DNA of 64,000 bases from Mycoplana dimorpha. Lineage in GTDB: Bacteria; Pseudomonadota; Alphaproteobacteria; Rhizobiales; Rhizobiaceae. How positions within the stretch are numbered: position 1 is the stretch's first letter; each line of letters opens with the position of its first letter. The translations under genes were made by a program, and so were the position numbers. Positions 1 through 64,000 of this stretch are shown one piece after another. The notes beneath the pieces were generated by a model. That model searched no databases. It was not told where the DNA came from and saw only the letters and a list, made by a program, of their open reading frames with translations. The stretch is from positions 124,001 through 188,000 of the forward strand of contig NZ_PZZZ01000003.1 of NCBI RefSeq assembly GCF_003046475.1, written 5' to 3'.

Positions 1-2
1 AT

Positions 3-189
3 CCCATCGGCACCTTTCTGGAATGGAACCCCGATGACCGCCGCTTCAACCGCCTCGAGCCCCGCCCTGCCGCTCCTCCGGAAGAGCGGCGACCAGCGGA
101 TACTCTGCCTCTGGTTTCCCTATCTTCCCGCCGACCGGGTGGCCCGGCAGCGCTGGGGAAGGTCGTGGCTTTCCAGGGGGGCGTCCTGA
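3..189 (+). CDS. imuA: ImuA C-terminal end (partial, tentative)
   Basis: The third forward frame at the left edge reads PIGTFLEWNPDDRRF, which resembles the C-terminal tail of ImuA, the RecA-fold accessory protein of the ImuA-ImuB-DnaE2 translesion mutasome. It lies directly upstream of imuB, as in the usual operon. In the sequence as given this frame stays open to 692. If one G is removed from the six-G run at 176-181, the same correction that restores imuB, the frame ends at TGA 187-189, so I place the end there. A competing reading is a stop at 35-37 overlapping the imuB ATG as ATGA. The 5' part of the gene is outside the window. Confidence 0.4.
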   Translation, partial: PSAPFWNGTPMTAASTASSPALPLLRKSGDQRILCLWFPYLPADRVARQRWGRSWLSRGAS

Positions 190-1660
190 TCATCCGCCGG
201 TCGTCTTCGCCGGCCGCAGCGACAATGCCATGCGCCTCGTCTTCCTCGATCGCCAGGCCGAACGCATCGGCCTGCGAAAGGGGCAGGGCGTGGCGGAAGC
301 CCGCGCCATCTGCCCGGACCTGGACGTCCTCCCCGCCGACCCGGCCGCCGACCGGGCCCTGCTCGAGGCGCTGGCCGACTGGTGCGACCGCTACACGCCG
401 CTGGTGGCGCTGGACGGCGAAGACGGGCTGCACCTCGACATCACCGGCTGCACACACCTGCATGGCGGCGAGCGCGCGCTGCTCGACGGCGTGCTGGCGC
501 GTCTGTTCGCCCTCGGCATCGAGGCCCGCGGCGCGATTTCCTCCGCCGTCGGCATGTCCTGGGCGGCCGCCCATTTCGGCGACGGCGGCGTCATCGGCGC
601 GGATGCGGCGCAGGAGACCCTCGCCCCGCTGCCGGCCGCCGCGCTGCGGCTGCCAGACGAGGTGCTCGGGCCGCTCGGCCGGGTCGGGCTGAAGACGGTC
701 GGCGATCTCCTGCCCCTTCCCCGCGCGCCGCTCGCCCGCCGCTTCGGTCCGCTGCCGCTCCTCAGGCTCGACCAGGCGCTCGGCCTGGAGGACGAGCCGA
801 TCTCGCCGCGCCTGGCCGTGCCGATGCTCTCCGCCGAGCGCCGGCTGTTCGACCCCGTCCAGTCGGAGGACGACATCCTTGCCCTCGCCGCTCATCTCGC
901 CAGAACCCTGAAGGAAGGGCTTGAGCGGCGTGGCGAAGGCGGTCGCCTGTTCGCGCTCTTGCTCTTTCGGGTCGACGGCCGCGTCTTCCGCCTTCACGCC
1001 GCCGCCTCGACGCCGCTCAGGGATCCGGATCGCATCGTCCTGCTCTTCCGCGAGCGGCTTGCGGCCGTGCATGACGACCTCGATGCCGGCTACGGGTTCG
1101 ACCTCATCCGTCTCTGCGTCCTGCGCGGCGAGCCATTCGAGACGGCGCAGGCGGGCTTTTCCGACGATGCCGGCGAGGGCCGGTCGCTCTCGGCCTTTGC
1201 CGACCGGGTCGTGGCCCGCTTCGGCTCCGAGAGCCTGCTCGCCGTCACCCTGCCCGAAAGCCATGTGCCGGAGCGCGCCGCCTTTCTTGCGCCTGTTGCC
1301 GACCGGCAGGAACACGACCGGGCGATCGGCGGTGACAAGCCGGCCCATGTCGCGGCCGCCCCCGTCTCCGACCGCCCCCTTCGTCTGTTCACGCCGCCCG
1401 AGCCGGTCGAAACCGTGGCGGGCGTGCCGGAAGATGCGCCGAAAACCTTCCGCTGGCGGCGCGGCTTTCACCGGATCACCCGCACGGAGGGCCCGGAGAG
1501 GATCGCCGGCGAATGGTGGATCGACGGCGAGGATCATCCGGCCCGCGATTATTTCCGCGTCGAGGACGATGCCGGCCGCCGCTTCTGGCTGTTTCGCGAG
1601 GGCGTCTACGGCACGGAGACCAGGCTTCCGCGCTGGTTCATCCACGGGGTGTTCGCATGA
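34..1660 (+). pseudogene. imuB: ImuB, Y-family polymerase-like protein, apparent frameshift near codon 48
   Basis: ImuB is the catalytically inactive Y-family polymerase homologue that bridges DnaE2 and the beta clamp in SOS mutagenesis. The frame from ATG 34 reads the typical N-terminus (RILCLWFPYLPADRVARQRW) and then stops at 187-189. The rest of the protein, from PPVVFAGRSDNAMRL onward, continues in the next frame to 1660. Deleting one G from the run at 176-181 joins the two as SWLSRGRPDHPPVVFAGRSD with no other change. The gene overlaps dnaE2 by 4 bp. Calling it from an internal ATG at 230 would lose the conserved N-terminus. It is either a recent inactivation or a homopolymer sequencing error. 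Confidence 0.85.
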
Positions 1661-4600
1661 GCGGGCCGCCTCCCTTCTTCGAGCTCGGCGCCCGGACCGG
1701 TTTTTCCTTCCTGGAGGGTGCCGCCCTCCCTGAGGCCATGGTGGAGGCGGCCAGGCGGATCGGCCTTTCCGGCCTCGGCATCGCCGACCGCAACACGGTC
1801 GCCGGCGTCGTGCGCGCCCATTCCAAGGCCAAGGTCGAGAATATCCCCTTCCAGCCCGGCGCCCGCCTCGTCTTTGCCGACGGCACGCCCGATGTCCTCG
1901 CCTATCCGCAGAACCGCCAGGGCTGGGCCGGTCTCTGCCGCCTGCTGAGCCTTGGAAACCTGCGGGCCGACGAGAAGGGCAAGTGCACCCTGTTCCTGTC
2001 CGACCTCCTGGAATGGCAGGCGGAGCTCCAGCTCATCGTCATGCCGCAGGTCGGCCGGCCGCAACCGGAGCAGTTGCGGCCGCTTCTTCAGCGTTTGCGA
2101 GAGAGCGCCGGCGACAGGGTCCATCTGGCGCTGGTGCCGCGCCGTGACGGCCTCGACCGGTTCCACCTCGCGGCGCTGGCGCAGCTTGCCCATGAAAGCC
2201 GCGTCCGGACGATTGCCAGCAACGATGCGCTTTACGACGTGGCGGAACGCCGGCCGCTCGCCGATGTGGTCACGGCCATCCGCCAGAAGACGCCGATTAC
2301 GGAACTGGGCTTCCACCGGCAGGCCAATGCGGAGCGCCACCTGAAAGGTCCCGCCGGGATGGCGCGGTTGCTTCGCGACTATCCCGAGGCGATCGCCAAT
2401 ACCGCACGATTCTTCGGCGGGCTTCGCTTCGATCTGGAGGAACTGAGCCACCAGTATCCGGACGAATCCGACGCGGGCACGACGCCGGCCGAGACGCTGC
2501 GGCGGCTCGTGCGCGAGGGCGGGGCCAGGCGCTATCCCGAAGGCATCCCGGAAAAGGTCGAGGAACGGCTTGCCTACGAGCTGGCGTTGATCAGCACGAA
2601 GAAATACGAACCCTATTTCCTGACGGTCCACAAGCTGGTGACCTTTGCCCGGAACAAAGGGATTCTCTGCCAGGGGCGCGGTTCGGCCGCCAATTCCTCG
2701 GTCTGCTATTGTCTCGGCATCACCGAGGTCGACCCGAACCGGTTCACGCTGCTGTTCGACCGCTTCCTTTCCGAGGATCGTGACGAACCGCCGGACATCG
2801 ATGTCGATTTCGAGCACGAGCGGCGCGAGGAGGTCATCCAGTATATCTACGAAACCTACGGCAAGGAGCATGCCGGGCTCGCCGCTGCGGTCATCAGTTA
2901 TCGGGGCCGCTCGGCCGGGCGCGAGGTCGCCAAGGTTTTCGGCCTGTCGGACGATGTCCAGTCCGCCCTGTCGGGTTCGATCTGGGGCTGGGGACGGTCG
3001 GCCTTCTCCGAGGAACAGGTCAGGGCCGCCGGTCTCGACCCGGGCGATCCGACGATCACGCGGGTCCTCTCCTATGCCCGGCAATTGATGGACGCTCCGC
3101 GCCACCTCTCGCAGCATGTCGGCGGTTTCCTCATCACCCGTGACCGGCTGGACGAAGTCGTGCCGATCACGCCGACGGCCATGCCGGGCCGCTTCATGGT
3201 GGAATGGGACAAGGACGACCTCGATACGCTGAAGCTGCTCAAGGTCGACGTGCTGGCGCTCGGCATGCTGACCTGCATCGCCAAGGCATTCAAGCTTTTG
3301 GAAACCCATTATCACGAGCCGAAGACGCTGGCAGCGATCTATCCGGACCAGAACGCCGAGGTCTACGACATGATCTGCCGCGCCGACACGCTCGGGGTCT
3401 TCCAGATCGAAAGCCGCGCGCAGATGAGCATGCTGCCGCGGCTGCGGCCGCGCGAATTCTACGATCTCGTCATCGAGGTGGCGATCGTTCGCCCCGGGCC
3501 GATCCAGGGTGACATGGTTCACCCCTATCTGAAGCGGCGCGAGGCGGTCCGGGCGGGGCGGAAGATCCGCTATCCCAGCAAGGAGCTGGAGCAGGTTCTG
3601 GAGCGCACCCTCGGCGTGCCGCTGTTCCAGGAGCAGGCGATGCAGATCGCCATCACCGCGGCCGGCTTTTCGCCGAGCGAGGCCGACCGGTTGCGCCGCG
3701 CCATGGCCACCTTCAAGCGCACCGGCACGATCGGCACCTTCCGCGACAAGATGGTCGAAGGCATGGTCGGCAACGGCTACGAGCGCGCCTTTGCCGAGCG
3801 CTGCTTCCGCCAGATCGAAGGTTTTGGTGAATACGGCTTTCCGGAGAGCCATGCCGCCTCCTTCGCGCTCCTCGTCTATGCGTCCTCCTGGCTGAAGGCC
3901 TACTATCCCGACGTGTTCTGCGCGGCGATCCTGAATTCGCAGCCGATGGGTTTTTACGCGCCGGCGCAGCTGGTGCGCGATGCACGCGAACATGGCGTCA
4001 CCGTGCGCCCCGTCGACGTGAACCATTCCGCCTGGGACTGCCTTCTGGAGGGCGAGGGCCTGTTCGACCCGGCCGCGATCGCGCCCCGCCACCGTCAGAT
4101 GTCTAAAGTGATCCGCTCGACGAAGGGGGTGCGGCTGGGCTTCCGGCTGGTCAAGGGCCTGCGGGAGACGGACATGGCAAGTCTGGTTGCCCGGCGCGGC
4201 GACGGCTTTCGCTCGGTGCGCGACCTCTGGCTTCGCTCCGGCCTGTCACGCAGCGTCCTGGAACGCCTTGCCGACGCCGATGCCTTCCGCTCTATGGGGC
4301 TCGATCGGCGACGGGCGCTCTGGGCCGTCAAGGCCCTCGACGACGGGGATGCGGCCGAAGCGCTCCCGCTTTTCGACGGGGCGGAAGCAGACGAGTTGCG
4401 GCCGGAGCCTGAGGTCAGGCTGCCGGTGATGCCGGATGGCGAGCAGGTCATCAACGACTACCGCTACCTGACGCTGTCTTTGAAGGCGCATCCGGTCTCG
4501 TTCATGCGCGCCGATTTTTCACGCCAGGGGATCGTGCAGAACGGCTCGCTCGAGACCCTGGCAAAGGATCGTATCGTCACCGTGGCGGGGCTGGTGCTGG

Positions 4601-5019
4601 TGCGGCAGCAGCCCGGTTCGGCCAAGGGCGTCGTCTTCATGTCCATCGAGGACGAGACGGGAATTGCCAACATCATCGTCTGGAAGAAGATCTTGGAAAA
4701 GTACCGCAGCGTGGTGATGGGGGCGCGGCTCATCAAGGTGCGCGGCCGCCTGCAGCGGGAAAGCGGGGTCATCCATGTGGTGGCCGAACATATGGAGGAC
4801 ATGACCGACGCGCTCGGTCTGCTCAAGGGGGAGGCACACAGTTTCGGCGCGATGAGCCGGGCTGACGAGATCCTTCATCCGGTGGACGGCGAAGCACGCG
4901 AGAAGCGGGCGCTACGCCAGTTGCGCATGTTGGGGCTGGATGCGAGCCGTGACGGCAACGCCAGGTCCGCGCTGCGGCAGGCCGCCGAGGTACTGCCGAA
5001 AGGCCGCAACTTCCAGTGA
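1657..5019 (+). CDS. dnaE2: Error-prone DNA polymerase III alpha subunit DnaE2
   Basis: A 1120-residue C-family polymerase that performs translesion synthesis in the ImuB/DnaE2 pathway. The N-terminal PHP domain starts at once ([20 protein letters not shown], then [17 protein letters not shown]). The palm motif [15 protein letters not shown] carries the catalytic aspartates. The finger region has QVGGFLIT-type helices and [19 protein letters not shown]. An OB-fold ([13 protein letters not shown]...FMSIEDETG) lies near residues 980-1030. Length fits DnaE2. I chose ATG 1657, which overlaps the imuB stop as ATGA and leads straight into the PHP domain; an upstream in-frame start at 1513 only translates imuB out of frame. 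Expected to be LexA-controlled through a promoter upstream of the window. Confidence 0.95.
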
Positions 5020-5210
5020 GAGACCTTGGGGGCCGGCCGGCGTTCTCCTGCGACATCACGGCCGGTGCAACAATAAGTGATCGGCGGACCGACAGGTGAA
5101 GCCTGCACCGGCAAGGCCGTCCGGAAAGCCAACATTCTGGAAATACAAAGCATTCAGCCGAGGTTAGAATGGCTCCAAAGAAAGCGGCAGCAGTGCTGAC
5201 CTGTTTTATC

Positions 5211-5240
5211 TTGACAGCCAATGTCGCCTTTTGCTTAATC
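5211..5240 (+). promoter_or_regulatory. Candidate sigma70-type promoter of bfd-bfr
   Basis: TTGACA at 5211-5216 and TTAATC at 5235-5240 are separated by 18 bp, about 50 bp upstream of the bfd start. The -35 is perfect and the -10 weaker. Iron-responsive regulation (Irr/RirA) is known for this gene pair in rhizobia, but I cannot point to a convincing box here. Confidence 0.5.
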
Positions 5241-5289
5241 CAGCCACTCAGGGCCCGATAGCAGGGCGTAGTGCATGGCAGGCGGAACG

Positions 5290-5601
5290 ATGCTGGTTTG
5301 CAGCTGCAACTTCATCAGTGAACAAGAGATCGTCGACGTCATCAACGAACTCCTCGATCAGGACTGCTGGCAGTTGATCGTGCCGGCGAAGGTCTATCAC
5401 GCCATGCAGAAGCGCGGCCGTTGCTGTGGCTGCTTCCCGAATGTCGTCGACATCATCGTACGCACCACCGAACAGTATCACGCCGGCCGCCCCTCGACGG
5501 ATGCGGCAATATTTGATTTCATGATCCGCCTCAAGCAGTTCCACGAAGAACACAGGAGAGCGGATCTTGAAAGGCGACAAAAAAGTCATCGAGCAGCTTA
5601 A
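5290..5601 (+). CDS. bfd: Bacterioferritin-associated ferredoxin (Bfd-like [2Fe-2S] protein)
   Basis: A small [2Fe-2S] protein of about 103 residues expected to reduce bacterioferritin and release stored iron. The family pattern C-x-C ... C-x2-C is visible as LVCSCN (C4, C6) and RCCGCFP (C45, C48). I chose ATG 5290 because AGGCGGA sits 4-10 bases upstream and because the family starts with MLVCSCN; an in-frame ATG at 5275 is possible. It overlaps the next gene, bfr, by 35 bp, so the two are almost certainly cotranscribed. It is longer than the roughly 64-residue E. coli Bfd, with a charged C-terminal extension as in other rhizobial homologues. Confidence 0.9.
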
Positions 5602-6052
5602 CGAAGCGCTTTTCCTCGAACTCGGCGCCGTCAATCAGTACTGGCTTCATTACCGCCTCCTCGAAGACTGGGGCTACACGCTGCTTGCCAAGAAGGAGCG
5701 CGAGGAGTCGATCGAGGAGATGCATCACGCCGACAAGCTGATCGCCCGTATCATTTTTCTCGAGGGCCACCCCAACCTGCAGACGGTTGCCCCCCTGCGC
5801 ATCGGGCAGAACGTCAAGGAGGTGCTGGAAGCGGACCTGGCCGGCGAGTATGACGCGCGCAACGCCTACAAGAACTCCCGCCACATCTGCCACGCCGCCG
5901 GCGACTACATCAGCATGCGGCTGTTCGAGGAACTCCTGGCCGACGAGGAGGGCCACATCGATTTCCTGGAATCGCAGCTCGGTCTGCTGAACGAGCTCGG
6001 CCCCGAGCGCTACGGCCAGCTCAATGCGGCGCCGGCCAACGAGGCGGAGTGA
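5567..6052 (+). CDS. bfr: Bacterioferritin
   Basis: A 161-residue ferritin-fold, haem-binding iron store. The diiron and haem residues are in place: ELGAVNQYW (Glu18 region), EEMHHADKL (Glu51, Met52 haem ligand, His54), [10 protein letters not shown] (Glu94) and [11 protein letters not shown] (Glu127/His130). The start is a TTG at 5567 preceded by AGGAGAG at 5554-5560. Translation therefore begins inside the end of bfd, which implies translational coupling of the store and its release ferredoxin. Confidence 0.95.
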
Positions 6053-6084
6053 CCGCCCGCGTCGCGGCGAACATCCAGAACGTA

Positions 6085-6126
6085 AACAGAAACCCCGAAG
6101 GCGGGTCAGGCTTTAGGGTTTCTGTT
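6085..6126. terminator. Inverted repeat, candidate bidirectional terminator between bfr and rppH
   Basis: An 11-bp perfect inverted repeat (AACAGAAACCC at 6085-6095, GGGTTTCTGTT at 6116-6126) lies between two convergent genes. Nested inside, on the minus strand, is a CCCG-CCTT-CGGG tetraloop hairpin followed by GTTTCTGTT. The T-tract is broken, so termination efficiency is uncertain. Confidence 0.5.
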
Positions 6127-6295
6127 GAAGCACGCTTGAAAATTGATTGCCGAGCGACGGTGTGGGCGAGAAGGCCGCGGCCTCCGGCCCCGTGCCGCGA
6201 GCGGGGCGAGCATCGGCGCGGCGTCGCTCTTGCACCGGATTCGATCCGCGACGCGCGCGGGAGCGGACGCGGCCATCCGTTTCCGATGATGACGG

Positions 6296-6823
6296 CTACG
6301 GCGCCAGATGGGCGAAGGTGGCAACGACCTCTTCGTAGACCTTGCGCTTGAAGGGAACGATCAGATCGGGCAGTTCGCGCATCGGTTTCCACGCCCAGGC
6401 ATCGAATTCGGGCTCGTGACCCGCTGGCGGCGGGTTGATGGCGATCTCGCTCTCGTCGCCTTCGAAGCGGAAGGCATACCAGCGCTGCGTCTGGCCGCGG
6501 TACTTGCCTTTGAGGCCGATGCCGACCAGATGGGGGGGCAGATCGTAGTTGATCCACCGGCCCGCATCGGCAAGCAGCGACACGGTTCGCATTCCGGTTT
6601 CCTCAAAAAGCTCGCGCCGTGCCGCGGCGAGCGGATCCTCGTCATGGTCGATGCCGCCCTGCGGCATCTGCCAAAGCTGCGGCGATCCATCATACTCGGA
6701 ATTGCCGACGGGGAGCCGACGTCCGGCCCAGACGAGGCCATCCCGGTTCAGCACCATGATGCCGACGCATGGCCGGTAGGGCAGGTCCTCGGGTCGCACC
6801 GGCTTCTTCGCTTCCTTGCTCAT
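6296..6823 (-). CDS. rppH: RNA 5'-pyrophosphohydrolase RppH (Nudix)
   Basis: About 175 residues. It removes pyrophosphate from 5'-triphosphorylated mRNA and so triggers RNase E decay. The Nudix box is complete ([20 protein letters not shown] plus TGM), preceded by [11 protein letters not shown] and LWQMPQGG, typical of RppH/NudH. I chose the second ATG ([15 protein letters not shown], 6823) because AGGA lies 6 bases upstream; the ATG at 6829 would be only one base from that same AGGA. It follows the deacetylase gene with almost no gap. Confidence 0.93.
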
Positions 6824-6831
6824 CGGCATTC

Positions 6832-8052
6832 CTATCGTTTCGGGTCCAGGTCGGCGAGGGCTGCGACGCCCACGATCTCGATGCCGCGTTGGCTGGCTTC
6901 CTGGATCCAGTCCGCAATCGCCTGCACACTTTCGTCAAAAGCTGAAGCGACGCCGATCGCCGTGCCGTTGCGGCGGGCCACGCGTTCAAGTTCGTCGAGC
7001 TTGCGCAGGATCGCCTCGCGCGACAGCGTCGCGTCGAGCTGCAGGTCGGCAAAGGCGTGCGGCATCTCCAAGGCGCCGGCGATCGTCCCGGACAGCGATT
7101 GTGCCGACGAGCTGTCGTCAAGGAACAGCAGCCCGCGCCCGCTGACGTCGCGCAGCACCGGCTCAAGCGCATCGGCGCTCGACAGGAACTTGCCGCCCAT
7201 GAAATTCATGACGCCGGTGTAATTGGTGATCTTGGCCATGGCGCGATGCAGCAGGTCCAAATTCTTCTTCGCGTCGAATCCGGCGCGCAGCGTGTCCGGG
7301 CCTGGATCGTTCTCCAGATCATCGAACGGCTCCAGCGGCAGCTGCAGCAGAATCTCGTGGCCGTTGCGGCGCGCCTCCTGCATCCAGCGGGCGAGGCTGT
7401 TGCCGGTGGAGGCGAAGGCGAGCGTCACTTCGCCAGGCAGCGTGCGGATTGCCCGCTGCGTCCCGGTCTGGCTCAGGCCCAGCCCGCCGACGACGATGGC
7501 GATCCGCGTGCCGCGGGTGCCGGACCAGGGGCGCGCATACTGCTCGAGCGGCCGCAGGCCGTCGGGGCCGATGACGGGCAGCTTGCCGAAGGCGGTGACC
7601 TCTATCAGGTCGTCGTTGGGGAAAGCGGCGGAGCGGGGGTCCTGGCCGATCCGGGCCGCGTCGAGGATCACGGGGCCGCCGCCATCGCGGCTGGCCGGAG
7701 AAAACTTCCGCACGATGCTGCCGTCGGCGGTGCGTGTTTCCTCGATTCTTGCGCCGGAGCGGCCTTTCTCACGACGGATTCCGGCCTGCGCCGGCGTATC
7801 TGTTCCTGCCGCCGGGGCAGCAGCGTCGAGAGCGGCCTGAGCGCCGCTGCCGGTTTCGGCTGTTTGCGAAGCGGCGCTTTCGGGTTCCTTGAACGGGCCT
7901 TGCGGCGCAAGAGCAGTCCACAGCGAAAGGCCGAGGACGAAGGCTGCGACCACGCCGCCGGCGATGCGGGCGGGGGTCAGGGTGGCCAGCCGCGCACGCC
8001 CGGCCGCAGCCTTCCGGTTCTGGCCGAGTGGTGCGTTGAGATCCGTTCCCAA
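6832..8052 (-). CDS. Divergent polysaccharide deacetylase family protein
   Basis: A membrane-anchored periplasmic protein of the divergent polysaccharide deacetylase (DUF610/YibQ-like) family. A single hydrophobic helix near the N-terminus ([17 protein letters not shown]) is followed by a low-complexity linker rich in A, E and T, and then a deacetylase-like barrel starting at [18 protein letters not shown] and including [12 protein letters not shown] and LLFLDDSSS. The family generally lacks a proven activity. The start is probably TTG 8052 ([11 protein letters not shown]); GTG 8085 is the alternative. It sits downstream of ctpA and envC in what looks like a cell-wall operon. Confidence 0.85.
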
Positions 8053-8121
8053 ATGACAGGCCGTCCTGACGATGGAGGAGCGCACCCGGATCGCGGCGAC
8101 GCCACTATCCGGGCTGCTGCA

Positions 8122-9444
8122 TCAGTTTTTCAGCTCGGCCTTTTCCGGGTTGGCGGGGAAGGACGGATCAGTCTTTTCGCCACGCAGCAGCTGAAGCGCG
8201 TACTGCAGCTGCAGATCGTCCTTGGCCTCCGGCGGCACGTAGGCGGACGAGCCGGAGCCCTCCTCGCTCTCGCTCTGGCCCTTGATGTGGCCGCGCAGGT
8301 TGGATTCCCCGGCGGTCTCGACCTTGCCCTGCAGTTCGGGCGGCAGAGGCTGGTCGACCTTGATGTCCGGCGTAATCCCGGTGCCCTGGATCGACTTGCC
8401 GGACGGCGTGTAATAGAGCGCCGTCGTCAGGCGCAGCGCACCGGCATCCCCCATCGGGATGATGGTCTGCACCGAGCCCTTGCCGAAGGAGCGGGTCCCG
8501 ACCACCGTGGCGCGGCGGAGATCCTGCAGCGCGCCGGCGACGATCTCCGATGCGGAGGCCGAGCCGCCGTTGATCAGCACGATCACCGGCTTGCCGTCGG
8601 TGAGGTCGCCCGGCGAGGCGTTGAAACGACGGGTCTCGTCCTCGTTGCGGCCGCGGGTCGAGACGATCTCGCCGCGCTCCAGGAAGGCGTCGGAAACGTT
8701 GATCGCCTGGTCGAGCAGGCCGCCCGGATTGAGGCGCAGGTCGAGCACGTAGCCCTTGAGTTTGTCGGCCGGCACGTCGGCCTTGATCTTCTCGATGCCC
8801 TTTTCGAGGTCGTCGAAGGTCTTCTCGGTAAACGAGATGACGCGCAGATAGCCGACGTCGCCTTCCTCGCGGAACTTCACGGCCTTCACCGCGATGATAT
8901 CGCGGACGATCGTCAATTCGATCGGCTTGTCGGCGCCCTTACGCAGGATCGTCAGCTTGATCGGCGTGTTGACCTTGCCGCGCATCTTGTCGACGGCTTC
9001 CTCAAGCTTGAGGCCGCGCACGTCCTGGCCGTCAATCTTCGAGATCAGGTCGCCCGCCAGCACGCCGGCGCGGGCGGCCGGCGTGTCGTCGATCGGGGTG
9101 ATGACCTTCACCAGCTCCTCTTCCATCGTCACTTCGATGCCCAGCCCGCCGAACTCGCCGCGCGTCTGGGTGCGCATTTCGTCCGCATCCTTGGCATTCA
9201 TGTAGGAGGAGTGCGGATCGAGCGAGGACAGCATGCCGTTGATGGCGTTTTCGATCAGCTGGTCATCCTTCGGCGGCGTCACATACTGCGCGCGCACGCG
9301 TTCGAACACGTCGCCGAAGATCGAGAGTTCGCGATAGGTCGACGCGCCCGCCGCCTCGGCCGGCACCGTCACCGAATAGATTGCGCTCATGGCCGTCGCA
9401 CCCATCAGTGCTCCGACGAGAACAAGGGAAGCCCTACGAATCAT
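8122..9444 (-). CDS. ctpA: Carboxy-terminal processing protease (S41, CtpA)
   Basis: A 440-residue periplasmic serine protease. It has a signal peptide (MIRRASLVLVGALMGATAMS), a PDZ domain (EFGGLGIEVTMEEELVKV...GDLISKIDG) and the S41 catalytic Ser in GGSASASEIVAGAL with Lys in GTRSFGKGSVQ. The C-terminal tail is acidic and Ser-rich. ATG 9444 is preceded by AAGGCAAG and begins the signal peptide; a longer in-frame start at 9519 has no such support. The start overlaps the 3' end of the envC-like gene by 11 bp. CtpA and EnvC-type proteins both act in peptidoglycan turnover, which fits the pairing. Confidence 0.93.
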   Translation of the reverse strand: MIRRASLVLVGALMGATAMSAIYSVTVPAEAAGASTYRELSIFGDVFERVRAQYVTPPKDDQLIENAINGMLSSLDPHSSYMNAKDADEMRTQTRGEFGGLGIEVTMEEELVKVITPIDDTPAARAGVLAGDLISKIDGQDVRGLKLEEAVDKMRGKVNTPIKLTILRKGADKPIELTIVRDIIAVKAVKFREEGDVGYLRVISFTEKTFDDLEKGIEKIKADVPADKLKGYVLDLRLNPGGLLDQAINVSDAFLERGEIVSTRGRNEDETRRFNASPGDLTDGKPVIVLINGGSASASEIVAGALQDLRRATVVGTRSFGKGSVQTIIPMGDAGALRLTTALYYTPSGKSIQGTGITPDIKVDQPLPPELQGKVETAGESNLRGHIKGQSESEEGSGSSAYVPPEAKDDLQLQYALQLLRGEKTDPSFPANPEKAELKN

Positions 9445-10876
9445 TGCTTGCCTTTCCAGAGACAGTAGCGGACCACCAGGGTCGGGAATCAACCGGTTTG
9501 CCGTTTTTTCGGAACTCAATGTAAAGCGTCGGCCGGTCCGTTTCCAGCGCCAATGCGTTCACGCTTGCCACTCTTTTCTCCCCCATGACGGCGAGCGGCT
9601 CTCCCGCCACGACGAACTGGCCTTCCCGGACATTCACCCGGTCCATGCCTGAGAGCACCAGGTGATAGTCGTCACCGGCATTCAGGATGATCATGCGGCC
9701 GTAGCTTCGGAACGTGCCGGCGAAAACCACCCAGCCGTCGGCCGGTGCGGTCACGAGCGCGCCCGGATTTGTCGCAAGTATCAGCCCCTGAGACGAGTGG
9801 CCGGTTCCATCCTCCTCACCGAACTGCCGCACCGCTTCGCCCGCGGCCGGATAGTCCAGGCGCTTCTGCAATTCAGAAAATGCATATGCTGGAGCAATGC
9901 GGTTTTTGTCGGGCGATCCGGCAAGCGCCGCCTCGCGCGCCCGCTGGCGTTCCTCTTCGGTTTGCTTGGCGCGCTCAGCCTCCTGCCGCCGCGCCAGCGC
10001 TGCCGCTTCGCGAACCGACGCGATCTCGCGCTCGAGGCCGCCGATCAGGCCCTCGAGGCTGGTGGCGCGGCCGGCCAGCTCCTCGGAGCGTCTTCGTTCC
10101 GCCTCGAGCGTGCGCCCATTTTCGGCGGCGAGCGCCTCGTTCTGGGCGATCAGCAGTTCGGAGCGCCGCTCTTCCTCCAACCGGCTCGCCATGGCGCTGG
10201 CGAGATCCGCCCGCTCGCTGCCGATCTCCATGCGGATTGTCGCCAGCCGCTGCAGGTCGGCGACGAGCCGATCGGTCTCGGCCCGGATTCCCGGCACCAC
10301 GGCACCGAGCAGGATCGCGCTCCGCACCGAGGCGAGAGCATCCTCCGGGGTGACGAGAATGGCCGGGGGAGGATTGCGGCCCATCCGCTGCAGCGCTGCG
10401 AGGACTTCGGCAAGCAGGCCTCGGCGTTCGCGCAGCGAGCCGCGCGTCTCGTCCTCCTCGGCCCGCATCGCCGCCAGCCGCTTCTCGCCGGCGAGGATCT
10501 TGGCTTCCATCTCCTGGCGCGCCCGCGCCGACTTGACGATCGCCTCGCGCAGGGTCGCGCGGTCCTTTTCCAGCTTTGCTATGCCGGCCTCGAGCTCGCG
10601 CGCCTTTTCTTCGGAAAGCGTGATCGTGCGCGACAATTCTTCCAGTTCGCGGCGCGTGCCGTCACGGCGAAGTTCGATCTCTGCGGCCGGGTCCGGTTCG
10701 GCGGCTTGTGGCGCAGCGATCCGGCCCGTCGTGTTCAGGGCGGCGGTGGGCTCGGCCACCAGCGGTGTCGCTGGGAGCGACAGGCAGGCGCCGACCAGCA
10801 TCGCCAGGCCCGCCCGCCGGCCGGGCCAGGGGGCGGGCAGGCGCAGGCAATTCCTGGATTTTGCGGAGGTGGTCAT
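9434..10876 (-). CDS. EnvC-like murein hydrolase activator (coiled coil + degenerate M23/LytM)
   Basis: A 480-residue exported protein. A signal-like segment (LAMLVGACLSLPATPLVAEP) precedes a very long coiled coil rich in E, R, A and L (about residues 65-320), then a C-terminal LytM-like domain (GLILATNPGALVTAPADGWVVFAGTFRSYGRMIILNAG). Zinc-binding HxH residues of active M23 peptidases are not seen, as expected for EnvC, which activates amidases rather than cutting peptidoglycan itself. It is the first gene of the envC-ctpA-deacetylase-rppH run. Confidence 0.88.
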   Translation of the reverse strand: MTTSAKSRNCLRLPAPWPGRRAGLAMLVGACLSLPATPLVAEPTAALNTTGRIAAPQAAEPDPAAEIELRRDGTRRELEELSRTITLSEEKARELEAGIAKLEKDRATLREAIVKSARARQEMEAKILAGEKRLAAMRAEEDETRGSLRERRGLLAEVLAALQRMGRNPPPAILVTPEDALASVRSAILLGAVVPGIRAETDRLVADLQRLATIRMEIGSERADLASAMASRLEEERRSELLIAQNEALAAENGRTLEAERRRSEELAGRATSLEGLIGGLEREIASVREAAALARRQEAERAKQTEEERQRAREAALAGSPDKNRIAPAYAFSELQKRLDYPAAGEAVRQFGEEDGTGHSSQGLILATNPGALVTAPADGWVVFAGTFRSYGRMIILNAGDDYHLVLSGMDRVNVREGQFVVAGEPLAVMGEKRVASVNALALETDRPTLYIEFRKNGKPVDSRPWWSATVSGKASNDS

Positions 10877-10996
10877 GATCGCGCGCTGCCGTTTCCCGTC
10901 GGTCTAAGCCGATTTGCCGATTTCGCCAAGAAACAATGCCGAAATTTCGACTGCCGTGCCACCGCATGATGCTGCGGCGTCGGACGGATGCTTGCG

Positions 10997-11479
10997 TCAG
11001 GCGCGATGGTAGGGATGTCCGGAAAGAATGGTCGTGGCGCGATAGAGCTGTTCGGCGATCAGGATGCGGACGAGCTGGTGCGGCCAGGTCATCTTGCCGA
11101 GGTTCAGCACGGCGTCGGCCCGGGCGTGGAGCGCGGGGTCGAGGCCGTCGGCGCCGCCGATGGCGATCGTCACGTCGCGCTTGCCGCCGTCCCGCCAGCG
11201 CCCGATCAGCTCGGCGAAATCCTCCGAACCGAGCGCCTTTCCACGCTCGTCAAGCAGGACGAGCACCGTGTCGGCCGGCAGCGACTTGTCGAGAAGCGCG
11301 GCTTCCTCGCGCTTGCGGGTCTCCGGGTTAGAGGCGCGGCTCTCGACGACCTCGACCAGCTTGCCGAGTTCGAGCCCGACGGCAGGACCGGATTTGGCGA
11401 ACCGGTCGAGATAACGGGCGGCAAGCTCCTTCTCCGGACCGGCCTTGAGCCGTCCGACTGCAAAAAGCCCAACCCGCAT
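10997..11479 (-). CDS. rlmH: 23S rRNA pseudouridine-1915 N3-methyltransferase RlmH
   Basis: A 160-residue SPOUT methyltransferase. The C-terminal knot motifs are clear: VLVLLDERGKALGSEDFA, IAIGGADGLDP and LGKMTWPHQLVRILIAEQLYRA, ending in GHPYHRA. Full length. It follows rsfS (about 190 bp gap) in the conserved nadD-rsfS-rlmH arrangement. Confidence 0.95.
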   Translation of the reverse strand: MRVGLFAVGRLKAGPEKELAARYLDRFAKSGPAVGLELGKLVEVVESRASNPETRKREEAALLDKSLPADTVLVLLDERGKALGSEDFAELIGRWRDGGKRDVTIAIGGADGLDPALHARADAVLNLGKMTWPHQLVRILIAEQLYRATTILSGHPYHRA

Positions 11480-11672
11480 GCGATTCCTCCGCCGGCGCGC
11501 CGGCCACGCTCACCCGCGAGGGGCGATTTGACGATCAAGACGCTGCCACGCTCAAAGGCCTGAGCGGCCGCGCCGGCATAGCGCGTCGCGTGAAACGATA
11601 TCCACGCAACCTCTTTGGTGTCGTGTCATGCACAGCTTGCCAGGGAAGCGCGCACGCTTCCGCAGATGTGCA

Positions 11673-12125
11673 TTAGTGCAGGGTGCCCTCTTCCAGGTCC
11701 GGAGCGGCCCACATTCGTTCGATGTTGTAGAACTCGCGGATCTCGGGCCGGAACACATGGACGATGATGTCGCCCGTATCAATGAGCACCCAGTCGCCGG
11801 CCTCAAGCCCTTCGATGCGGGCGGAGCCAAGACCTTCATCCTTGAGGTCGGTGATCAGGTGGTCGCAAATCGCCATGACGTGACGGTTCGAGCGTCCGGA
11901 CGCGACCACCATGTAGTCGCCCAGCGCCGATTTTCCGACAATATCGATCGTGACGATATCTTCAGCCTTCGAGTCCTCGAGGCTTGCGAGGACCACTTGA
12001 AGAGCGCGGTCGGCGGCAAGTTCGCCGCGTTCTGCGCTTTCGGGAAGAGCGCTGCGGGCGCTTCCCTTCGCGTGCACTGTTGTCAGAGTGTTTCCTTTCC
12101 TTTTAACAGATCCAGCACGTAACAA
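11673..12125 (-). CDS. rsfS: Ribosomal silencing factor RsfS
   Basis: RsfS binds L14 and blocks subunit joining under starvation. The conserved core is present: LASLEDSKAEDIVTIDI, SALGDYMVVASGRSNRHV, DWVLIDTGDIIVHVF and REFYNIERMWA. The start is uncertain. The ATG at 12125 has little support, whereas a strong AAGGAAAGG lies just before an in-frame CTG at 12086 (reading TTVHAKG) and a GTG at 12077. The true protein may therefore be 134-137 residues and could begin at a CTG codon. Confidence 0.93.
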   Translation of the reverse strand: MLRAGSVKRKGNTLTTVHAKGSARSALPESAERGELAADRALQVVLASLEDSKAEDIVTIDIVGKSALGDYMVVASGRSNRHVMAICDHLITDLKDEGLGSARIEGLEAGDWVLIDTGDIIVHVFRPEIREFYNIERMWAAPDLEEGTLH

Positions 12126-12204
12126 GTCAGCACGGATGCGATTCGTGCCATCCGGAGCGAACCACCCCTAAATTTAGGCATCAATGGGGCCCGGTTTCAA
12201 GGTG

Positions 12205-12849
12205 TCACGTGCTGCCGGTTTCCTCGCCGGAATCCTGATGGTGCCTTAGCGCGCTCGAACTGAGCGGCGAGCGGGGCCCGTGGATGAAGGTCCACGCCGG
12301 CGCCTTGCGGAAGGCAAGCGCTCCGGCATCCTCCTCGTCGACGCGGGCGAAGTCGAACGTCTTCGCCATCTTGGACGACAAATAGGCCAGTGTCGAACCC
12401 GGCCGGTCGATGACTGCGATCGGGAAGGTGCGGGCGATCTTCTGCCACTGTTGCCAGCGGTGGAATCCATGCAGGTTGTCGGCGCCCATGATCCAGACGA
12501 AGCGGACGCCGGGGTTCCTGGCGCGGACCACCTGCAGCGTTCTTGCCGTGTAGCTCTGCCCGATCGACAGTTCGAAGGCGGTTATCTTGATGCGCGGGTC
12601 CGGCGCGATCGCCTCGGACAGACGCAAGCGCTCTTCCAGCGGCGCCAGCTGACGATGGTCCTTCAGCGGATTGCCCGGCGTCACCATCCACCAGAGCTGG
12701 TCGAGGCGAAGGCGGCGTAGCGCGATGTCGGCGACGAGGACGTGACCTTCGTGCGGCGGGTTGAACGAGCCGCCGAACAGGCCGACGACCATACCCTTCT
12801 CCGCATGCGGCATCCGAAGATAGCGCGGCTCGATCGGGACCGACTGCAC
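12205..12849 (-). CDS. nadD: Nicotinate-nucleotide adenylyltransferase NadD
   Basis: Catalyses adenylation of nicotinate mononucleotide in NAD synthesis. The nucleotidyltransferase motif GLFGGSFNPPHEGH and the distal GPRSPLSSSALR motif are both present, with WIMGADNLHGFHRW between them. The longest frame begins at GTG 12849, directly after the proA stop; ATG 12813 (MPHAEKGM) is an alternative. Clustered with rsfS and rlmH as in many bacteria. Confidence 0.94.
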   Translation of the reverse strand: MQSVPIEPRYLRMPHAEKGMVVGLFGGSFNPPHEGHVLVADIALRRLRLDQLWWMVTPGNPLKDHRQLAPLEERLRLSEAIAPDPRIKITAFELSIGQSYTARTLQVVRARNPGVRFVWIMGADNLHGFHRWQQWQKIARTFPIAVIDRPGSTLAYLSSKMAKTFDFARVDEEDAGALAFRKAPAWTFIHGPRSPLSSSALRHHQDSGEETGST

Positions 12850-14133
12850 CTAGGGCCGCACCTGTCCGGTGCCGCGCACCCGGTACTTGAAGGAAGTGAG
12901 CTGTTCGACGCCGACCGGGCCGCGGGCGTGCATCTTGCCGGTGGCAATCCCGATCTCGCCGCCCATGCCGAACTCGCCGCCGTCGGCGAACTGGGTGGAG
13001 GCGTTATGCAGCAGGATCGCCGAATCGATCTCGGCGAAGAAGCGGTCGGCTACGGCCTGATCCTGTGCGATTACCGCTTCAGTGTGCGCCGAGGACCAGC
13101 GGTTGATGTGTTCGATCGCGCCGCCGATGCCGTCGACCAACGCGACCGAGATGATGGCGTCCAGATATTCCGTCGACCAGTCCGTTTCGCCCGCGGTTTC
13201 CAGACCGGGAACGAGCGTGCGGATCTCCTCCGTGGCGCGGACTTCGCAACCAGCCACCTTGAGGGCGTCCAGTAGCGGAGCGAGATGCGTCGATGCCGCC
13301 GCCCGGTCGATCAGCAGCGTTTCTGCCGCGCCGCAGATGCCCGTGCGGCGCATCTTCGAATTGACCACAATGGTGCAGGCCATGCCGAGATCGGCCGACT
13401 TGTCGACATAGAGGTGGCAGAGCCCCTCGAGATGGGCGAAGACCGGAACGCGCGCCTCGTTCTGCACGCGAGCGACGAGGCTCTTTCCGCCGCGCGGAAC
13501 GATCACGTCGATCGAACCGCCCAGGCCGGCAAGCATGGCGCCGACGGCGGGACGATCGGCAACCGGCACCAGCTGGATCGCGTGCTCCGGAAGCCCGGCC
13601 TCCTTAAGGCCGCGCACGAGGCAGGCATGGATCGCCCGCGACGAATTGAGGCTGTCGGAGCCGCCACGCAGGATCACCGCGTTGCCGGCCTTCAGGCAGA
13701 GCGCCCCGGCATCCGCCGTGACGTTCGGGCGGCTCTCGTAGATGACGCCGATCACGCCGAGCGGTGTGCGCACGCGCTCGATGTGCAGGCCGTTCGGCCG
13801 GTCCCATTCGGCGATCACCTCGCCGACCGGATCCTTGAAGGCGGCAATGTCGCGAACACCTGCTGCAATCGCGTCGATCCGATCCGGCGTCAGGGTGAGC
13901 CTGTCGATGAAGGATGCGGCAAGCCCGTTATTCCCGGCACTGGCGAGATCGATGGCATTGGCGGCGAGAATGGCCTCGCGATCGGCCAAAATCGCTTTCG
14001 ACATCGCGTCGAGCGCCGCGTTCTTCGCCGCGGTGGACGCCATGGCGAGCGGCCGGGAGGCGGCGCGGGCGTTGCGGCCGATGGCGGCCATCAGTTCGGC
14101 CACGTCATCCTGTGTATGAGCCTGATCAGGCAT
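12850..14133 (-). CDS. proA: Gamma-glutamyl phosphate reductase ProA
   Basis: A 427-residue NADPH-dependent reductase, second step of proline synthesis. The aldehyde-dehydrogenase-like catalytic loop [14 protein letters not shown] has the active Cys, and [29 protein letters not shown] and [11 protein letters not shown] are typical. I chose the second ATG ([10 protein letters not shown]) because AGGAGAGGG is well spaced from it and abuts the first ATG at 14142. It overlaps the proB stop, so proB-proA are translationally coupled. Confidence 0.96.
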
Positions 14134-15295
14134 GGGCGGCATCCCTCTCCTGCGCGGCGTCCGTCCTTGTAGCGCCGGTCATGACGAGGTCGTCACGGTG
14201 AACCATCGCCGCACGCCCCGGATAGCCGAGGATGCCGGCGATCTCGGCGGACTTCTTGCCGGCGATCTGCCGCGCTTCGTCGGCGTCGTAGCTCGAAAGT
14301 CCGCGGGCGATCTCGCGGCCGCTGGCACCGAGGATTGCAACGGTGTCGCCGCGCGAAAACGTGCCCGTGACCGATCGCACCCCGGCGGGAAGCAGGCTCT
14401 TGCCCGACCGCAGTGCGCTCTCGGCGCCGGCGTCGATCGAAAGCGTCCCGGCCGGCTGCAACTGACCGGCGATCCACGTTTTGCGCGCCGTGACCGGCGA
14501 GCCGGACGGGGCGAACCAGGAGGAGCGCGCGCCGGCGTCGATGGCGCGCAGCGGGTGTTCGGTCTTGCCCGAGGCGATGATCATCGCGCAGCCGGCGCCG
14601 GTCGCGATCTTGCCGGCGTCGATCTTGGTGCGCATGCCGCCGCGTGAAAGCTCGGAGGCCGCACCGCCGGCCATTGCCTCGATCTCCGGGGTTATTTCCG
14701 CGACGGTCTCCAGGAAGCGCGCCTCGGGATCGAGATGCGGCGGCGCGGTGTAGAGCCCGTCGATGTCCGACAGCAGCACCAGCAGGTCGGCGCCAGCCAT
14801 GGTGGCGACCCGCGCCGCCAGCCGGTCGTTGTCGCCGTAGCGGATCTCGCTCGTCGCCACCGTATCGTTCTCGTTGATGATCGGCACCGAGCCGAGCTTA
14901 AGTAGCTGGCTAAGAGTTGCGCGGGCGTTGAGATAGCGGCGGCGCTCTTCGGTGTCGCCCAGCGTCAGCAGGATCTGGCCAGCGACGATGCCGACGGCAG
15001 ACAGGCTCTCCGACCAGGCGCGGGACAGCGCGATCTGGCCGACGGCCGCCGCCGCCTGGCTCTCTTCGAGCTTCAACGCGCCCTTCGGCAGGTTCAGCAC
15101 GGTCCTGCCGAGCGCGATGGCCCCCGAAGACACGACGAGCACCTCTGTGCCGCCCTTGCGCAGGTCGGCGACATCCGCGCAGATCGCATCGAGCCACCCC
15201 TTCTTCAGGCCGCTGGCGCGATCGACGAGCAGCGCCGAGCCGATCTTGACGACGATGCGCCGGTACGCCGACAGGGGCTTGCGGGTGGCGGCCAT
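14126..15295 (-). CDS. proB: Glutamate 5-kinase ProB (kinase + PUA)
   Basis: A 389-residue enzyme for the first step of proline synthesis. The amino-acid kinase domain shows [29 protein letters not shown] and [13 protein letters not shown]-terminal PUA domain (about residues 285-375) includes [22 protein letters not shown]. It lies one base downstream of obgE. The enzyme is usually feedback-inhibited by proline. Confidence 0.96.
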
Positions 15296-15296
15296 C

Positions 15297-16331
<1,035 letters not shown>

Positions 16332-16529
16332 CTAGCGCCTGATCATCAATTCGCTGCCATCGATATAGCCCGTGCCAGCGGAGGTCAAAGACAATCGTGC
16401 TGCTCGTCCGCCGACGATCGGGCCGGAGCCCGGCCGCGCCGCGGTCCCGGCCATCTCGACCGCCCGGCTAGGCCGGCGTTGCAGAGGGCGGGACGGTCTC
16501 ATCGGCTGCCCCGCCCTAGCCAAGGTCGC

Positions 16530-17120
16530 CTATCGGTGCTGCGGGCTCGGGCGAAAGTCGCCCGCCAGCAGGCATGTCTCGACATGCGGCACCATCGCGC
16601 CGCGCGCCGCCGAATAGACCTCGCTCAGGCCGGTGATACGAAATCCGACCTTCTCCTGGACCCTGAGCGAGGCCTGATTGTCGGCAAAGACGCCAGAATG
16701 GACCTCCACGCCCGGCATGCGCATCAGAAAGCGGCCGGTCGCCGCATGCACCGCCTCGCTCATGTAGCCCCGCCCCCAAAAGAAGCGGTTGAGCCAATAG
16801 CCGAGATGCCAGCTTCCGGCACGCCATTCGAAGGCGACCACGCCGATATGCACGTCGTCGCCGGTGGTGATCGCCAGCGCCCAGCCGGGCAGCAGCCCGC
16901 TGGTGATGCCGGAGAGCCACTCGATGGCGTCCTGCCGGTCGAACGGAGCACGCACCCGGGCCAGCATGCGCGAGACACGGAAGTCGCCGAGCGATTGCGC
17001 GATGGCCTCCGCGTCGGAAATCCGGTGCGGCCGCAGGACCAGCCGATCGGTCTGGACCAGCGGGGCGGTGCCGGGATCAAAATTGGCACCCGGCGCCCGT
17101 GCCAGGGGCAGCGCGCTCAT
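16530..17120 (-). CDS. GNAT family N-acetyltransferase (RimJ-like), copy 2
   Basis: A 196-residue acetyltransferase with the RimJ/RimL-type layout: TDRLVLRPHRISDAEAIAQ at the start, LGYWLNRFFWGRGYMSEAV (acetyl-CoA motif A) and NQASLRVQEKVGFR near the end. The start ATG 17120 overlaps the stop of the upstream GNAT gene (ATGA). The substrate is unknown; ribosomal-protein N-terminal acetylation is possible by family analogy only. Confidence 0.88.
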   Translation of the reverse strand: MSALPLARAPGANFDPGTAPLVQTDRLVLRPHRISDAEAIAQSLGDFRVSRMLARVRAPFDRQDAIEWLSGITSGLLPGWALAITTGDDVHIGVVAFEWRAGSWHLGYWLNRFFWGRGYMSEAVHAATGRFLMRMPGVEVHSGVFADNQASLRVQEKVGFRITGLSEVYSAARGAMVPHVETCLLAGDFRPSPQHR

Positions 17121-17749
17121 CCGATGTTCCCCCAGCTCTTCAGCGAGACCCAGGTCTTGCGGTCGAGGCGGTACCATTCGACAGGCACCATGCCGCCGAC
17201 GGCAAGGCTCTGGACCATGCCGGTCGCCTGGAACTGGAAGCCGCACTTCTGGATGACCCGGCGCGAGGCGATGTTCATGACGCGTACGCGCGCGTCGATC
17301 TGCTCGACGTCGCGGGTGCGGAACACCATGTCGGTCAGGGCTTGCGCCGCTTCGGTTGCGTAGCCCTGGTTCCAGTAGGGCTCGCCCAGCCAGTAGCCGA
17401 GTTCGACGGTCTTGCCGTCCTCGTGCGGCTCGATGCCGCAGCAGCCGAGGAATGCGCCGTTGTCCGCCTTGGTGATCGCATAGACGCACTTGCCAATCGC
17501 GCCGGCTTTTGTGCGTCGCACGAAGTCGGTCGCGTCCGCAATCGTGTAGGGATGCGGCATGCGGGCGACCATCGTGGCGATGTTGGCGTTGTTGGCGAGA
17601 TGGGCAAGGGCGTCGATGTCGTCTTCGTGCGGGGCGCGCAGGACCAGCCTGTGCGACAGCAATATCGGACAATCGGTCCTTGACCGTTCCGGCCTTGGCC
17701 GTTCTTCGGGAGACCGGGACTGGTCTTCCCTCAACAATTCGCTGAACAT
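17117..17749 (-). CDS. GNAT family N-acetyltransferase (RimJ-like), copy 1
   Basis: A 210-residue acetyltransferase closely similar in layout to the gene it overlaps: LLSHRLVLRAPHEDDIDALA, LGYWLGEPYWNQGYATEA and NIASRRVIQKCGFQ. The tandem pair probably arose by duplication. It sits between obgE and the rpmA terminator, as these paired GNAT genes often do in rhizobia. Confidence 0.9.
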   Translation of the reverse strand: MFSELLREDQSRSPEERPRPERSRTDCPILLSHRLVLRAPHEDDIDALAHLANNANIATMVARMPHPYTIADATDFVRRTKAGAIGKCVYAITKADNGAFLGCCGIEPHEDGKTVELGYWLGEPYWNQGYATEAAQALTDMVFRTRDVEQIDARVRVMNIASRRVIQKCGFQFQATGMVQSLAVGGMVPVEWYRLDRKTWVSLKSWGNIG

Positions 17750-17770
17750 GGTTCAAACCTCCAGATGAAC

Positions 17771-17802
17771 AAAGGGGAGATGGATTGCCCCATCTCCCCT
17801 TT
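17771..17802 (-). terminator. Rho-independent-type terminator downstream of rpmA
   Basis: A 13-bp perfect stem (AAAGGGGAGATGG at 17771-17783 and CCATCTCCCCTTT at 17790-17802) with a 6-nt loop lies between the rpmA stop and the next minus-strand gene. The T-tract after the stem on the minus strand is short (TTTGTT). Confidence 0.75.
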
Positions 17803-17875
17803 TGTTTCTGCAGGTTTGCCACCTGTAGCATCAGCCGGGTCGATGAGACGCCGGCTGTTTTAGAGCGCTACCGGC

Positions 17876-18145
17876 TTATTCCGCTGCCTCGGCTTTCGGC
17901 ATTACAGACACGTACACGCGGCCATTGGCCTTCGTACGGAAGTCCACGTTGCCGGCCGTAAGCGCAAAAATCGTGTGGTCCTTGCCGAGGCCGACATTGG
18001 CGCCCGGATGCCACTTCGTGCCGCGCTGACGCACGATGATGTTGCCTGCGAGGACGGCTTCGCCGCCGAACTTCTTCACGCCGAGGCGCTTGGACTCGGA
18101 ATCGCGACCGTTGCGCGAGGAACCGCCAGCTTTCTTGTGTGCCAT
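17876..18145 (-). CDS. rpmA: 50S ribosomal protein L27
   Basis: An 89-residue bL27. The N-terminal [20 protein letters not shown] and [20 protein letters not shown] are diagnostic. It is the second gene of the rplU-rpmA operon, 27 bp after rplU. Confidence 0.98.
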
Positions 18146-18172
18146 TGGAGTTCTCCTTTTCCTGTCCTGATC

Positions 18173-18547
18173 TCAGTTCGCTGCTGCTTCGGCAGCGGCT
18201 TCGGCCTTCTTGGTGGCCTTCTTTGCCTTGCCGCCGGCTGCCGCGATCTCGACGATGCGGACGGTGGTCTGGTGCTGGCGGTGGCCGCGCGAACGCTTGG
18301 AGTTCTGGCGGCGACGCTTCTTGAAGGCGATGACCTTCTTGGCGCGGCCCTGCTCGACGACTTCGGCGGTGACCACCGCGCCTTCGACGAAGGGAGCGCC
18401 GATCGTCGCGTCGGCGCCTTCGCCGACCATCAGCACTTCGACAAATTCTATTCTGTCGCCAGCGGCGCCGGAGAGTTTTTCAACCGTCACGACATCGTTG
18501 GCCGCCACGCGGTACTGCTTACCGCCGGTCTTTATGACTGCGAACAT
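18173..18547 (-). CDS. rplU: 50S ribosomal protein L21 with basic/Ala C-terminal extension
   Basis: A 124-residue bL21: [14 protein letters not shown] at the start, then [19 protein letters not shown] and [18 protein letters not shown] tail of about 25 residues rich in K and A ([16 protein letters not shown]) extends beyond the core, common in rhizobial L21. ATG 18547 is preceded by AAAGGACAAG; a longer open frame to 18730 is leader RNA, not protein. Confidence 0.97.
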
Positions 18548-18726
18548 TTCTTGTCCTTTCATGTTCGTTCCGGCTCTGCGCTTTAGGGACGCGGCCGTCT
18601 TTTTGTCAGTCGGTTCTGGCAAGCGGTTCCCGCTCGCCGGTGGATGGACCTTCGCACCATGCCCATAGGCGGCGCACAAGCCACGTCGCGCGGAAACGGT
18701 ATGAGCCCCTTTGCCACGCACGTGCG

Positions 18727-18755
18727 GCAATAGGCGAGCTTGGAAAACCTGTCAA
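18727..18755 (-). promoter_or_regulatory. Promoter of rplU-rpmA
   Basis: On the minus strand TTGACA (18750-18755), a 17-bp spacer and TATTGC (18727-18732) form a good sigma70-type promoter about 180 bp upstream of rplU. The stretch 18548-18726 would then be a long 5' leader, which may hold the regulatory structure known for L21 operons. I see no other gene in 18548-18870. Confidence 0.65.
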
Positions 18756-18870
18756 GGCCGATCGCTGCGCCGCTGGAATTATGTTGGCCAATGGCCATTA
18801 GTTTCTCTTGCAAGGCCGCCGAACAGCCGCTATGAACCCCACCGCGCCTTCGGGCGCCAACCGGCGACGC

Positions 18871-18960
18871 GGAGAGGTGGCAGAGCGGTTGAATGCACCG
18901 CACTCGAAATGCGGCATAGGGGCAACTCTATCGGGGGTTCGAATCCCCCCCTCTCCGCCA
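18871..18960 (+). tRNA. tRNA-Ser(CGA)
   Basis: A 90-nt gene with CCA encoded. The acceptor stem GGAGAGG pairs with CCTCTCC. The anticodon stem-loop is CCGCA-CTCGAAA-TGCGG with anticodon CGA, which reads UCG. The long variable arm (class II) and T-loop GGTTCGAATCC are present. The accessory region begins right after its 3' end, and tRNA-Ser genes are common integrase targets. Confidence 0.97.
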
Positions 18961-19439
18961 GTTTATCCTTTTACATCAAATGTTTATACCGTGACGACTA
19001 AATTTGTGCAGGCGACCATTAACAAGTTGTCGGCAGTTCTCATCGCAGGGCCACGTTCTCGGCACTAAACGGATCTGCGCCGCAATATTCCACGGCTCCG
19101 GTCGCTGAGACGAGCGCGATAGCGATGCCTTCCCGGTTCGCTCTACACGCCATCTTGATCGCGAGGTCGCGCGTTGTGTTCGTCAACGGCACCACCCTGA
19201 CCTCATGAGAAGTTGGCCAGCCGGCCTCGTGCAGTCCCTTTGGAGACCTGCCCGGGATGCCGTGTATTGACGATGCCGCCCTTGCATTCGGCAACAGCCG
19301 ATTGCCTCTCGATCGTGGCAACGACGTCGCCCTGGACCGGCTTCGTTCAGATACCAACCGGCATAACTTGTCGTTCCCAGCCTCCCTGCCACGTGAAGCC
19401 GTGCGTCGCCAGCCTAGCCTATGCGCAAGCTTTGCGACG
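18961..19439. other. Unassigned 479-bp stretch at the island's left edge
   Basis: This stretch starts AT-rich just after the tRNA. A minus-strand open frame at 19040-19357 (about 105 codons, ending ALVSATGAVEYCGADPFSAENVALR) has some protein-like character but no recognisable family and no clear ribosome-binding site. It could be a decayed gene tail. No repeat of the tRNA 3' end was seen here. Confidence 0.4.
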
Positions 19440-20699
19440 CTATTTGGTGGGCAAGCCGGCCGGGGCAGGGGTAAGACGCGGCGCGGTCAGCTTTTCAAGA
19501 ACCGGATTAAAATGGTCGAAAACACGCCGAGCGAAGAGCGAAACCGACTTAATTATCACCTCGATGGAGGCTTCCATTTCCGTCTCGTCATCAAGCTGTT
19601 CGCTGTAGATTTCCTTCTTTGCAAGACACATCCAGTCCTTTCCGACACGTGATGTGGGGCGGTGAAGGCGGTTCTTCTCCAAAATAGTGACGTATCGCTG
19701 GCGGATCCCCTCATCGCCTGGCCCGAGATAGAGGTATGCATTTATCCTGGGGCCTTCGCGTTTGAGCTCGAGCAAGATGAACCTTTTCGAGTCCGTCCAT
19801 TGGGAATTTTTGAAACCAGGCAGAGCATCCCAACTTTCAAATGCCAGTCGGATGATCGTTTTGTAATCGGCATCTAATACCATCTCGACATCGAGTTCCT
19901 TCAATGTCTTGATAAATTCCATACGTCGATCTTTTAGTGCTTCGAAAAGGTTACCAGTTGCATCTGGTCTGCGATCAGCAAGGAATTCAAGAGCTTCACT
20001 ATGCTGAGCCCATAATTTCCGCGCTATTTCTTCCAACCGGCGATCTTCCAAGTGGTGCCTCCTAAGCATCCGCAAATAGGACCGTAGCATCTCTGCCGCG
20101 GGGCTATCGTTGGGCTGGTTCGCTAAGATTTGTAAGTGCTCGACAAGATCGCCAATTCGCAGCGGTTCCCAGTGGTCGACATCTATGGGAACTTCCTCGT
20201 GCTTGGTGAGGAAGATATTGATGTGCTTCCATCCCTGGGAGCGGGGCCATTCTTGTTCCGTGATTCTTCGGTAGCGCTCTAGCTGGTCGTGACCTTGGCT
20301 TGAGTCAATCTTAAGCTCTATGGGGATCACGATCTTCGAAGATCGCAACACAATGAGGAGATCTATGTTTCGCCACTCCCGGCGGACGTCCGCTTGATCG
20401 ATATCCATCAAGTGAACGTCCAGAGCCTTCAAGCTGAATTCGCTTTGAAGGCTGACACATTTCTGAGTAATACACATCAGGAATGCGCGAAGGACTTGGG
20501 TGTTGAAGCCGTGAGGGCGTCCGGGGCTCAATAGGTAGGAAAGGTAATTTCCATGCCTCACCTCTGAACGGACCATTCCTAGGGCTTCGAAAGGGCAATA
20601 CTGATCGAACTCTCTCTCCAGCTCAGCAAAATTGGCGTCTTCGAGCAGCAGCTTCTCAAGCTGGTTTTCCATTTCCGTCGTGTCTGCTGCCAATGCCAT
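19440..20699 (-). CDS. PD-(D/E)XK nuclease superfamily protein
   Basis: About 419 residues from ATG 20699. The pattern matches the PD-(D/E)XK-type family PF14281: an N-terminal helical part, YLLSPGRPHGFNTQVLRAFL, then the core RNIDLLIVL...IVIPIELKIDSSQGHDQLERYR with the catalytic D and E-x-K. A C-terminal domain of about 170 residues is unassigned. The start is uncertain (GTG 20861, ATG 20699 or ATG 20672). It is an orphan with no methyltransferase beside it; such genes are common in islands and may be defence-related. Codon use and GC look lower than the housekeeping block. Confidence 0.75.
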   Translation of the reverse strand: MALAADTTEMENQLEKLLLEDANFAELEREFDQYCPFEALGMVRSEVRHGNYLSYLLSPGRPHGFNTQVLRAFLMCITQKCVSLQSEFSLKALDVHLMDIDQADVRREWRNIDLLIVLRSSKIVIPIELKIDSSQGHDQLERYRRITEQEWPRSQGWKHINIFLTKHEEVPIDVDHWEPLRIGDLVEHLQILANQPNDSPAAEMLRSYLRMLRRHHLEDRRLEEIARKLWAQHSEALEFLADRRPDATGNLFEALKDRRMEFIKTLKELDVEMVLDADYKTIIRLAFESWDALPGFKNSQWTDSKRFILLELKREGPRINAYLYLGPGDEGIRQRYVTILEKNRLHRPTSRVGKDWMCLAKKEIYSEQLDDETEMEASIEVIIKSVSLFARRVFDHFNPVLEKLTAPRLTPAPAGLPTK

Positions 20700-21087
20700 T
20701 CCTCTGCATTTTTTGGGTCGCGTGCGGTGGCTACACTCTTGGCGTGATTCTTGGTTGCGAACAATCGTGATTCGAGAGGAAGCTTGGAGCGCCGGGATAA
20801 AGCTTCGTTCCCCTCCGGGGGGGGCTGCCGATAGGAGGACGGGTGCATTCGCCTTGCTCACATCATGAGGCTTCGCATTCTCAATCGGCGCTTGAGAGAG
20901 AATGAGAGTGTTCAGATATGAAGAGCTCTCCTGATGCCTTCCTGGAAGCCGACCGACCCGGAGAACCTCAAGATCGACGCCCTAGCATGCACAGAGACGA
21001 GCACGACAGCTGAAATTATAGCGAGCGCACTCACAGGCCAACCTCGTTAGCAGACGCAGAGGCAGCTAGAGAGGATGAATTAATCCA
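20700..21087. other. Intergenic stretch without recognised genes
   Basis: This 388-bp stretch lies between the nuclease gene and the terminator of the outer-membrane protein gene. It may include extra N-terminal codons of the nuclease if GTG 20861 is used. I see no RNA gene, repeat or protein family here. Confidence 0.4.
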
Positions 21088-21118
21088 TAAAAAAAGCCCT
21101 CCGGATGGTCCGGAGGGC
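21088..21118 (-). terminator. Rho-independent terminator of the outer-membrane protein gene
   Basis: A perfect 10-bp stem GCCCTCCGGA / TCCGGAGGGC (21096-21105 and 21109-21118) with a 3-nt loop is followed on the minus strand by seven T residues (21089-21095 read as A on the plus strand). Classic intrinsic terminator. Confidence 0.92.
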
Positions 21119-21156
21119 GCATTGATCCGCTCATTGAGGTGGCGCCTGGTGGCAAA

Positions 21157-21801
21157 TTAGAACTTCACGCCGATGCCGAGCGTAACCTGATGCTGGTCGA
21201 GATCGACGTTCACACCCTGGATGTCCTTATCGCCGAAATCGTTGTAGCGATATTCTGCGCGCCCGAAGATGTTATTCGTGAAGGCGTAGTCCGCTCCGGC
21301 GCCGATGGTCCAGCCGTTGAAAACTTCCGTTTCCTTGTCGAAGCCGGGAACGTCGACGAAGCCACGGGTCGCCGTCCAGCCTGCCGTCGCGTAGATCAGC
21401 GCTGAATCGAACGCGTAGCCGGCGCGGCCGCGGACCGAGCCGGAGACGTCGGTGCCCACTTCCGCGGTGGTGCCGAAGATGTCGTAGTTGTTGTCGTTCC
21501 AGTTGTAGGAGACGTCACCCTCGACGCCAAAGACCCAATTGCCCTGTTGGAAATTGTAGCCGGCAAAACCGCCAATCAGTCCACCGTTGAAGTCCTCGGA
21601 TGCGCTTGCACCGGGAATGCTGAAATCGCCGTTCAACCACGCACCGCCGCCCTGCAGACCGACGTAGCCGCCGGTCCATGAGAACGCGGGGGAAGCTTCA
21701 ACCTGCGGCGCCGGCTCCTGATAGGAAACGACATCAGCAGCGAGCGCCGGTGCCGCGACCAGTGCGAGAAGGGCAGTTGAGGTCAAGAATTTCATCGACA
21801 T
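21157..21801 (-). CDS. Outer-membrane beta-barrel protein (Omp25/31 family)
   Basis: A 214-residue porin-like protein. A signal peptide (MKFLTSTALLALVAAPALAA) precedes FSWTGGYVGLQGGGAW and alternating beta strands, and the protein ends in TLGIGVKF with the terminal Phe used for barrel assembly. ATG 21801 has AAGGAG at good spacing; the next ATG (MKFL) is two codons later. It has its own terminator and an AT-rich upstream region, so it is probably monocistronic. Family members are abundant surface proteins of rhizobia and Brucella. Confidence 0.92.
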   Translation of the reverse strand: MSMKFLTSTALLALVAAPALAADVVSYQEPAPQVEASPAFSWTGGYVGLQGGGAWLNGDFSIPGASASEDFNGGLIGGFAGYNFQQGNWVFGVEGDVSYNWNDNNYDIFGTTAEVGTDVSGSVRGRAGYAFDSALIYATAGWTATRGFVDVPGFDKETEVFNGWTIGAGADYAFTNNIFGRAEYRYNDFGDKDIQGVNVDLDQHQVTLGIGVKF

Positions 21802-22663
21802 TTGTATACTCCTTGTATGCTGGCCTCCGAATAGCAACTTGCCGCCTCAGGGTCTGTAGTAAAATTGCCACAGGGAGGCGTGAGGCGCTACTGCATCCCA
21901 ACGTAATCATATATCTCGCCTTCTTTCGGTAGGGCTGCAAGCAACGACCGTTTGTCTCTGCAAAAATAAATAGTTTATACATAAATATACAGGATTACCC
22001 CAGGCTGGGTATAACATGATGAATACTTGTTAACTGTAAACTGCTGCGTAATCATCAGGATGACGCGCCTCTGTAGTTGGTTTTTTCTTGGGCATCGTGA
22101 AAATTTTACAGACAGCCCGCGCCACCCCGCGCGGCGCCCGCGATTAACGCCGGCTGCTGCCTATGAGCGACGGCAATGGCCGGTGCATCACTGGGCCCGG
22201 TGATGCTGGCCGTGAGTGATTGCGCAGAGCGGATGCCAGACGCGCTGCCAATCGCCTGCATGAGACGTTGGAAAGCATCCCTGGGAAGCGGTCCGCACGA
22301 CTCACTTGGGCGCGCGCTCTCGCAGCAAACCTCCTTCGGCCGGACCGAAACGCACTTACATTTTCTTCATGCGCAAAGCGTCTGGGCGCATCGAAACGTC
22401 GCAATCCAATTTCAGCACCCTTGCAGACGGCCCTGACGATCCCAGGCAAGCGCTCCTCAACGCAACACGGGCCTGACCGTTTTCACTCTGGAGGCCAGTG
22501 ACAAGCTGACGGGATGGCCGTCTGTTTCGATGGTAGAGTTGAAGCAGGAAAAGCCAGGGAAGCAGCTTCACCGCGGTCGCCACACTCGGCGAATATCTGT
22601 CCCAAAATCATTCTGGGATTTACAATGCGGTCGCGCCAGATCCACGCATAGTGAGGCTCAGCC
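21802..22663. other. 862-bp intergenic region
   Basis: The part next to the porin gene (about 21840-22060) is AT-rich and should hold its promoter, with TTTATACATAAATATAC near 21973. The remainder (22080-22660) contains only overlapping open frames with no family resemblance and no supported starts. I annotate no gene in it. Confidence 0.4.
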
Positions 22664-22876
22664 ATGCCGACGTTCACAGTCACGACAACCCTTAAGGTAG
22701 AAGCAGACACCGCCGAGGAGGCTGCCCTGCTGATGTATCGCGCGCTGACCAGAGCGGCGCCTGTGGGCTACCTGGTGACGGACGAGACGAGGGCAACGAC
22801 GGAGTTGGTGCTCGATCGGGAAAGGGCAGACGAATACGCGGTGACCGATCACACCGCCGATCCTGGGAACTGGTAG
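22664..22876 (+). CDS. Small hypothetical protein
   Basis: A 70-residue protein (MPTFTVTTTLKVEADTAEEA...). TGAGGC lies about 7 bases before ATG 22664. The predicted beta-alpha pattern, with a TTTLKVEADTAEEAALLMYRAL strand-helix unit, is regular and protein-like. No family recognised. It lies just upstream of the integrase remnant. Confidence 0.55.
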   Translation: MPTFTVTTTLKVEADTAEEAALLMYRALTRAAPVGYLVTDETRATTELVLDRERADEYAVTDHTADPGNW

Positions 22877-22927
22877 CTGACTCAAGCACTGGGATGATCC
22901 GGGAGCTGGGGATGCTGGCGAGCGCCG

Positions 22928-23394
22928 ATGATCCGAAAGCTCAGGGGACGCTGGCAAGCCCAGGTCCGCCGACGCGGCATGAAACCTCGCTGCAAATCTT
23001 TCGACACGAAGCAGGAGGCCGAGAAGTGGGCGCGCGACTTGAAGCTCAGGTCGATCGCTTCGGTGCCGCACCGGACACCAAAATCCTTGAGACCACCACG
23101 CTCGGCGAACTCCTCGAGCGCTACCAGCGCGAGGTCTCGCCGACCAAGCGCGGCTCGCTCCAGGAGATACAGCGGATCGGACGGCGAGGTGGACTTCGCA
23201 TAAGCAAGGTTGGCACTGGCATCTACTGGACGCTGCAGCGCTGGAACAAGGACGCAGGCGAGGAGATCGTCATCGACATGAACGCTCACAAAGGCGAGCA
23301 GGACGACTATCTCGACAGGACGCAGGCGCTCAAGCTGCACGAGACGTTCTGGATCGAGCCGGCTGCCATCATTCGCTCGATGCTCGGCGTGTAA
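22928..23394 (+). pseudogene. Integrase remnant: frameshifted partial copy of the tyrosine recombinase N-terminus
   Basis: From ATG 22928 the sequence encodes MIRKLRGRWQAQVRRRGMKP, nearly identical to residues 3-22 of the intact integrase at 25294. One base is missing at about 23038 (GAC-TTG against GAT-CTT-G), after which homology continues in another frame (EAQVDRFGAAPDTKILETTT...QEIQRI) to about 23180 and then stops. The remaining 70 or so codons (RRGGLRISKVGTGIYWTLQ... to 23394) do not match the integrase and are unassigned. The catalytic domain is absent, so this copy cannot recombine. Confidence 0.85.
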
Positions 23395-23455
23395 GTAGGC
23401 ACTAATATGCAACTTTCAGTGGAACGGAAGCACATGCTGCCGCGTTGGGCCCGTT

Positions 23456-23479
23456 TATGTCGACCGTCCGGTCGACATA
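23456..23479. repeat. Perfect 10-bp inverted repeat upstream of a small gene
   Basis: TATGTCGACC at 23456-23465 and GGTCGACATA at 23470-23479 are separated by GTCC. It ends just before the GGAGAGGAG ribosome-binding region of the next gene. It could be an operator or a 5'-UTR hairpin. Confidence 0.6.
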
Positions 23480-23495
23480 GGAGAGGAGACCAGGC

Positions 23496-23726
23496 ATGTT
23501 GAAATCGGAAGACCAGCGCGCACTCAGGATCGCCGAGAAGACCGTCAAGGCGCACATTCAGATAGCCATGGAGGCACTGGTGTCTCTGGAGAACGAGAAT
23601 GTCTCGCCGCTCAACCCCATCGCCGATGCGTTAATGAGCCATACGGAGTCGCTGGCGCAGCTCTCCGAGCTCCTGCGAGGTTACGACGACCACATGGCAC
23701 AGCAGCGCGCAAAGAAGCTCCACTGA
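23496..23726 (+). CDS. Small hypothetical helical protein
   Basis: A 76-residue, almost entirely helical and acidic/basic-patterned protein (MLKSEDQRALRIAEKTVKAH...). A strong GGAGAGGAG precedes ATG 23496, and a perfect hairpin sits immediately upstream. No family recognised. Confidence 0.6.
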   Translation: MLKSEDQRALRIAEKTVKAHIQIAMEALVSLENENVSPLNPIADALMSHTESLAQLSELLRGYDDHMAQQRAKKLH

Positions 23727-23833
23727 CCAGGCAAACTGCTAGGCGCTCCTCGAGGGCGCCTCTCTGCCGGCCGATCCCATGGATTGCCGCTTGCACGCCC
23801 TATGGGTCGGTTGGTCGAATTTCACTCCTACCC

Positions 23834-25129
23834 TCAATCAAGGCTGAGTATTTTTGCGGGCGAGAACGATTCCAACGTCTTGAATCCACTAACCATGTTT
23901 TTCCCGAACATTGGTTTTCCGATCGCGCCTTTGAGCCAGCACTCTTTTTTTGCCTTAATGTAGGTGAAGGCAATGCATTGTCTGTCGTCCACGCAGGCTA
24001 ACCTACAATCGAGTGGCGTCCTCGCCGACCGGTGCGGATATCGCGAGAGATCACCGCCAGGCAAATCGACGTCATTGAAGAGAGCGCTTTGCGGATCGAT
24101 GGTCCCGAGAGTGAATGTCGGTGGATCTGGCTCGGCACCACTGAGAAAGCGACCGGAAAACGCCACGCTGTTTCCATCGGCCCTGCCAGCGCTCGCCTTT
24201 AGGAAGCAGTTCGGTCCCTTCCGGATCTTCGGATTGGTGTTGAAGGTAAAAGCCTTGCACTGCCCGTCCATGAGCAAGCAACTCTTTGCGCATGCTCCAG
24301 CGTCGTCGACTCGGATCGAGGAGATGTCGTCACCGAAGAGATCTAGGCCGGTGTAGATCGCGATTCTGTTTGGGCGCTTTGTGAACTCCTCAATAGGCGA
24401 CAGCTTCGCCTGAGGACTAGGGCCCGCCTCGAGAGAACTAGAACTAGTCGAGCCGGAGGTGGGCGCTTCGGGCAGCGTCGTTTTCGACACTTCGGTCGCA
24501 CTTGTGTCACCGCTCGCCGCAGGGACGGTAATGACCGTCGGAGTTTTCGGCGGATTGTCTCCAGAACGATTCAGGCCATAGCGGAGGATCTCGTCCTGGC
24601 TGAACACATGCATGTCGTCTGGTGGCGTCTTGAACATGACGTGCATCACGTCCATCGGCGTGTCGAAGCGATTCAGAACCTCGATGATGTCTGATATCGC
24701 GAGTTGCGCGCCGACGAGATCCGGCGAGTCGGAAGATATCTGATGAACGCCGAGCTCCCCGTCGACTTTGCGCTCTTTGCCGGCCAGAAAGATAAAGGAG
24801 CATGCTGAATAGCATTCACTTTCTTTGGGAATATACGTTGCGAGCTTTCGCTGATGGATATCGTCGGCAATCAGCAGTCCCATCTGGACGTTGCCACCAG
24901 GGCTGTTGAGTGTGACCAGCTTGGCGTTCGGCGCAGCCTGGAGCGCGCGCCGGAAGTTCAGCGCTGAGCCCGCATCGATCAACCCGTTCAGCGTGATCAG
25001 GTCTGGATTTGTGCTATCGACGACGAACGGGCCGAACGTCTGGTCTTCCGCAAATGCTCTCTCAGCCGCGGCCGCGACAAGCAACGTAGCGAAAACGCCC
25101 ATGACGGCGGAACGAATTGTTTTGCGCAT
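23834..25129 (-). CDS. Exported ClpP-like protein with two C-terminal PAN/apple domains
   Basis: A 431-residue exported protein. A signal peptide (MRKTIRSAVMGVFATLLVAA...AFA) precedes a ClpP/crotonase-fold domain of the COG3904 type: LVTLNSPGGNVQMGLLIADDI followed by CYSACSFIFLAGKERKV, where the Ser of SAC is the expected nucleophile. A Ser/Thr/Pro linker (about residues 200-245) leads to two Cys-rich PAN-like modules (CAKSCLLMDGQCKAFTFN...NCFLK and CRLACVDDRQCIAFTYIKAKKECWLKG). ATG 25129 is preceded by GAGGGG. Probable role: periplasmic proteolysis with carbohydrate- or protein-binding modules. It lies between the integrase copies. Confidence 0.8.
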   Translation of the reverse strand: MRKTIRSAVMGVFATLLVAAAAERAFAEDQTFGPFVVDSTNPDLITLNGLIDAGSALNFRRALQAAPNAKLVTLNSPGGNVQMGLLIADDIHQRKLATYIPKESECYSACSFIFLAGKERKVDGELGVHQISSDSPDLVGAQLAISDIIEVLNRFDTPMDVMHVMFKTPPDDMHVFSQDEILRYGLNRSGDNPPKTPTVITVPAASGDTSATEVSKTTLPEAPTSGSTSSSSLEAGPSPQAKLSPIEEFTKRPNRIAIYTGLDLFGDDISSIRVDDAGACAKSCLLMDGQCKAFTFNTNPKIRKGPNCFLKASAGRADGNSVAFSGRFLSGAEPDPPTFTLGTIDPQSALFNDVDLPGGDLSRYPHRSARTPLDCRLACVDDRQCIAFTYIKAKKECWLKGAIGKPMFGKNMVSGFKTLESFSPAKILSLD

Positions 25130-25293
25130 ACCTAGCCCCTCAGTCCATTCATGAGACAGTAACTGGCGCTTGCTGACAAGGATGGCAGGTGTCAACCGCA
25201 GCGAGCAGTTAATGTCTGCGTGCCGGGATAATCCTTGGTTCCCCTCTTGGGGCATCCTACGCGTGATCGACAGCAAAAACTGTTGGAGATCAC

Positions 25294-26286
25294 ATGGCGA
25301 CGATCAGAAAGCTCAGAGGACGGTGGCAGGCACAGGTGCGCCGACGCGGCATGAAACCTCGATGCAAGTCCTTTGACACGAAGCTGGAGGCCGAGAAGTG
25401 GGCACGCGATCTTGAAGCCCAGGTCGATCGCTTCGGTGCTGCACCGGATACTCGGATTCTCGAGAGCACAACGCTCGGCGAACTCCTGGAGCGCTATCAG
25501 CGCGAGGTCTCTCCGACGAAGCGCGGCTCGGTCCAGGAGATCCAGCGGATTGACGTGCTTCGTCGTCACGAACTCGCTTACCGGACCATCATCGGGCTCT
25601 GCCAGCAGGACATCGCCTCGTTTCGTGACGAGCGGCTCCGGGCGGTGGCACCATCTACCGCCGTGCGCGAACTGGCGATCCTCAGCCACGTCATCGAGGT
25701 CGCGATCCGAGATTGGGGCTTGCCGCTTGCCAGGAACGTCGTGAAGCTCGTGCGCCGCCCAGTCATTCGGAACGAGCGCAGCCGGCGACTGACGGGTGAC
25801 GAAGAGCAGCGTCTGCTCTACGGCTGCGACGCTGGACAGATCCCGTTCCTCAAGACGATCGTCATTCTCGCGATCGAGACCGGGATGCGCCGAGGGGAGA
25901 TCCTGGGACTAAGGTGGTGCGAAATCTCGCACAACCGGCGAGTGATCACGCTCGCCATGACCAAAAACGGCTCCGGACGCGAGGTGCCGCTGTCACAACG
26001 AGCGTTTAATGCCCTCACCACATGGAGAGACGCTGCCAATCCGGACGAGCAGCGGGTGTTTCCGATGGCGCCCGGAACGCTAGAACAAGCCTGGCGACGT
26101 CTTCTTACGAGATCGAACGTCAAGGCTCTGCGCTTCCACGATCTACGCCATGAGGCAGTTAGTCGGCTGTTCGAGCGTGGGCTAAACATGATCGAGGTCA
26201 GCAGCGTGTCGGGTCACAAAGAGCTCCGAATGCTCCGGCGCTATACCCACTTGAACGCTGATGACCTGGTCGGTCGCCTCGGGTAG
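25294..26286 (+). CDS. Tyrosine recombinase / phage-type integrase
   Basis: A 330-residue site-specific recombinase. The N-terminal SAM-like/AP2-type arm binding region (MATIRKLRGRWQAQVRRRGM) and core-binding domain precede a complete catalytic set: ETGMRRGEILGLRW (Arg I), LRFHDLRHEAVSRL (His-x-x-Arg), VSGHKELRMLRRY (His and the Tyr nucleophile in RRYTHLN). Intact and likely functional, but 6.3 kb from the tRNA-Ser, which is further than usual for a gene marking its own att site. A frameshifted partial copy lies 2.4 kb upstream. Confidence 0.93.
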   Translation: MATIRKLRGRWQAQVRRRGMKPRCKSFDTKLEAEKWARDLEAQVDRFGAAPDTRILESTTLGELLERYQREVSPTKRGSVQEIQRIDVLRRHELAYRTIIGLCQQDIASFRDERLRAVAPSTAVRELAILSHVIEVAIRDWGLPLARNVVKLVRRPVIRNERSRRLTGDEEQRLLYGCDAGQIPFLKTIVILAIETGMRRGEILGLRWCEISHNRRVITLAMTKNGSGREVPLSQRAFNALTTWRDAANPDEQRVFPMAPGTLEQAWRRLLTRSNVKALRFHDLRHEAVSRLFERGLNMIEVSSVSGHKELRMLRRYTHLNADDLVGRLG

Positions 26287-26297
26287 ATCGATCTACC
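26282..26297. repeat. 16-bp perfect palindrome over the integrase stop codon
   Basis: GGTAGATCGATCTACC is fully self-complementary and includes the TAG stop at 26284-26286. There is no T-tract after it. Possible roles are a recombinase-related site, an operator, or none. Confidence 0.55.
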
Positions 26298-26563
26298 GAC
26301 GCGCAACTCGTTCGGTGGCGATCGAAGTCCCAGAAAAAGGGCTCGACGCAGAACATGATGCCTCCTGCTGCCTGAGCAGATTTGGCCTGCGACTACCCAT
26401 CCCCTTGCTTCGAGGGGCGGGTATGGGAACATGTGCTGCCGAGCACACGACACCGCACAGAGGCAGCAGCAGCCTTTCAGGAGCTCGCCTTCGCACACCT
26501 CGCCATCGAGGAAGAGAACCGCCTAGTTACACTCTCGGCAGCAGAGCCACGCCAAGCACTAGG

Positions 26564-26917
26564 CTATGGGCAGGGAAACGTTTGGATCAATGCTCCCAGC
26601 ATTGCGTAGCCAATCAAGCCGGCCGGCATCGAGGCAAGAGCAGGACTCCTTCTCGCTCGATTAGCCAGGATCTCGACATATTGGTCTCCGGTGAAAGCCA
26701 TCTTCTCAGGCGGACAATAGAGCTCCGGCTGCTTGACCGCATATAAGTGCAAATTGACGCCTTCCATGCCCCGACCGGCACCTTCGATAACGCGGCGATA
26801 GCCGACGTTTGTCTCAGCCGCCTGGACGAAATCACCAACGGTCAACACTTCGGCCACGGCAAAATTCACCGTAGAGAGCACGGCACACACCGCGCCAATG
26901 ATCACCTTCGATCGCAT
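26564..26917 (-). CDS. Exported Rap1a/Tai-like domain protein
   Basis: A 117-residue exported protein: signal peptide MRSKVIIGAVCAVLSTVNFAVA, then a compact domain with VGDFVQAAETN, LYCPPEKM, TGDQYVEILANRAR, AGLIGYAMLGALIQTFPC. The final layout (CPP ... helix ... L-x-x-x-FPC) resembles the Rap1a/Tai immunity family, in which two Cys form a disulphide. ATG 26917 follows GGGGGC. If the family call holds, it could neutralise a type VI amidase effector, but no effector gene is nearby. Confidence 0.55.
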   Translation of the reverse strand: MRSKVIIGAVCAVLSTVNFAVAEVLTVGDFVQAAETNVGYRRVIEGAGRGMEGVNLHLYAVKQPELYCPPEKMAFTGDQYVEILANRARRSPALASMPAGLIGYAMLGALIQTFPCP

Positions 26918-27047
26918 AAGCCCCCCGCGATCGACCAGGAGACTCTCTGGCGCGTTTGGCCATGCCCGGTGCTGTAATGCAACGTTAGAGCGCTCGGCGC
27001 CAGCCGATGAGCGGCTGTGAGTCAACCAGAAGCGTTTCCTTCAGCAA

Positions 27048-27503
27048 TCAAGCCTTCTTCTTTGACCCAGAGTGCTTGACCCGGATCCGGAGTGGCTTAC
27101 CCTCGGGCTGATCGACGGTCTTTTGCTCGCCAAAGCCGAAAACGTCCACACCCTGCTCACGGATCCGCGAAGCGAGGCGAGTAAAATCACTGTCAGAAGA
27201 CACCAGGCAGAAGCCGTCGAAGCGTCCGCTGTGCAGCAGATCCATCGCGTCGATGACGAGCGTTATATCGGAGGCGTTCTTGCCGGTCGTGTAGGCGAAC
27301 TGCTGCTGTGGAATGATCGCATGGTTCGAGAGCACATCGATCCAGGCCTTCGAGCGTGCAAGCGCAAAGTCGCCATAGATGCGGCGGACGCTCGCCTCTC
27401 CGATCTTGGCGATCTCCTCGAACAGGCCGTCGACGATCTTTGCCGAAGCGTTGTCGGCGTCAATGAGGACGGCAAGGCGCGGGGAACGAGGTTCAGCTGG
27501 CAT
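27048..27503 (-). CDS. NYN domain protein (LabA/DUF88 family, PIN-like nuclease fold)
   Basis: A 151-residue protein with LAVLIDADNASAKIVDGL, SDITLVIDAMDLLHS and FCLVSSDSDFTRLASRIREQG, the acidic residues that form the metal site of NYN ribonucleases. After FGFGEQKT the usual continuation is replaced by a short basic tail (KPLRIRVKHSGSKKKA), and the LOTUS/OST-HTH domain common in this family is absent. The start ATG overlaps the end of the DUF429 gene by 11 bp, so the two are coupled. Confidence 0.82.
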   Translation of the reverse strand: MPAEPRSPRLAVLIDADNASAKIVDGLFEEIAKIGEASVRRIYGDFALARSKAWIDVLSNHAIIPQQQFAYTTGKNASDITLVIDAMDLLHSGRFDGFCLVSSDSDFTRLASRIREQGVDVFGFGEQKTVDQPEGKPLRIRVKHSGSKKKA

Positions 27504-28278
27504 GTCTCTGTCTCCGCAGCTTGATCGTGTTGTGGGCCAAAGCGTTACGGGCCCATTGAGCCCAGAGATTTGTTGGCGGCAACCAAAACCACCCGCCAAC
27601 CTCGTCGCCGACGACCTCCGATTTTCCGGCCGCAGCGCAAGCCGCAGTGAGGAGGCATATCCAAGCGGCTCGCTTCTCGTGATCCTTCTCGGCCAATACA
27701 GCGTCTATCAGTTCGAGGTTCAGCCATCCGATTGTGTGAAAAAGGTTCTCGAGAACTCCGCTATCGACGGCATGATCATAGAGCCAATCAAATTTCTTGC
27801 GCTTGCCGGCCGCCGGCATGGCAAAGCGCGCCTCGGGCAAGAGAACACCCAAGAATGCATTGGGGAATGCCTCGACGATCGAGGCGCCATTTCGAATAGC
27901 CTTTTCGACCAAAACATTCCGGTCGGCGAGATGAACGACCTGCTCGGCCGTCTCTGCAGCGGCACGCCTCAAATCACGTCCATACCCAATGTGGCTCAAG
28001 CCAGGCTTGCAGCGAGACTGAAAAGCGCCGCGGATGAACATCCGCTCGCAGAGCCGGTCGAGGCTGTCAGCCGAACCAAGAGGGACGAGCGGACCATCGA
28101 TCGCGATCACCGAGAACGTCGTGCTCGCCGGAATGTGCTGGCTTCGGCGCAGCCAGTCGGTGTGGGTGTTTGTGGCCTTGAACGCTCTCCCGTTGCTCCA
28201 AGCGATGCCCGTCGTCGGTCGGGATCTGGAGAAGCCTACGTCAATACCTAGCAGCGCCACCTTGTCTAGATCGAGCAT
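27493..28278 (-). CDS. DUF429 family protein
   Basis: A 261-residue protein with the DUF429 signatures VALLGIDVGFSRSRPTTGIAW at the N-terminus, FSVIAIDGPLVP, and SIVEAFPNAFLGVLLP. The fold is predicted to be RNase H-like with conserved aspartates (GIDVG, AIDGP). Function unknown. ATG 28278 is supported by alignment to the related gene at 31440-32249, which starts at the same place in the protein. It runs into the NYN gene with an 11-bp overlap. Confidence 0.8.
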   Translation of the reverse strand: MLDLDKVALLGIDVGFSRSRPTTGIAWSNGRAFKATNTHTDWLRRSQHIPASTTFSVIAIDGPLVPLGSADSLDRLCERMFIRGAFQSRCKPGLSHIGYGRDLRRAAAETAEQVVHLADRNVLVEKAIRNGASIVEAFPNAFLGVLLPEARFAMPAAGKRKKFDWLYDHAVDSGVLENLFHTIGWLNLELIDAVLAEKDHEKRAAWICLLTAACAAAGKSEVVGDEVGGWFWLPPTNLWAQWARNALAHNTIKLRRQRHAS

Positions 28279-28558
28279 TGGCTTCTTACCCCGCAGCGCT
28301 CCCGTCAGTCCTTTGATCACTTCGACCAGGTTCTTGGTCTTCTCGAAGTCGAAGACCTGCTGTGGCCCCTTCTGTTGATCAACATAGCGGCGACGAGTTC
28401 GCAGACAATTAATGCGTTGCACGATTGCGCCGTCGCGCAAATCGACCAGGGAGAATCGCTGGCGCGATTGATATGCTTGGTGTTGCGGATGCATCGGAGG
28501 GCGCGCGACGCAATCCAGCGAGCGGCTGTGAGTCAGGGCGCGCTATTGCAACACTGCC

Positions 28559-28710
28559 TCACGCACCCGCTCCGCCGAGCGCCTTCGACACGCTCCGGAA
28601 TTTATCGAGGGCAACTTTCGACCACCTCAGCCGCGACTTGGTCTGGGGGCGGCAAAAGGGCGGTGTCGTCGAGGTTGTCGTCCTTCAGCCAGAAGAGGTC
28701 CAGTCGGGGT
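28559..28710 (-). pseudogene. Remnant of a type I restriction methylase (HsdM) C-terminus
   Basis: The minus strand reads LDLFWLKDDNLDDTALLPPP then DQVAAEVVES, the typical tail of HsdM (FWLxDxSLEDxANLPxPxVIAxEIVED). The frame then breaks, and the expected final helix continues in a neighbouring frame as ALDKFRSVSKALGGAGA before a stop at 28559-28561. Only about 50 codons remain. No other part of a type I system is seen here. The rest of 28279-28773 holds nothing I recognise. Confidence 0.65.
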
Positions 28711-28773
28711 CATCGGAATCTCCTTTAGGGTGAAGCGCTTGTTGGTTCTTAGATCGTAGAGTTGCAATGGCTG

Positions 28774-29697
28774 CTAGCGATCATCCAGGACTGCGGTTTC
28801 AGCAGGGTCTGTGAGCGGCCTCAGGCCCCACGCCATCAGAACATGCGGCATAACTCGTGGCGGCGGCTCGGTTCGTTCCAGCGCATACATCCGGCGCGAA
28901 ACCCGCTGAACATAGTCCGCAAGAGGGATGGGCTTCTGCGAAGCTTCCCATTGTTTCGGTGTCGCATTCCGCACCGGAAATGGGCGATTCCCAGTGAAAA
29001 CCTGATCAGTTCGACATTTCCTCTTCAGAAGTCCGAGCCCGGAGGCCACAATGCCAAACGCGCCATCGTGATCAGTCCCTTCCATACCCTCGAGCCAGTC
29101 GAAATAAAAATCGGCAGTGGCAGAATGTATAAACCCGGTGCCCGAATGAACGACATTATTCATTGCGGGCTGATTGAGCCTATCGCGCAAGCTAGTTAGC
29201 AAATTGCAGACCCTCTTGTCGCCAATGTGCAAGAGCGCACCAAACGCGGCACCTTCATTCTTTAGCAAATTTCTTTCGATCATCCCGAGAATGTCTTTCA
29301 CGCGGCTCATTGGATCGCCGTTGCTGAGCGGACCAAGCGACACGTAGTCGATAACGGCTGTTGAGACTATAGACCTAGAATCGTCCTCAACGATGAATGG
29401 TAGAAACGCGTTAACTGATACCATCGTTGTATGTTCAACAAACCTTGCTACATGTATATAAGCAGCAAGTCGCGCATCTTCAGGAATTTTCGTTATCAGC
29501 CAGCGATACAAACTTGCAAGCGGTCCGATCATTTCCTTTTTATTGAAGAGTCCATAGCGGATAACTTCGGCTAGCAGGAGATCATCAAGAGTCCCGACGG
29601 CCGCAAGTCGCGCCTTCGAATCATCGTTAATCACGATTTCCCAGAACCGATCGGGCTCGGTTTGGAAGAGGAATCTCTGTTCGTCCGACACAGCCAC
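28774..29697 (-). CDS. Hypothetical protein, no family recognised
   Basis: A 307-residue soluble, mostly helical protein (VSDEQRFLFQTEPDRFWEIV...). A GTG start at 29697 has GGAG six bases upstream. The long intact frame, normal residue composition and lower GC mark it as a real, acquired gene. I see no catalytic motif, signal peptide or membrane segment. It is monocistronic between the methylase remnant and a 450-bp gap. Confidence 0.65.
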   Translation of the reverse strand: MAVSDEQRFLFQTEPDRFWEIVINDDSKARLAAVGTLDDLLLAEVIRYGLFNKKEMIGPLASLYRWLITKIPEDARLAAYIHVARFVEHTTMVSVNAFLPFIVEDDSRSIVSTAVIDYVSLGPLSNGDPMSRVKDILGMIERNLLKNEGAAFGALLHIGDKRVCNLLTSLRDRLNQPAMNNVVHSGTGFIHSATADFYFDWLEGMEGTDHDGAFGIVASGLGLLKRKCRTDQVFTGNRPFPVRNATPKQWEASQKPIPLADYVQRVSRRMYALERTEPPPRVMPHVLMAWGLRPLTDPAETAVLDDR

Positions 29698-30147
29698 GCG
29701 TCTCCAAGCACAAACAATTTTTCAACTAGCCGGGTTGGCTAGAGACTCTACAGGGAGCACATTCTTCGCAAGGGTGTCAGAAAGGTCTACGATTGTCGAG
29801 AACTCGATGAAAGCTACTCGATACGTCCAGCAGACTTCGGCTAAGATCACAAAATACCAGCGACAGTGTCTGAATACTTTTGGAGTCGATCGCAGGGACG
29901 TTGGCGGTAAGTCAGTTGCTCGACGATACTCGACAACGAGTTGTGGACAAGGTCACTTCGTTGCGTTTGCGGGGCAAGTCCGGTGAGAGGTCGGGAGCTG
30001 GCAGACAGCGCCGATCGCGTTTGTAGCCGCAGCGGCGCCGCCTTTCTTGATAGTTGCTTTTTTATTATGCAACCTCATGTGCGGATTATGGATGTTGACT
30101 TATTAATGCATTGTCCATAAGCGTTTGCTAAATCAAGGGAGGATCAC
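29698..30147. other. 450-bp intergenic region with candidate promoter
   Basis: AT-rich in its right half, with a small hairpin GTTGC-N11-GCAAC near 30052-30071. TTGACT at 30095-30100 and TAAGCG at 30118-30123 (17-bp spacer) could serve the gene pair starting at 30148. A short open frame at 29735-29986 has no support. Confidence 0.4.
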
Positions 30148-30768
30148 ATGTCTCTCCTGAAGTTGGATGAAGAGCCCTCGGCAAAAGCAAGTGTGGCTGA
30201 GGTAGCGCAATTTTTGGAAGACGCTCCCGGGCCAATGACGGTTCCGGACGTGCTGATGAAGCTAAACGTGTTCGATCCCGCCCGGCAGCGAAGCCTTAGC
30301 GCCGCCTTCCTGAAAGAGTGCCGGAAAGGCAGAAAGTATGCTCATTTGGTGGGCGCCAAGGTCCGCCCATCGACCGCCGCGCGCGGGCGTATCAGTTCCG
30401 TATTTGAAGGCGTCCCGCCTCTCACTCCGGAAACGGCACTTGTGAAACGGTCGGATGCCTTCCAAGGCATTCGCGCAATCGATCGCTCAACTTACGCACC
30501 GGATTTGCGAGCGGAGTTGGATCGGGTATCGGAACTCAACCTCACCGGGAAGGCCGGTTTTGCCGTCAACCAAATGGCCGTGGAATTCGACCACGCTTTG
30601 GAACTCGAGAAAGTCAAGGTCGAAAATTTGACCCTGCTCGCTGAAGAGCGCCGCAAGATGAATGAGGACCTGCTCAACGTGCTGAACCGCATCACCGGCG
30701 GCCCAAATGAAGATGGCGGTGTCGCTCGGCGCCTCCCCTCCGACCCACGTTCGGACGCGGCGGAATAG
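30148..30768 (+). CDS. Hypothetical protein, upstream member of a two-gene operon
   Basis: A 206-residue soluble protein with strong GGGAGGATCAC before ATG 30148. Residues 15-60 look like a winged-helix-type unit (SVAEVAQFLEDAPGPMTVPD ... RQRSLSAAFLKECRKG). The middle is Pro/Ser-rich and the C-terminal third is a predicted coiled coil (ELEKVKVENLTLLAEERRKM). Possibly DNA-binding; function unknown. It is followed after 13 bp by a second helical gene. Confidence 0.65.
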   Translation: MSLLKLDEEPSAKASVAEVAQFLEDAPGPMTVPDVLMKLNVFDPARQRSLSAAFLKECRKGRKYAHLVGAKVRPSTAARGRISSVFEGVPPLTPETALVKRSDAFQGIRAIDRSTYAPDLRAELDRVSELNLTGKAGFAVNQMAVEFDHALELEKVKVENLTLLAEERRKMNEDLLNVLNRITGGPNEDGGVARRLPSDPRSDAAE

Positions 30769-30781
30769 GAGGAATCGCGCT

Positions 30782-31393
30782 ATGGCTAAAGACCTATCCC
30801 CTTCCGAGCGCCAGCGCGAGGAAGAACGGCTGAACGCCATCTTTTCGCAAATTCAATCCGACAATGAAGGAACGCGCAACAACGCGGCAACCGCCCTCTA
30901 CAAGTGGATGGGCAAGCACGATACGCAACCTCGCGTGACCCTCAACAGCTCGTCCGCTGACCGCACCATGCGCGTCATCGATGATTTGGAGCGGCGCAAC
31001 CGGGTTCTTCAGGAGGAGAATGCGCAATTTCGGACGTTCCTTGGGAAGAAAGGCGTCCGGCAAGTTGAGCAGCTTCAACGGGCAACGGCGGGCGGGTTAC
31101 TGGATGAGTTCATTCAGGCGGTGAAAGGTATGTATAACCCTATTCCGCTGGAAATCCCGAGAGGCGCTGTTAAGGCGATTGCGGGTGTGCTGGGCCTTTC
31201 TGAAACTACAGCGCGGCAGACGTTGCGCGGCAGGCGAAAGGTCGGGTCCGAAGAGATCGCCAGAATCCGCAGTGCGCCCCGAATTTCAGCGCCCCGCAAG
31301 GCGAAACGCCGCAAGAAATCAAGAGCGCCCAAGCCGAAGTCAGGCCAAATGGAACTGACGGGATTGAATGGAAGCTATTCGGAAATCGGTTAA
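30782..31393 (+). CDS. Hypothetical basic DNA-binding-like protein, downstream member of the pair
   Basis: A 203-residue protein from ATG 30782, with AGGAGGA eight bases upstream. It has an N-terminal helical/coiled-coil part (SPSERQREEERLNAIFSQIQ; VIDDLERRNRVLQEENAQF), a helix-turn-helix-like stretch (AVKAIAGVLGLSETTARQTL) and a strongly basic linker (APRKAKRRKKSRAPKPKSG). The layout suggests a small DNA-binding regulator or phage/plasmid accessory protein. No family recognised. Confidence 0.65.
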   Translation: MAKDLSPSERQREEERLNAIFSQIQSDNEGTRNNAATALYKWMGKHDTQPRVTLNSSSADRTMRVIDDLERRNRVLQEENAQFRTFLGKKGVRQVEQLQRATAGGLLDEFIQAVKGMYNPIPLEIPRGAVKAIAGVLGLSETTARQTLRGRRKVGSEEIARIRSAPRISAPRKAKRRKKSRAPKPKSGQMELTGLNGSYSEIG

Positions 31394-31439
31394 CCAGGCG
31401 CAGCACTATCGAAGTTCAGGCACACAGAGTGACGCAACA

Positions 31440-32249
31440 TCAGAACGCGCGGAGCAAGCCGGTAAGCTTCTGTGAGACCACGGCGTGCATCGTTTGAGCT
31501 AGGCGCGCTGCGTTCTGATTTAACGCTGCTTTTGCCCAATTTGCCGACAGCGGCCTCGGCGGCAACCAAATCCATCCGCTAACCGGATCTCCGACGATCT
31601 CAGCATTTCCTGTCGCTGCACACGCTGCCGTTAAAAGACAGATGAACGCGCCTCGTTTCTCATGATCGCGCTCGGCTCAATAGCATGCAGCAGGTCGGGC
31701 GCGGTCCAGGTGAGGTGAGACATCAGAGCAGACAGCCGGCCGCTCTCGACGGCAAGTTCATACATACGGTCGAACTTCTTCCCTCTTGCAATTCGTCCGT
31801 CGGCGAAGGCGACCTCGAGCATCACGCCAAGAAGCGCGTTCGGAATTGCCTCGATAATGGGCACCTCAGGAAAGACGGCCTGGCCGAGCATCTGGGTGGA
31901 TCCAAGGTGCCTGATCTGGTTCGCAGTTTCGAGGGCGGCCCGTTTCAGTTGAAGACCAGTTCCGTAATGACTGGAGCCTGGATTGCACCGCCTCTGAAAC
32001 GCACCACGCGCGAGCAACTGTTCACACGTCCGGACGAGGGTATCCGGCGTTCCCCGGCACCAATGGTCCATCGATGGCGATAACGGAGAACATCGTTGCC
32101 GGAGGCAGATTTTTTCGGCGCCTCTCCCAGTCGGTGTGCGTCTTCGCTGCTCCGAAAGTGCCGTTGGCAATCCAGGCAATTCCCGTCGTCGGGCGATATT
32201 TCGAGAAGCCGACGTCGATACCGAGAAGTGCTATGTCACGGTAGTTCAT
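31440..32249 (-). pseudogene. Second DUF429 gene, broken by two frameshifts
   Basis: The start MNYRDIALLGIDVGFSKYRP and FSVIAIDGPLVPG align with the intact DUF429 protein at 27493-28278. An extra base in the GGGG run near 32050 shifts the frame to one reading GTPDTLVRTCEQLLARGAFQ ... IIEAIPNALLGVML. A second shift near 31675 moves it to RDHEKRGAFICLLTAACAAT ... SGWIWLPPRPLSANWAKAAL, ending at 31440. The whole length of the family is covered, so decay is recent. The start overlaps the GIY-YIG gene stop as ATGA. Confidence 0.85.
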
Positions 32250-32809
32250 GCCGCTTTCGAAGCCCGGACAAGCGGCCAGGGGCGGGGGGATTGCCGTTTG
32301 ACGATGTTTCTATTCCAGCTCGGTTGAAGTGAGTCCACCAATGAGGCCTCACCGGCGACGCGGTCCGCTTTCGACCCAATCTGCGGTCGGAACCAGAGCT
32401 CAATTAGGTTGCCACCGCGGGCTGTTTTGAGAACGAGATTGTTGACCCGACAATTCGTTTGCTGACCACCCTTGAAGCAGTTGCGCGGTGAAATCGAGCC
32501 GTAGCCATGGGCCCATCGCTTGTGAAGGTTCGCACACTCTCCGACATAAAGCGGCTCCCCGGTCACAGTCACCACATACAGACCCGCCGCCTTGATTTTG
32601 GAGCCTATGTGAAAACGGCAGAATGGGCCTTGGCCGTAAGCGTGCAGAGGATTTGTCTCAGCTCGCGCGAAACGGGCCTGAGGAAAAAGCTCGATAGGAG
32701 TGCCGTCAGAATCTCGTTCAACCTCGATCGCACCGATGTAGCAGAATTCTAGGTCAGCAAAGCACCTCAACACCCGTGCATCGTGTGAGCTGTGATCTAC
32801 AATAGACAC
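32246..32809 (-). CDS. GIY-YIG nuclease family protein
   Basis: A 187-residue protein. The nuclease core is GLYVVTVTGEPLYVGECANL with the catalytic Arg in HKRWAHGYG and a Glu in GNLIELWFRP; C-terminal SLVDSLQPSWNRN matches the family. The first 70 residues are an extra domain of unknown type. Start GTG 32809 has GGAG upstream. It is coupled to the (broken) DUF429 gene by a 4-bp overlap and follows the restriction-enzyme fragment after 8 bp. Confidence 0.8.
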   Translation of the reverse strand: MSIVDHSSHDARVLRCFADLEFCYIGAIEVERDSDGTPIELFPQARFARAETNPLHAYGQGPFCRFHIGSKIKAAGLYVVTVTGEPLYVGECANLHKRWAHGYGSISPRNCFKGGQQTNCRVNNLVLKTARGGNLIELWFRPQIGSKADRVAGEASLVDSLQPSWNRNIVKRQSPRPWPLVRASKAA

Positions 32810-32817
32810 GGGATCGA

Positions 32818-33213
32818 CTACTCCGCCGCATCTGTTGTCTGGTTGTCTGCCGATCGTCTCGGGGCAAGTTTCATGGCCTCGACAATATCCATTGTCTCTA
32901 CGGAAACGCGAGTAACGCGAGCGATCAAGTCTATCACCTTCTCCTTATGTTCGGCGAAGCGATAGGTGTTGAACCTTTCACGGATAGTCGGGTCCTTCGG
33001 TGTCTTTTCCCTGTATTGGTCGAGGATCCATTCGATTCCGGAGCGATTGCCGAGTTTGTAGGTGAGCCGGAGAACGCGGACATCGAGGCTGAAGGTGCCG
33101 GATTGCGCCGGTGGCCCTGTCGACTGGTGAGCCGAAGGAAAATCAATTATTTGACACGTTCCGTTGAGGAGTGGGTCAGCATGTCGACTGCACGACAATC
33201 GGCAAGCGCGCAT
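32818..33213 (-). pseudogene. C-terminal fragment of a type ISP / helicase-type restriction enzyme
   Basis: Residues 45-120 of this frame (LTYKLGNRSGIEWILDQYRE ... RERFNTYRFAEHKEKVIDLI ... VSVETMDIVEAM) match the conserved C-terminal end of large DEAD/DEAH helicase-methylase restriction proteins, where YxLGNRSALEWVIDQY is the signature. The first 40 residues do not fit any such protein, and nothing of the helicase or methylase is found upstream. I read it as the stump of a deleted restriction system. Confidence 0.6.
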
Positions 33214-33395
33214 CTATGCTGATGTCAGGATGGCGATCCGGAAGAAAATCTGAATAAATTGGCGCATCTGCATGACAAGGGCAGCCTCACCATGCAGATG
33301 CAATACGTTGCAGCCGATCTATTGGCGCACTGCTCACTTTCTGACCTTGCGCCACCAGGTTCGCTACAACCCAGCCGCTCGTCGGCAGGAAACAA

Positions 33396-33995
33396 TCATA
33401 CCGGCGCGGCCGCTTGCTCGGCCGCCAGTTCCGCCGCGTCGAAATTGCGATCCTGGATGCGGGCGTGAGGCCGGCCGCCGGTCGATGCACCGAGCACGAC
33501 CACGATTTCGTGCGGTGCCGGTGCTTCGGGCAGGATGATCTCCATCGTCAGAAAGTGCGAGCGGGCGGCGGCATCGTGAAGATGCTTGAGCGGCATCTGT
33601 ATCGACGTTCCGGGACCGCCCCGCTTGTTGGTGAAGGTCAGGTAGCTTTCGGCCTTCACGGCATCCCGGTACTTGTTCCCGAAGCGCAGATTGTGGATCA
33701 CGGCCGAGGCGTGTTCGATCTCGCCATCCATGCCGACGACCGCAGCCTTGCCGTAGGCTTCGATCCGCTCCGCGCCGCCAATTTCCTCCAATATGATGTC
33801 GACCATCTGCTGGCCGAGCTGAGCGCATCCGTCTTTCTGTTCGACAGAAAGGTCGTGGACGTAGCCCCGCCCGTGCCAGGGATTGCGAATGATGGCCGCC
33901 ACCGCCAGCATGGTGACCGGCGTGGTCACAACACGCTCGCCTTCCTGGAAGGTCGTTTCTTTGACGGTAACGATCTTGCGAATTTCGAACGGCAT
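33396..33995 (-). CDS. DUF1185 family protein ('amino acid synthesis' family)
   Basis: A 199-residue protein with the family features RKIVTVKETTFQEGERV, AAIIRNPWHGRGYVHDLS and HEIVVVLGASTGGRPHARI. The PF06684 label is based on weak evidence. AAGGAGAGG precedes ATG 33995. It is the last gene of the minus-strand catabolic operon, 95 bp after the hydrolase fusion. Its enzymatic role here is unknown. Confidence 0.82.
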   Translation of the reverse strand: MPFEIRKIVTVKETTFQEGERVVTTPVTMLAVAAIIRNPWHGRGYVHDLSVEQKDGCAQLGQQMVDIILEEIGGAERIEAYGKAAVVGMDGEIEHASAVIHNLRFGNKYRDAVKAESYLTFTNKRGGPGTSIQMPLKHLHDAAARSHFLTMEIILPEAPAPHEIVVVLGASTGGRPHARIQDRNFDAAELAAEQAAAPV

Positions 33996-34090
33996 GATGA
34001 ACCTCTCCTTGAGCAGCTCCGCTCCTCTTCAAACTGCGGGCCGCTCCATTTCCTTGTGTTTGCAATACCGGATAGAAACCGGCCCCGCAG

Positions 34091-35314
34091 TTATCCGGGA
34101 GTTTTCTCTGGTTGGTCTTTTTCGGCGTTCAGGACCTTGCGGGCGACACGGAAGCAATCGACCCCGGCGGGAATGCCGCAATAGACCGCGATCTGCGTCA
34201 GAATGGCCCTGAGTTCGTCGTGTGAAATGCCGTTGCGGAGGGCTCCGGCGGTATGGAGTTCAAATTCGTGCATGCGCCCAAGGGCGGCAATCATGCCGAG
34301 ATTGAGAATCGACCGCTCTCGCGGGCTGAGGGTCTCGTCGGCCCAGGTTTCGCCCCAGCAATATTCCGTGACGATGCGTTGGAAGTCGCGGTTGAAGGCA
34401 TCGGCCTGTCCAATCGACCTGTCGACGTAGTCATCGCCTAGCACCGCGCGGCGCATCTTGAGGCCCCGCTCATAGCGGCTCTGTTCCATTCTAGGATCCT
34501 CCGGGACTTCGCTCAGGAATTGTTCGATGAGTGCGCCGACCAGGTCCGGCGCCTCCAGCAGGACCGAATGCTTCAGGCCTGGAAGGATCCGGAGCCTGGC
34601 ATCGGGCATGAGATCGCACATCGTTTGCGCCATTCGAGGCGTCGATCCGACATCGTTTTCTCCGGTCATGACAAGAGCCGGACAGGCGATCTCTTTCAAT
34701 CGATCGACAAAATCGCTTTCAGCCAGGACGGAATAGGCGGCCGCATAGCTTTCCGGATCGTTCATCATGCTGCGGGCCTTCCGCGCCTCGATCACTTCCG
34801 GATGAGCTGCTGCAAAGGCGTCGCTGAACCACCGATCGACAGCCTCGCCGAGATGGGCAGCAGCCCCGCTTTCCCGCAGTTTCTGTGCGCGTTGCCGAAC
34901 CTTCTCCCGCTCCTCTGGCGTGCGCCCTGCCACCGAACTCACGATTGTCAGGGAGCGCACTTGCGCGGCAAAGCGCAGCGTGAAGGCCTGCGCAACGAGG
35001 CCGCCGAGCGAGAAGCCGACCAGATCGAAGCGGGCCCAACCAAGCCGGTCGACCAGCGCTTTCAGATCGGCAACGAAATCCTCCATGGAGTAGGGGCCAG
35101 GCGGCTTCTCGCTCTCCCCGTGGCCGCGAAGATCGTAGCTGAGGCTGTGCACGCCTGGCCCCAGCCTGCCGATCACGCCGTCCCAGCTTTCGAGATGCGA
35201 GCCGACACCATGAATGAAAACCACCCGGCGCCCGGCAGCATCGCCCTTGAGCCGTACGTTCAAGCCCGGCGGCAGATGCATGATGCTGGCCGCTTCGTCT
35301 CGCGACGTCGTCAT
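34091..35314 (-). CDS. Alpha/beta hydrolase fused to carboxymuconolactone-decarboxylase domain (PcaL-like)
   Basis: A 407-residue two-domain protein. Residues 1-260 are an alpha/beta hydrolase with the oxyanion HGVGSH, nucleophile elbow VGFSLGGLVAQ, acid in TGENDVG and His in GLKHSVLLEAP. Residues 280-395 are a CMD domain (WADETLSPRERSILNLGMIA ... ELHTAGALRNGISHDELRAI). The order and length match PcaL, the PcaD-PcaC fusion of the beta-ketoadipate pathway. No other protocatechuate genes are present, so the substrate may differ. The start overlaps the stop of the upstream monooxygenase gene by 4 bp. Confidence 0.85.
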   Translation of the reverse strand: MTTSRDEAASIMHLPPGLNVRLKGDAAGRRVVFIHGVGSHLESWDGVIGRLGPGVHSLSYDLRGHGESEKPPGPYSMEDFVADLKALVDRLGWARFDLVGFSLGGLVAQAFTLRFAAQVRSLTIVSSVAGRTPEEREKVRQRAQKLRESGAAAHLGEAVDRWFSDAFAAAHPEVIEARKARSMMNDPESYAAAYSVLAESDFVDRLKEIACPALVMTGENDVGSTPRMAQTMCDLMPDARLRILPGLKHSVLLEAPDLVGALIEQFLSEVPEDPRMEQSRYERGLKMRRAVLGDDYVDRSIGQADAFNRDFQRIVTEYCWGETWADETLSPRERSILNLGMIAALGRMHEFELHTAGALRNGISHDELRAILTQIAVYCGIPAGVDCFRVARKVLNAEKDQPEKTPG

Positions 35315-36399
35315 GCCGTCTGCCGTCCCGCGTTCGACGCGGGCCCGCCGGTACGGTTTGTCTCACTAAACGCCGGCATCACGTGGCGGGTAAAGAGCTG
35401 GAGCGAACGCTTCATCGTCTCGTAGTCCTGCCCGAACGAGGCACCATAGAGGAAATAGTCGATGCCGAGCGCTTCATAGGCTCTCAGCTTGCGGATGACT
35501 TCGTCCGGGGTTCCGAACATCATGTTCTTAAGCAGCGATTCCGGAGCGTAGTCGGATTTGTTGGCGACGACCGAATAGTCGACCGGCTCGGGAAAACCGT
35601 TTCTGACGGTGCCGACATTCTTCAACAGGTTTTCGAAATAGCGGCCGTAATTCGTCAGTGCGGTGATCGGCACTTCCCAGTCGGCGGCGCTTTCGTAGAC
35701 GCTGGTGCGGCGAAGCATCATCATCTTGGGGCGCGGAACGTGGGGATGGCGTGCAACCGTTGTCTCGAAGCGTTCCATCAACGCCTCGACCTCCTTGTGA
35801 GGGGCGTGCAGCGGGGTGGACATGATGTTCATTCCGCTGGCCACCGCCCAGTCGAAGGTTCCCGGGTCGCGAGCCGCCACCCAGATCGGCGGCTCCGGCG
35901 ACTGTAGCGGCTTTGGCACCGAAGTCGTCGTCGGGAACTGCCAGTATTCGCCGGAGTGGGCGTAGTCTCCGCGCCACAACGCCCGTACAGCCGGCATGAG
36001 TTCCTTCATGAAGGCGACGCCTTCACGCTGATCGATGCCAGGACGCATGCGGTCGAATTCGTACTGATAGCTGCCGCGGCCGATGCCAAGCTCCAACCGG
36101 CCGCCGGTTATGATGTCACAAAGGGCTGCTTCTCCGGCGAGACGAATCGGATGCCAATAGGAGGCCGAAACGACGCCCGTGCCGAGGCGGATGCGTTTGG
36201 TATGGGCTGCCCAATGGGCGAGGACCTGAAATGGGTTCGGAGCAATGGTCGTTTCGATCGTGTGATGTTCGGCAGTAAAGGCCATCTCGAAACCACCGTC
36301 TTCGGCGATGGTCAGCATTTCGAGCAGACGCTCCCAGACAACCGTGATCGGGGTCTCTTCCGAGAAACGGTCGAGGTTAAGAACAATCGCAAATTTCAT
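35311..36399 (-). CDS. LLM class flavin-dependent oxidoreductase (luciferase-like)
   Basis: A 362-residue TIM-barrel monooxygenase using reduced FMN. Diagnostic segments are FTAEHHTIETTIAPNPFQVL, RIRLGTGVVSASYWHPIRLA, GRLELGIGRGSYQYEFDRM and PIWVAARDPGTFDWA. It is expected to receive FMNH2 from the flavin reductase encoded two genes upstream. The substrate is unknown; the aldehyde dehydrogenase just upstream suggests that an aldehyde is produced. Confidence 0.92.
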   Translation of the reverse strand: MKFAIVLNLDRFSEETPITVVWERLLEMLTIAEDGGFEMAFTAEHHTIETTIAPNPFQVLAHWAAHTKRIRLGTGVVSASYWHPIRLAGEAALCDIITGGRLELGIGRGSYQYEFDRMRPGIDQREGVAFMKELMPAVRALWRGDYAHSGEYWQFPTTTSVPKPLQSPEPPIWVAARDPGTFDWAVASGMNIMSTPLHAPHKEVEALMERFETTVARHPHVPRPKMMMLRRTSVYESAADWEVPITALTNYGRYFENLLKNVGTVRNGFPEPVDYSVVANKSDYAPESLLKNMMFGTPDEVIRKLRAYEALGIDYFLYGASFGQDYETMKRSLQLFTRHVMPAFSETNRTGGPASNAGRQTA

Positions 36400-36409
36400 G
36401 AGTGCATCC

Positions 36410-37915
36410 CTACCTAACGCGCATTACAAAGGTGTCGTAAGTGTTGCCGGAATAATCGAGGATGACGCTCTTCAGGCGCGAATATTCGCGTAGAGCTTCG
36501 ATGCCGTAATGCTTCCCGTATCCGCTATCCTTGAACCCGCCCATCGGCGTGGCGTATGAGGGACTGCGATAGGTGTTCACCCAGATTGTGCCCGCCTCGA
36601 CGTCGCGGGCGAAGCGAAACGCGCGCTCGATGTCCTGGGTCCAGACGCCTGCCGCGAGGCCGTAGGGCGTGTCGTTCGCCAGCGCCACGAGGTCGCGTTC
36701 GTCTTCAAAGCGGATGATTGTCCCGAAAGGCCCGAAGATCTCTTCCTGCGCGATGCGCATGTCGTTGCTGGCGTCGGCAAACAATGTCGGCTCGAAGTAC
36801 CAGCCCCCGGTCTGCTCGGCGAGTTGCGGCTGCTTTCCGCCCGCAATCAGGCGCGCTCCTTCTTGCCTGCCGTAGCCGACGTAGCGCGCAACTTTTTCGA
36901 GTTGCTCCTTCAGGGCAAGCGGCCCCAGGTCGACATCGTCCGCCGGATGGCCGACGCGCACCGAAGCGGTCAGCGCGACAAGGCGCTCGACAAAATCGTC
37001 ATAGATCGCCGACTGGACGAAAATACGTGAACCCGCCACGCAGCTCTGACCAGCTGCGCCGAATATGCCGCCGAGGACCGCGCGGGCGGCGCGGTCGACG
37101 TCCGCATCGGCGAAGATGCAGTGCGGAGATTTCCCGCCAAGCTCGAGATTGGTCTGGGCAACGTTGCCTGCCGCCGCCCTGGCGATCTCGCGGCCGGTCG
37201 TGCTGGAGCCGGTGAAGGCGATCTTGGCAACGTCCTTGTGGCAGGCAAGCGCCGCGCCGGCCTCGCTGCCAAGCCCGGTAACCACGTTCACGACGCCCGG
37301 CGGGAAGCCTGCCTCCTCGATCAGTTGCGCCAAGGCCAGCGTCGAGACAGAGGTGTGCTCCGACGGCTTGATCACGACGGTGTTGCCCATCGCCAGGCAC
37401 GGGGCCAGGGTCCAGCTCAATTGGTAGAGCGGCGAGTTCCAGGGTACGATGATGCCGACCACGCCGATCGGCTCGCGAAGCGTCAGGTTCAGCATATCGA
37501 GCTTGTTGCCCGGTATGGTCGAGCCTTCGAACGTGGCCGCACTGCCGGCGTAATAGTGGTAGGTCTCCGGCAGAACCCTCATCTGCGCCCTGCTCTCCTT
37601 GAGCAGCTTGCCATTGTCGCGGGTCTCCAGGAGCGCCAGCCTTTCCGAATCGCGTGCGATCAGGTCGGCCAATCGGCGCAAGAGCTGGCTTCTGTCGGCT
37701 TGCGTGGTGCGGCGCCACGATGGCGAGGCCAACGCGTCCTTGGCGGCAGCAACGGCGGCTGCCACGTCCGCTGCGTTGCCCCGCGCGAACTCGTACCAGG
37801 GCTGACCGGTGGTCGGGTCATAGCTCTGGCCGTAGAGATCTTGCGACGGCTTGACCATCACGCCGCCAATCCACAGACCCTGGCGTGACCCCTCAACCGA
37901 ACTCACGTCTAGCAT
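36410..37915 (-). CDS. Aldehyde dehydrogenase (NAD(P)+-dependent)
   Basis: A 501-residue ALDH. Cofactor and catalytic motifs are intact: VVGIIVPWNSPLYQLSW, KPSEHTSVS, FTGSSTTGREIARA, LELGGKSPHCIF (general base Glu) and FGAAGQSCVAGSRIFV (nucleophile Cys). EEIFGPFGTIIRFEDE follows. ATG 37915 has AGGGAG at proper distance; a start at 37978 is not supported. It lies 10 bp upstream of the luciferase-like gene. Confidence 0.93.
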   Translation of the reverse strand: MLDVSSVEGSRQGLWIGGVMVKPSQDLYGQSYDPTTGQPWYEFARGNAADVAAAVAAAKDALASPSWRRTTQADRSQLLRRLADLIARDSERLALLETRDNGKLLKESRAQMRVLPETYHYYAGSAATFEGSTIPGNKLDMLNLTLREPIGVVGIIVPWNSPLYQLSWTLAPCLAMGNTVVIKPSEHTSVSTLALAQLIEEAGFPPGVVNVVTGLGSEAGAALACHKDVAKIAFTGSSTTGREIARAAAGNVAQTNLELGGKSPHCIFADADVDRAARAVLGGIFGAAGQSCVAGSRIFVQSAIYDDFVERLVALTASVRVGHPADDVDLGPLALKEQLEKVARYVGYGRQEGARLIAGGKQPQLAEQTGGWYFEPTLFADASNDMRIAQEEIFGPFGTIIRFEDERDLVALANDTPYGLAAGVWTQDIERAFRFARDVEAGTIWVNTYRSPSYATPMGGFKDSGYGKHYGIEALREYSRLKSVILDYSGNTYDTFVMRVR

Positions 37916-38006
37916 CGTGCTACTCCCTGGTGATCGAGACACTTGTTCCTCCCTGCGCACGCGACCGGGGGCTTGCATCGCCCCCTTCGCTGGCGTCCGC
38001 CCATCG

Positions 38007-38025
38007 CGCCGGCCGCCGGCCGGCG
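38007..38025 (-). terminator. GC hairpin between flavin reductase and ALDH genes
   Basis: CGCCGGCC and GGCCGGCG (8 bp each) with a 3-nt loop lie in the 132-bp gap inside the minus-strand operon. There is no T-tract. It may attenuate transcription or protect the mRNA 3' end. Confidence 0.35.
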
Positions 38026-38047
38026 TGGTTTCGCCCGGCTGTCTGGC

Positions 38048-39052
38048 TCATTGCGCGAGCATTTCGATAGAGGAGAAAGGAAGGACGGCGTCCTCCAGCT
38101 TGGCTACGCGGCCCCCGTCCTTGGAATCGACATAAACTCCGAAACGGGACCGATCGCGCTCGTCGAAATAGCGGCGCAGCATGGTCGACAGCTGCGGATG
38201 TTTCAGGCGCTCCCAACAGAGGTCATCGCGGCTGAAAAACTTGAAGCACTCGCAATCGCGCAGATTGGGACGCTCGCGAACAGTCCCCCGATAGACGATA
38301 TAGGTTTGCCGCTGGTCGAGCAGTTCGAACACCGAGTAAAGGAAGTTAACGTCCACCGGCACGCCGAGATCGTCGAGCTTCGCGATCAGGCCGCCCATAT
38401 GGGCTTGGGCCGATGTCGATGCGGCGCCCGGGATAGTCCAGACGTCGCTCCCATCGTGCTCGCGCATGAGCAGGACACTGCCGTCATGCTCCACGATGCA
38501 GCCGAAAACGGTATTGGGAGCGATCTTGGGCGTTTCTCGTTCCAGGCTGAAGGAAACGTATCCGCCCTTGAAAAATCCAAGCGGCTCGCCGGCTCCTTCA
38601 TGAAGCGACACGACCTTGCCCACCAGCAGAACATGGTCGCCCACCTCCACAATCTGGTGATTTTCGCAGTCTATCCATGCCAGGGAGCCCGCAAGCAGCG
38701 GCGGGCCGGCGCCGATCTTCTCGAAGGAGACGCCTGCGAACTTGTCGCCGGTCTTGGAGGCGAACCGGGACGATAGATCCCGCTGCGATTCGGCCAGCAC
38801 ATTGATGGCAAACCGCTCGCACGAGGCAAAAGCCCGGAGGCTGGCGGCCTTGCGGTCGATGCAGACCAGGACCAAGGGAGGATCGAGGGAAACCGAAGTG
38901 AACGAGTTTGCCGTAAATCCGCGCGGCTGCCCTTCGCCATCGATTGTCGTGACGATGGTCACACCGGTAAGAAAGGAACCAAAGATCCGGCGAAGATGCG
39001 ACGGGTCCAGATGATCCAGAGGCACGCGGATCGCTTTATTCATCTCTGCCAA
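38048..39052 (-). CDS. Flavin reductase fused to a degenerate Nudix domain
   Basis: A 334-residue fusion. Residues 15-170 are an HpaC/NtaB-type flavin reductase (IFGSFLTGVTIVTTIDG, PRGFTANSFTSVSLDPPLVL, WIDCENHQIVEVGDHVLLVG). Residues 180-310 are Nudix-like (TVFGCIVEHDGSVLLMREHD, VWTIPGAASTSAQAHMGGL). The Nudix box lacks the essential Glu and Arg (GAASTSAQ ... IAKLDDLGV), so hydrolysis is unlikely and a ligand-sensing role is possible. It should supply FMNH2 to the luciferase-like enzyme. First gene of the minus-strand operon. Confidence 0.85.
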   Translation of the reverse strand: MAEMNKAIRVPLDHLDPSHLRRIFGSFLTGVTIVTTIDGEGQPRGFTANSFTSVSLDPPLVLVCIDRKAASLRAFASCERFAINVLAESQRDLSSRFASKTGDKFAGVSFEKIGAGPPLLAGSLAWIDCENHQIVEVGDHVLLVGKVVSLHEGAGEPLGFFKGGYVSFSLERETPKIAPNTVFGCIVEHDGSVLLMREHDGSDVWTIPGAASTSAQAHMGGLIAKLDDLGVPVDVNFLYSVFELLDQRQTYIVYRGTVRERPNLRDCECFKFFSRDDLCWERLKHPQLSTMLRRYFDERDRSRFGVYVDSKDGGRVAKLEDAVLPFSSIEMLAQ

Positions 39053-39479
39053 ACCTCGATGCCGTGTTTACTATGCCTCCTTAGTCTTCCATAACGCGGT
39101 GGCTCGCTATCTACGAATCAAGGAAGCCGAACCTCTATTGACTGACGTTTCCTTCAAGGCTGACGAGGGCCGGCGGTGTTAGAACATTGATCAATGCGAT
39201 CGCTATTCAGTGTTGAATTGCCACGAAAATGTGGGCTGCGACCCCATTCCAAAGTGGCCGGCCGGCGCCGATGGCACGCTGGCTCCGCAGGGCAAGTCGC
39301 TGACGCCAACTGCATCTCTTTGCGCGATGCTCTAAGCGCTCGTTTCACGCGGATCATGGCCATGTCGCGGACGCTTTGGCTCTTGTCCTGATGCGGAAGC
39401 TTCCTTCAGAACCGCGCCGCCTGGAGCTGCGCAATGCAGCCTCACAGATTTGGAAAGCAAAAAGTAGGACCTTGACCCG
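39053..39479. other. Divergent promoter region between catabolic operon and its regulator
   Basis: A 427-bp region separating two divergent transcription units. It contains the 12-bp perfect palindrome CATTGATCAATG at 39185-39196, the best candidate operator for the PucR-type regulator. Other open frames in it have no support. Confidence 0.5.
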
Positions 39480-41336
39480 ATGGATCTGCCGAACCTGACA
39501 ACGAGTGGCGAGGACACCGCAGTCAATGCACTGCCGGCCGGGGCTCCCACTGAATACAGGCAACGGATTGCGAGCCTGCGTGCAATATCGAGCTTGATCA
39601 ACGTCAGTTCCGATCCGGCGACCGTTCTCGATCACATTGTCTTCGCCGTCTGCCAGCACACGCGCTGGTCGGCAAGCAGCATCATGGCACTCAACCGAAC
39701 TGCCGGATTGTCCGAGCTCATCGCGCGGTGCGATCCTCATGTCACCGACCTGGCCGGGCTTTCCACGCGGTGGAATCTGCTTCGCAGTCCGGCATTGCGT
39801 GTCGCTGAAACCCGTGCCCCCGTCGTCATCGCGGACGCGCAAGTCGATGCCGCTTTTCCCGATTACCGGGAGGATGCGATCGCCAGGGATTATCACACGG
39901 TGGTTATATTGCCGATGCATGCGACCGACAGCCTCGGCCGCGACATGGTCTTTTCGGTGAATGCGCGCACCCGCATCGAGGTGGATGAGGACGAACTCGA
40001 TCTGCTGCTCACGATCTCGCACCTCGCGTCGGTGGCCGTGCAAAGAGGGAAATCGCTGGCAGCCGAACGACAGACCGCCGAGCGGCTGCAACGCGCACGC
40101 GAGATCAATATCAGCCTTCTTGAGCGGGTCCTCGCGGGCAGCACCACGGCCAAGGTGACCGAGATAGTCGCCAGCATGCTGCCACATGCGGTCGTTCTTT
40201 TCGACGGAATCGCCGATGAATTTCACGTCGGCGGATCTCCCAACCCGGCGCGGATCAACGACCGGGAATGGGCGCTGCTGGTCAAGGGCGCCGCTTCTTC
40301 CCAACTGCTGGAGCTGTCGCAGTCGCAGGGCGCGTCTGAATTCAAGAAGTGTCAGGTGCTCCACATACAGGGCGAGGACGCAACGTTAGAACTCAAGACC
40401 TTTGTCGAACCGTTGATCGTCGACGGGCACACAGTTGGAGCGCTCTTCCTGTTTTCACGCGAAGCCGCGCTTGATGATCTTGAGCTGCTGATCGCTCAGG
40501 AGGCGAAATTTGCGCTCTGCGTGCAACTGATGCGCGCCTACGTTCAGCTTCATGGAAAGGCCAATGCGATCGCGGAATTCTTCGACGAATTGCTGGGGGG
40601 CAATTGGTCGAGCGATCCGCAGATTGTCCGCCGCGCCGGAAGGTTGGGGATTGATCTTACCCGACCCTCCCAACTGCTGGCGTTCCAGCAGAGCGGCAGC
40701 GCCCCCGACGATGCGGACTACCTCCAGCAGAAACTTGTCAACGGACTTCATGCCGTCAATCGCGATGCTGTTGTCTCTTGGCAGGGCGATGCCTGCCTGA
40801 TTCTCATTCCATTGTCCGCCAAGGTCGGTAGTGGCGACGGCGAGATGCTCGTCGCGAGAGTCCGGCAGCTCGTCAAGTCGATCACCGGAGCCGATCCCGC
40901 ACTCGCCGTGGGGCCTGTCTGCCGGGAACCGAAGGACTATGCGCCGGCGTGGGAGGGGTGTGTCCAGCTCTTGCGGCTGGCCAAGCTGTTCGGGCGGTCG
41001 GGCACCTTGCACGCCGGGGACTTCGGTGCCTTTTCGCTTCTCGTGTCGGCGTTGGGCGACAGCTCGCTGGAGGCATATGTGGAGCAGACGCTCAGTCCAA
41101 TCGACGAATATGACAGCGCGCACGGAACCGAGCTGCTGCGCTCTGCCGAAGTATTTATCGAGGAAGGTTGCCGCTATCAGAGCGCCTCGGAAGCGCTCGG
41201 CGTTCACGTCTCGACGCTCCGCTACCGGCTCGGCCGGCTCAATGACGCGTTGAATGTCGATGTCGGATGCCCCGACGTCCGCTTCTCCCTCTGGTTGGCC
41301 ATGCGGCTTCGGCATATGAAGAAGCGAGCAGGGTGA
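39480..41336 (+). CDS. GAF / PucR-CdaR-type transcriptional regulator
   Basis: A 618-residue regulator. The N-terminal GAF domain (about residues 30-200) shows INVSSDPATVLDHIVFAVCQ and VVIADAQVDAAFPDYREDA. A coiled segment and a middle domain follow, and the C-terminal PucR-type helix-turn-helix is SASEALGVHVSTLRYRLGRL. Such proteins activate catabolic genes on binding an effector. It is divergent from the monooxygenase operon and upstream of a transporter, so it probably controls both. Confidence 0.88.
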   Translation: MDLPNLTTSGEDTAVNALPAGAPTEYRQRIASLRAISSLINVSSDPATVLDHIVFAVCQHTRWSASSIMALNRTAGLSELIARCDPHVTDLAGLSTRWNLLRSPALRVAETRAPVVIADAQVDAAFPDYREDAIARDYHTVVILPMHATDSLGRDMVFSVNARTRIEVDEDELDLLLTISHLASVAVQRGKSLAAERQTAERLQRAREINISLLERVLAGSTTAKVTEIVASMLPHAVVLFDGIADEFHVGGSPNPARINDREWALLVKGAASSQLLELSQSQGASEFKKCQVLHIQGEDATLELKTFVEPLIVDGHTVGALFLFSREAALDDLELLIAQEAKFALCVQLMRAYVQLHGKANAIAEFFDELLGGNWSSDPQIVRRAGRLGIDLTRPSQLLAFQQSGSAPDDADYLQQKLVNGLHAVNRDAVVSWQGDACLILIPLSAKVGSGDGEMLVARVRQLVKSITGADPALAVGPVCREPKDYAPAWEGCVQLLRLAKLFGRSGTLHAGDFGAFSLLVSALGDSSLEAYVEQTLSPIDEYDSAHGTELLRSAEVFIEEGCRYQSASEALGVHVSTLRYRLGRLNDALNVDVGCPDVRFSLWLAMRLRHMKKRAG

Positions 41337-41507
41337 TGGCTGTCCAGGGCGTCAGGGGCCTGCGCGTTCTGCAATCCGACGAACAAGTGGCCGCGATGTT
41401 CTACAAAACGTAGATAGTTGGCTTTTGCCCATTTTCCTACATTGGCAACGACATGAGAGGACGGGCGCCGCGTTGTGGCTGCCCGGCAAGCGCATAGGGA
41501 GAATTCG

Positions 41508-42320
41508 ATGAGGCAACCACGCGGACTGCAGGGAACCCACGAGACGCTGAAGTGGCATCTTTTCTGCGACGACCTGTTCTTTTGCGTCCACGTTTTCACC
41601 GGTGAGTCGATCGAGGTCAGTACGGCCTGGGTATACGACGGTGGCGTGCGTGAGATCTTCCGGCACGAAAACACCTTGCAGCAATCCGCTGCCGACTATC
41701 TCGACATTTCCTCGCGGACCCTTCAGATCGTTGACGTCGATGGCGGTGTTTCGATTGTGTGCCGGGATGACTCCGGCGAGGTCGCCTTCTCCATGGAGTT
41801 GAAGGAGCGCAACGTCTTTGCGTGGAAGGATCCGGCCGACCCGGACAACGAAGGCGTCATTCATTGGCCGGATATGTCCGGAACGGCTACCTACAAGGGG
41901 AAGACCTATAGCGGTCACGGATACTGCAAGCGTGTGATGTGGGCAGAGAGCCCGCGCTACTGGGGCTACCGTTTCCTGCAGAGCACCAAACCCGACGGTT
42001 CGCTGGCCCTGTGGGGAGCGGATGGCGTTTTCGGCTTCTCCAAGTACGACTATTTCCGTCTTGTCAGGCCGGACGGCACCTTGCTGAGCGCCGATCCGGA
42101 AATGTCCTCGCACAAGCAGAACACGTTCTACGCCAAGGCGGGCGACACCAATTACCGCATCGCGTTCGAGGAACTGGGCTATTGGGAGACCCGGCTGGTC
42201 TCGAAGTCGATGGACTCGATGCTGCGCCAGCAGTACGGCCGCATGACCCTTTTCGCGAACGAGAAAGAGGTGACCAGCGGGCCTGCGTTCCGTGAATACT
42301 GCTACGGAACGCTCGGCTGA
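41508..42320 (+). CDS. Hypothetical beta-rich protein (lipocalin/CrtC-like architecture possible)
   Basis: A 270-residue protein with AGGGAG before ATG 41508. It is aromatic-rich with repeated beta-strand patterns (FCVHVFTGESIEVSTAWVYD; TYKGKTYSGHGYCKRVMWAE; WGYRFLQS; YWETRLVSKSM). There is no signal peptide. The GHGYxxxxW segment and overall layout recall AttH/CrtC-type double lipocalin proteins, but that is a guess. It lies between regulator and transporter and may bind or isomerise the pathway substrate. Confidence 0.6.
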   Translation: MRQPRGLQGTHETLKWHLFCDDLFFCVHVFTGESIEVSTAWVYDGGVREIFRHENTLQQSAADYLDISSRTLQIVDVDGGVSIVCRDDSGEVAFSMELKERNVFAWKDPADPDNEGVIHWPDMSGTATYKGKTYSGHGYCKRVMWAESPRYWGYRFLQSTKPDGSLALWGADGVFGFSKYDYFRLVRPDGTLLSADPEMSSHKQNTFYAKAGDTNYRIAFEELGYWETRLVSKSMDSMLRQQYGRMTLFANEKEVTSGPAFREYCYGTLG

Positions 42321-42679
42321 TCCTGAGCGATGACGTTGGAGGCGACGGTCACGGGAGTTTCCTGCCAAGGATGGCGGGAGTCGTCCCGGCGTTGCGTGTC
42401 GCCGAGTGTCGCCTTCCGGCGCTCGCTGCCTCGCGACTCAGATAAGCGGTGAGGTTGAATTCCCGCCTCGAGCGGGCAGTGAAAAATTGTGTTGCCGCGT
42501 GCTCGGCATGCGGCAGCAAGCGAAGGGCTGGCCACTGGCTAGAGGGGGTTCAGGCCAGTCCGATCGCAAACGCGTCAACTTGGGAGATGGCGCCTTCACA
42601 CATGTCGGCGGTTCTGCGCGGGAGGTCGTCCCGGCAGCGCGTCGCCAACATGTCCGCAAGGGCCGAATGGGAGGTGGAA
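42321..42679. other. 359-bp upstream region of the ABC transporter
   Basis: This region holds an imperfect direct repeat of about 25 bp: GGGAGTCGTCCCGGCGTTGC at about 42375 and GGGAGGTCGTCCCGGCAGCG at about 42620, each followed by TGTCGCC or CGTCGCC. The repeats could be regulator sites. No gene recognised. Confidence 0.35.
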
Positions 42680-43789
42680 ATGCAATCTAACAGCAAGAAC
42701 ATCACGCGCAGACGCATGTTGGCCGTTTCCGGAGCCGCGCTCGGCGTCGCTTCGACTTTCGGGTTTTCTGCATCGGCCCGGGCTTCGGCGGCAAAGTCAA
42801 ACGTCCAGGATATCCTGGACGCGTTGAAGGATGTACCAGCCGCCGAGCGGACGCAGTTCCTGCGGGCGGAAGCCGCCAAGGAGGGCAAGGTTGTCCTCTA
42901 CGGTTCCGATGCTCCGAACCTGCTGCGGGCATGGGGCACGGCCTTCACGAGCGCCTTCCCGGAAATCGAGGCCGAGTTCGTGCGGGTATCTTCTCGCGAA
43001 CTGTTGCAGCGGTCGGTAGCCGAGTCCCAGGCCGGCCGGCCCGTAGCCGATGTGCTGCACGCTCCGGCGGTGCAGCTGGCGATTCTCCAGAACATGGGCC
43101 TGTTGGCACGCTACGTATCGCCCGAGGCGGCTTCGTTCTCGAGCGACTATCTCGATCCCGAAGGTTACTGGACCACGCATTGGTTCGCGCCCTGCGTCGT
43201 CGCCTATAATCGCAACCGCATCGAAACCGGCAGCGTGCCAGTCACGCTCGACAATCTGGCTGCGCCCGAATTGAAGGGGATGCTCGGGCGAACCTCCAAT
43301 GGCGGTCGCTGGGTTGCCGGCGTGCTGAAGGCGCTCGGCGACGAACAGGGCGGGGCGGTCATCAAGCAAGTGGCTGAGCAAAAGCCGCGGCTGTTCGATT
43401 CCAACTCCGCTCTGTTGGCGGCCCTGTCGAGCGGACAGATCGGCGTCGGCTTCGATGCCAATTTGAGCGATGTGAAGATCGCGCAAGCGACCGGCGCACC
43501 GATCGATTATGTGGTGCCCGATCCGCTGCTGGTGGTGCCGATGTACCAGTTCATAATGAAAGACGCACCTCATCCTCATGCGGCAGCGCTTCTCTACGAC
43601 TGGATCCTCTCAAAGGAAGGCCAGGCCGCGTATCCGGAGCTAAGCCAGATCGGGCCGCGCCCGGATATTGCCTATCCGGGAGCCGAGGTGATCGAGGGCG
43701 CCAAGAATGTCATCAGCCTCTCGGCCGAGCTTCTCGCCGATCCGGTGCCATTCGATCGGCTCTTTGAAGACCTGTTCATCAGAACCTGA
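42680..43789 (+). CDS. ABC transporter extracellular solute-binding protein (family 1, Fe/polyamine-like)
   Basis: A 369-residue binding protein. The N-terminus TRRRMLAVSGAALGVASTFG looks like a Tat signal. The mature part begins with EAAKEGKVVLYGSDAPNLLR and has FPEIEAEFVRVSSRELLQRS, typical of the FutA/iron-type group 1 proteins, although no iron-binding tyrosine pair is obvious. GGGAGGTGG precedes ATG 42680. First gene of the import operon. Confidence 0.88.
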   Translation: MQSNSKNITRRRMLAVSGAALGVASTFGFSASARASAAKSNVQDILDALKDVPAAERTQFLRAEAAKEGKVVLYGSDAPNLLRAWGTAFTSAFPEIEAEFVRVSSRELLQRSVAESQAGRPVADVLHAPAVQLAILQNMGLLARYVSPEAASFSSDYLDPEGYWTTHWFAPCVVAYNRNRIETGSVPVTLDNLAAPELKGMLGRTSNGGRWVAGVLKALGDEQGGAVIKQVAEQKPRLFDSNSALLAALSSGQIGVGFDANLSDVKIAQATGAPIDYVVPDPLLVVPMYQFIMKDAPHPHAAALLYDWILSKEGQAAYPELSQIGPRPDIAYPGAEVIEGAKNVISLSAELLADPVPFDRLFEDLFIRT

Positions 43790-43840
43790 GATTAGGCAAC
43801 GCCCGCCACACTGTCACACGCGCAAAGCATTCCGAAGCGA

Positions 43841-43869
43841 GCCTTCGGCGGTCTCAAGCCGCCGAAGGC
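43841..43869 (+). terminator. Strong hairpin between binding-protein and ATPase genes
   Basis: GCCTTCGGCGG (43841-43851) and CCGCCGAAGGC (43859-43869) form an 11-bp perfect GC-rich stem with a 7-nt loop, in the 191-bp gap after the binding-protein gene. There is no T-tract. This fits an mRNA-stabilising or attenuating structure that keeps binding protein in excess over the membrane components. Confidence 0.6.
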
Positions 43870-43980
43870 CGCCGCAAAGGCGGGCTGGCTTCCAATGCTG
43901 ACGCTGATGACAATCCGCAGTCGGGTCCGGGCGGGCGTTGAGTGTGAAACTGCAAGTGTCGGAAGCGACAAGGTGTTATC

Positions 43981-45078
43981 GTGATCCAGATTTCTCGTCT
44001 GTACAAAACGTATCCGGGTTCCAAATATACACCGGTCGACGACCTTTCCCTGGAAATACAGGACGGACATTTCTTCACGCTACTTGGGCCAAGCGGCTGC
44101 GGGAAGAGTACGACGCTGCGTTGCATCGCGGGTCTGGAGCGGCCGGATCAGGGCGAAATAAAGATCAACGGCGTCTCGGTGTTTTCTGCTGAAGCGGGCA
44201 GAAATCTGCCGCCATACAAGCGGGCACTCAGCATGGTCTTCCAGAGCTATGCGATCTGGCCGCACATGACCGTTTTCCAGAATGTCGCCTATCCGCTCAA
44301 ATGCCAGGGTCAAAGCAGGGAGGACATCCGCAAGGAAGTGGCCTGGAGCCTGGATCTCGTAGGCCTCGGCCATCTGGCCGACCGGCCGGCACCGCTGCTG
44401 AGCGGTGGCGAGCAGCAGCGTGTGGCGCTCGCCAGAGCCATCGCCGGTCGCTCGAAGGTCATCCTGTTCGATGAGCCGCTCAGCAATCTCGATGCAAAGC
44501 TTCGAGAGACGATGCGATCCGAGATCCGCGCTCTCCACCAGCAACTCAAGTTCACGGCTCTCTATGTGACCCACGACCAGGAAGAGGCATTCTCCATGTC
44601 CGACATGGTCGCGATCATGAACAAGGGGAAGGTCCGCGAACTCGGCAGCCCGGAAGAGCTTTACACCACGCCACGCTCCGAATTCGGGGCCGAGTTTCTG
44701 GGCGCAAGGACGAAGGTCTCGGGCACCGTTCGGGGCAGGACGGATGACAATCTCCTGGTTGTAGAAACGCCGCTCGGGGTTGTCCACTGCCGACATTTTG
44801 CCGATCATCCGCCGGGAACGTCGGTTTTTGTCTATGTGCGCCAGTCGGAGATCTTGCCATCCGAAGGTGCGGCACAGCCCGGCGCTCCCGTCTTCAGCGC
44901 CCGGATCGACAGCGTTGAATTCGTCGGGGATACCATCGACTGGGTGGCACGCGCCGGCGATATAGCCCTCCATGGCCGATCGCTGCTGGGGCGGCCCGAC
45001 TGCAAGAAGATTCGCGAGCATCTGAACGAGGCCATCGACCTTCAGATCGTCAGCGCTTGCTGCGTCCCGTCTACCTGA
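43981..45078 (+). CDS. ABC transporter ATP-binding protein (PotA/FbpC-like)
   Basis: A 365-residue ATPase. Walker A GPSGCGKST (residues 36-44), Q-loop VFQSYAIWPHMT, signature LSGGEQQRVALARA, Walker B VILFDEPLSNLDAK and switch His in THDQEEAFSM are all present, with a C-terminal TOBE-like domain. The start is GTG 43981. It energises the importer whose permease starts 19 bp downstream. Confidence 0.94.
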   Translation: MIQISRLYKTYPGSKYTPVDDLSLEIQDGHFFTLLGPSGCGKSTTLRCIAGLERPDQGEIKINGVSVFSAEAGRNLPPYKRALSMVFQSYAIWPHMTVFQNVAYPLKCQGQSREDIRKEVAWSLDLVGLGHLADRPAPLLSGGEQQRVALARAIAGRSKVILFDEPLSNLDAKLRETMRSEIRALHQQLKFTALYVTHDQEEAFSMSDMVAIMNKGKVRELGSPEELYTTPRSEFGAEFLGARTKVSGTVRGRTDDNLLVVETPLGVVHCRHFADHPPGTSVFVYVRQSEILPSEGAAQPGAPVFSARIDSVEFVGDTIDWVARAGDIALHGRSLLGRPDCKKIREHLNEAIDLQIVSACCVPST

Positions 45079-45097
45079 TCATCCAAGGCCCATAGCA

Positions 45098-46822
45098 ATG
45101 AATAGACTCGGCATCACCGCTCGCAACGTCTTCGGAAATGGCTACGCGGTCAGAAATCTTGTGATCGGTATCTGCGCGATCATCGTCACATACCTCGTCA
45201 TCTTCCCGTTGTTCGTGCTGTTCAACGAATCCCTGTCCGTGGTGCCAGCAGGAGGCGAACGAACCTATTCGCTCTCCGGCTTCTACGAGATGTTGGGGCA
45301 GTGGCGGACCTACCGCATTCTCATGAATTCCATCATTTATGCCGCGGGGTCTTCCCTCGTCGCCCTGTTGATTGGCGGGTCCCTGGTATGGCTGGTGCAG
45401 CGGACGGATATTCCGGCCAAGAAATTCGTGATGCTGTTTGCGCTGTTTCCGCTGTTCATGCCGCCGGTCCTTTCGGCAATTGGATGGGTGCTTCTGCTTG
45501 ATACCAACGTCGGCCTGCTGAACGTCGTGACGCAGGCGATCGGACTCGGCTCGATCTTCAACGCCAACTCCATGGCCGGAATGATATGGGTCGGCGGCGT
45601 TCTCGAGGTGCCGCTGGTGTTCCTTTGGCTGTGGCCGGCCTTCGCCGCAATGAACCCGGCGCTCGAGGAGGCCGCCGCAATATGCGGGGCACGTAGCATC
45701 AAGGTGATCATGACGATCCTGTTGCCGATCATGCTGCCCGCGTTCGGTGCCGTCCTTCTGATCAATTTCATCCTGTCGATCGAGGACGTGATGGTGCCGA
45801 TCGTGCTGGGCCTTCCCGCAGGCATCAACGTGCTCGCCAGCGAGATCTACATCGCCCATATCAGGGTGCCGACCGACACCCACACCGCCAGCGTCTATTC
45901 GGTGCTGCTTCTCGTGATCACCATGGCGCTGGCTTTCTACTACCTGCGCCTCACCGCCAATGCCGATCGCTACGTCACGGTGCGCGGCCGCGGCTTCAAC
46001 CAGAAGGCCTTGGAACTCGGCAGAGCACGGCTTCCCGTGTTTGCCGGCGTCTGCCTGCTGCTCGGGCTGATTGTCGGCCTGCCGATGTTCATTCTCGGCT
46101 GGACCTCGCTCATGCCCTATCTCCAGGTGCCCTCGATCGCGGGGCTGAGCCTGATTTCACTCAACTCGTACCGGATGCTGCTTGACGATCCGGCGGCGCT
46201 GAGGGGCATCGGTAATACGCTGATCGTCGGCGTCAGCGCCGCCTTTGTCGTGATGTCGCTGGCCGTCGTCATCGGCTGGCTCCAGGTGCGGACCCGCAAC
46301 TGGTTTTCCAGAACGGTCGACATGCTGGCCTTCACGCCGATCGCGGTTCCCGGCCTGGTGATCGGGTTGAGCCTCTCGATCCTCTACCTCAACGTGCCGC
46401 TTGAGATTTACGGAACGCTGCTGATCATCTGGATCGCGTTCGTAACCCGCTTCCTGCCCTATGGCGTCCGGTTGACTTATTCGGGCTTCTCGCAAATCCA
46501 TCGGGAACTCGAGGAAGCTGCGCTGATCTCGAAGGCTGGCTGGTTCCGAACCATTCGGACCATTTCCCTCCCACTTCTCGGCCCCACGCTGCTCGTCGGT
46601 TTCATCTACACGATCCTGAGAGGCTTTCGTGAGATCTCCGCGTCCCTCCTTCTGTCGTCATATGGCAACGAGCCCTATTCGGTCGTCGCCTATCACATGT
46701 GGGACGGAGGCGAGGTCGGGAAGGCCTCGGCGTACGGAATTGTCGCCCTTTGCTGCATGGTCGTGCTGGTGGTTGTGGGGCAGTGGATCGCCGGACGCAA
46801 AGTCATCGGACCGGAGAGCTAG
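45098..46822 (+). CDS. ABC transporter permease, two fused membrane domains (FbpB/ThiP-like)
   Basis: A 574-residue protein with about 12 membrane helices in two homologous halves. Each half carries the EAA loop for ATPase contact: EEAAAICGARSIKVIMTILL in the first and LEEAALISKAGWFRTIRTIS in the second. This duplicated architecture is typical of Fe(III), thiamine and related family-1 importers. The substrate is not determined; the neighbouring catabolic genes suggest an organic compound. Confidence 0.92.
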   Translation: MNRLGITARNVFGNGYAVRNLVIGICAIIVTYLVIFPLFVLFNESLSVVPAGGERTYSLSGFYEMLGQWRTYRILMNSIIYAAGSSLVALLIGGSLVWLVQRTDIPAKKFVMLFALFPLFMPPVLSAIGWVLLLDTNVGLLNVVTQAIGLGSIFNANSMAGMIWVGGVLEVPLVFLWLWPAFAAMNPALEEAAAICGARSIKVIMTILLPIMLPAFGAVLLINFILSIEDVMVPIVLGLPAGINVLASEIYIAHIRVPTDTHTASVYSVLLLVITMALAFYYLRLTANADRYVTVRGRGFNQKALELGRARLPVFAGVCLLLGLIVGLPMFILGWTSLMPYLQVPSIAGLSLISLNSYRMLLDDPAALRGIGNTLIVGVSAAFVVMSLAVVIGWLQVRTRNWFSRTVDMLAFTPIAVPGLVIGLSLSILYLNVPLEIYGTLLIIWIAFVTRFLPYGVRLTYSGFSQIHRELEEAALISKAGWFRTIRTISLPLLGPTLLVGFIYTILRGFREISASLLLSSYGNEPYSVVAYHMWDGGEVGKASAYGIVALCCMVVLVVVGQWIAGRKVIGPES

Positions 46823-46850
46823 CGTAGACTCCCGTCATTCCCCGGCCGTG

Positions 46851-46868
46851 ACCCGCCTGCCGGCGGGT
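46851..46868. terminator. GC hairpin between convergent genes
   Basis: ACCCGCC and GGCGGGT with loop TGCC lie between the permease stop and the stop of the convergent small gene. No T-tract follows on either strand. Confidence 0.35.
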
Positions 46869-46921
46869 CTCCCGGTCGCGGGTGATAGGGTGCGGGCGCC
46901 GAGCGCGAGCCTTGATGCCGG

Positions 46922-47373
46922 TCATATCTGGCTGGGCTTGATCGTTGCGACTGAAATCTCTCCCGCCAGAACCCCGCGTTCCAGATCTGTCCTGCCGTGC
47001 TCGACCTCGATGACGGTATAAAGCTTTTCGGAGCGGAACGCGCTTGCGTTTGCGGTCGTGACGTCATCGGCCGGCGCGGCATCGATGTCCATGTAATCGA
47101 GCTCTCGCCCGGACGCGACGATCCGGGCGTCTCTGCCGTGCGCGCGGCGACCAGAACCTCGCCTTCATAGGGCCCATTGTCCCATCGCGGATCACCCGGC
47201 TCGGCGATCGGAACCAGTCGATAGATGTTGAGGGGCTCGCCCTTCCCGACTTCGGGGGATGAAAGCAGCGAGGCATCCTCCCTCTGGGCTCGACTTTCGG
47301 CCGAGGAACCGAACGTCGTGCCGCTGGTTCCGGTGTTGCATTCGTCGGTTCCGGTCTTTGAGGTGTTCGACAT
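46922..47373 (-). pseudogene. Conserved hypothetical protein, apparent 1-nt frameshift
   Basis: From ATG 47373 (GGAGGCGCCA upstream) the frame reads MSNTSKTGTDECN ... YRLVPIAEPGDPRWDNGPYE then GEVLVAARTA and then loses sense. Shifting by one base near 47142 restores DARIVASGRELDYMDIDAAP ... ASAFRSEKLYTVIEVEHGRT ... GEISVATIKPSQI to a stop at 46922. The composite of about 150 residues looks like a small conserved rhizobial protein of unknown function. One missing base (about GCAGAGAC for GCAGGAGAC) explains the break. Real mutation or assembly error cannot be told apart here. Confidence 0.7.
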
Positions 47374-47734
47374 TGGCGCCTCCGGAGTCTTTGTGTGTCC
47401 GATCTGGTCAACGATGCCGGCTGCACCAAGGTTCCAGCCTTCTTTTTTGATTTCGACATGGAAGCCCCGGACGTGGAACATCGCAAAACGCCGTGTGTTT
47501 TAGGCGCCGATCAAGGAGGCGCAGCGTGCCGGACAGCAAGAAGGACGCCCGCCGGGAGGGCTTACCCATGGCCAGGGATTCTCGCGAGGTGCGTTACCAG
47601 TTCGCGCCATCATCAAGGCTGGTGCGCCCTTATGCCGGCAGTTGAATTGCGGTGGCGGGCGTATATCATCATCGACTGCCGTCGGTTTTCCGTCGGCATC
47701 GGAACGATTTCTTCCGCTTTCCAGGGAAGAGATC
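47374..47734. other. 361-bp intergenic region
   Basis: Divergent region between the frameshifted hypothetical gene and the next hypothetical gene. It should contain promoters in both directions. No specific element, RNA or gene recognised. Confidence 0.35.
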
Positions 47735-48148
47735 GTGCGTCGGAATTTCATCCGAAAGCGGCAGAAGCTCAAGGCGATCGACCGCATCGATGCCATCAGC
47801 AGCAACGGCTGGTTTGATAACCGGCAGCCCAACCAGGACTGGCTGCGCGACTACCTGTCGACGCTGTATGATCGTGGCCTGGTGCTTTATGACGAGCTTA
47901 TCGCGTGCGGCACAGCAGCGGCGCGGCACCGTTTCTCTCCGCACGGTGAAGAAACGGGCGCGAAGAAGGGCGTGTTCGGTCCGGAGGACGTCGCGCTCAT
48001 GACCTCCATCTTCTGGCTGGCCAATCAAAATCCGACGCTGCCGAAAGACAGCGAGGAAGCGCAGCAGATGGCCCGTCGGGTGATGCGGCTGTATGAGGCG
48101 GGGTGCCAGGATCCGGATTGTGCCCTGCGGCTGCTGAAGAGTATCTAG
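47735..48148 (+). CDS. Hypothetical protein
   Basis: About 137 residues from GTG 47735, which has AGGGAAGAG upstream; the same frame is open from ATG 47642. It is helical, with NFIRKRQKLKAIDRIDAISS, a central WLRDYLSTLYDRGLVLYDEL segment and ARRVMRLYEAGCQDPDCALR near the end. No family recognised. It converges on the glycan operon. Confidence 0.6.
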   Translation: MRRNFIRKRQKLKAIDRIDAISSNGWFDNRQPNQDWLRDYLSTLYDRGLVLYDELIACGTAAARHRFSPHGEETGAKKGVFGPEDVALMTSIFWLANQNPTLPKDSEEAQQMARRVMRLYEAGCQDPDCALRLLKSI

Positions 48149-48170
48149 TTTGAGGCAATCTGCGAGCGTT

Positions 48171-49220
<1,050 letters not shown>

Positions 49221-49233
49221 CGGAACCTTCCTT

Positions 49234-50346
49234 CTATACCCGCGCCTGTCGGGACTGCCGTGGGAGCCTTTGCTTTTCTCTCAGGCCCAGGCATCGGAGC
49301 GCCGAGGCGAATTCGCGGGCGCGGACCTGTCCCGTATGGCGACGGAGCACGCAGGCCTGTGCCCGCGCCGCCAGGTCCTGCCTTCGGGGTTCATCGATCA
49401 CCGTGAGGGCGCGAACCACGTCGGTAGTATCGCCGACGACCACGAGCGCGCTGCCGAACAATTCGTCGAGGCCGGGCCAGCAGTCGCTGATGAGCGGCGT
49501 CCGGCAGGCCGCCGCCTCGAACAGCCGCACGCTCGGCGACCACCCTGCCGCCACCATGTCGGCGCGGGTGACGTTGAGGGTGAAGCGCTGGCGGCTGTAG
49601 AACGAGGCGTGCCGTGCCGGCGGCAGGTGTTCGATCCGCTCGACGTTGGCCGGCCAGTCGATTGTCGCTGGATATTGCGGTCCGGCGACGACAAAGCGCA
49701 TTTGCGGCAACTGGCGGGCCGGCTCGATCAGCAGCCGCTCTAGGACGGGCTGGCGGTCGTCGCTGTAGGTGCCGAGATAGCCAAGGTCCCAGGATGCCGG
49801 CTCGCCGGTGTGGCGATAGCTTTCCGCGGCCACGGAACAATAAAGCGCGATCGCACGCCGGGCGCCATACACCCGTTCCAGCCGCTCCAGCACCGCACCG
49901 CCGGTGAACGAGAAATAAAGGTCGAAACGCGGGATCTGGCGCCGTGCCAGATAAGCTTCGTCTCCCTTGTCGAGTTTTGCCAGCGTCACGGGCGTGTCGA
50001 TGTCATAGAAGCACACGCCTTCGTTCCGTAAGCCAAGCAAGGCGTCGATGACGGCCACGCCGTCCGGCAGGTAGGAGCCGACCACCACCGCGTCGGCGCT
50101 CGCCAGCCGATCCGAAAAGCGCGCCAGCAGGTCCGGTACGTCGCGGTAGAACGAAAGCGCGCAGAATTCGGGGTCCGCGAGGTCGCGGTTTTGGGCATAC
50201 CAGGGGACGTCACGCTCGAGAAAGAGCAGCCGATGCCCGTCCGCGTCCAGCCCCTTCAGAAGGGCTCGGTAGGTGGTGGCGTGGCCGTTGCCCCAGGAGG
50301 AGGACAGCGACAGGCCGAGAAAGGCGATGTCGAGCTGATCTGTCAT
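49234..50346 (-). CDS. CgeB family glycosyltransferase candidate, copy 3
   Basis: A 370-residue two-Rossmann-type protein. It shows [20 protein letters not shown], the conserved [30 protein letters not shown] and the C-terminal [20 protein letters not shown]. CgeB proteins (COG4641) are presumed glycosyltransferases. It is one of three tandem relatives, joined to the upstream one by a 4-bp overlap. Confidence 0.85.
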
Positions 50347-51428
50347 TCGGCGGCCTCCCGCTTCGCCAGCATGGCGAGGACGCGGTCGACCTCGGCTGCG
50401 CGCTGGTCGTAGGTGTGGTGTCGCAACACGCGCTGCAGCGCGGCGGCGCCGATCTCGGCAGCCCGCTCGGGCGTCAGTTGCGAGACGATCTCCTCGACAT
50501 CCTGCCCGTCGCGGGCGACCAGCACCTCCTCGCCGGGCGCCAGGAACAGTTCGATCCCTTCCCAGGCATCGGTGACGAGGCAGGCCCCGGCCCCGGCCGC
50601 CTCGAAGACGCGGGTCGCCGGCGAGAAGCCATTGGTCGCCATGTCCTGTCGCGAGATGTTGAGCACCGCGAGCGGCGAGGTGTTGAAGGCGTTGTGGTCG
50701 CGGGTCGGTACGTGACCGAGATAGCGCACGTTCGGCGGCAGCGACTTGTCCTGCCAGCCGCTGCCGCCGAGCAGGAATCGGTGGCGGTAAAGGTGCGTGG
50801 CCGGCTGCAGGAAGAACGCTTCCACCCGGGCCTCGCGGTCCGGCAGGCGGTTGCCGAGGAAGGCGAGGTCGGCGGCAAATCGCGGCTTCGGTGGCACCGG
50901 CCGATGCGTTTCTGGATCAAGTGCATTGTAGATCGGTACGCACAGCCCGGCACCGACCTCCCGATAAGCTTCTACCACGGGCTCGCCGCCGCCGTAGGTG
51001 AGCACGGCGTCGAGGCTCGGAAGCGCGCGGCGCAGCGGACTGCCGGGGTCAGCCCGCAGGGCGGCGAGCGTCGCAGGCGCGTCGACGTCCCAGAACAGCT
51101 TGAGCGCGCCCGGCCGGGCTGCGGCAAGTAGGCATTTCAGCAGGAGGTCGTCCTCGAAACCGACGCCGCTCGCCTTGACGACGACGTCCGCAGCCGCCGC
51201 CTCGGCCGCCGCCGCCTTCAGTGCCGGCACGGTGCCCGCATAGACGACGACGTGGCACCAGTCGGGCGGCTCGATGTCGCGATTGGTCTGCCGGTCGTAG
51301 ACGTCGGGCTCGTAGAAGGTGATCGCGTGGCCCCGGGCGGCAAGGGCGCGCAGCAGCCCCCGGTAGTAGGTCGCAGCACCATTCCAATAGGCCGACAACA
51401 GGCTCGAACCATAGAACGCGATCTTCAT
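50343..51428 (-). CDS. CgeB family glycosyltransferase candidate, copy 2
   Basis: A 361-residue paralogue of its neighbours: KIAFYGSSLLSAYWNGAATY, LFWDVDAPATL (matching the YDIDTP motif), DLAFLGNRLPDREARVEAFF and RVFEAAGAGACLVTDAWEGI. Overlaps both neighbours by ATGA junctions. The divergence between copies suggests different acceptors or linkages. Confidence 0.87.
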   Translation of the reverse strand: MKIAFYGSSLLSAYWNGAATYYRGLLRALAARGHAITFYEPDVYDRQTNRDIEPPDWCHVVVYAGTVPALKAAAAEAAAADVVVKASGVGFEDDLLLKCLLAAARPGALKLFWDVDAPATLAALRADPGSPLRRALPSLDAVLTYGGGEPVVEAYREVGAGLCVPIYNALDPETHRPVPPKPRFAADLAFLGNRLPDREARVEAFFLQPATHLYRHRFLLGGSGWQDKSLPPNVRYLGHVPTRDHNAFNTSPLAVLNISRQDMATNGFSPATRVFEAAGAGACLVTDAWEGIELFLAPGEEVLVARDGQDVEEIVSQLTPERAAEIGAAALQRVLRHHTYDQRAAEVDRVLAMLAKREAAE

Positions 51429-52537
51429 GCGGCCGTCTCCCGTAGTGGCGTCCTGCCGAGTCCGGCGAGGATGGACAGAAGCTCGTCGACGCGGTGCCGG
51501 CAGGTATGCCGCGCGCGGATGGTCTCGAGGCCCGACGCAGACAGCGCCGCGGCGAGGGCCGGGTCCGAGAGGATCGCACGCAGGTGCTGCGTCATCTCTC
51601 CTTCGCTTCGGGCGAACAGGAAGTCCTGCCCCGGCCGGAACAGGCCTTCGCTGTCCTGCCAGGGCGCGGAGACCAGCGGGATCCCGCAGGCGAGCGCCTC
51701 GAAGACGCGGATCGTCGGGATCCCGGCAAGCGCCTGCACATAGGGCCGGCGCGGGATGTGCACCGTGAGGCGACTTCCGGCGAAGGCCCGCGGCACGTCG
51801 GCATTGGCGATCCAGCCGCCGTAGTCGATACCGGCATCGCGCAGCAGTTCGATGGCTTCAGCCGGGTAGCGCACCCCGCGCACGGCGGCGCGGATGCCGA
51901 GTTGCCGGACCGGCCCGACCAGATAGGTCATGATCTCGTCGCTGCGTTCGCCGTCGCCCCAGTTGCCGACCCAGAGGAGGTCGTTCGTCCTTTCCACCTC
52001 CGGCAGCGGCCGGAACAGCCGATCGTCCGCCGCCTCGTGCCAGGTCACGACCTGCCGCCCCCAGCCGGCACGGAGATAGCGCTGCCGAAGCGTTTCGCCG
52101 AAAGCCAGCACCAGGTCGTAGTCGCCGAGATCCAGACTGGCGAGTTCGCTGCCGCGGGACACGGCGCGGTGATGGGTGTCGTGGAAGGCCAGCACGAACC
52201 TGCCGCCGTCGCGGCGAATGCGCCCGATCCGCGCCACCAGCGCCGGATCGGTCCACTCGTGGACCACGACGACGTCCGCGTCGCCGGTCTCCGCCTCGTG
52301 ATCGCACGCGCCGGTATAGATTTTCGTGCGAAGTTCGGGGAACGCCCGATGAAAATCGGTGATCGCCGCACCGCCCCGTTCGGCCACCAGGCTGCAGCGG
52401 CTCCAGGAATCCGCGGGCTCCAGCGCCACCGCCTCGTGTCCGCGCGAGACCAGGTCGCGCATCACCCCGCGCAAGAAATGCGCGTTGCCGTGGTTCCAGT
52501 CCGATATCAGCGAGTGCGTGTAGAATACGAACTTCAT
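51425..52537 (-). CDS. CgeB-like glycosyltransferase candidate, copy 1
   Basis: A 370-residue protein of the same architecture: KFVFYTHSLISDWNHGNAHF, DVVVVHEWTDPALVARIGRI, DLLWVGNWGDGERSDEIMTY and RVFEALACGIPLVSAPWQDS. The central motif is FHDTHHRA rather than YDIDTP, so it is the most divergent of the three. Starts 3 bp after the GT4 gene stop. Confidence 0.85.
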   Translation of the reverse strand: MKFVFYTHSLISDWNHGNAHFLRGVMRDLVSRGHEAVALEPADSWSRCSLVAERGGAAITDFHRAFPELRTKIYTGACDHEAETGDADVVVVHEWTDPALVARIGRIRRDGGRFVLAFHDTHHRAVSRGSELASLDLGDYDLVLAFGETLRQRYLRAGWGRQVVTWHEAADDRLFRPLPEVERTNDLLWVGNWGDGERSDEIMTYLVGPVRQLGIRAAVRGVRYPAEAIELLRDAGIDYGGWIANADVPRAFAGSRLTVHIPRRPYVQALAGIPTIRVFEALACGIPLVSAPWQDSEGLFRPGQDFLFARSEGEMTQHLRAILSDPALAAALSASGLETIRARHTCRHRVDELLSILAGLGRTPLRETAA

Positions 52538-52540
52538 GGC

Positions 52541-53686
52541 CTACTCCGCCGCCTCCATCCTTTGCATGCGCTCCAGCGCACGGGCATAGACGTCGAGCGC
52601 CTGCCGGCACTGATGCTCGAGCGAGAACTGCTGCGCCCGTTCGCCGGCCTGCCGCGCGAGTCGGCTCCTGAGCAGCGGATCGTCTGCCAGCCGGTCGATC
52701 GCCGCGGCGATCGCGGCCGGATCATGCGGGTCGGCGAACAGGGCGGCCCCATCCCACAGTTCCCGGTAGGTCGCGATGTCGGCGAGCACCAGCGCCGCGC
52801 CCTTGCGTGCCGCTTCCAGGGCAGCAAGTCCGAACGGCTCGTAGAGCGACGGCGAAACGAAGATCGCGGCGGTTTCCATCAACGCGGCGACTTCGGCGTG
52901 CGGAAGTTCGCCGGGCGCGCGCGCATGGGTGACTGCAAGCTGACTGCCCTCCGGGCCTGTGAGCGCCCCCGCCATCAGCACGGGGGTGCGGCACTGCGCG
53001 GCCGCCCGGTCGAGCGCCGCGCCATTCTTGCCCTCGTCCCACCACCTGGCGGCGGCCAAAGCGAAACCTTGCTTCGGATGCCGTGCGACCGGCAAACAGC
53101 TGGCGTTGTGGATCACCTCCAGCCGCGCCACCGGGCCATAGCAGCGCCGAAGCGCTTCGGCATGGCTGCGGCTCGGCGCAAGCACGACGTCCGCCCTTTC
53201 GAAGCCGCGCCGGTTGCGACGCTCGTGCCACGCCCAGCGCTCCGGGACGGGGCTGCCGTGGACAGCCTCGAACCAGGTGACGACGCAGGAATGCGACACG
53301 GCGATCACCGGCACCCGCACATCGAGTCCGGCCGCCTGCGAGGGCGCATTCAGGTGCACGAGGTCGATGGCATGGCGTTGGACGAGCGCTTCGATCAGCG
53401 CCGGGATGCGATCGAGTCCCTCTTCTCCGTCGCCGGTCCAGTCGAGATCGGCGTCGAGCCAGACCAGCGTGCCGATCGCCGACGCTTCTTTCGACTGGGC
53501 AACGGAGGGCTGCGGCCCGAAGCCGGCGAACACCACCGTGCATCCTTCCCGGTGCAGTGCGCCGGCGAGGTCCATCGCGTAGCGCCAGACGCCGCCGACC
53601 GCGTCGACGCTCATCAGCACGCGACAGCCGCGGGCGCCGTCGCGGCACCCGGTCGGCTGCCGTTTGATGCCGGGTGGAGCGTTCAT
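52541..53686 (-). CDS. Glycosyltransferase family 4
   Basis: A 381-residue GT-B enzyme. The N-terminal GGVWRYAMDLAGALHREGCT binds the acceptor region, and the C-terminal FVSPSLYEPFGLAALEAARK carries the E-x7-E retaining motif, followed by ADIATYRELWDGAALFADPH. The donor is probably a nucleotide sugar made by the neighbouring epimerases. Overlaps the upstream epimerase gene by 4 bp. Confidence 0.92.
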   Translation of the reverse strand: MNAPPGIKRQPTGCRDGARGCRVLMSVDAVGGVWRYAMDLAGALHREGCTVVFAGFGPQPSVAQSKEASAIGTLVWLDADLDWTGDGEEGLDRIPALIEALVQRHAIDLVHLNAPSQAAGLDVRVPVIAVSHSCVVTWFEAVHGSPVPERWAWHERRNRRGFERADVVLAPSRSHAEALRRCYGPVARLEVIHNASCLPVARHPKQGFALAAARWWDEGKNGAALDRAAAQCRTPVLMAGALTGPEGSQLAVTHARAPGELPHAEVAALMETAAIFVSPSLYEPFGLAALEAARKGAALVLADIATYRELWDGAALFADPHDPAAIAAAIDRLADDPLLRSRLARQAGERAQQFSLEHQCRQALDVYARALERMQRMEAAE

Positions 53687-54813
53687 GCCACGCCCCTCCT
53701 ATGCTGCATCTCCGCGCGGTCAGGACAATTGTCGCGAATCCAATCGCAAAGGTCCGAAAGGCCCGGCCGCCAGCCGATCCGCGGCCGCCAGCCGATGGCG
53801 TCGCCCAGGCTCCGCGTGTCGGAAACGTAGTAGAGCTGGTCACCCGGCCGCCACGCCCGGTGCTCGCGGGGCACCGGATGTCCCAACAGGGCCTCGATTT
53901 CACTTAGGAGGCTCAGGAGGCTGACGGCATTTTCCGGGCCGCCGCCGAGGTTGAAGGCACGTCCGGCAAGCCTCTCTATCGACTCCAGTACTGACCGGTA
54001 GGCGGCCACCGCGTCCCCGACGTGCAATACGTCGCGTACCTGCCGGCCGTCGCCGTAGAGCGTGATGGTTCCCCCGGCGATCGCCCGCATCAGGAAGTGG
54101 GCGACCCAGCCCTGGTCCTCAGTGCCGAACTGGCGCGGGCCGTAGATGCAGCTCATGCGAAGCACCGCCGTCGGCAGTCCGAAGCTCGTCGCATAGTCGA
54201 GCACATACTGGTCCGCCGCGCCCTTGGAGCAGCCATACGGGGTGCAGAAGTCGAGCGGCCGGTCCTCGCCGATGCCGTGGAGGCGGATCGCCTCGTCGGT
54301 CGGCAGGTACTGGTCGCGCGCCTTGGCAATCTCGATGTCGCCGAGCGCGCCATAGACCTTGTTGGTGCTGGCAAAGATGACGGGCGCGTTCCGCCCCGCC
54401 TTCCGCGCCGCCTCGAGCACGTTGAGCGTGCCAAGGGCATTGACCTCGAAATCCTCCCGCGGCTGTGAAAGGCTGGTCGTAACCGCTGTCTGTGCGGCGA
54501 AGTGGAAGATCGCCCGGGCATCGGCGAAGGCCGGTGTGATCGCCGCCCAGTCACGGATGTCGGTGATTACAGGATGAACGCGTGCCCCGTGCCGTTCCTT
54601 CAGCCAGTCGAGGTTTTTCTCCACGCCTGCGCGGCTAAGATTGTCCAGCACGATGACATCTTCGCCGTCCGCAAGATAGCTGTCGGCCAGGTTCGAGCCG
54701 ATGAACCCGCTGCCGCCGACGACGAGGACGGGAGCCGCCCCTCCGTTGAGAGCGGGCCGGGCCAGCGCCCCTGCCTTGCCGCGCATTTCATGTGAGAGGT
54801 TTGTGCCCGTCAT
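53683..54813 (-). CDS. NAD-dependent epimerase (CDP-paratose 2-epimerase-like)
   Basis: A 376-residue extended SDR: VLVVGGSGFIGSNLADSYLA, IFHFAAQTAVTTSLSQPRED, the long insertion with FASTNKVYGALGDIE and FCTPYGCSKGAADQY (YxxxK), then RMSCIYGPRQFGTEDQGWVA. The FGTEDQGWVAHF segment is typical of RfbE/CDP-paratose-2-epimerase-like proteins. Substrate not certain. Coupled at both ends by ATGA overlaps. Confidence 0.88.
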   Translation of the reverse strand: MTGTNLSHEMRGKAGALARPALNGGAAPVLVVGGSGFIGSNLADSYLADGEDVIVLDNLSRAGVEKNLDWLKERHGARVHPVITDIRDWAAITPAFADARAIFHFAAQTAVTTSLSQPREDFEVNALGTLNVLEAARKAGRNAPVIFASTNKVYGALGDIEIAKARDQYLPTDEAIRLHGIGEDRPLDFCTPYGCSKGAADQYVLDYATSFGLPTAVLRMSCIYGPRQFGTEDQGWVAHFLMRAIAGGTITLYGDGRQVRDVLHVGDAVAAYRSVLESIERLAGRAFNLGGGPENAVSLLSLLSEIEALLGHPVPREHRAWRPGDQLYYVSDTRSLGDAIGWRPRIGWRPGLSDLCDWIRDNCPDRAEMQHRRGVA

Positions 54814-55916
54814 GAAACCAGCCCCCGTTCTTCCAGCTGCCGTCTCATCTCCGGCCCGCGGTCGATGGCACCGCTCTCCCGAACCCAGCGGGCGAAGTCC
54901 TCCAGTGAGCCTTCGAGCATGTGCTGCGGTTCAAAGCCGAGCAGGCGCTTGGCCTTGGAAATGTCCGCAAAGCAGTTGCGGATGTCGCCGCTGCGCACCT
55001 TGCCGGTGATCTCCGGGGCGATGTGTGGCACGCCCATCTCGCGCGCCAGCAGCCTGGCGACATCTGCGATGGAATAGGATCGCCCGCTGCCGATGTTGAT
55101 CGCTTCGCCTGCCGCCTGCGGCTCGTCGAGCGCCAGCCGGAAGGCGCGGGCGACGTCGCGCACGTGCACGAAGTCACGTCGCTGGCGCCCGTCCTCGAAA
55201 ATGGTCGGCGGCTGGTGGTTGGCGAGGCGCGAGGCGAAGTTCGCAAGCACCCCGGTATAGGGATTGGAGAGCGCCTGTCCGGCGCCGAACACGTTGAACA
55301 ACCGCAGCGCCACGGCGTCGACGCCATAGGCGCGACCGAAGATCAGCACCTGGCGTTCCTGGGCGTATTTCGTCAGCGCATAGATCGACTGGAGATCGGC
55401 GGGCTTCGCCTCGTCGGTGGGAACCGGCGTGACCGCGCCGCCGTCCGGTCCGGCGGGATCCCATCCGTGGGCAGACGTGGACCCTGCGGAACGGCGTACC
55501 ACCTCCAGCCGATCCCCCGCTTCGTTTACGTAGCGACCCTCGCCGTAGATGCTCATGGAGGAGGCGACGACGACGCGCTCGATCGGGAGACCGATCATCG
55601 CCTCGAGCAGCACGGCCGTGCCGAGGTCGTTGGTGCCGACATAGCGCGCGATCTCGTACATCGATTGGCCGACCCCGACCTCGGCGGCGAGATGCAACAC
55701 CTTGGTCACTCCGTCGAGCGCCCGGCGCACCGCGCTGCCGTCGCGCACGTCGGCGCGGACGATCTCGGCTCCCGCCGGCACGTCTGTATCCGCGTCCTGG
55801 TGCACCTGTGCGATGAGGGCGTCCAATATTCGTACTTCATGTCCGCCGGCGAGGAGTTCTTCGACGACATGGCGGCCGATGAAGCCGCAACCTCCGGTGA
55901 CGAGTATCCGCTTCAT
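54810..55916 (-). CDS. NAD-dependent epimerase (dTDP-L-rhamnose 4-epimerase-like)
   Basis: A 368-residue extended SDR: RILVTGGCGFIGRHVVEELL, VLHLAAEVGVGQSMYEIARY, ASSMSIYGEGRY and the catalytic IYALTKYAQERQ. The inserted PVPTDEAKPADLQS segment resembles bacterial dTDP-rhamnose/6-deoxyhexose 4-epimerases. It is the first gene of the minus-strand operon and its 160-bp upstream gap faces the DUF1003 gene. Confidence 0.87.
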   Translation of the reverse strand: MKRILVTGGCGFIGRHVVEELLAGGHEVRILDALIAQVHQDADTDVPAGAEIVRADVRDGSAVRRALDGVTKVLHLAAEVGVGQSMYEIARYVGTNDLGTAVLLEAMIGLPIERVVVASSMSIYGEGRYVNEAGDRLEVVRRSAGSTSAHGWDPAGPDGGAVTPVPTDEAKPADLQSIYALTKYAQERQVLIFGRAYGVDAVALRLFNVFGAGQALSNPYTGVLANFASRLANHQPPTIFEDGRQRRDFVHVRDVARAFRLALDEPQAAGEAINIGSGRSYSIADVARLLAREMGVPHIAPEITGKVRSGDIRNCFADISKAKRLLGFEPQHMLEGSLEDFARWVRESGAIDRGPEMRRQLEERGLVS

Positions 55917-56076
55917 ATCAAGTCCTACGTGTCAGGTACAAACGTTATGGGTGCGCCAGAACAACGGCATCCCGTGAATGTTCCATTGCAGGTTCTTTGT
56001 AGTGGCGGGTCCCGGCCGGACGCGGGAACTGTTCGGCGTACGCCGCGTTGGCGGAGTCGTTGAATTCTCAAAGCGG

Positions 56077-56652
56077 ATGTCGCGTATGGAACGCCCCCCA
56101 AAAATTGCTGAAGCCCCGTCGTCCGATGATCCTCCGGCGGACGATGGACGGATTTCGAGGGTGCTGGATCGCAATATCGACGTCCTGCTCTCCCGCCAGG
56201 ACGCCGCGGAAAGCGCGATGACGCTGCAGACACGCGTCGCCGACGCGATAACCCGGTTCGTGGGCAGCATGCCATTCGTCTATATTCACCTGGCGGCGGT
56301 GGTCCTCTGGGTGCTGGCAAATGTCGGCTGGCTGCCGCCCATTCCCGTCTTCGATCCGTCGTTCGTGATGCTCGCGATGATTGCCTCGGTCGAGGCGATC
56401 TTCATCACGACCTTCGTGCTCATCAGCCAGAATCGAATGATGGAGATGGAAAGCCGGCGCGCGGACCTCAATCTGCAGATCTCCCTGCTCGCCGAGCACG
56501 AGACCACGCGCCTGATCGCCCTCGTCTCTGCCATCGCCGAGCGGCTCGACGTCGAGACTGACGTCAATCCGGAGGAACTGGACGACTTAAAGCAGACCGT
56601 CTCTCCCGAAGCGGTGCTCAACCAGATCGAGCGCAAGCGCAAGTCGGATTGA
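56077..56652 (+). CDS. DUF1003 membrane protein
   Basis: About 191 residues. Two adjacent membrane helices (FVYIHLAAVVLWVLANVGWL and FVMLAMIASVEAIFITTFVL) are followed by SQNRMMEMESRRADLNLQIS, the DUF1003 core, and a cytoplasmic helical tail. Starts at 56077 or 56086 are possible, and the open frame extends upstream to 55978. Function unknown. It overlaps no neighbour but precedes the dehydrogenase. Confidence 0.85.
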   Translation: MSRMERPPKIAEAPSSDDPPADDGRISRVLDRNIDVLLSRQDAAESAMTLQTRVADAITRFVGSMPFVYIHLAAVVLWVLANVGWLPPIPVFDPSFVMLAMIASVEAIFITTFVLISQNRMMEMESRRADLNLQISLLAEHETTRLIALVSAIAERLDVETDVNPEELDDLKQTVSPEAVLNQIERKRKSD

Positions 56653-56744
56653 GGCTGCATCTTCTTTGTACCTCGCGGGAACCGGGCAGCGACCTTCGAG
56701 TTATGAGCGCATTCGGACGGCGCGTCGGCGAAGGGACCTGCGAC

Positions 56745-57728
56745 ATGAACGTGACCACAGTGGCGCGAGAGATGAAGGCGGCGATCGTCACCGGTCCGGG
56801 CAGGATGAAGGTCGAGACGCTGCTGGTCCCTGAACCCGGGCCGCGGCAGGTCCGGATCCGGCTGGAAGGCTGCGGCGTCTGCGCCTCCAACCTGACGCCC
56901 TGGGCCGGTCCGGAATGGATGATTTTTCCGACCGAGCCCGGCGGACTCGGGCACGAGGGCTGGGGAAGGATCGACGCGGTCGGCGAAGGGGTGCGGGACA
57001 TCCACATTGGCGAGCGCGTCGCCGCACTCTCCTATCATGCCTATGCCACTCACGATCTGGCCGATCGGTCGGCGATCGTGCCGCTGCCGGCGGAGCTCGA
57101 CGGCATGCCGTTTCCAGGCGAGCCGCTCGGTTGCGCCATGAATATCCTGCGCCGGAGCGGGATCGTCGCCGGCGAGACGGTCGCGATTGTGGGCATAGGC
57201 TTTCTCGGAGCGCTTCTGACGCAGCTTGCGTCTGCTGCCGGCGCAAGGGTCATCGCGATATCGCGCCGCTCCTCGGCGCTGGCGCTCGCCGAAACAATGG
57301 GGGCGCGGACTTGTATCCCCATGAGCGACCATGCCCGCATCATCGGTGAGGTCCGCGACCGCACGGAGGGTCGCTTCTGCGATTGCGTCATCGAGGCGGT
57401 CGGCAAGCAGTGGCCGCTCGACCTTGCCGGTGAACTGACGAAGGAGCGCGGCCGGCTGGTCGTGGCCGGCTACCATCAGGATGGTCCCCGGCAGGTCAAC
57501 ATGCAGCTCTGGAACTGGCGCGGCCTCGACGTGATCAACGCCCATGAGCGCGATCCGGCCGTCTACGTGCGCGGCATGCGCGAAGCGGTCCAGGCGGTGG
57601 TTTCCGGCCGCCTGTCGCCCCTTTCCCTCTACACCCATACCTTCCCGCTCGATGAGCTGGACACGGCGCTCGACATGACGCGCGATCGTCCCGAGGGCTT
57701 CGTCAAAGCACTGGTGGACTGCACATGA
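56745..57728 (+). CDS. Zinc-type alcohol dehydrogenase family protein (MDR)
   Basis: A 327-residue medium-chain dehydrogenase: GCGVCASNLTPWAGPEW near the catalytic zinc site, LGHEGWGRIDAVGEGV, and the NAD(P) motif VAIVGIGFLGALLTQLA. Structural-zinc cysteines are not seen. ATG 56745 has AAGGGAC upstream. It overlaps the Gfo/Idh gene by 4 bp; the two probably act in succession on one sugar or inositol derivative. Confidence 0.87.
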   Translation: MNVTTVAREMKAAIVTGPGRMKVETLLVPEPGPRQVRIRLEGCGVCASNLTPWAGPEWMIFPTEPGGLGHEGWGRIDAVGEGVRDIHIGERVAALSYHAYATHDLADRSAIVPLPAELDGMPFPGEPLGCAMNILRRSGIVAGETVAIVGIGFLGALLTQLASAAGARVIAISRRSSALALAETMGARTCIPMSDHARIIGEVRDRTEGRFCDCVIEAVGKQWPLDLAGELTKERGRLVVAGYHQDGPRQVNMQLWNWRGLDVINAHERDPAVYVRGMREAVQAVVSGRLSPLSLYTHTFPLDELDTALDMTRDRPEGFVKALVDCT

Positions 57729-58747
57729 GCGAACCGCCAGCCAGCGTCGGCCCCGCCCGACCTCGCCCCTTGCGGCTCGGCTTTGCCGGCGTCGGCTGGA
57801 TCGGCCGCCACCGGATGAAGGCGATGCTGGAGACCGGCCTGGCGGAGGCGGTGGCGCTTTGCGATCCCGCCCCTGCGATGCTTGAAGAAGCGCTGGCGAT
57901 CGCACCCCTTGCGACCGTCGTCCCTACCTATGGATCCATGCTGGAACACGGGTTGGACGGCATCGTGATCGCCACGCCGAGCGCGTTGCACGCCGAGCAG
58001 GCGATCGCTGCGCTCGACACCGGCCATGCGGTGTTCTGCCAAAAGCCGCTGGCGCGATCGCGTGAGGAAACCCGCCCGGTGATCGAAGCCGCCCGGCGAT
58101 CCGACCGGCTGCTGGCCGTCGATTTCTGCTACCGGCATACCGTCGGCATGCAGGCGCTGCGGAAGCTGGCGTCCGACGGCAGCCTCGGCCGGATTTTCGC
58201 CATCGACCTGACGTTCCACAACGCCTACGGCCCCGACAAGGACTGGTTCTATGACAAGGCTCGTTCCGGCGGCGGGTGTGTGATCGACCTCGGCGTTCAC
58301 CTGGTCGACCTTGCCCTTTGGTTGCTCGACTTTCCGCAGGTAGTCTCCGTCGACAGTCATCTCTTCCATCATTCCCGGCCGTTACCGCCCGGTTCTGACG
58401 AGATCGAGGACTTCGCGGTGGCGACGCTCGGGCTCGAAAGCGGCGCCGTCGCGCGCATTGCCTGCTCCTGGCGCCTCCACGCCGGCCGCAACGCGGCCAT
58501 TGGCGCAACCGTCTACGGCTCCGAAGGCGGCGGCCGGTTCCACAATGTCGACGGCTCCTTCTACGACTTTGCGGCCGAGCGTTTCGACGGGACGAACTCT
58601 GTCCCCCTCACCTCTCCGCCCGACGACTGGGGCGGCAGGGCGGCGGCGGACTGGGTGCACCGGGTCGCCGACGGCGCCCGCTTTGACGAGCGGTGCCTCG
58701 AGTTGGAAGCGGTGGCCCGGGTCATCGACGCCATCTACGGACAATGA
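57725..58747 (+). CDS. Gfo/Idh/MocA family oxidoreductase
   Basis: A 340-residue NAD(P)-dependent oxidoreductase: GFAGVGWIGRHRMKAMLETG, FCQKPLARS (the EKPxA motif with Gln for Glu) and CVIDLGVHLVDLALWLL. Members oxidise sugars or inositols, which matches the inositol synthase 2 kb away. Confidence 0.9.
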   Translation: MSEPPASVGPARPRPLRLGFAGVGWIGRHRMKAMLETGLAEAVALCDPAPAMLEEALAIAPLATVVPTYGSMLEHGLDGIVIATPSALHAEQAIAALDTGHAVFCQKPLARSREETRPVIEAARRSDRLLAVDFCYRHTVGMQALRKLASDGSLGRIFAIDLTFHNAYGPDKDWFYDKARSGGGCVIDLGVHLVDLALWLLDFPQVVSVDSHLFHHSRPLPPGSDEIEDFAVATLGLESGAVARIACSWRLHAGRNAAIGATVYGSEGGGRFHNVDGSFYDFAAERFDGTNSVPLTSPPDDWGGRAAADWVHRVADGARFDERCLELEAVARVIDAIYGQ

Positions 58748-58815
58748 TTCAAGCGGCAGCCGAACAAATCGCGCCGGGCGCGGTTATCCATGTACGAAGA
58801 CCCGGAGATGCGACG

Positions 58816-59001
58816 ATGGCCCGTTCGGCAAGGAAGCAAAACCTGGACGCGATTGCCCAGCAGGAACAGGCGGACTACCTGCGCCGGACCTCGATGACGT
58901 TCCTTGAATGCGCCATTCATCTGTGCGTCACCCACATGCCGACGAAGGAAGTAGTCCGCGTCCTCGAAACCCACGCCTGCATCCTCCGGGACTACGAGTA
59001 G
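58816..59001 (+). CDS. Small hypothetical protein
   Basis: A 61-residue protein (MARSARKQNLDAIAQQEQAD...) starting at ATG 58816 with GGAGATG upstream. It is helical with three Cys, ending ETHACILRDYE. It lies 68 bp after the Gfo/Idh gene and convergent with the two-domain protein. No family recognised. Confidence 0.6.
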   Translation: MARSARKQNLDAIAQQEQADYLRRTSMTFLECAIHLCVTHMPTKEVVRVLETHACILRDYE

Positions 59002-59029
59002 GCTCGCCTGCAGGTTGGCGGAAGCGCGC

Positions 59030-60775
59030 TCAGTCGAGCAGGCGTGACAGCCGTTCGGCATAGCTCCGGACCATCGCATGCGCTCGGCCACGGTCGGCGA
59101 CATCGCCGTTCTCGCTGGCCCGCCGCCAAAGCCCGATCTGGAAGGCGAGGTAGCAGGGCACCAGCATGTCGAGCAGTTCGGCGCACACCGTTCGGCCCGT
59201 TTGATGCGAGACAATGCCGGTGATCTCGCTGCGCTCGTCCGCGGAAAGGTCGAACTCGACGGTGGCTCCGGCAATGTCCCAGCCGATGTCCTGCGGTCCG
59301 ATGAGATCATGGCCGGTGCTGTGGTCGAGCGCGTCAGTCTTGATCAGTCGACCGTCCGCTGTCAACAGCCATTCCCATCGGTGCAGGCGGTTGTCGGTAT
59401 CGACGGGGATAAGCCGCCCCTCCAGCCGCTCGGCAAAGCCAAGTAGGCTCTTCAGGGCCGACGCCCTCTCCTGGCCTAGCTGCTCGCCGGTGTTGGCGAG
59501 CGCCATGGCGAACAGCCGGTCCGGGTCGGCGCCAATGGCCGGCGCCCGCAAATTGGCCGCCCGGAAGCCGAGATAGCGTCCGATCCGCTCCACCAGCTGC
59601 GTCCGCTCGAGGTGGCCGGCATCGACCGGCTGGCCGTCGATCCAGCGTTCGATGAGGAAGCCATGGCAGAGCCCGGCCACGGCCGGACAGAACCCGGCTT
59701 CGGCAAGGACGCGCGCCGTGCGCAGCTTGCGCACCCCGGGCTCGCCGATGCCGGCGAACCGCGCGCACCATGTCCCCGAGCGCGTCTGCGCCAGATATTT
59801 CCGCCGCTCGTGCAGGCCATCGATGGGCGGCTGCTGGTCAGCACCGGCATGGCGAAGCTCCCGCCACCTGCCGCCGCCGATGTCCCGCAAGGGTCGGACG
59901 AGCGGTCCGGTGCAGCGTGCGATCCATGTCCCGAGATGGTGGCGTGGATCGGCCGCGCTTGTCAGCATGTCGTCGAAGCCGACGACATGCTGCGCGGTCC
60001 TGTTCCAGTTGTCGCGGGTCTTCCGGCTCGCCCTCTCCCCGCACCCCCCTGCATGGCTGGGAAAGAAGTGGATGCGGCTCCTGCTGACGCCGTGACCGGT
60101 CAGCCAGTCGGCCACGCTCGCAAACGAGCTCCCGGAAAGCCCCGGCCCTTCGTCGACGACTGCGAAACACGCCTCCGGCTTCGCCAGCAGCCGCGCCGCC
60201 AGTCGCGGCCCGACGCGTAGTTCGCGCTGAAAGGGATGCCCGACCGGTCGGACGGTGACCGGCGGCGCGGCCCCCAGCGCAGCCGCGACGATGGCGGCCA
60301 ATCCGGTGCCGATGCTGCGGATGCCGATCACGACGGTGTCCGCGGCAAGTCCAGACCGCATGGCGGCCTCGCCGTAGGCCTCCGGATAGAGCGCGTAAAA
60401 GGCATGCCCTTCCGGCTCCCTGATCCGAAGCCGAGCGTCCGTCGCCAGCGCCGCGAGTGTTTCCGGCCAATCGCTCGGCCACGTCAGCACGTTGGCAAAG
60501 CCGCTGTTCCACGATGCAAGCACGGTGCATGCCAGTTCCGTCAGCAACCGCGCGCACGCCCTATGCGTGTCCGTGTCCTCATCTGCGCCATTGCTCTCGA
60601 ACTCGGCATCGGCGATCCCTTGTGCGAGCTGGCCGACGCGGAGGAAGACGTTGACGAGTGCGGCGTGGCGGTCCAGCCCGGCCGGCAGGCGCATACACAC
60701 GGAACGGGCCGCTTCGATCCCGGCGACCAGGGAAGACCCCGTCTCGATCCGCTCCGCATCACCGTAAACCAGCAT
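59030..60775 (-). CDS. Two-domain protein: phosphoribosyltransferase-like and kinase-like
   Basis: A 581-residue protein of unrecognised family. Residues 145-235 look like a PRTase fold: [20 protein letters not shown] (first strand and loop) and [20 protein letters not shown], positioned like the PRPP-binding loop but with EGPGLSGSS in place of DDxxTTG. Residues 340-575 resemble an aminoglycoside-phosphotransferase-type kinase: [60 protein letters not shown] and [28 protein letters not shown] precedes ATG 60775. It is divergent from ino1 with 149 bp between. Confidence 0.7.
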
Positions 60776-60924
60776 TGCCGCACTCCCTCCGTCGAATGTG
60801 TCCGAACATCCGACCGGCAGAAATGGTCCTCGTCTCCTGCGCCGCCGACGTGAAATATTTGCAGGGAACCATTCAGGGTCGAACCGGTTCGGTGAGGATT
60901 GTAGATGCCGGGGAGCGACGAAAA

Positions 60925-62024
<1,100 letters not shown>

Positions 62025-62028
<4 letters not shown>

Positions 62029-62624
62029 CCACGACCTTCTTCCTCGTCCGCCACGCCGCCCACGACGACGTCGGTCGCTTCCTTGCCGGCCGCGCCGATG
62101 GCGTGGCGCTGAGCGAACCGGGCCGAGCGCAGGCGCGCCGGCTCGGCACCCGCATGGCTCGCGAGGATTTCTCCACGATCTATGCCAGCCCGCGCCAGCG
62201 CGCCCAGCAGACGGCCGCAGCGATTGCCGCCGCCAATGGCGGCGGTCCGGTGCGCACCGCGGACGAGCTCGACGAGGTCGATTTCGGGCACTGGTCGGGA
62301 AAGACCTTTGACATCCTCAACGGCGATCCAGGCTGGCGGCGCTGGAACAGCCTGCGCAGCCTGGCCCGAACGCCCGGTGGCGAGACGATGCTGAACGTCC
62401 AGCAAAGGGCGTTCGCGTTCATCGAAACCCTTGCCGCCGATCCCGGCGACCGACGACTGGTCCTCGTCAGCCATGCCGACGTCATCAAGTCGGTCGTCAG
62501 CCATGTGCTCGGCCTGCCGGCCGACGCCTGGCCCCGTTTCGACGTGGCGCCCGCTTCCGTCACCACCGTGGTGCTCGGCGAATGGGGTGCCAAGGTCTTG
62601 ACGCTGAACGAAATCATCCCGTGA
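62025..62624 (+). CDS. Histidine phosphatase family protein
   Basis: A 199-residue phosphoglycerate-mutase-fold phosphatase: [11 protein letters not shown] (phosphorylated His), [31 protein letters not shown] and the second His in [13 protein letters not shown]. Starts at GTG 62025. Coupled to ino1, so it may dephosphorylate inositol 1-phosphate or a downstream sugar phosphate; this is inferred from context only. Confidence 0.9.
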
Positions 62625-62647
62625 CACCAGGCAGGGGAGCGTGCCGC

Positions 62648-63406
62648 ATGACCATGACCACCAGCGAAGTGCGCCGTCGGATCGAAGAGCTCGGGCCGTG
62701 GTTCCACAACATCGAGCTTGGTGGGGTGGCGACCGCCCCCGACCATTTCCTCGGCGACTATCCGCGCGTCAAGTGGCGCAAGTTCGCCGAAGCGCTGCCC
62801 CTGGACCTCACCGGCCGGACGGTGCTCGACATCGGCTGCAATGCCGGCTTCTATTCGATCGAGATGAAGCGGCGAGGCGCCGACCGGGTCGTCGGCATCG
62901 ACTTCGACGACGTCTACCTCGCGCAGGCCCGCTTCGCGGCGGAGATGACGGGGGCCGACATCGAGTTCCGCAGGCTCTCCGTCTACGACATCGCGGCGCT
63001 CGGCGAGCGCTTCGACATCGTCCTGTTCATGGGGGTGCTCTATCATCTGCGCCACCCGCTCCTTGCCCTCGACCTGATCCGCGAACATGCGGCCGGCGAC
63101 CTGCTCGTCTTCCAGTCGATGCAGCGCGGCGCCGCCGAGATCGCCAACGTCGAGCAGAATTATTCTTTCTGGCGGAGCGATCCCTTCGAGCGGCCGGATT
63201 TCCCGCGCCTGCACTTCATCGAGCATCGCTATGCGGACGACCCGACGAACTGGTGGATCCCGAATGCGGCCTGCGTCGAGGCGATGCTGCGCAGCTCCGG
63301 CTTCGAAATCACCCAGCATCCGGAAAGCGAGGTCTACATCTGCCGCACGGCCGAACGGCCGGAGCACGGCAGACCGGTCTATCCAGCCAAGGGGAGCCGC
63401 TCATGA
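62648..63406 (+). CDS. SAM-dependent methyltransferase (TIGR04290/DUF1698-like)
   Basis: A 252-residue class I methyltransferase. SAM motif I is TVLDIGCNAGFYSIEMKRRG, followed by VVGIDFDDVYLAQARFAAEM and DIVLFMGVLYHLRHPLLALD, the last resembling CmoB-type enzymes. ATG 62648 follows GGGGAGC. Its product is followed by a glycoside hydrolase that starts within its stop codon (ATGA). Confidence 0.88.
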   Translation: MTMTTSEVRRRIEELGPWFHNIELGGVATAPDHFLGDYPRVKWRKFAEALPLDLTGRTVLDIGCNAGFYSIEMKRRGADRVVGIDFDDVYLAQARFAAEMTGADIEFRRLSVYDIAALGERFDIVLFMGVLYHLRHPLLALDLIREHAAGDLLVFQSMQRGAAEIANVEQNYSFWRSDPFERPDFPRLHFIEHRYADDPTNWWIPNAACVEAMLRSSGFEITQHPESEVYICRTAERPEHGRPVYPAKGSRS

Positions 63407-64000
63407 TGGAAGCAGCCATGATCTGGAACGAGCCGAACAACAAGTCGCACTGGGACCCGGAGATCGACCCGGACTGGAGGCTCTTTGCGCAGATGGCGAT
63501 CCTGGCGGGCGATGCGATCGCCGCCGCCGATCCAGGGCTGACGCGGGTGCTCGGCGGCATTTCGCCGATCGATCCCGGTTTCATCGGCCGCATGAAGGAC
63601 TACGGCGTGCTGGATCACGTCGATGCGGTCGCAGTGCATGGTTTTCCGCTCGACTGGAACCTCTGGCAGATCGGCGAGTGGCCTCAGAGGATCCAGGAGA
63701 TCAGGAGCGTCACCAGCCTGCCGATCTGGGTCAGCGAGGTCGGCGTCTCGAGCTTCGGCGCCGAGGAGGTGCAGCGCTGGGGGCTCGAGCGAACCGTCGC
63801 TCTCCTGAAGGGAAAGGCCGAACGCATACAGTGGTACAGCCTCTACGACCTGCCGCGCGCCTGGGAAGCGACGACGCGCCACCGCGAGGCGGAGGGTTCC
63901 TCCTACTACCGGCATTTCTACATGGGGCTCCTGCGCGAGGACGGCTCGCCGAAGCCGGCGCTTCAGGAATTCATCCGCCACACGCCGGAAATCGGCCTGG
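63403..64000 (+). CDS. Glycoside hydrolase, clan GH-A (beta-xylosidase/GH39-like), 3' end outside the window
   Basis: At least 199 residues. AMIWNEPNNKSHWDPEIDPD holds the acid/base Glu in NEPN, and LPIWVSEVGVSSFG holds the likely nucleophile Glu; both are clan GH-A features. AERIQWYSLYDLPRAW and YRHFYMGLLREDGSPKPALQ follow. No signal peptide at the start, so it is probably cytoplasmic. The gene is truncated by the window edge. The UDP-xylose synthase upstream makes a xylose-linked substrate plausible. Confidence 0.8.
   Translation, partial: MMEAAMIWNEPNNKSHWDPEIDPDWRLFAQMAILAGDAIAAADPGLTRVLGGISPIDPGFIGRMKDYGVLDHVDAVAVHGFPLDWNLWQIGEWPQRIQEIRSVTSLPIWVSEVGVSSFGAEEVQRWGLERTVALLKGKAERIQWYSLYDLPRAWEATTRHREAEGSSYYRHFYMGLLREDGSPKPALQEFIRHTPEIGL

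Follow-up and report, generated by a model that had tools for sequence, protein, structure and literature searches.

A predicted general-stress gene cluster for a methylated, pentose-containing oligosaccharide in Mycoplana dimorpha, with inositol synthesis and a circularly permuted glycoside hydrolase

The DNA analysed here is a 64,000-nucleotide stretch of the Mycoplana dimorpha genome (the window). It carries an ino1 operon, an MDR-Gfo dehydrogenase operon and a seven-gene glycan block, and EcfG-type promoter motifs precede all three operons (Table 1). The reading that we favor, at roughly even chances, is a general-stress pathway to a small O-methylated, pentose-containing oligosaccharide, which in this variant would be built with inositol, made under stress and probably kept in the cytoplasm.

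Table 1. Features of the cluster in the window.
Feature	Coordinates	Strand	Match or remark
UXS, UDP-glucuronate decarboxylase (UDP-xylose synthase)	48171..49220	-	PDB 4gll/2b69
CgeB1 glycosyltransferase	49234..50346	-	PF13524
CgeB2 glycosyltransferase, block hallmark	50343..51428	-	PF13524
CgeB3 glycosyltransferase	51425..52537	-	PF13524
GT4 family glycosyltransferase	52541..53686	-	PF13439/PF00534
SDR1 NDP-sugar epimerase	53683..54813	-	PDB 9rl0
SDR2 NDP-sugar epimerase, first block gene	54810..55916	-	PDB 6wjb, MoeE5
EcfG-type motif GGAAC-N17-GTT	55960..55984	-	68 nt before SDR2
EcfG-type site	56025..56049	+	before DUF1003 gene
DUF1003 gene	~56077-56652	+	DUF1003 match
EcfG-type motif	56678..56702	+	67 nt before MDR
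MDR zinc dehydrogenase	56745..57728	+	PF00107/PF08240
Gfo/Idh/MocA oxidoreductase	57725..58747	+	PF01408/PF22725
U581, 581-aa conserved protein	59030..60775	-	family not assigned by profile searches
EcfG-type motif	60865..60889	+	60 nt before ino1
Ino1, myo-inositol-1-phosphate synthase, Mycobacterium-type	60925..62028	+	PF01658; PDB 1gr0
Histidine phosphatase, branch 1	62025..62624	+	PF00300
TIGR04290 family SAM methyltransferase	62621 (GTG) or 62648 (ATG)..63406	+	TIGR04290
Circularly permuted glycoside hydrolase, clan-A-like (by sequence)	63403..64000, window edge	+	continues to 64392 (contig read)

All genes named in the preliminary description of this DNA are present in the window. Ino1 passed PF01658 (119.8 bits; gathering cut-off 27) and aligned over 353 residues with PDB 1gr0 (E 2.4e-143), which we take to be Mycobacterium tuberculosis Ino1, so that ino1 is a real gene for de novo inositol synthesis, as had been proposed. 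The window protein differs from the M. tuberculosis enzyme in its genomic partners, and it scored 531.7 bits against the mycothiol-type equivalog TIGR03450, whose cut-off is 638; it was therefore filed as Ino1 and not as the mycothiol equivalog. The histidine phosphatase (PF00300, 158.9 bits) had been read as a possible inositol-phosphate phosphatase. As worded, this gained no support, because membership of PF00300 is broad and five inositol-monophosphatase-like genes (PF00459) lie elsewhere in the genome. The methyltransferase passed TIGR04290 with 392 bits (curated cut-off 300). Coupling by overlap was examined in the window. The ATGA overlap described between the methyltransferase and the hydrolase is there, and MDR and Gfo overlap in the same way, but the overlaps of ino1 with the phosphatase and of the phosphatase with the methyltransferase are GTGA.

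These matches touch on a mycothiol-like thiol cofactor pathway made up of Ino1, an MshA-resembling GT4 and an MSMEG_4193-type phosphatase. The best NCBIfam models for the first and last are TIGR03450 (mycothiol Ino1) and TIGR03848 (MSMEG_4193 family), which presumably occur with mycothiol, and the GT4 weakly matches MshA. However, all three proteins fell below the curated cut-offs, the phosphatase with 146.8 of 203.85 bits and the GT4 with 48.6 of 462.5 bits. For MshC, the highest score in this genome was 252.7 of 485.1 bits, and the model also matched in 14/14 control genomes. We know of no place in the mycothiol pathway for three CgeB transferases, UXS and a methyltransferase, and consider this explanation very improbable.

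Within the best 80 loci, 70 have ino1, the histidine phosphatase, the TIGR04290 methyltransferase and the hydrolase in one order and on one strand, which exceeds chance. An inserted glycosyltransferase and nucleotidyltransferase are found in 48 of these, and the other 22 are arranged as in the window; the phosphatase is present in 72/80 loci. The preliminary description had named a gene set not conserved as a unit as one refuting result, and this check did not refute it.

UXS, which closes the conserved block of seven genes in the window, matched human UDP-glucuronate decarboxylase (4gll/2b69) at E ~1e-108 over residues 10/11-322 of 349. This close, nearly full-length match to a characterised enzyme bears out the earlier proposal of UDP-xylose synthesis; no NCBIfam equivalog passed (NF008872, 88.7 of 294 bits). 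CgeB1 and CgeB2, which we name after what we take to be the usual name of PF13524 glycosyltransferases, share 33% identity. The nearest solved relative of SDR1 is CDP-tyvelose 2-epimerase (PDB 9rl0, E 2.4e-85), and SDR2 matched PDB 6wjb (E 7.8e-42) and MoeE5 (E 4.7e-35).

The methyltransferase and CgeB2 occurred in the identical 15 of 337 class-level genomes. Among 151 genomes (the window's own and 150 relatives), each was found in 19, of which 18 were shared. Ino1 was absent (no PF01658 gene at E 1e-8) from 10/19 methyltransferase-bearing genomes in the latter set and from 8/15 in the class draw. Because of these absences, inositol is not forced as the core of the product, and the methyl group is not necessarily carried by inositol. 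Thus the earlier interpretation keeps the tie between ino1 and a UDP-xylose-capable glycan operon, with the methyltransferase in the unit, and loses inositol as an obligatory part of the product.

By its sequence, the window hydrolase is circularly permuted, a feature that we report as new. Its two halves matched unpermuted fused relatives in swapped order (10/10 relatives). When the sequence was doubled, one contiguous match appeared (hmm 2-284 of 307, 138 bits for the window protein), and likewise in 8/8 other loci tested. The presumed catalytic Glu pair (E10 and E112, numbered as in the first sequence), whose role we assume from GH39/GH5-like enzymes, was invariant in 40/40 aligned relatives (40 of 79 hydrolases were taken into the alignment). 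The 199 hydrolase residues inside the window scored 19.2 bits against Pfam Glyco_hydro_cc, below its cut-off of 21. A profile match (8e-6) to PDB 5bx9, which we take to be the glycoside hydrolase PslG from Pseudomonas aeruginosa, covers the acid/base WNEPN stretch. The two halves are swapped relative to PslG: the window enzyme begins at this stretch, and the portion that opens PslG stands at its end.

The form of the hydrolase followed the presence of Ino1. The permuted enzyme was found in 13/13 determinable Ino1-bearing genomes, and 17/18 genomes without Ino1 had only the unpermuted one. In 10/10 Ino1-free relatives carrying the methyltransferase, the hydrolase and SDR1 are a single open frame. 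These data bear on whether the inositol genes serve another end, such as a storage pool or a phospholipid containing inositol, and merely share a regulon with a neighbouring stress glycan operon to which they are unrelated. Such an arrangement would agree with the lack of Ino1 in about half of the glycan-block genomes, but it is improbable given the link between permutation and Ino1 and the shared order of ino1 and the phosphatase with the glycan-pathway methyltransferase and hydrolase in 70/80 loci. It also fits poorly with one relative (G051), whose sole TIGR04290 gene lies behind UXS and is left to serve both parts. Another relative (G144) has the seven-gene block ~3.0 Mb away from the Ino1 module in contig coordinates, yet both are present, which speaks for the favored pathway.

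The promoter motifs resemble the published motif of the EcfG/RpoE2 general stress regulon of Alphaproteobacteria. In the available text of two papers it is given as GGAAC-N16-CGTT (PMC3892343) and as GGAAC-N17-20-GTT, with enrichment no farther than 100 bp from the start (PMC6599016). A site of this type preceded Ino1 in 62/74 loci (2.2 expected) and SDR2 in 18/36 loci (1.1 expected), while control spacings of 10 to 23 gave at most 4/74 and 3/36, respectively. Before MDR, sites were found in 5/13 genomes, the window's own included, and in only 2/18 loci from the genome-contig search. None was found upstream of the inner genes (phosphatase 0/71, methyltransferase 0/80, hydrolase 0/79, CgeB2 0/56, UXS 0/31) or of U581 (0/22). 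Control Ino1 genes outside the cluster had a site in 1/19 cases, the single exception having an identity of only 29%. Besides the module of one genome (G048), 12/74 Ino1 loci lack the site: five Azospirillum, two Bradyrhizobium, Ancylobacter, Dongia, a Roseomonas bin and two Rhodospirillales bins. A relaxed motif gave nine sites in the whole window against ~11 from the background rate, which means that the sites in the window carry weight through their position and conservation alone.

In Sinorhizobium meliloti, EcfG-type sites also precede ino1 and SDR2. The Mycoplana genome has two NepR genes, and a sigma factor lies near the module in 18/80 loci, its representative matching PhyR_sigma2. Rightly placed and conserved, the motifs, which are new here for the cluster operons, predict that the cluster belongs to the EcfG regulon and is expressed under EcfG, and a stress role for the cluster, perhaps the osmoprotective one suggested earlier, would agree with them.

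MDR is at least 62% identical in the stretch of 13/19 genomes and Gfo at least 52% in 9/19, the window's own included in both counts; Gfo matched DgpA in the PDB (E 4.5e-27). U581, which the preliminary description had missed, lies between MDR-Gfo and the ino1 operon on the opposite strand. It had no match in Pfam or NCBIfam and none in the PDB by profile search, and was found in 24/80 loci. We take it to contain a PRPP-binding-like motif and kinase-like C-terminal motifs. A DUF1003 match was found in 8/80 loci, and we are unsure whether this gene is a cluster member.

Just past the hydrolase lie genes for a polysaccharide pyruvyl transferase and an F420-hydrogenase-like protein, which are adjacent in S. 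meliloti too. Such genes occur in surface-polysaccharide clusters. Together with several glycosyltransferases and NDP-sugar enzymes, they would suit a capsule-like or lipid-anchored glycan or glycolipid at the surface, in which inositol is either a branch sugar alcohol or the head group and whose role is stress-induced envelope protection. We consider this possible but rather unlikely. The pair was not found in most of the 80 stretches (7/80 and 8/80, respectively, over at most 10 kb either side of the methyltransferase), and the cluster genes and the scanned part of their conserved neighbours yielded no priming transferase, flippase, polymerase or exporter. The surface location put forward earlier thus gained no support, and a product soluble in the cytoplasm is most likely because the scanned part of the conserved set holds no polymerase or exporter.

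From the gene families, linkage, co-occurrence, promoter motifs and permutation present in the sequence, we infer the actual regulation, substrates, step order, product, acceptor, location and role of the favored oligosaccharide pathway. Under stress, EcfG would turn on three transcription units. Ino1 would convert glucose 6-phosphate to inositol phosphate, and the histidine phosphatase might strip the phosphate immediately, or after sugar attachment as in mycothiol assembly. UXS would supply UDP-xylose, and SDR1 and SDR2 would remodel other NDP-sugars. The GT4 and the three CgeB-like glycosyltransferases would then attach a few sugars in succession, with O-methylation by the TIGR04290 enzyme, oxidation and reduction of a hydroxyl by MDR and Gfo, and trimming or rearrangement of the product by the glycoside hydrolase. 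The product may protect against drying or salt.

Two cluster proteins are already known as NCBI models, each of a single protein, and in our scan neither model named a product. One is TIGR04290 (meth_Rta_06860). The other, TIGR04295 (B12_rSAM_oligo), scored 726.7 bits (cut-off 400) with one representative from cluster relatives, and nothing in the window's genome exceeded its cut-off. Its short name hints that its authors had an oligosaccharide in mind. Our literature searches found neither the name TIGR04290 nor a description of the cluster.

S. meliloti pSymB carries the same gene kinds in the same arrangement (CP050561, 462-480 kb), annotated as beta-xylosidase, histidine phosphatase, inositol-3-phosphate synthase, Gfo, dehydrogenase, epimerases, glycosyltransferases and TIGR04290. 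It differs in that the only TIGR04290 gene annotated in the stretch lies behind UXS instead of in the ino1 operon and falls in a different clade from that of the window. Our searches found no paper on this pSymB cluster, for which we guessed the tag range SMb202. The main text of an S. meliloti ECF study, as available, contains neither this guessed tag nor "inositol" (PMC6180224). For the relative Ensifer aridi under salt stress, inositol transport and catabolism are reported, and "inositol-3-phosphate" and "glycosyltransferase" do not occur in the available text (PMC8877191), which we count against the favored reading.

Most RpoE2-dependent genes of S. meliloti are still without predicted function, according to the accessible text of PMC6180224. 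Through the cluster, stress responses of this type would be connected with what looks like a complete small-molecule pathway. Since it is present in laboratory strains such as S. meliloti 1021 (ino1 at 255,238-256,341) and 2011, where ino1 was also found, metabolomics can test the product directly. A natural experiment is offered by the link between hydrolase permutation and inositol synthesis, in which permutation possibly came with a change of substrate. We tentatively propose, at clearly less than even confidence, an undescribed, dedicated general-stress methylated pentosyl oligosaccharide common to soil and plant Alphaproteobacteria, with two chemotypes: one built on operon-made inositol and processed by a permuted hydrolase, the other inositol-free and processed by an unpermuted hydrolase fused to a sugar-2-epimerase-like protein. 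If this is true, many soil and plant bacteria would make a stress metabolite not described so far and open to testing in a standard laboratory rhizobium, and about half of the sampled cluster-bearing bacteria would make the inositol on-site.

All of the genes named in the preliminary description were found in the window. They are listed below together with the seven-gene block. In the ino1 operon, Ino1 overlaps the histidine phosphatase (HisP) through GTGA, HisP overlaps the methyltransferase (MT) through GTGA, and MT overlaps the glycoside hydrolase (GH) through ATGA. When compared by sequence with solved structures, Ino1 matched PDB 1gr0 (2.4e-143), the UDP-xylose synthase UXS matched UDP-glucuronic acid decarboxylase 1 (about 1e-108), SDR1 matched CDP-tyvelose 2-epimerase (2.4e-85) and the Gfo/Idh oxidoreductase (Gfo) matched DgpA (4.5e-27). 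The best matches of SDR2 were NDP-sugar epimerase-like proteins.

Genes of the cluster in the window
Feature	Position	Strand	Remark
MDR dehydrogenase, Gfo/Idh oxidoreductase	56745-58747	+	ATGA coupling
U581 (581 aa, no known family)	59030-60775	-	between MDR-Gfo and the ino1 operon
Ino1, HisP, TIGR04290 MT, GH (in this order)	60925-64392	+	final 392 bases outside the window
SDR2, SDR1, GT4, three CgeB-like glycosyltransferases, UXS	55916 down to 48171	-	closely packed block

Related loci were collected by a scan with the MT alignment, with one genome per species, and the best 80 of at least 576 related stretches were analyzed. These came from Mesorhizobium, Microvirga, Devosia, Azospirillum, Bradyrhizobium, Inquilinus and others, with one Thermoleophilia bin. 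GH was present in 79 of the 80, Ino1 in 76 and HisP in 72. The order Ino1, HisP, CgeB-like glycosyltransferase, nucleotidyltransferase, MT, GH was found in 48 of these loci, the shorter order of the window in 22, and other or cut-off arrangements in 10. Because the loci were ranked by nearness to the window's MT, the Ino1 form is over-represented among them. Sinorhizobium meliloti pSymB carries the same cluster as the window, and 66 of 70 plasmid records nearly matching the S. meliloti ino1 are from Sinorhizobium. In strain 1021, whose record is unannotated, ino1 is at 255 kb. U581 showed no match in Pfam, NCBIfam or PDB and lies near ino1 in 24 of the best 80 loci; its motifs suggest that one part resembles a phosphoribosyltransferase and the C-terminal part a kinase. 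Directly past GH are a polysaccharide pyruvyl transferase and an F420-hydrogenase-like gene (L006:1320-3900, equal to window coordinates 64320-66900). F420-hydrogenase-like and pyruvyl transferase genes occur in 8 and 7 of the best 80 loci, respectively, and also in S. meliloti.

Co-occurrence was counted in two collections, each with one genome per species and many drafts. Among 151 genomes (the window's own and 150 relatives), MT was found in 19 and CgeB2 in 19, with 18 in common. In an even draw across the class (337 genomes, own included), MT and CgeB2 were found in the same 15. The Ino1 family PF01658 was present in 9 of the 19 MT genomes versus 13 of the remaining 132 in the first collection, and in 7 of 15 versus 25 of the remaining 322 in the class draw. 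The seven-gene block was visible in 17 of the 19 stretches of MT-bearing relatives, own included. UXS lies on the far side of MT in genome G030, and the stretch of G094 is only an 8-kb contig. In G144 the block is at a separate site from the MT stretch, and the Ino1 module and the block are both present in the genome, ∼3.0 Mb apart in contig coordinates. From this co-occurrence, including the separation in G144, we infer that MT and the seven-gene block behave as a single pathway, of which inositol synthesis is an optional part. The preliminary description had suggested a methylated glycoconjugate containing inositol and xylose. Inositol as an obligatory core was rejected, since PF01658 is missing at E 1e-8 in 10 of the 19 MT genomes of the first collection and in 8 of the 15 of the class draw.

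The position of MT differs among genomes with Ino1. S. meliloti and G051 carry their TIGR04290 gene behind UXS, and in both of them Ino1, HisP and GH have no MT between them. In the MT tree, these two cluster with 10 sequences from the window's family whose stretches lack ino1, forming a clade of 12 with support 100/99. One of the 10, G048, is a third case: its Ino1, HisP and GH are together on a contig different from that of the block, again with no MT, and it is labelled Ino1-free in the tree despite this module. G030, which is Ino1-free, falls outside the clade of 12 on a long branch. G051 and G048 each have a single TIGR04290 match in the whole genome. The simplest reading is that an MT of either clade would do the same job, on a target common to both forms of the pathway. 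With such a common target, methylation would more likely be on a sugar than on inositol.

The hydrolase exists in two forms. A frameshifted or truncated gene does not explain the short form, because in all 79 loci having GH the match reaches back to the first residue of the hydrolase in the window. Its length is 294-321 aa in 78 of these, and locus L098 has two broken pieces. In all 10 Ino1-free MT-bearing relatives, hydrolase and SDR1 share a single open frame, with the hydrolase at the N-terminal end. In each of them, the part matched by residues 3-7 to 184-201 of the window's enzyme comes after the part matched by residues 181-198 to 293. PslG has its halves swapped relative to the window's hydrolase, as in the fused relatives. 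A profile was built from 4 of the 10 fused domains, those whose ends were found by pattern. The hydrolase of the window aligned with this profile as two pieces in swapped order (96.0 and 36.5 bits), but a doubled copy of it aligned without interruption (138.3 bits, model positions 2-284 of 307). The doubled sequences of 8 other loci tested gave the same result. All 40 of 40 sequences keep the two glutamates presumed to be catalytic. From the swapped pieces and the contiguous match of the doubled copy, we conclude that the short form is a circular permutation beginning at the acid/base stretch. The N-terminus of SDR1 in the window may carry a remnant of the hydrolase-epimerase linker, but no clear counterpart was seen in the other standalone SDR1s compared.

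To count the two forms, we searched the whole genomes of the 34 genomes with MT or CgeB2 in the two samples, with the own genome counted once. The permuted form (465-590 bits) was found in 14, and the unpermuted form only (64-94 bits, residues 3-7 to 184-197, open frames of 681-1104 aa) in 17. Neither form was found in G094 and G220 (both with Ino1) and G286 (Ino1-free), which were excluded from the counts. Every Ino1 genome with a determinable form has the permuted one (13 of 13). Of the 18 Ino1-free genomes, including G015 (block present, no TIGR04290 match), 17 have only the unpermuted form; the exception, G296, has the permuted form and no PF01658. The Fisher tests, one of them on this 13/0/1/17 table, assume independent genomes, which these are not. 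G354, with Ino1 and the permuted form, has an extra partial piece of the unpermuted type at a contig start, which fell below the E 1e-8 threshold in the whole-genome search. In 10 genomes, the sequence shows the unpermuted form fused to SDR1; in G015 and the six class-level genomes, where the two matches lie side by side and there is an open frame (687-1104 aa), the fusion is putative.

The general-stress EcfG motif GGAAC-N17-GTT, as published in PMC3892343 and PMC6599016, was counted in the 350 bases upstream of each gene. Among the best 80 loci, a site was present before Ino1 in 62 of 74 (2.2 expected) and absent in 12; two of the 76 Ino1 loci were excluded because too little upstream sequence was available or the match began late. 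Before SDR2, it was present in 18 of 36 (of 40 loci with SDR2; 1.1 expected). Other spacings from 10 to 23 gave at most 4/74 before Ino1 and at most 3/36 before SDR2. With the stricter CGTT ending, the counts were 31/74 and 10/36 (expected 0.72 and 0.35). No site was found upstream of the inner genes HisP (0/71), MT (0/80), UXS (0/31), CgeB2 (0/56) and GH (0/79). Among control Ino1 genes, 1 of 20 had a site, and that gene is only 29% identical. One control, from G048, turned out to belong to a cluster module that lacks a site, which makes the count outside the cluster 1/19. On the spacing and outside-cluster controls, a chance motif was rejected as the explanation of the conserved sites ahead of ino1 and SDR2. 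In MT-bearing genomes, own included, sites were found before Ino1 in 7/8, SDR2 in 10/17, MDR in 5/13 and Gfo in 0/9. The best 80 loci lend little support to a real site, rather than a chance motif, before MDR (2/18), and the MT-bearing genomes (5/13) more. In the window, the sites are 60, 68 and 67 nt upstream of Ino1, SDR2 and MDR. The nine sites in the whole window are not above background, and therefore the argument rests on position and conservation. Past UXS, four further EcfG-like sites on both strands lie within ∼170 bases (window 47305-47475); they probably drive other small stress genes. Two NepR genes are present in the own genome.

Neighbouring gene families in relatives were scanned in part, with one representative per family. 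An ECF sigma factor with a PhyR_sigma2 match (L066:15380-15964) is ∼5 kb from MT in 18 of the best 80 loci, all titled Mesorhizobium. PrkA-like (10/80), SpoVR-like (10/80) and DUF892 (9/80) genes are also near the module, each identified from one scanned representative. No exporter or polymerase was found among the conserved-neighbour families scanned in this part of the survey. A nucleotidyltransferase (PF00483, L072:9194-9997) is carried in 54 of the best 80 loci, and in 51 it is inserted together with a CgeB-like glycosyltransferase ahead of MT; the window's operon has none. It could make NDP-inositol or an additional NDP-sugar. A TIGR04295 B12-binding radical SAM protein (L130:15268-16554, 726.7 bits) is in 25 of the best 80 stretches, and no match in the window's genome is over the cut-off. 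In another variant, it might catalyse a C-methylation or a rearrangement.

As far as the open-licence literature searched shows, the cluster is undescribed, and no published account of it was found there; one hit concerned phage arabinosylation. Nor was a description of the cluster located among the papers listed for UDP-xylose synthase, inositol-1-phosphate synthase and pSymB osmoadaptation in S. meliloti. "Inositol" was not found in the main text of PMC2912261 and PMC10315480. An S. meliloti salt-tolerance association study names genes annotated mshA and galE1 (PMC12855168), which might be the GT4 and an epimerase of this cluster. At the thresholds used, MT, CgeB2 and Ino1 were absent from all six other sampled genomes of the window's genus (G001-G006). 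The distribution of the cluster is therefore patchy, perhaps through horizontal acquisition.

A plain mycothiol pathway was rejected. Inositol catabolism, with Gfo and MDR of the IolG/IolM type, is not favoured, as TIGR04380 and NF041097 scored 93.4 and 82.5, far below their cut-offs of 355 and 450. HisP may act on an inositol phosphate or a glycosylated inositol phosphate. Because the genome has five other inositol-monophosphatase-like genes, a dedicated second substrate for this phosphatase is at least plausible. The number of glycosyltransferases, four in the window and more in relatives (inserted or downstream), roughly limits how many kinds of sugar transfer there can be. The best reading is that the product, built on inositol in this variant, would be a small, stress-induced, O-methylated, pentose-containing oligosaccharide.
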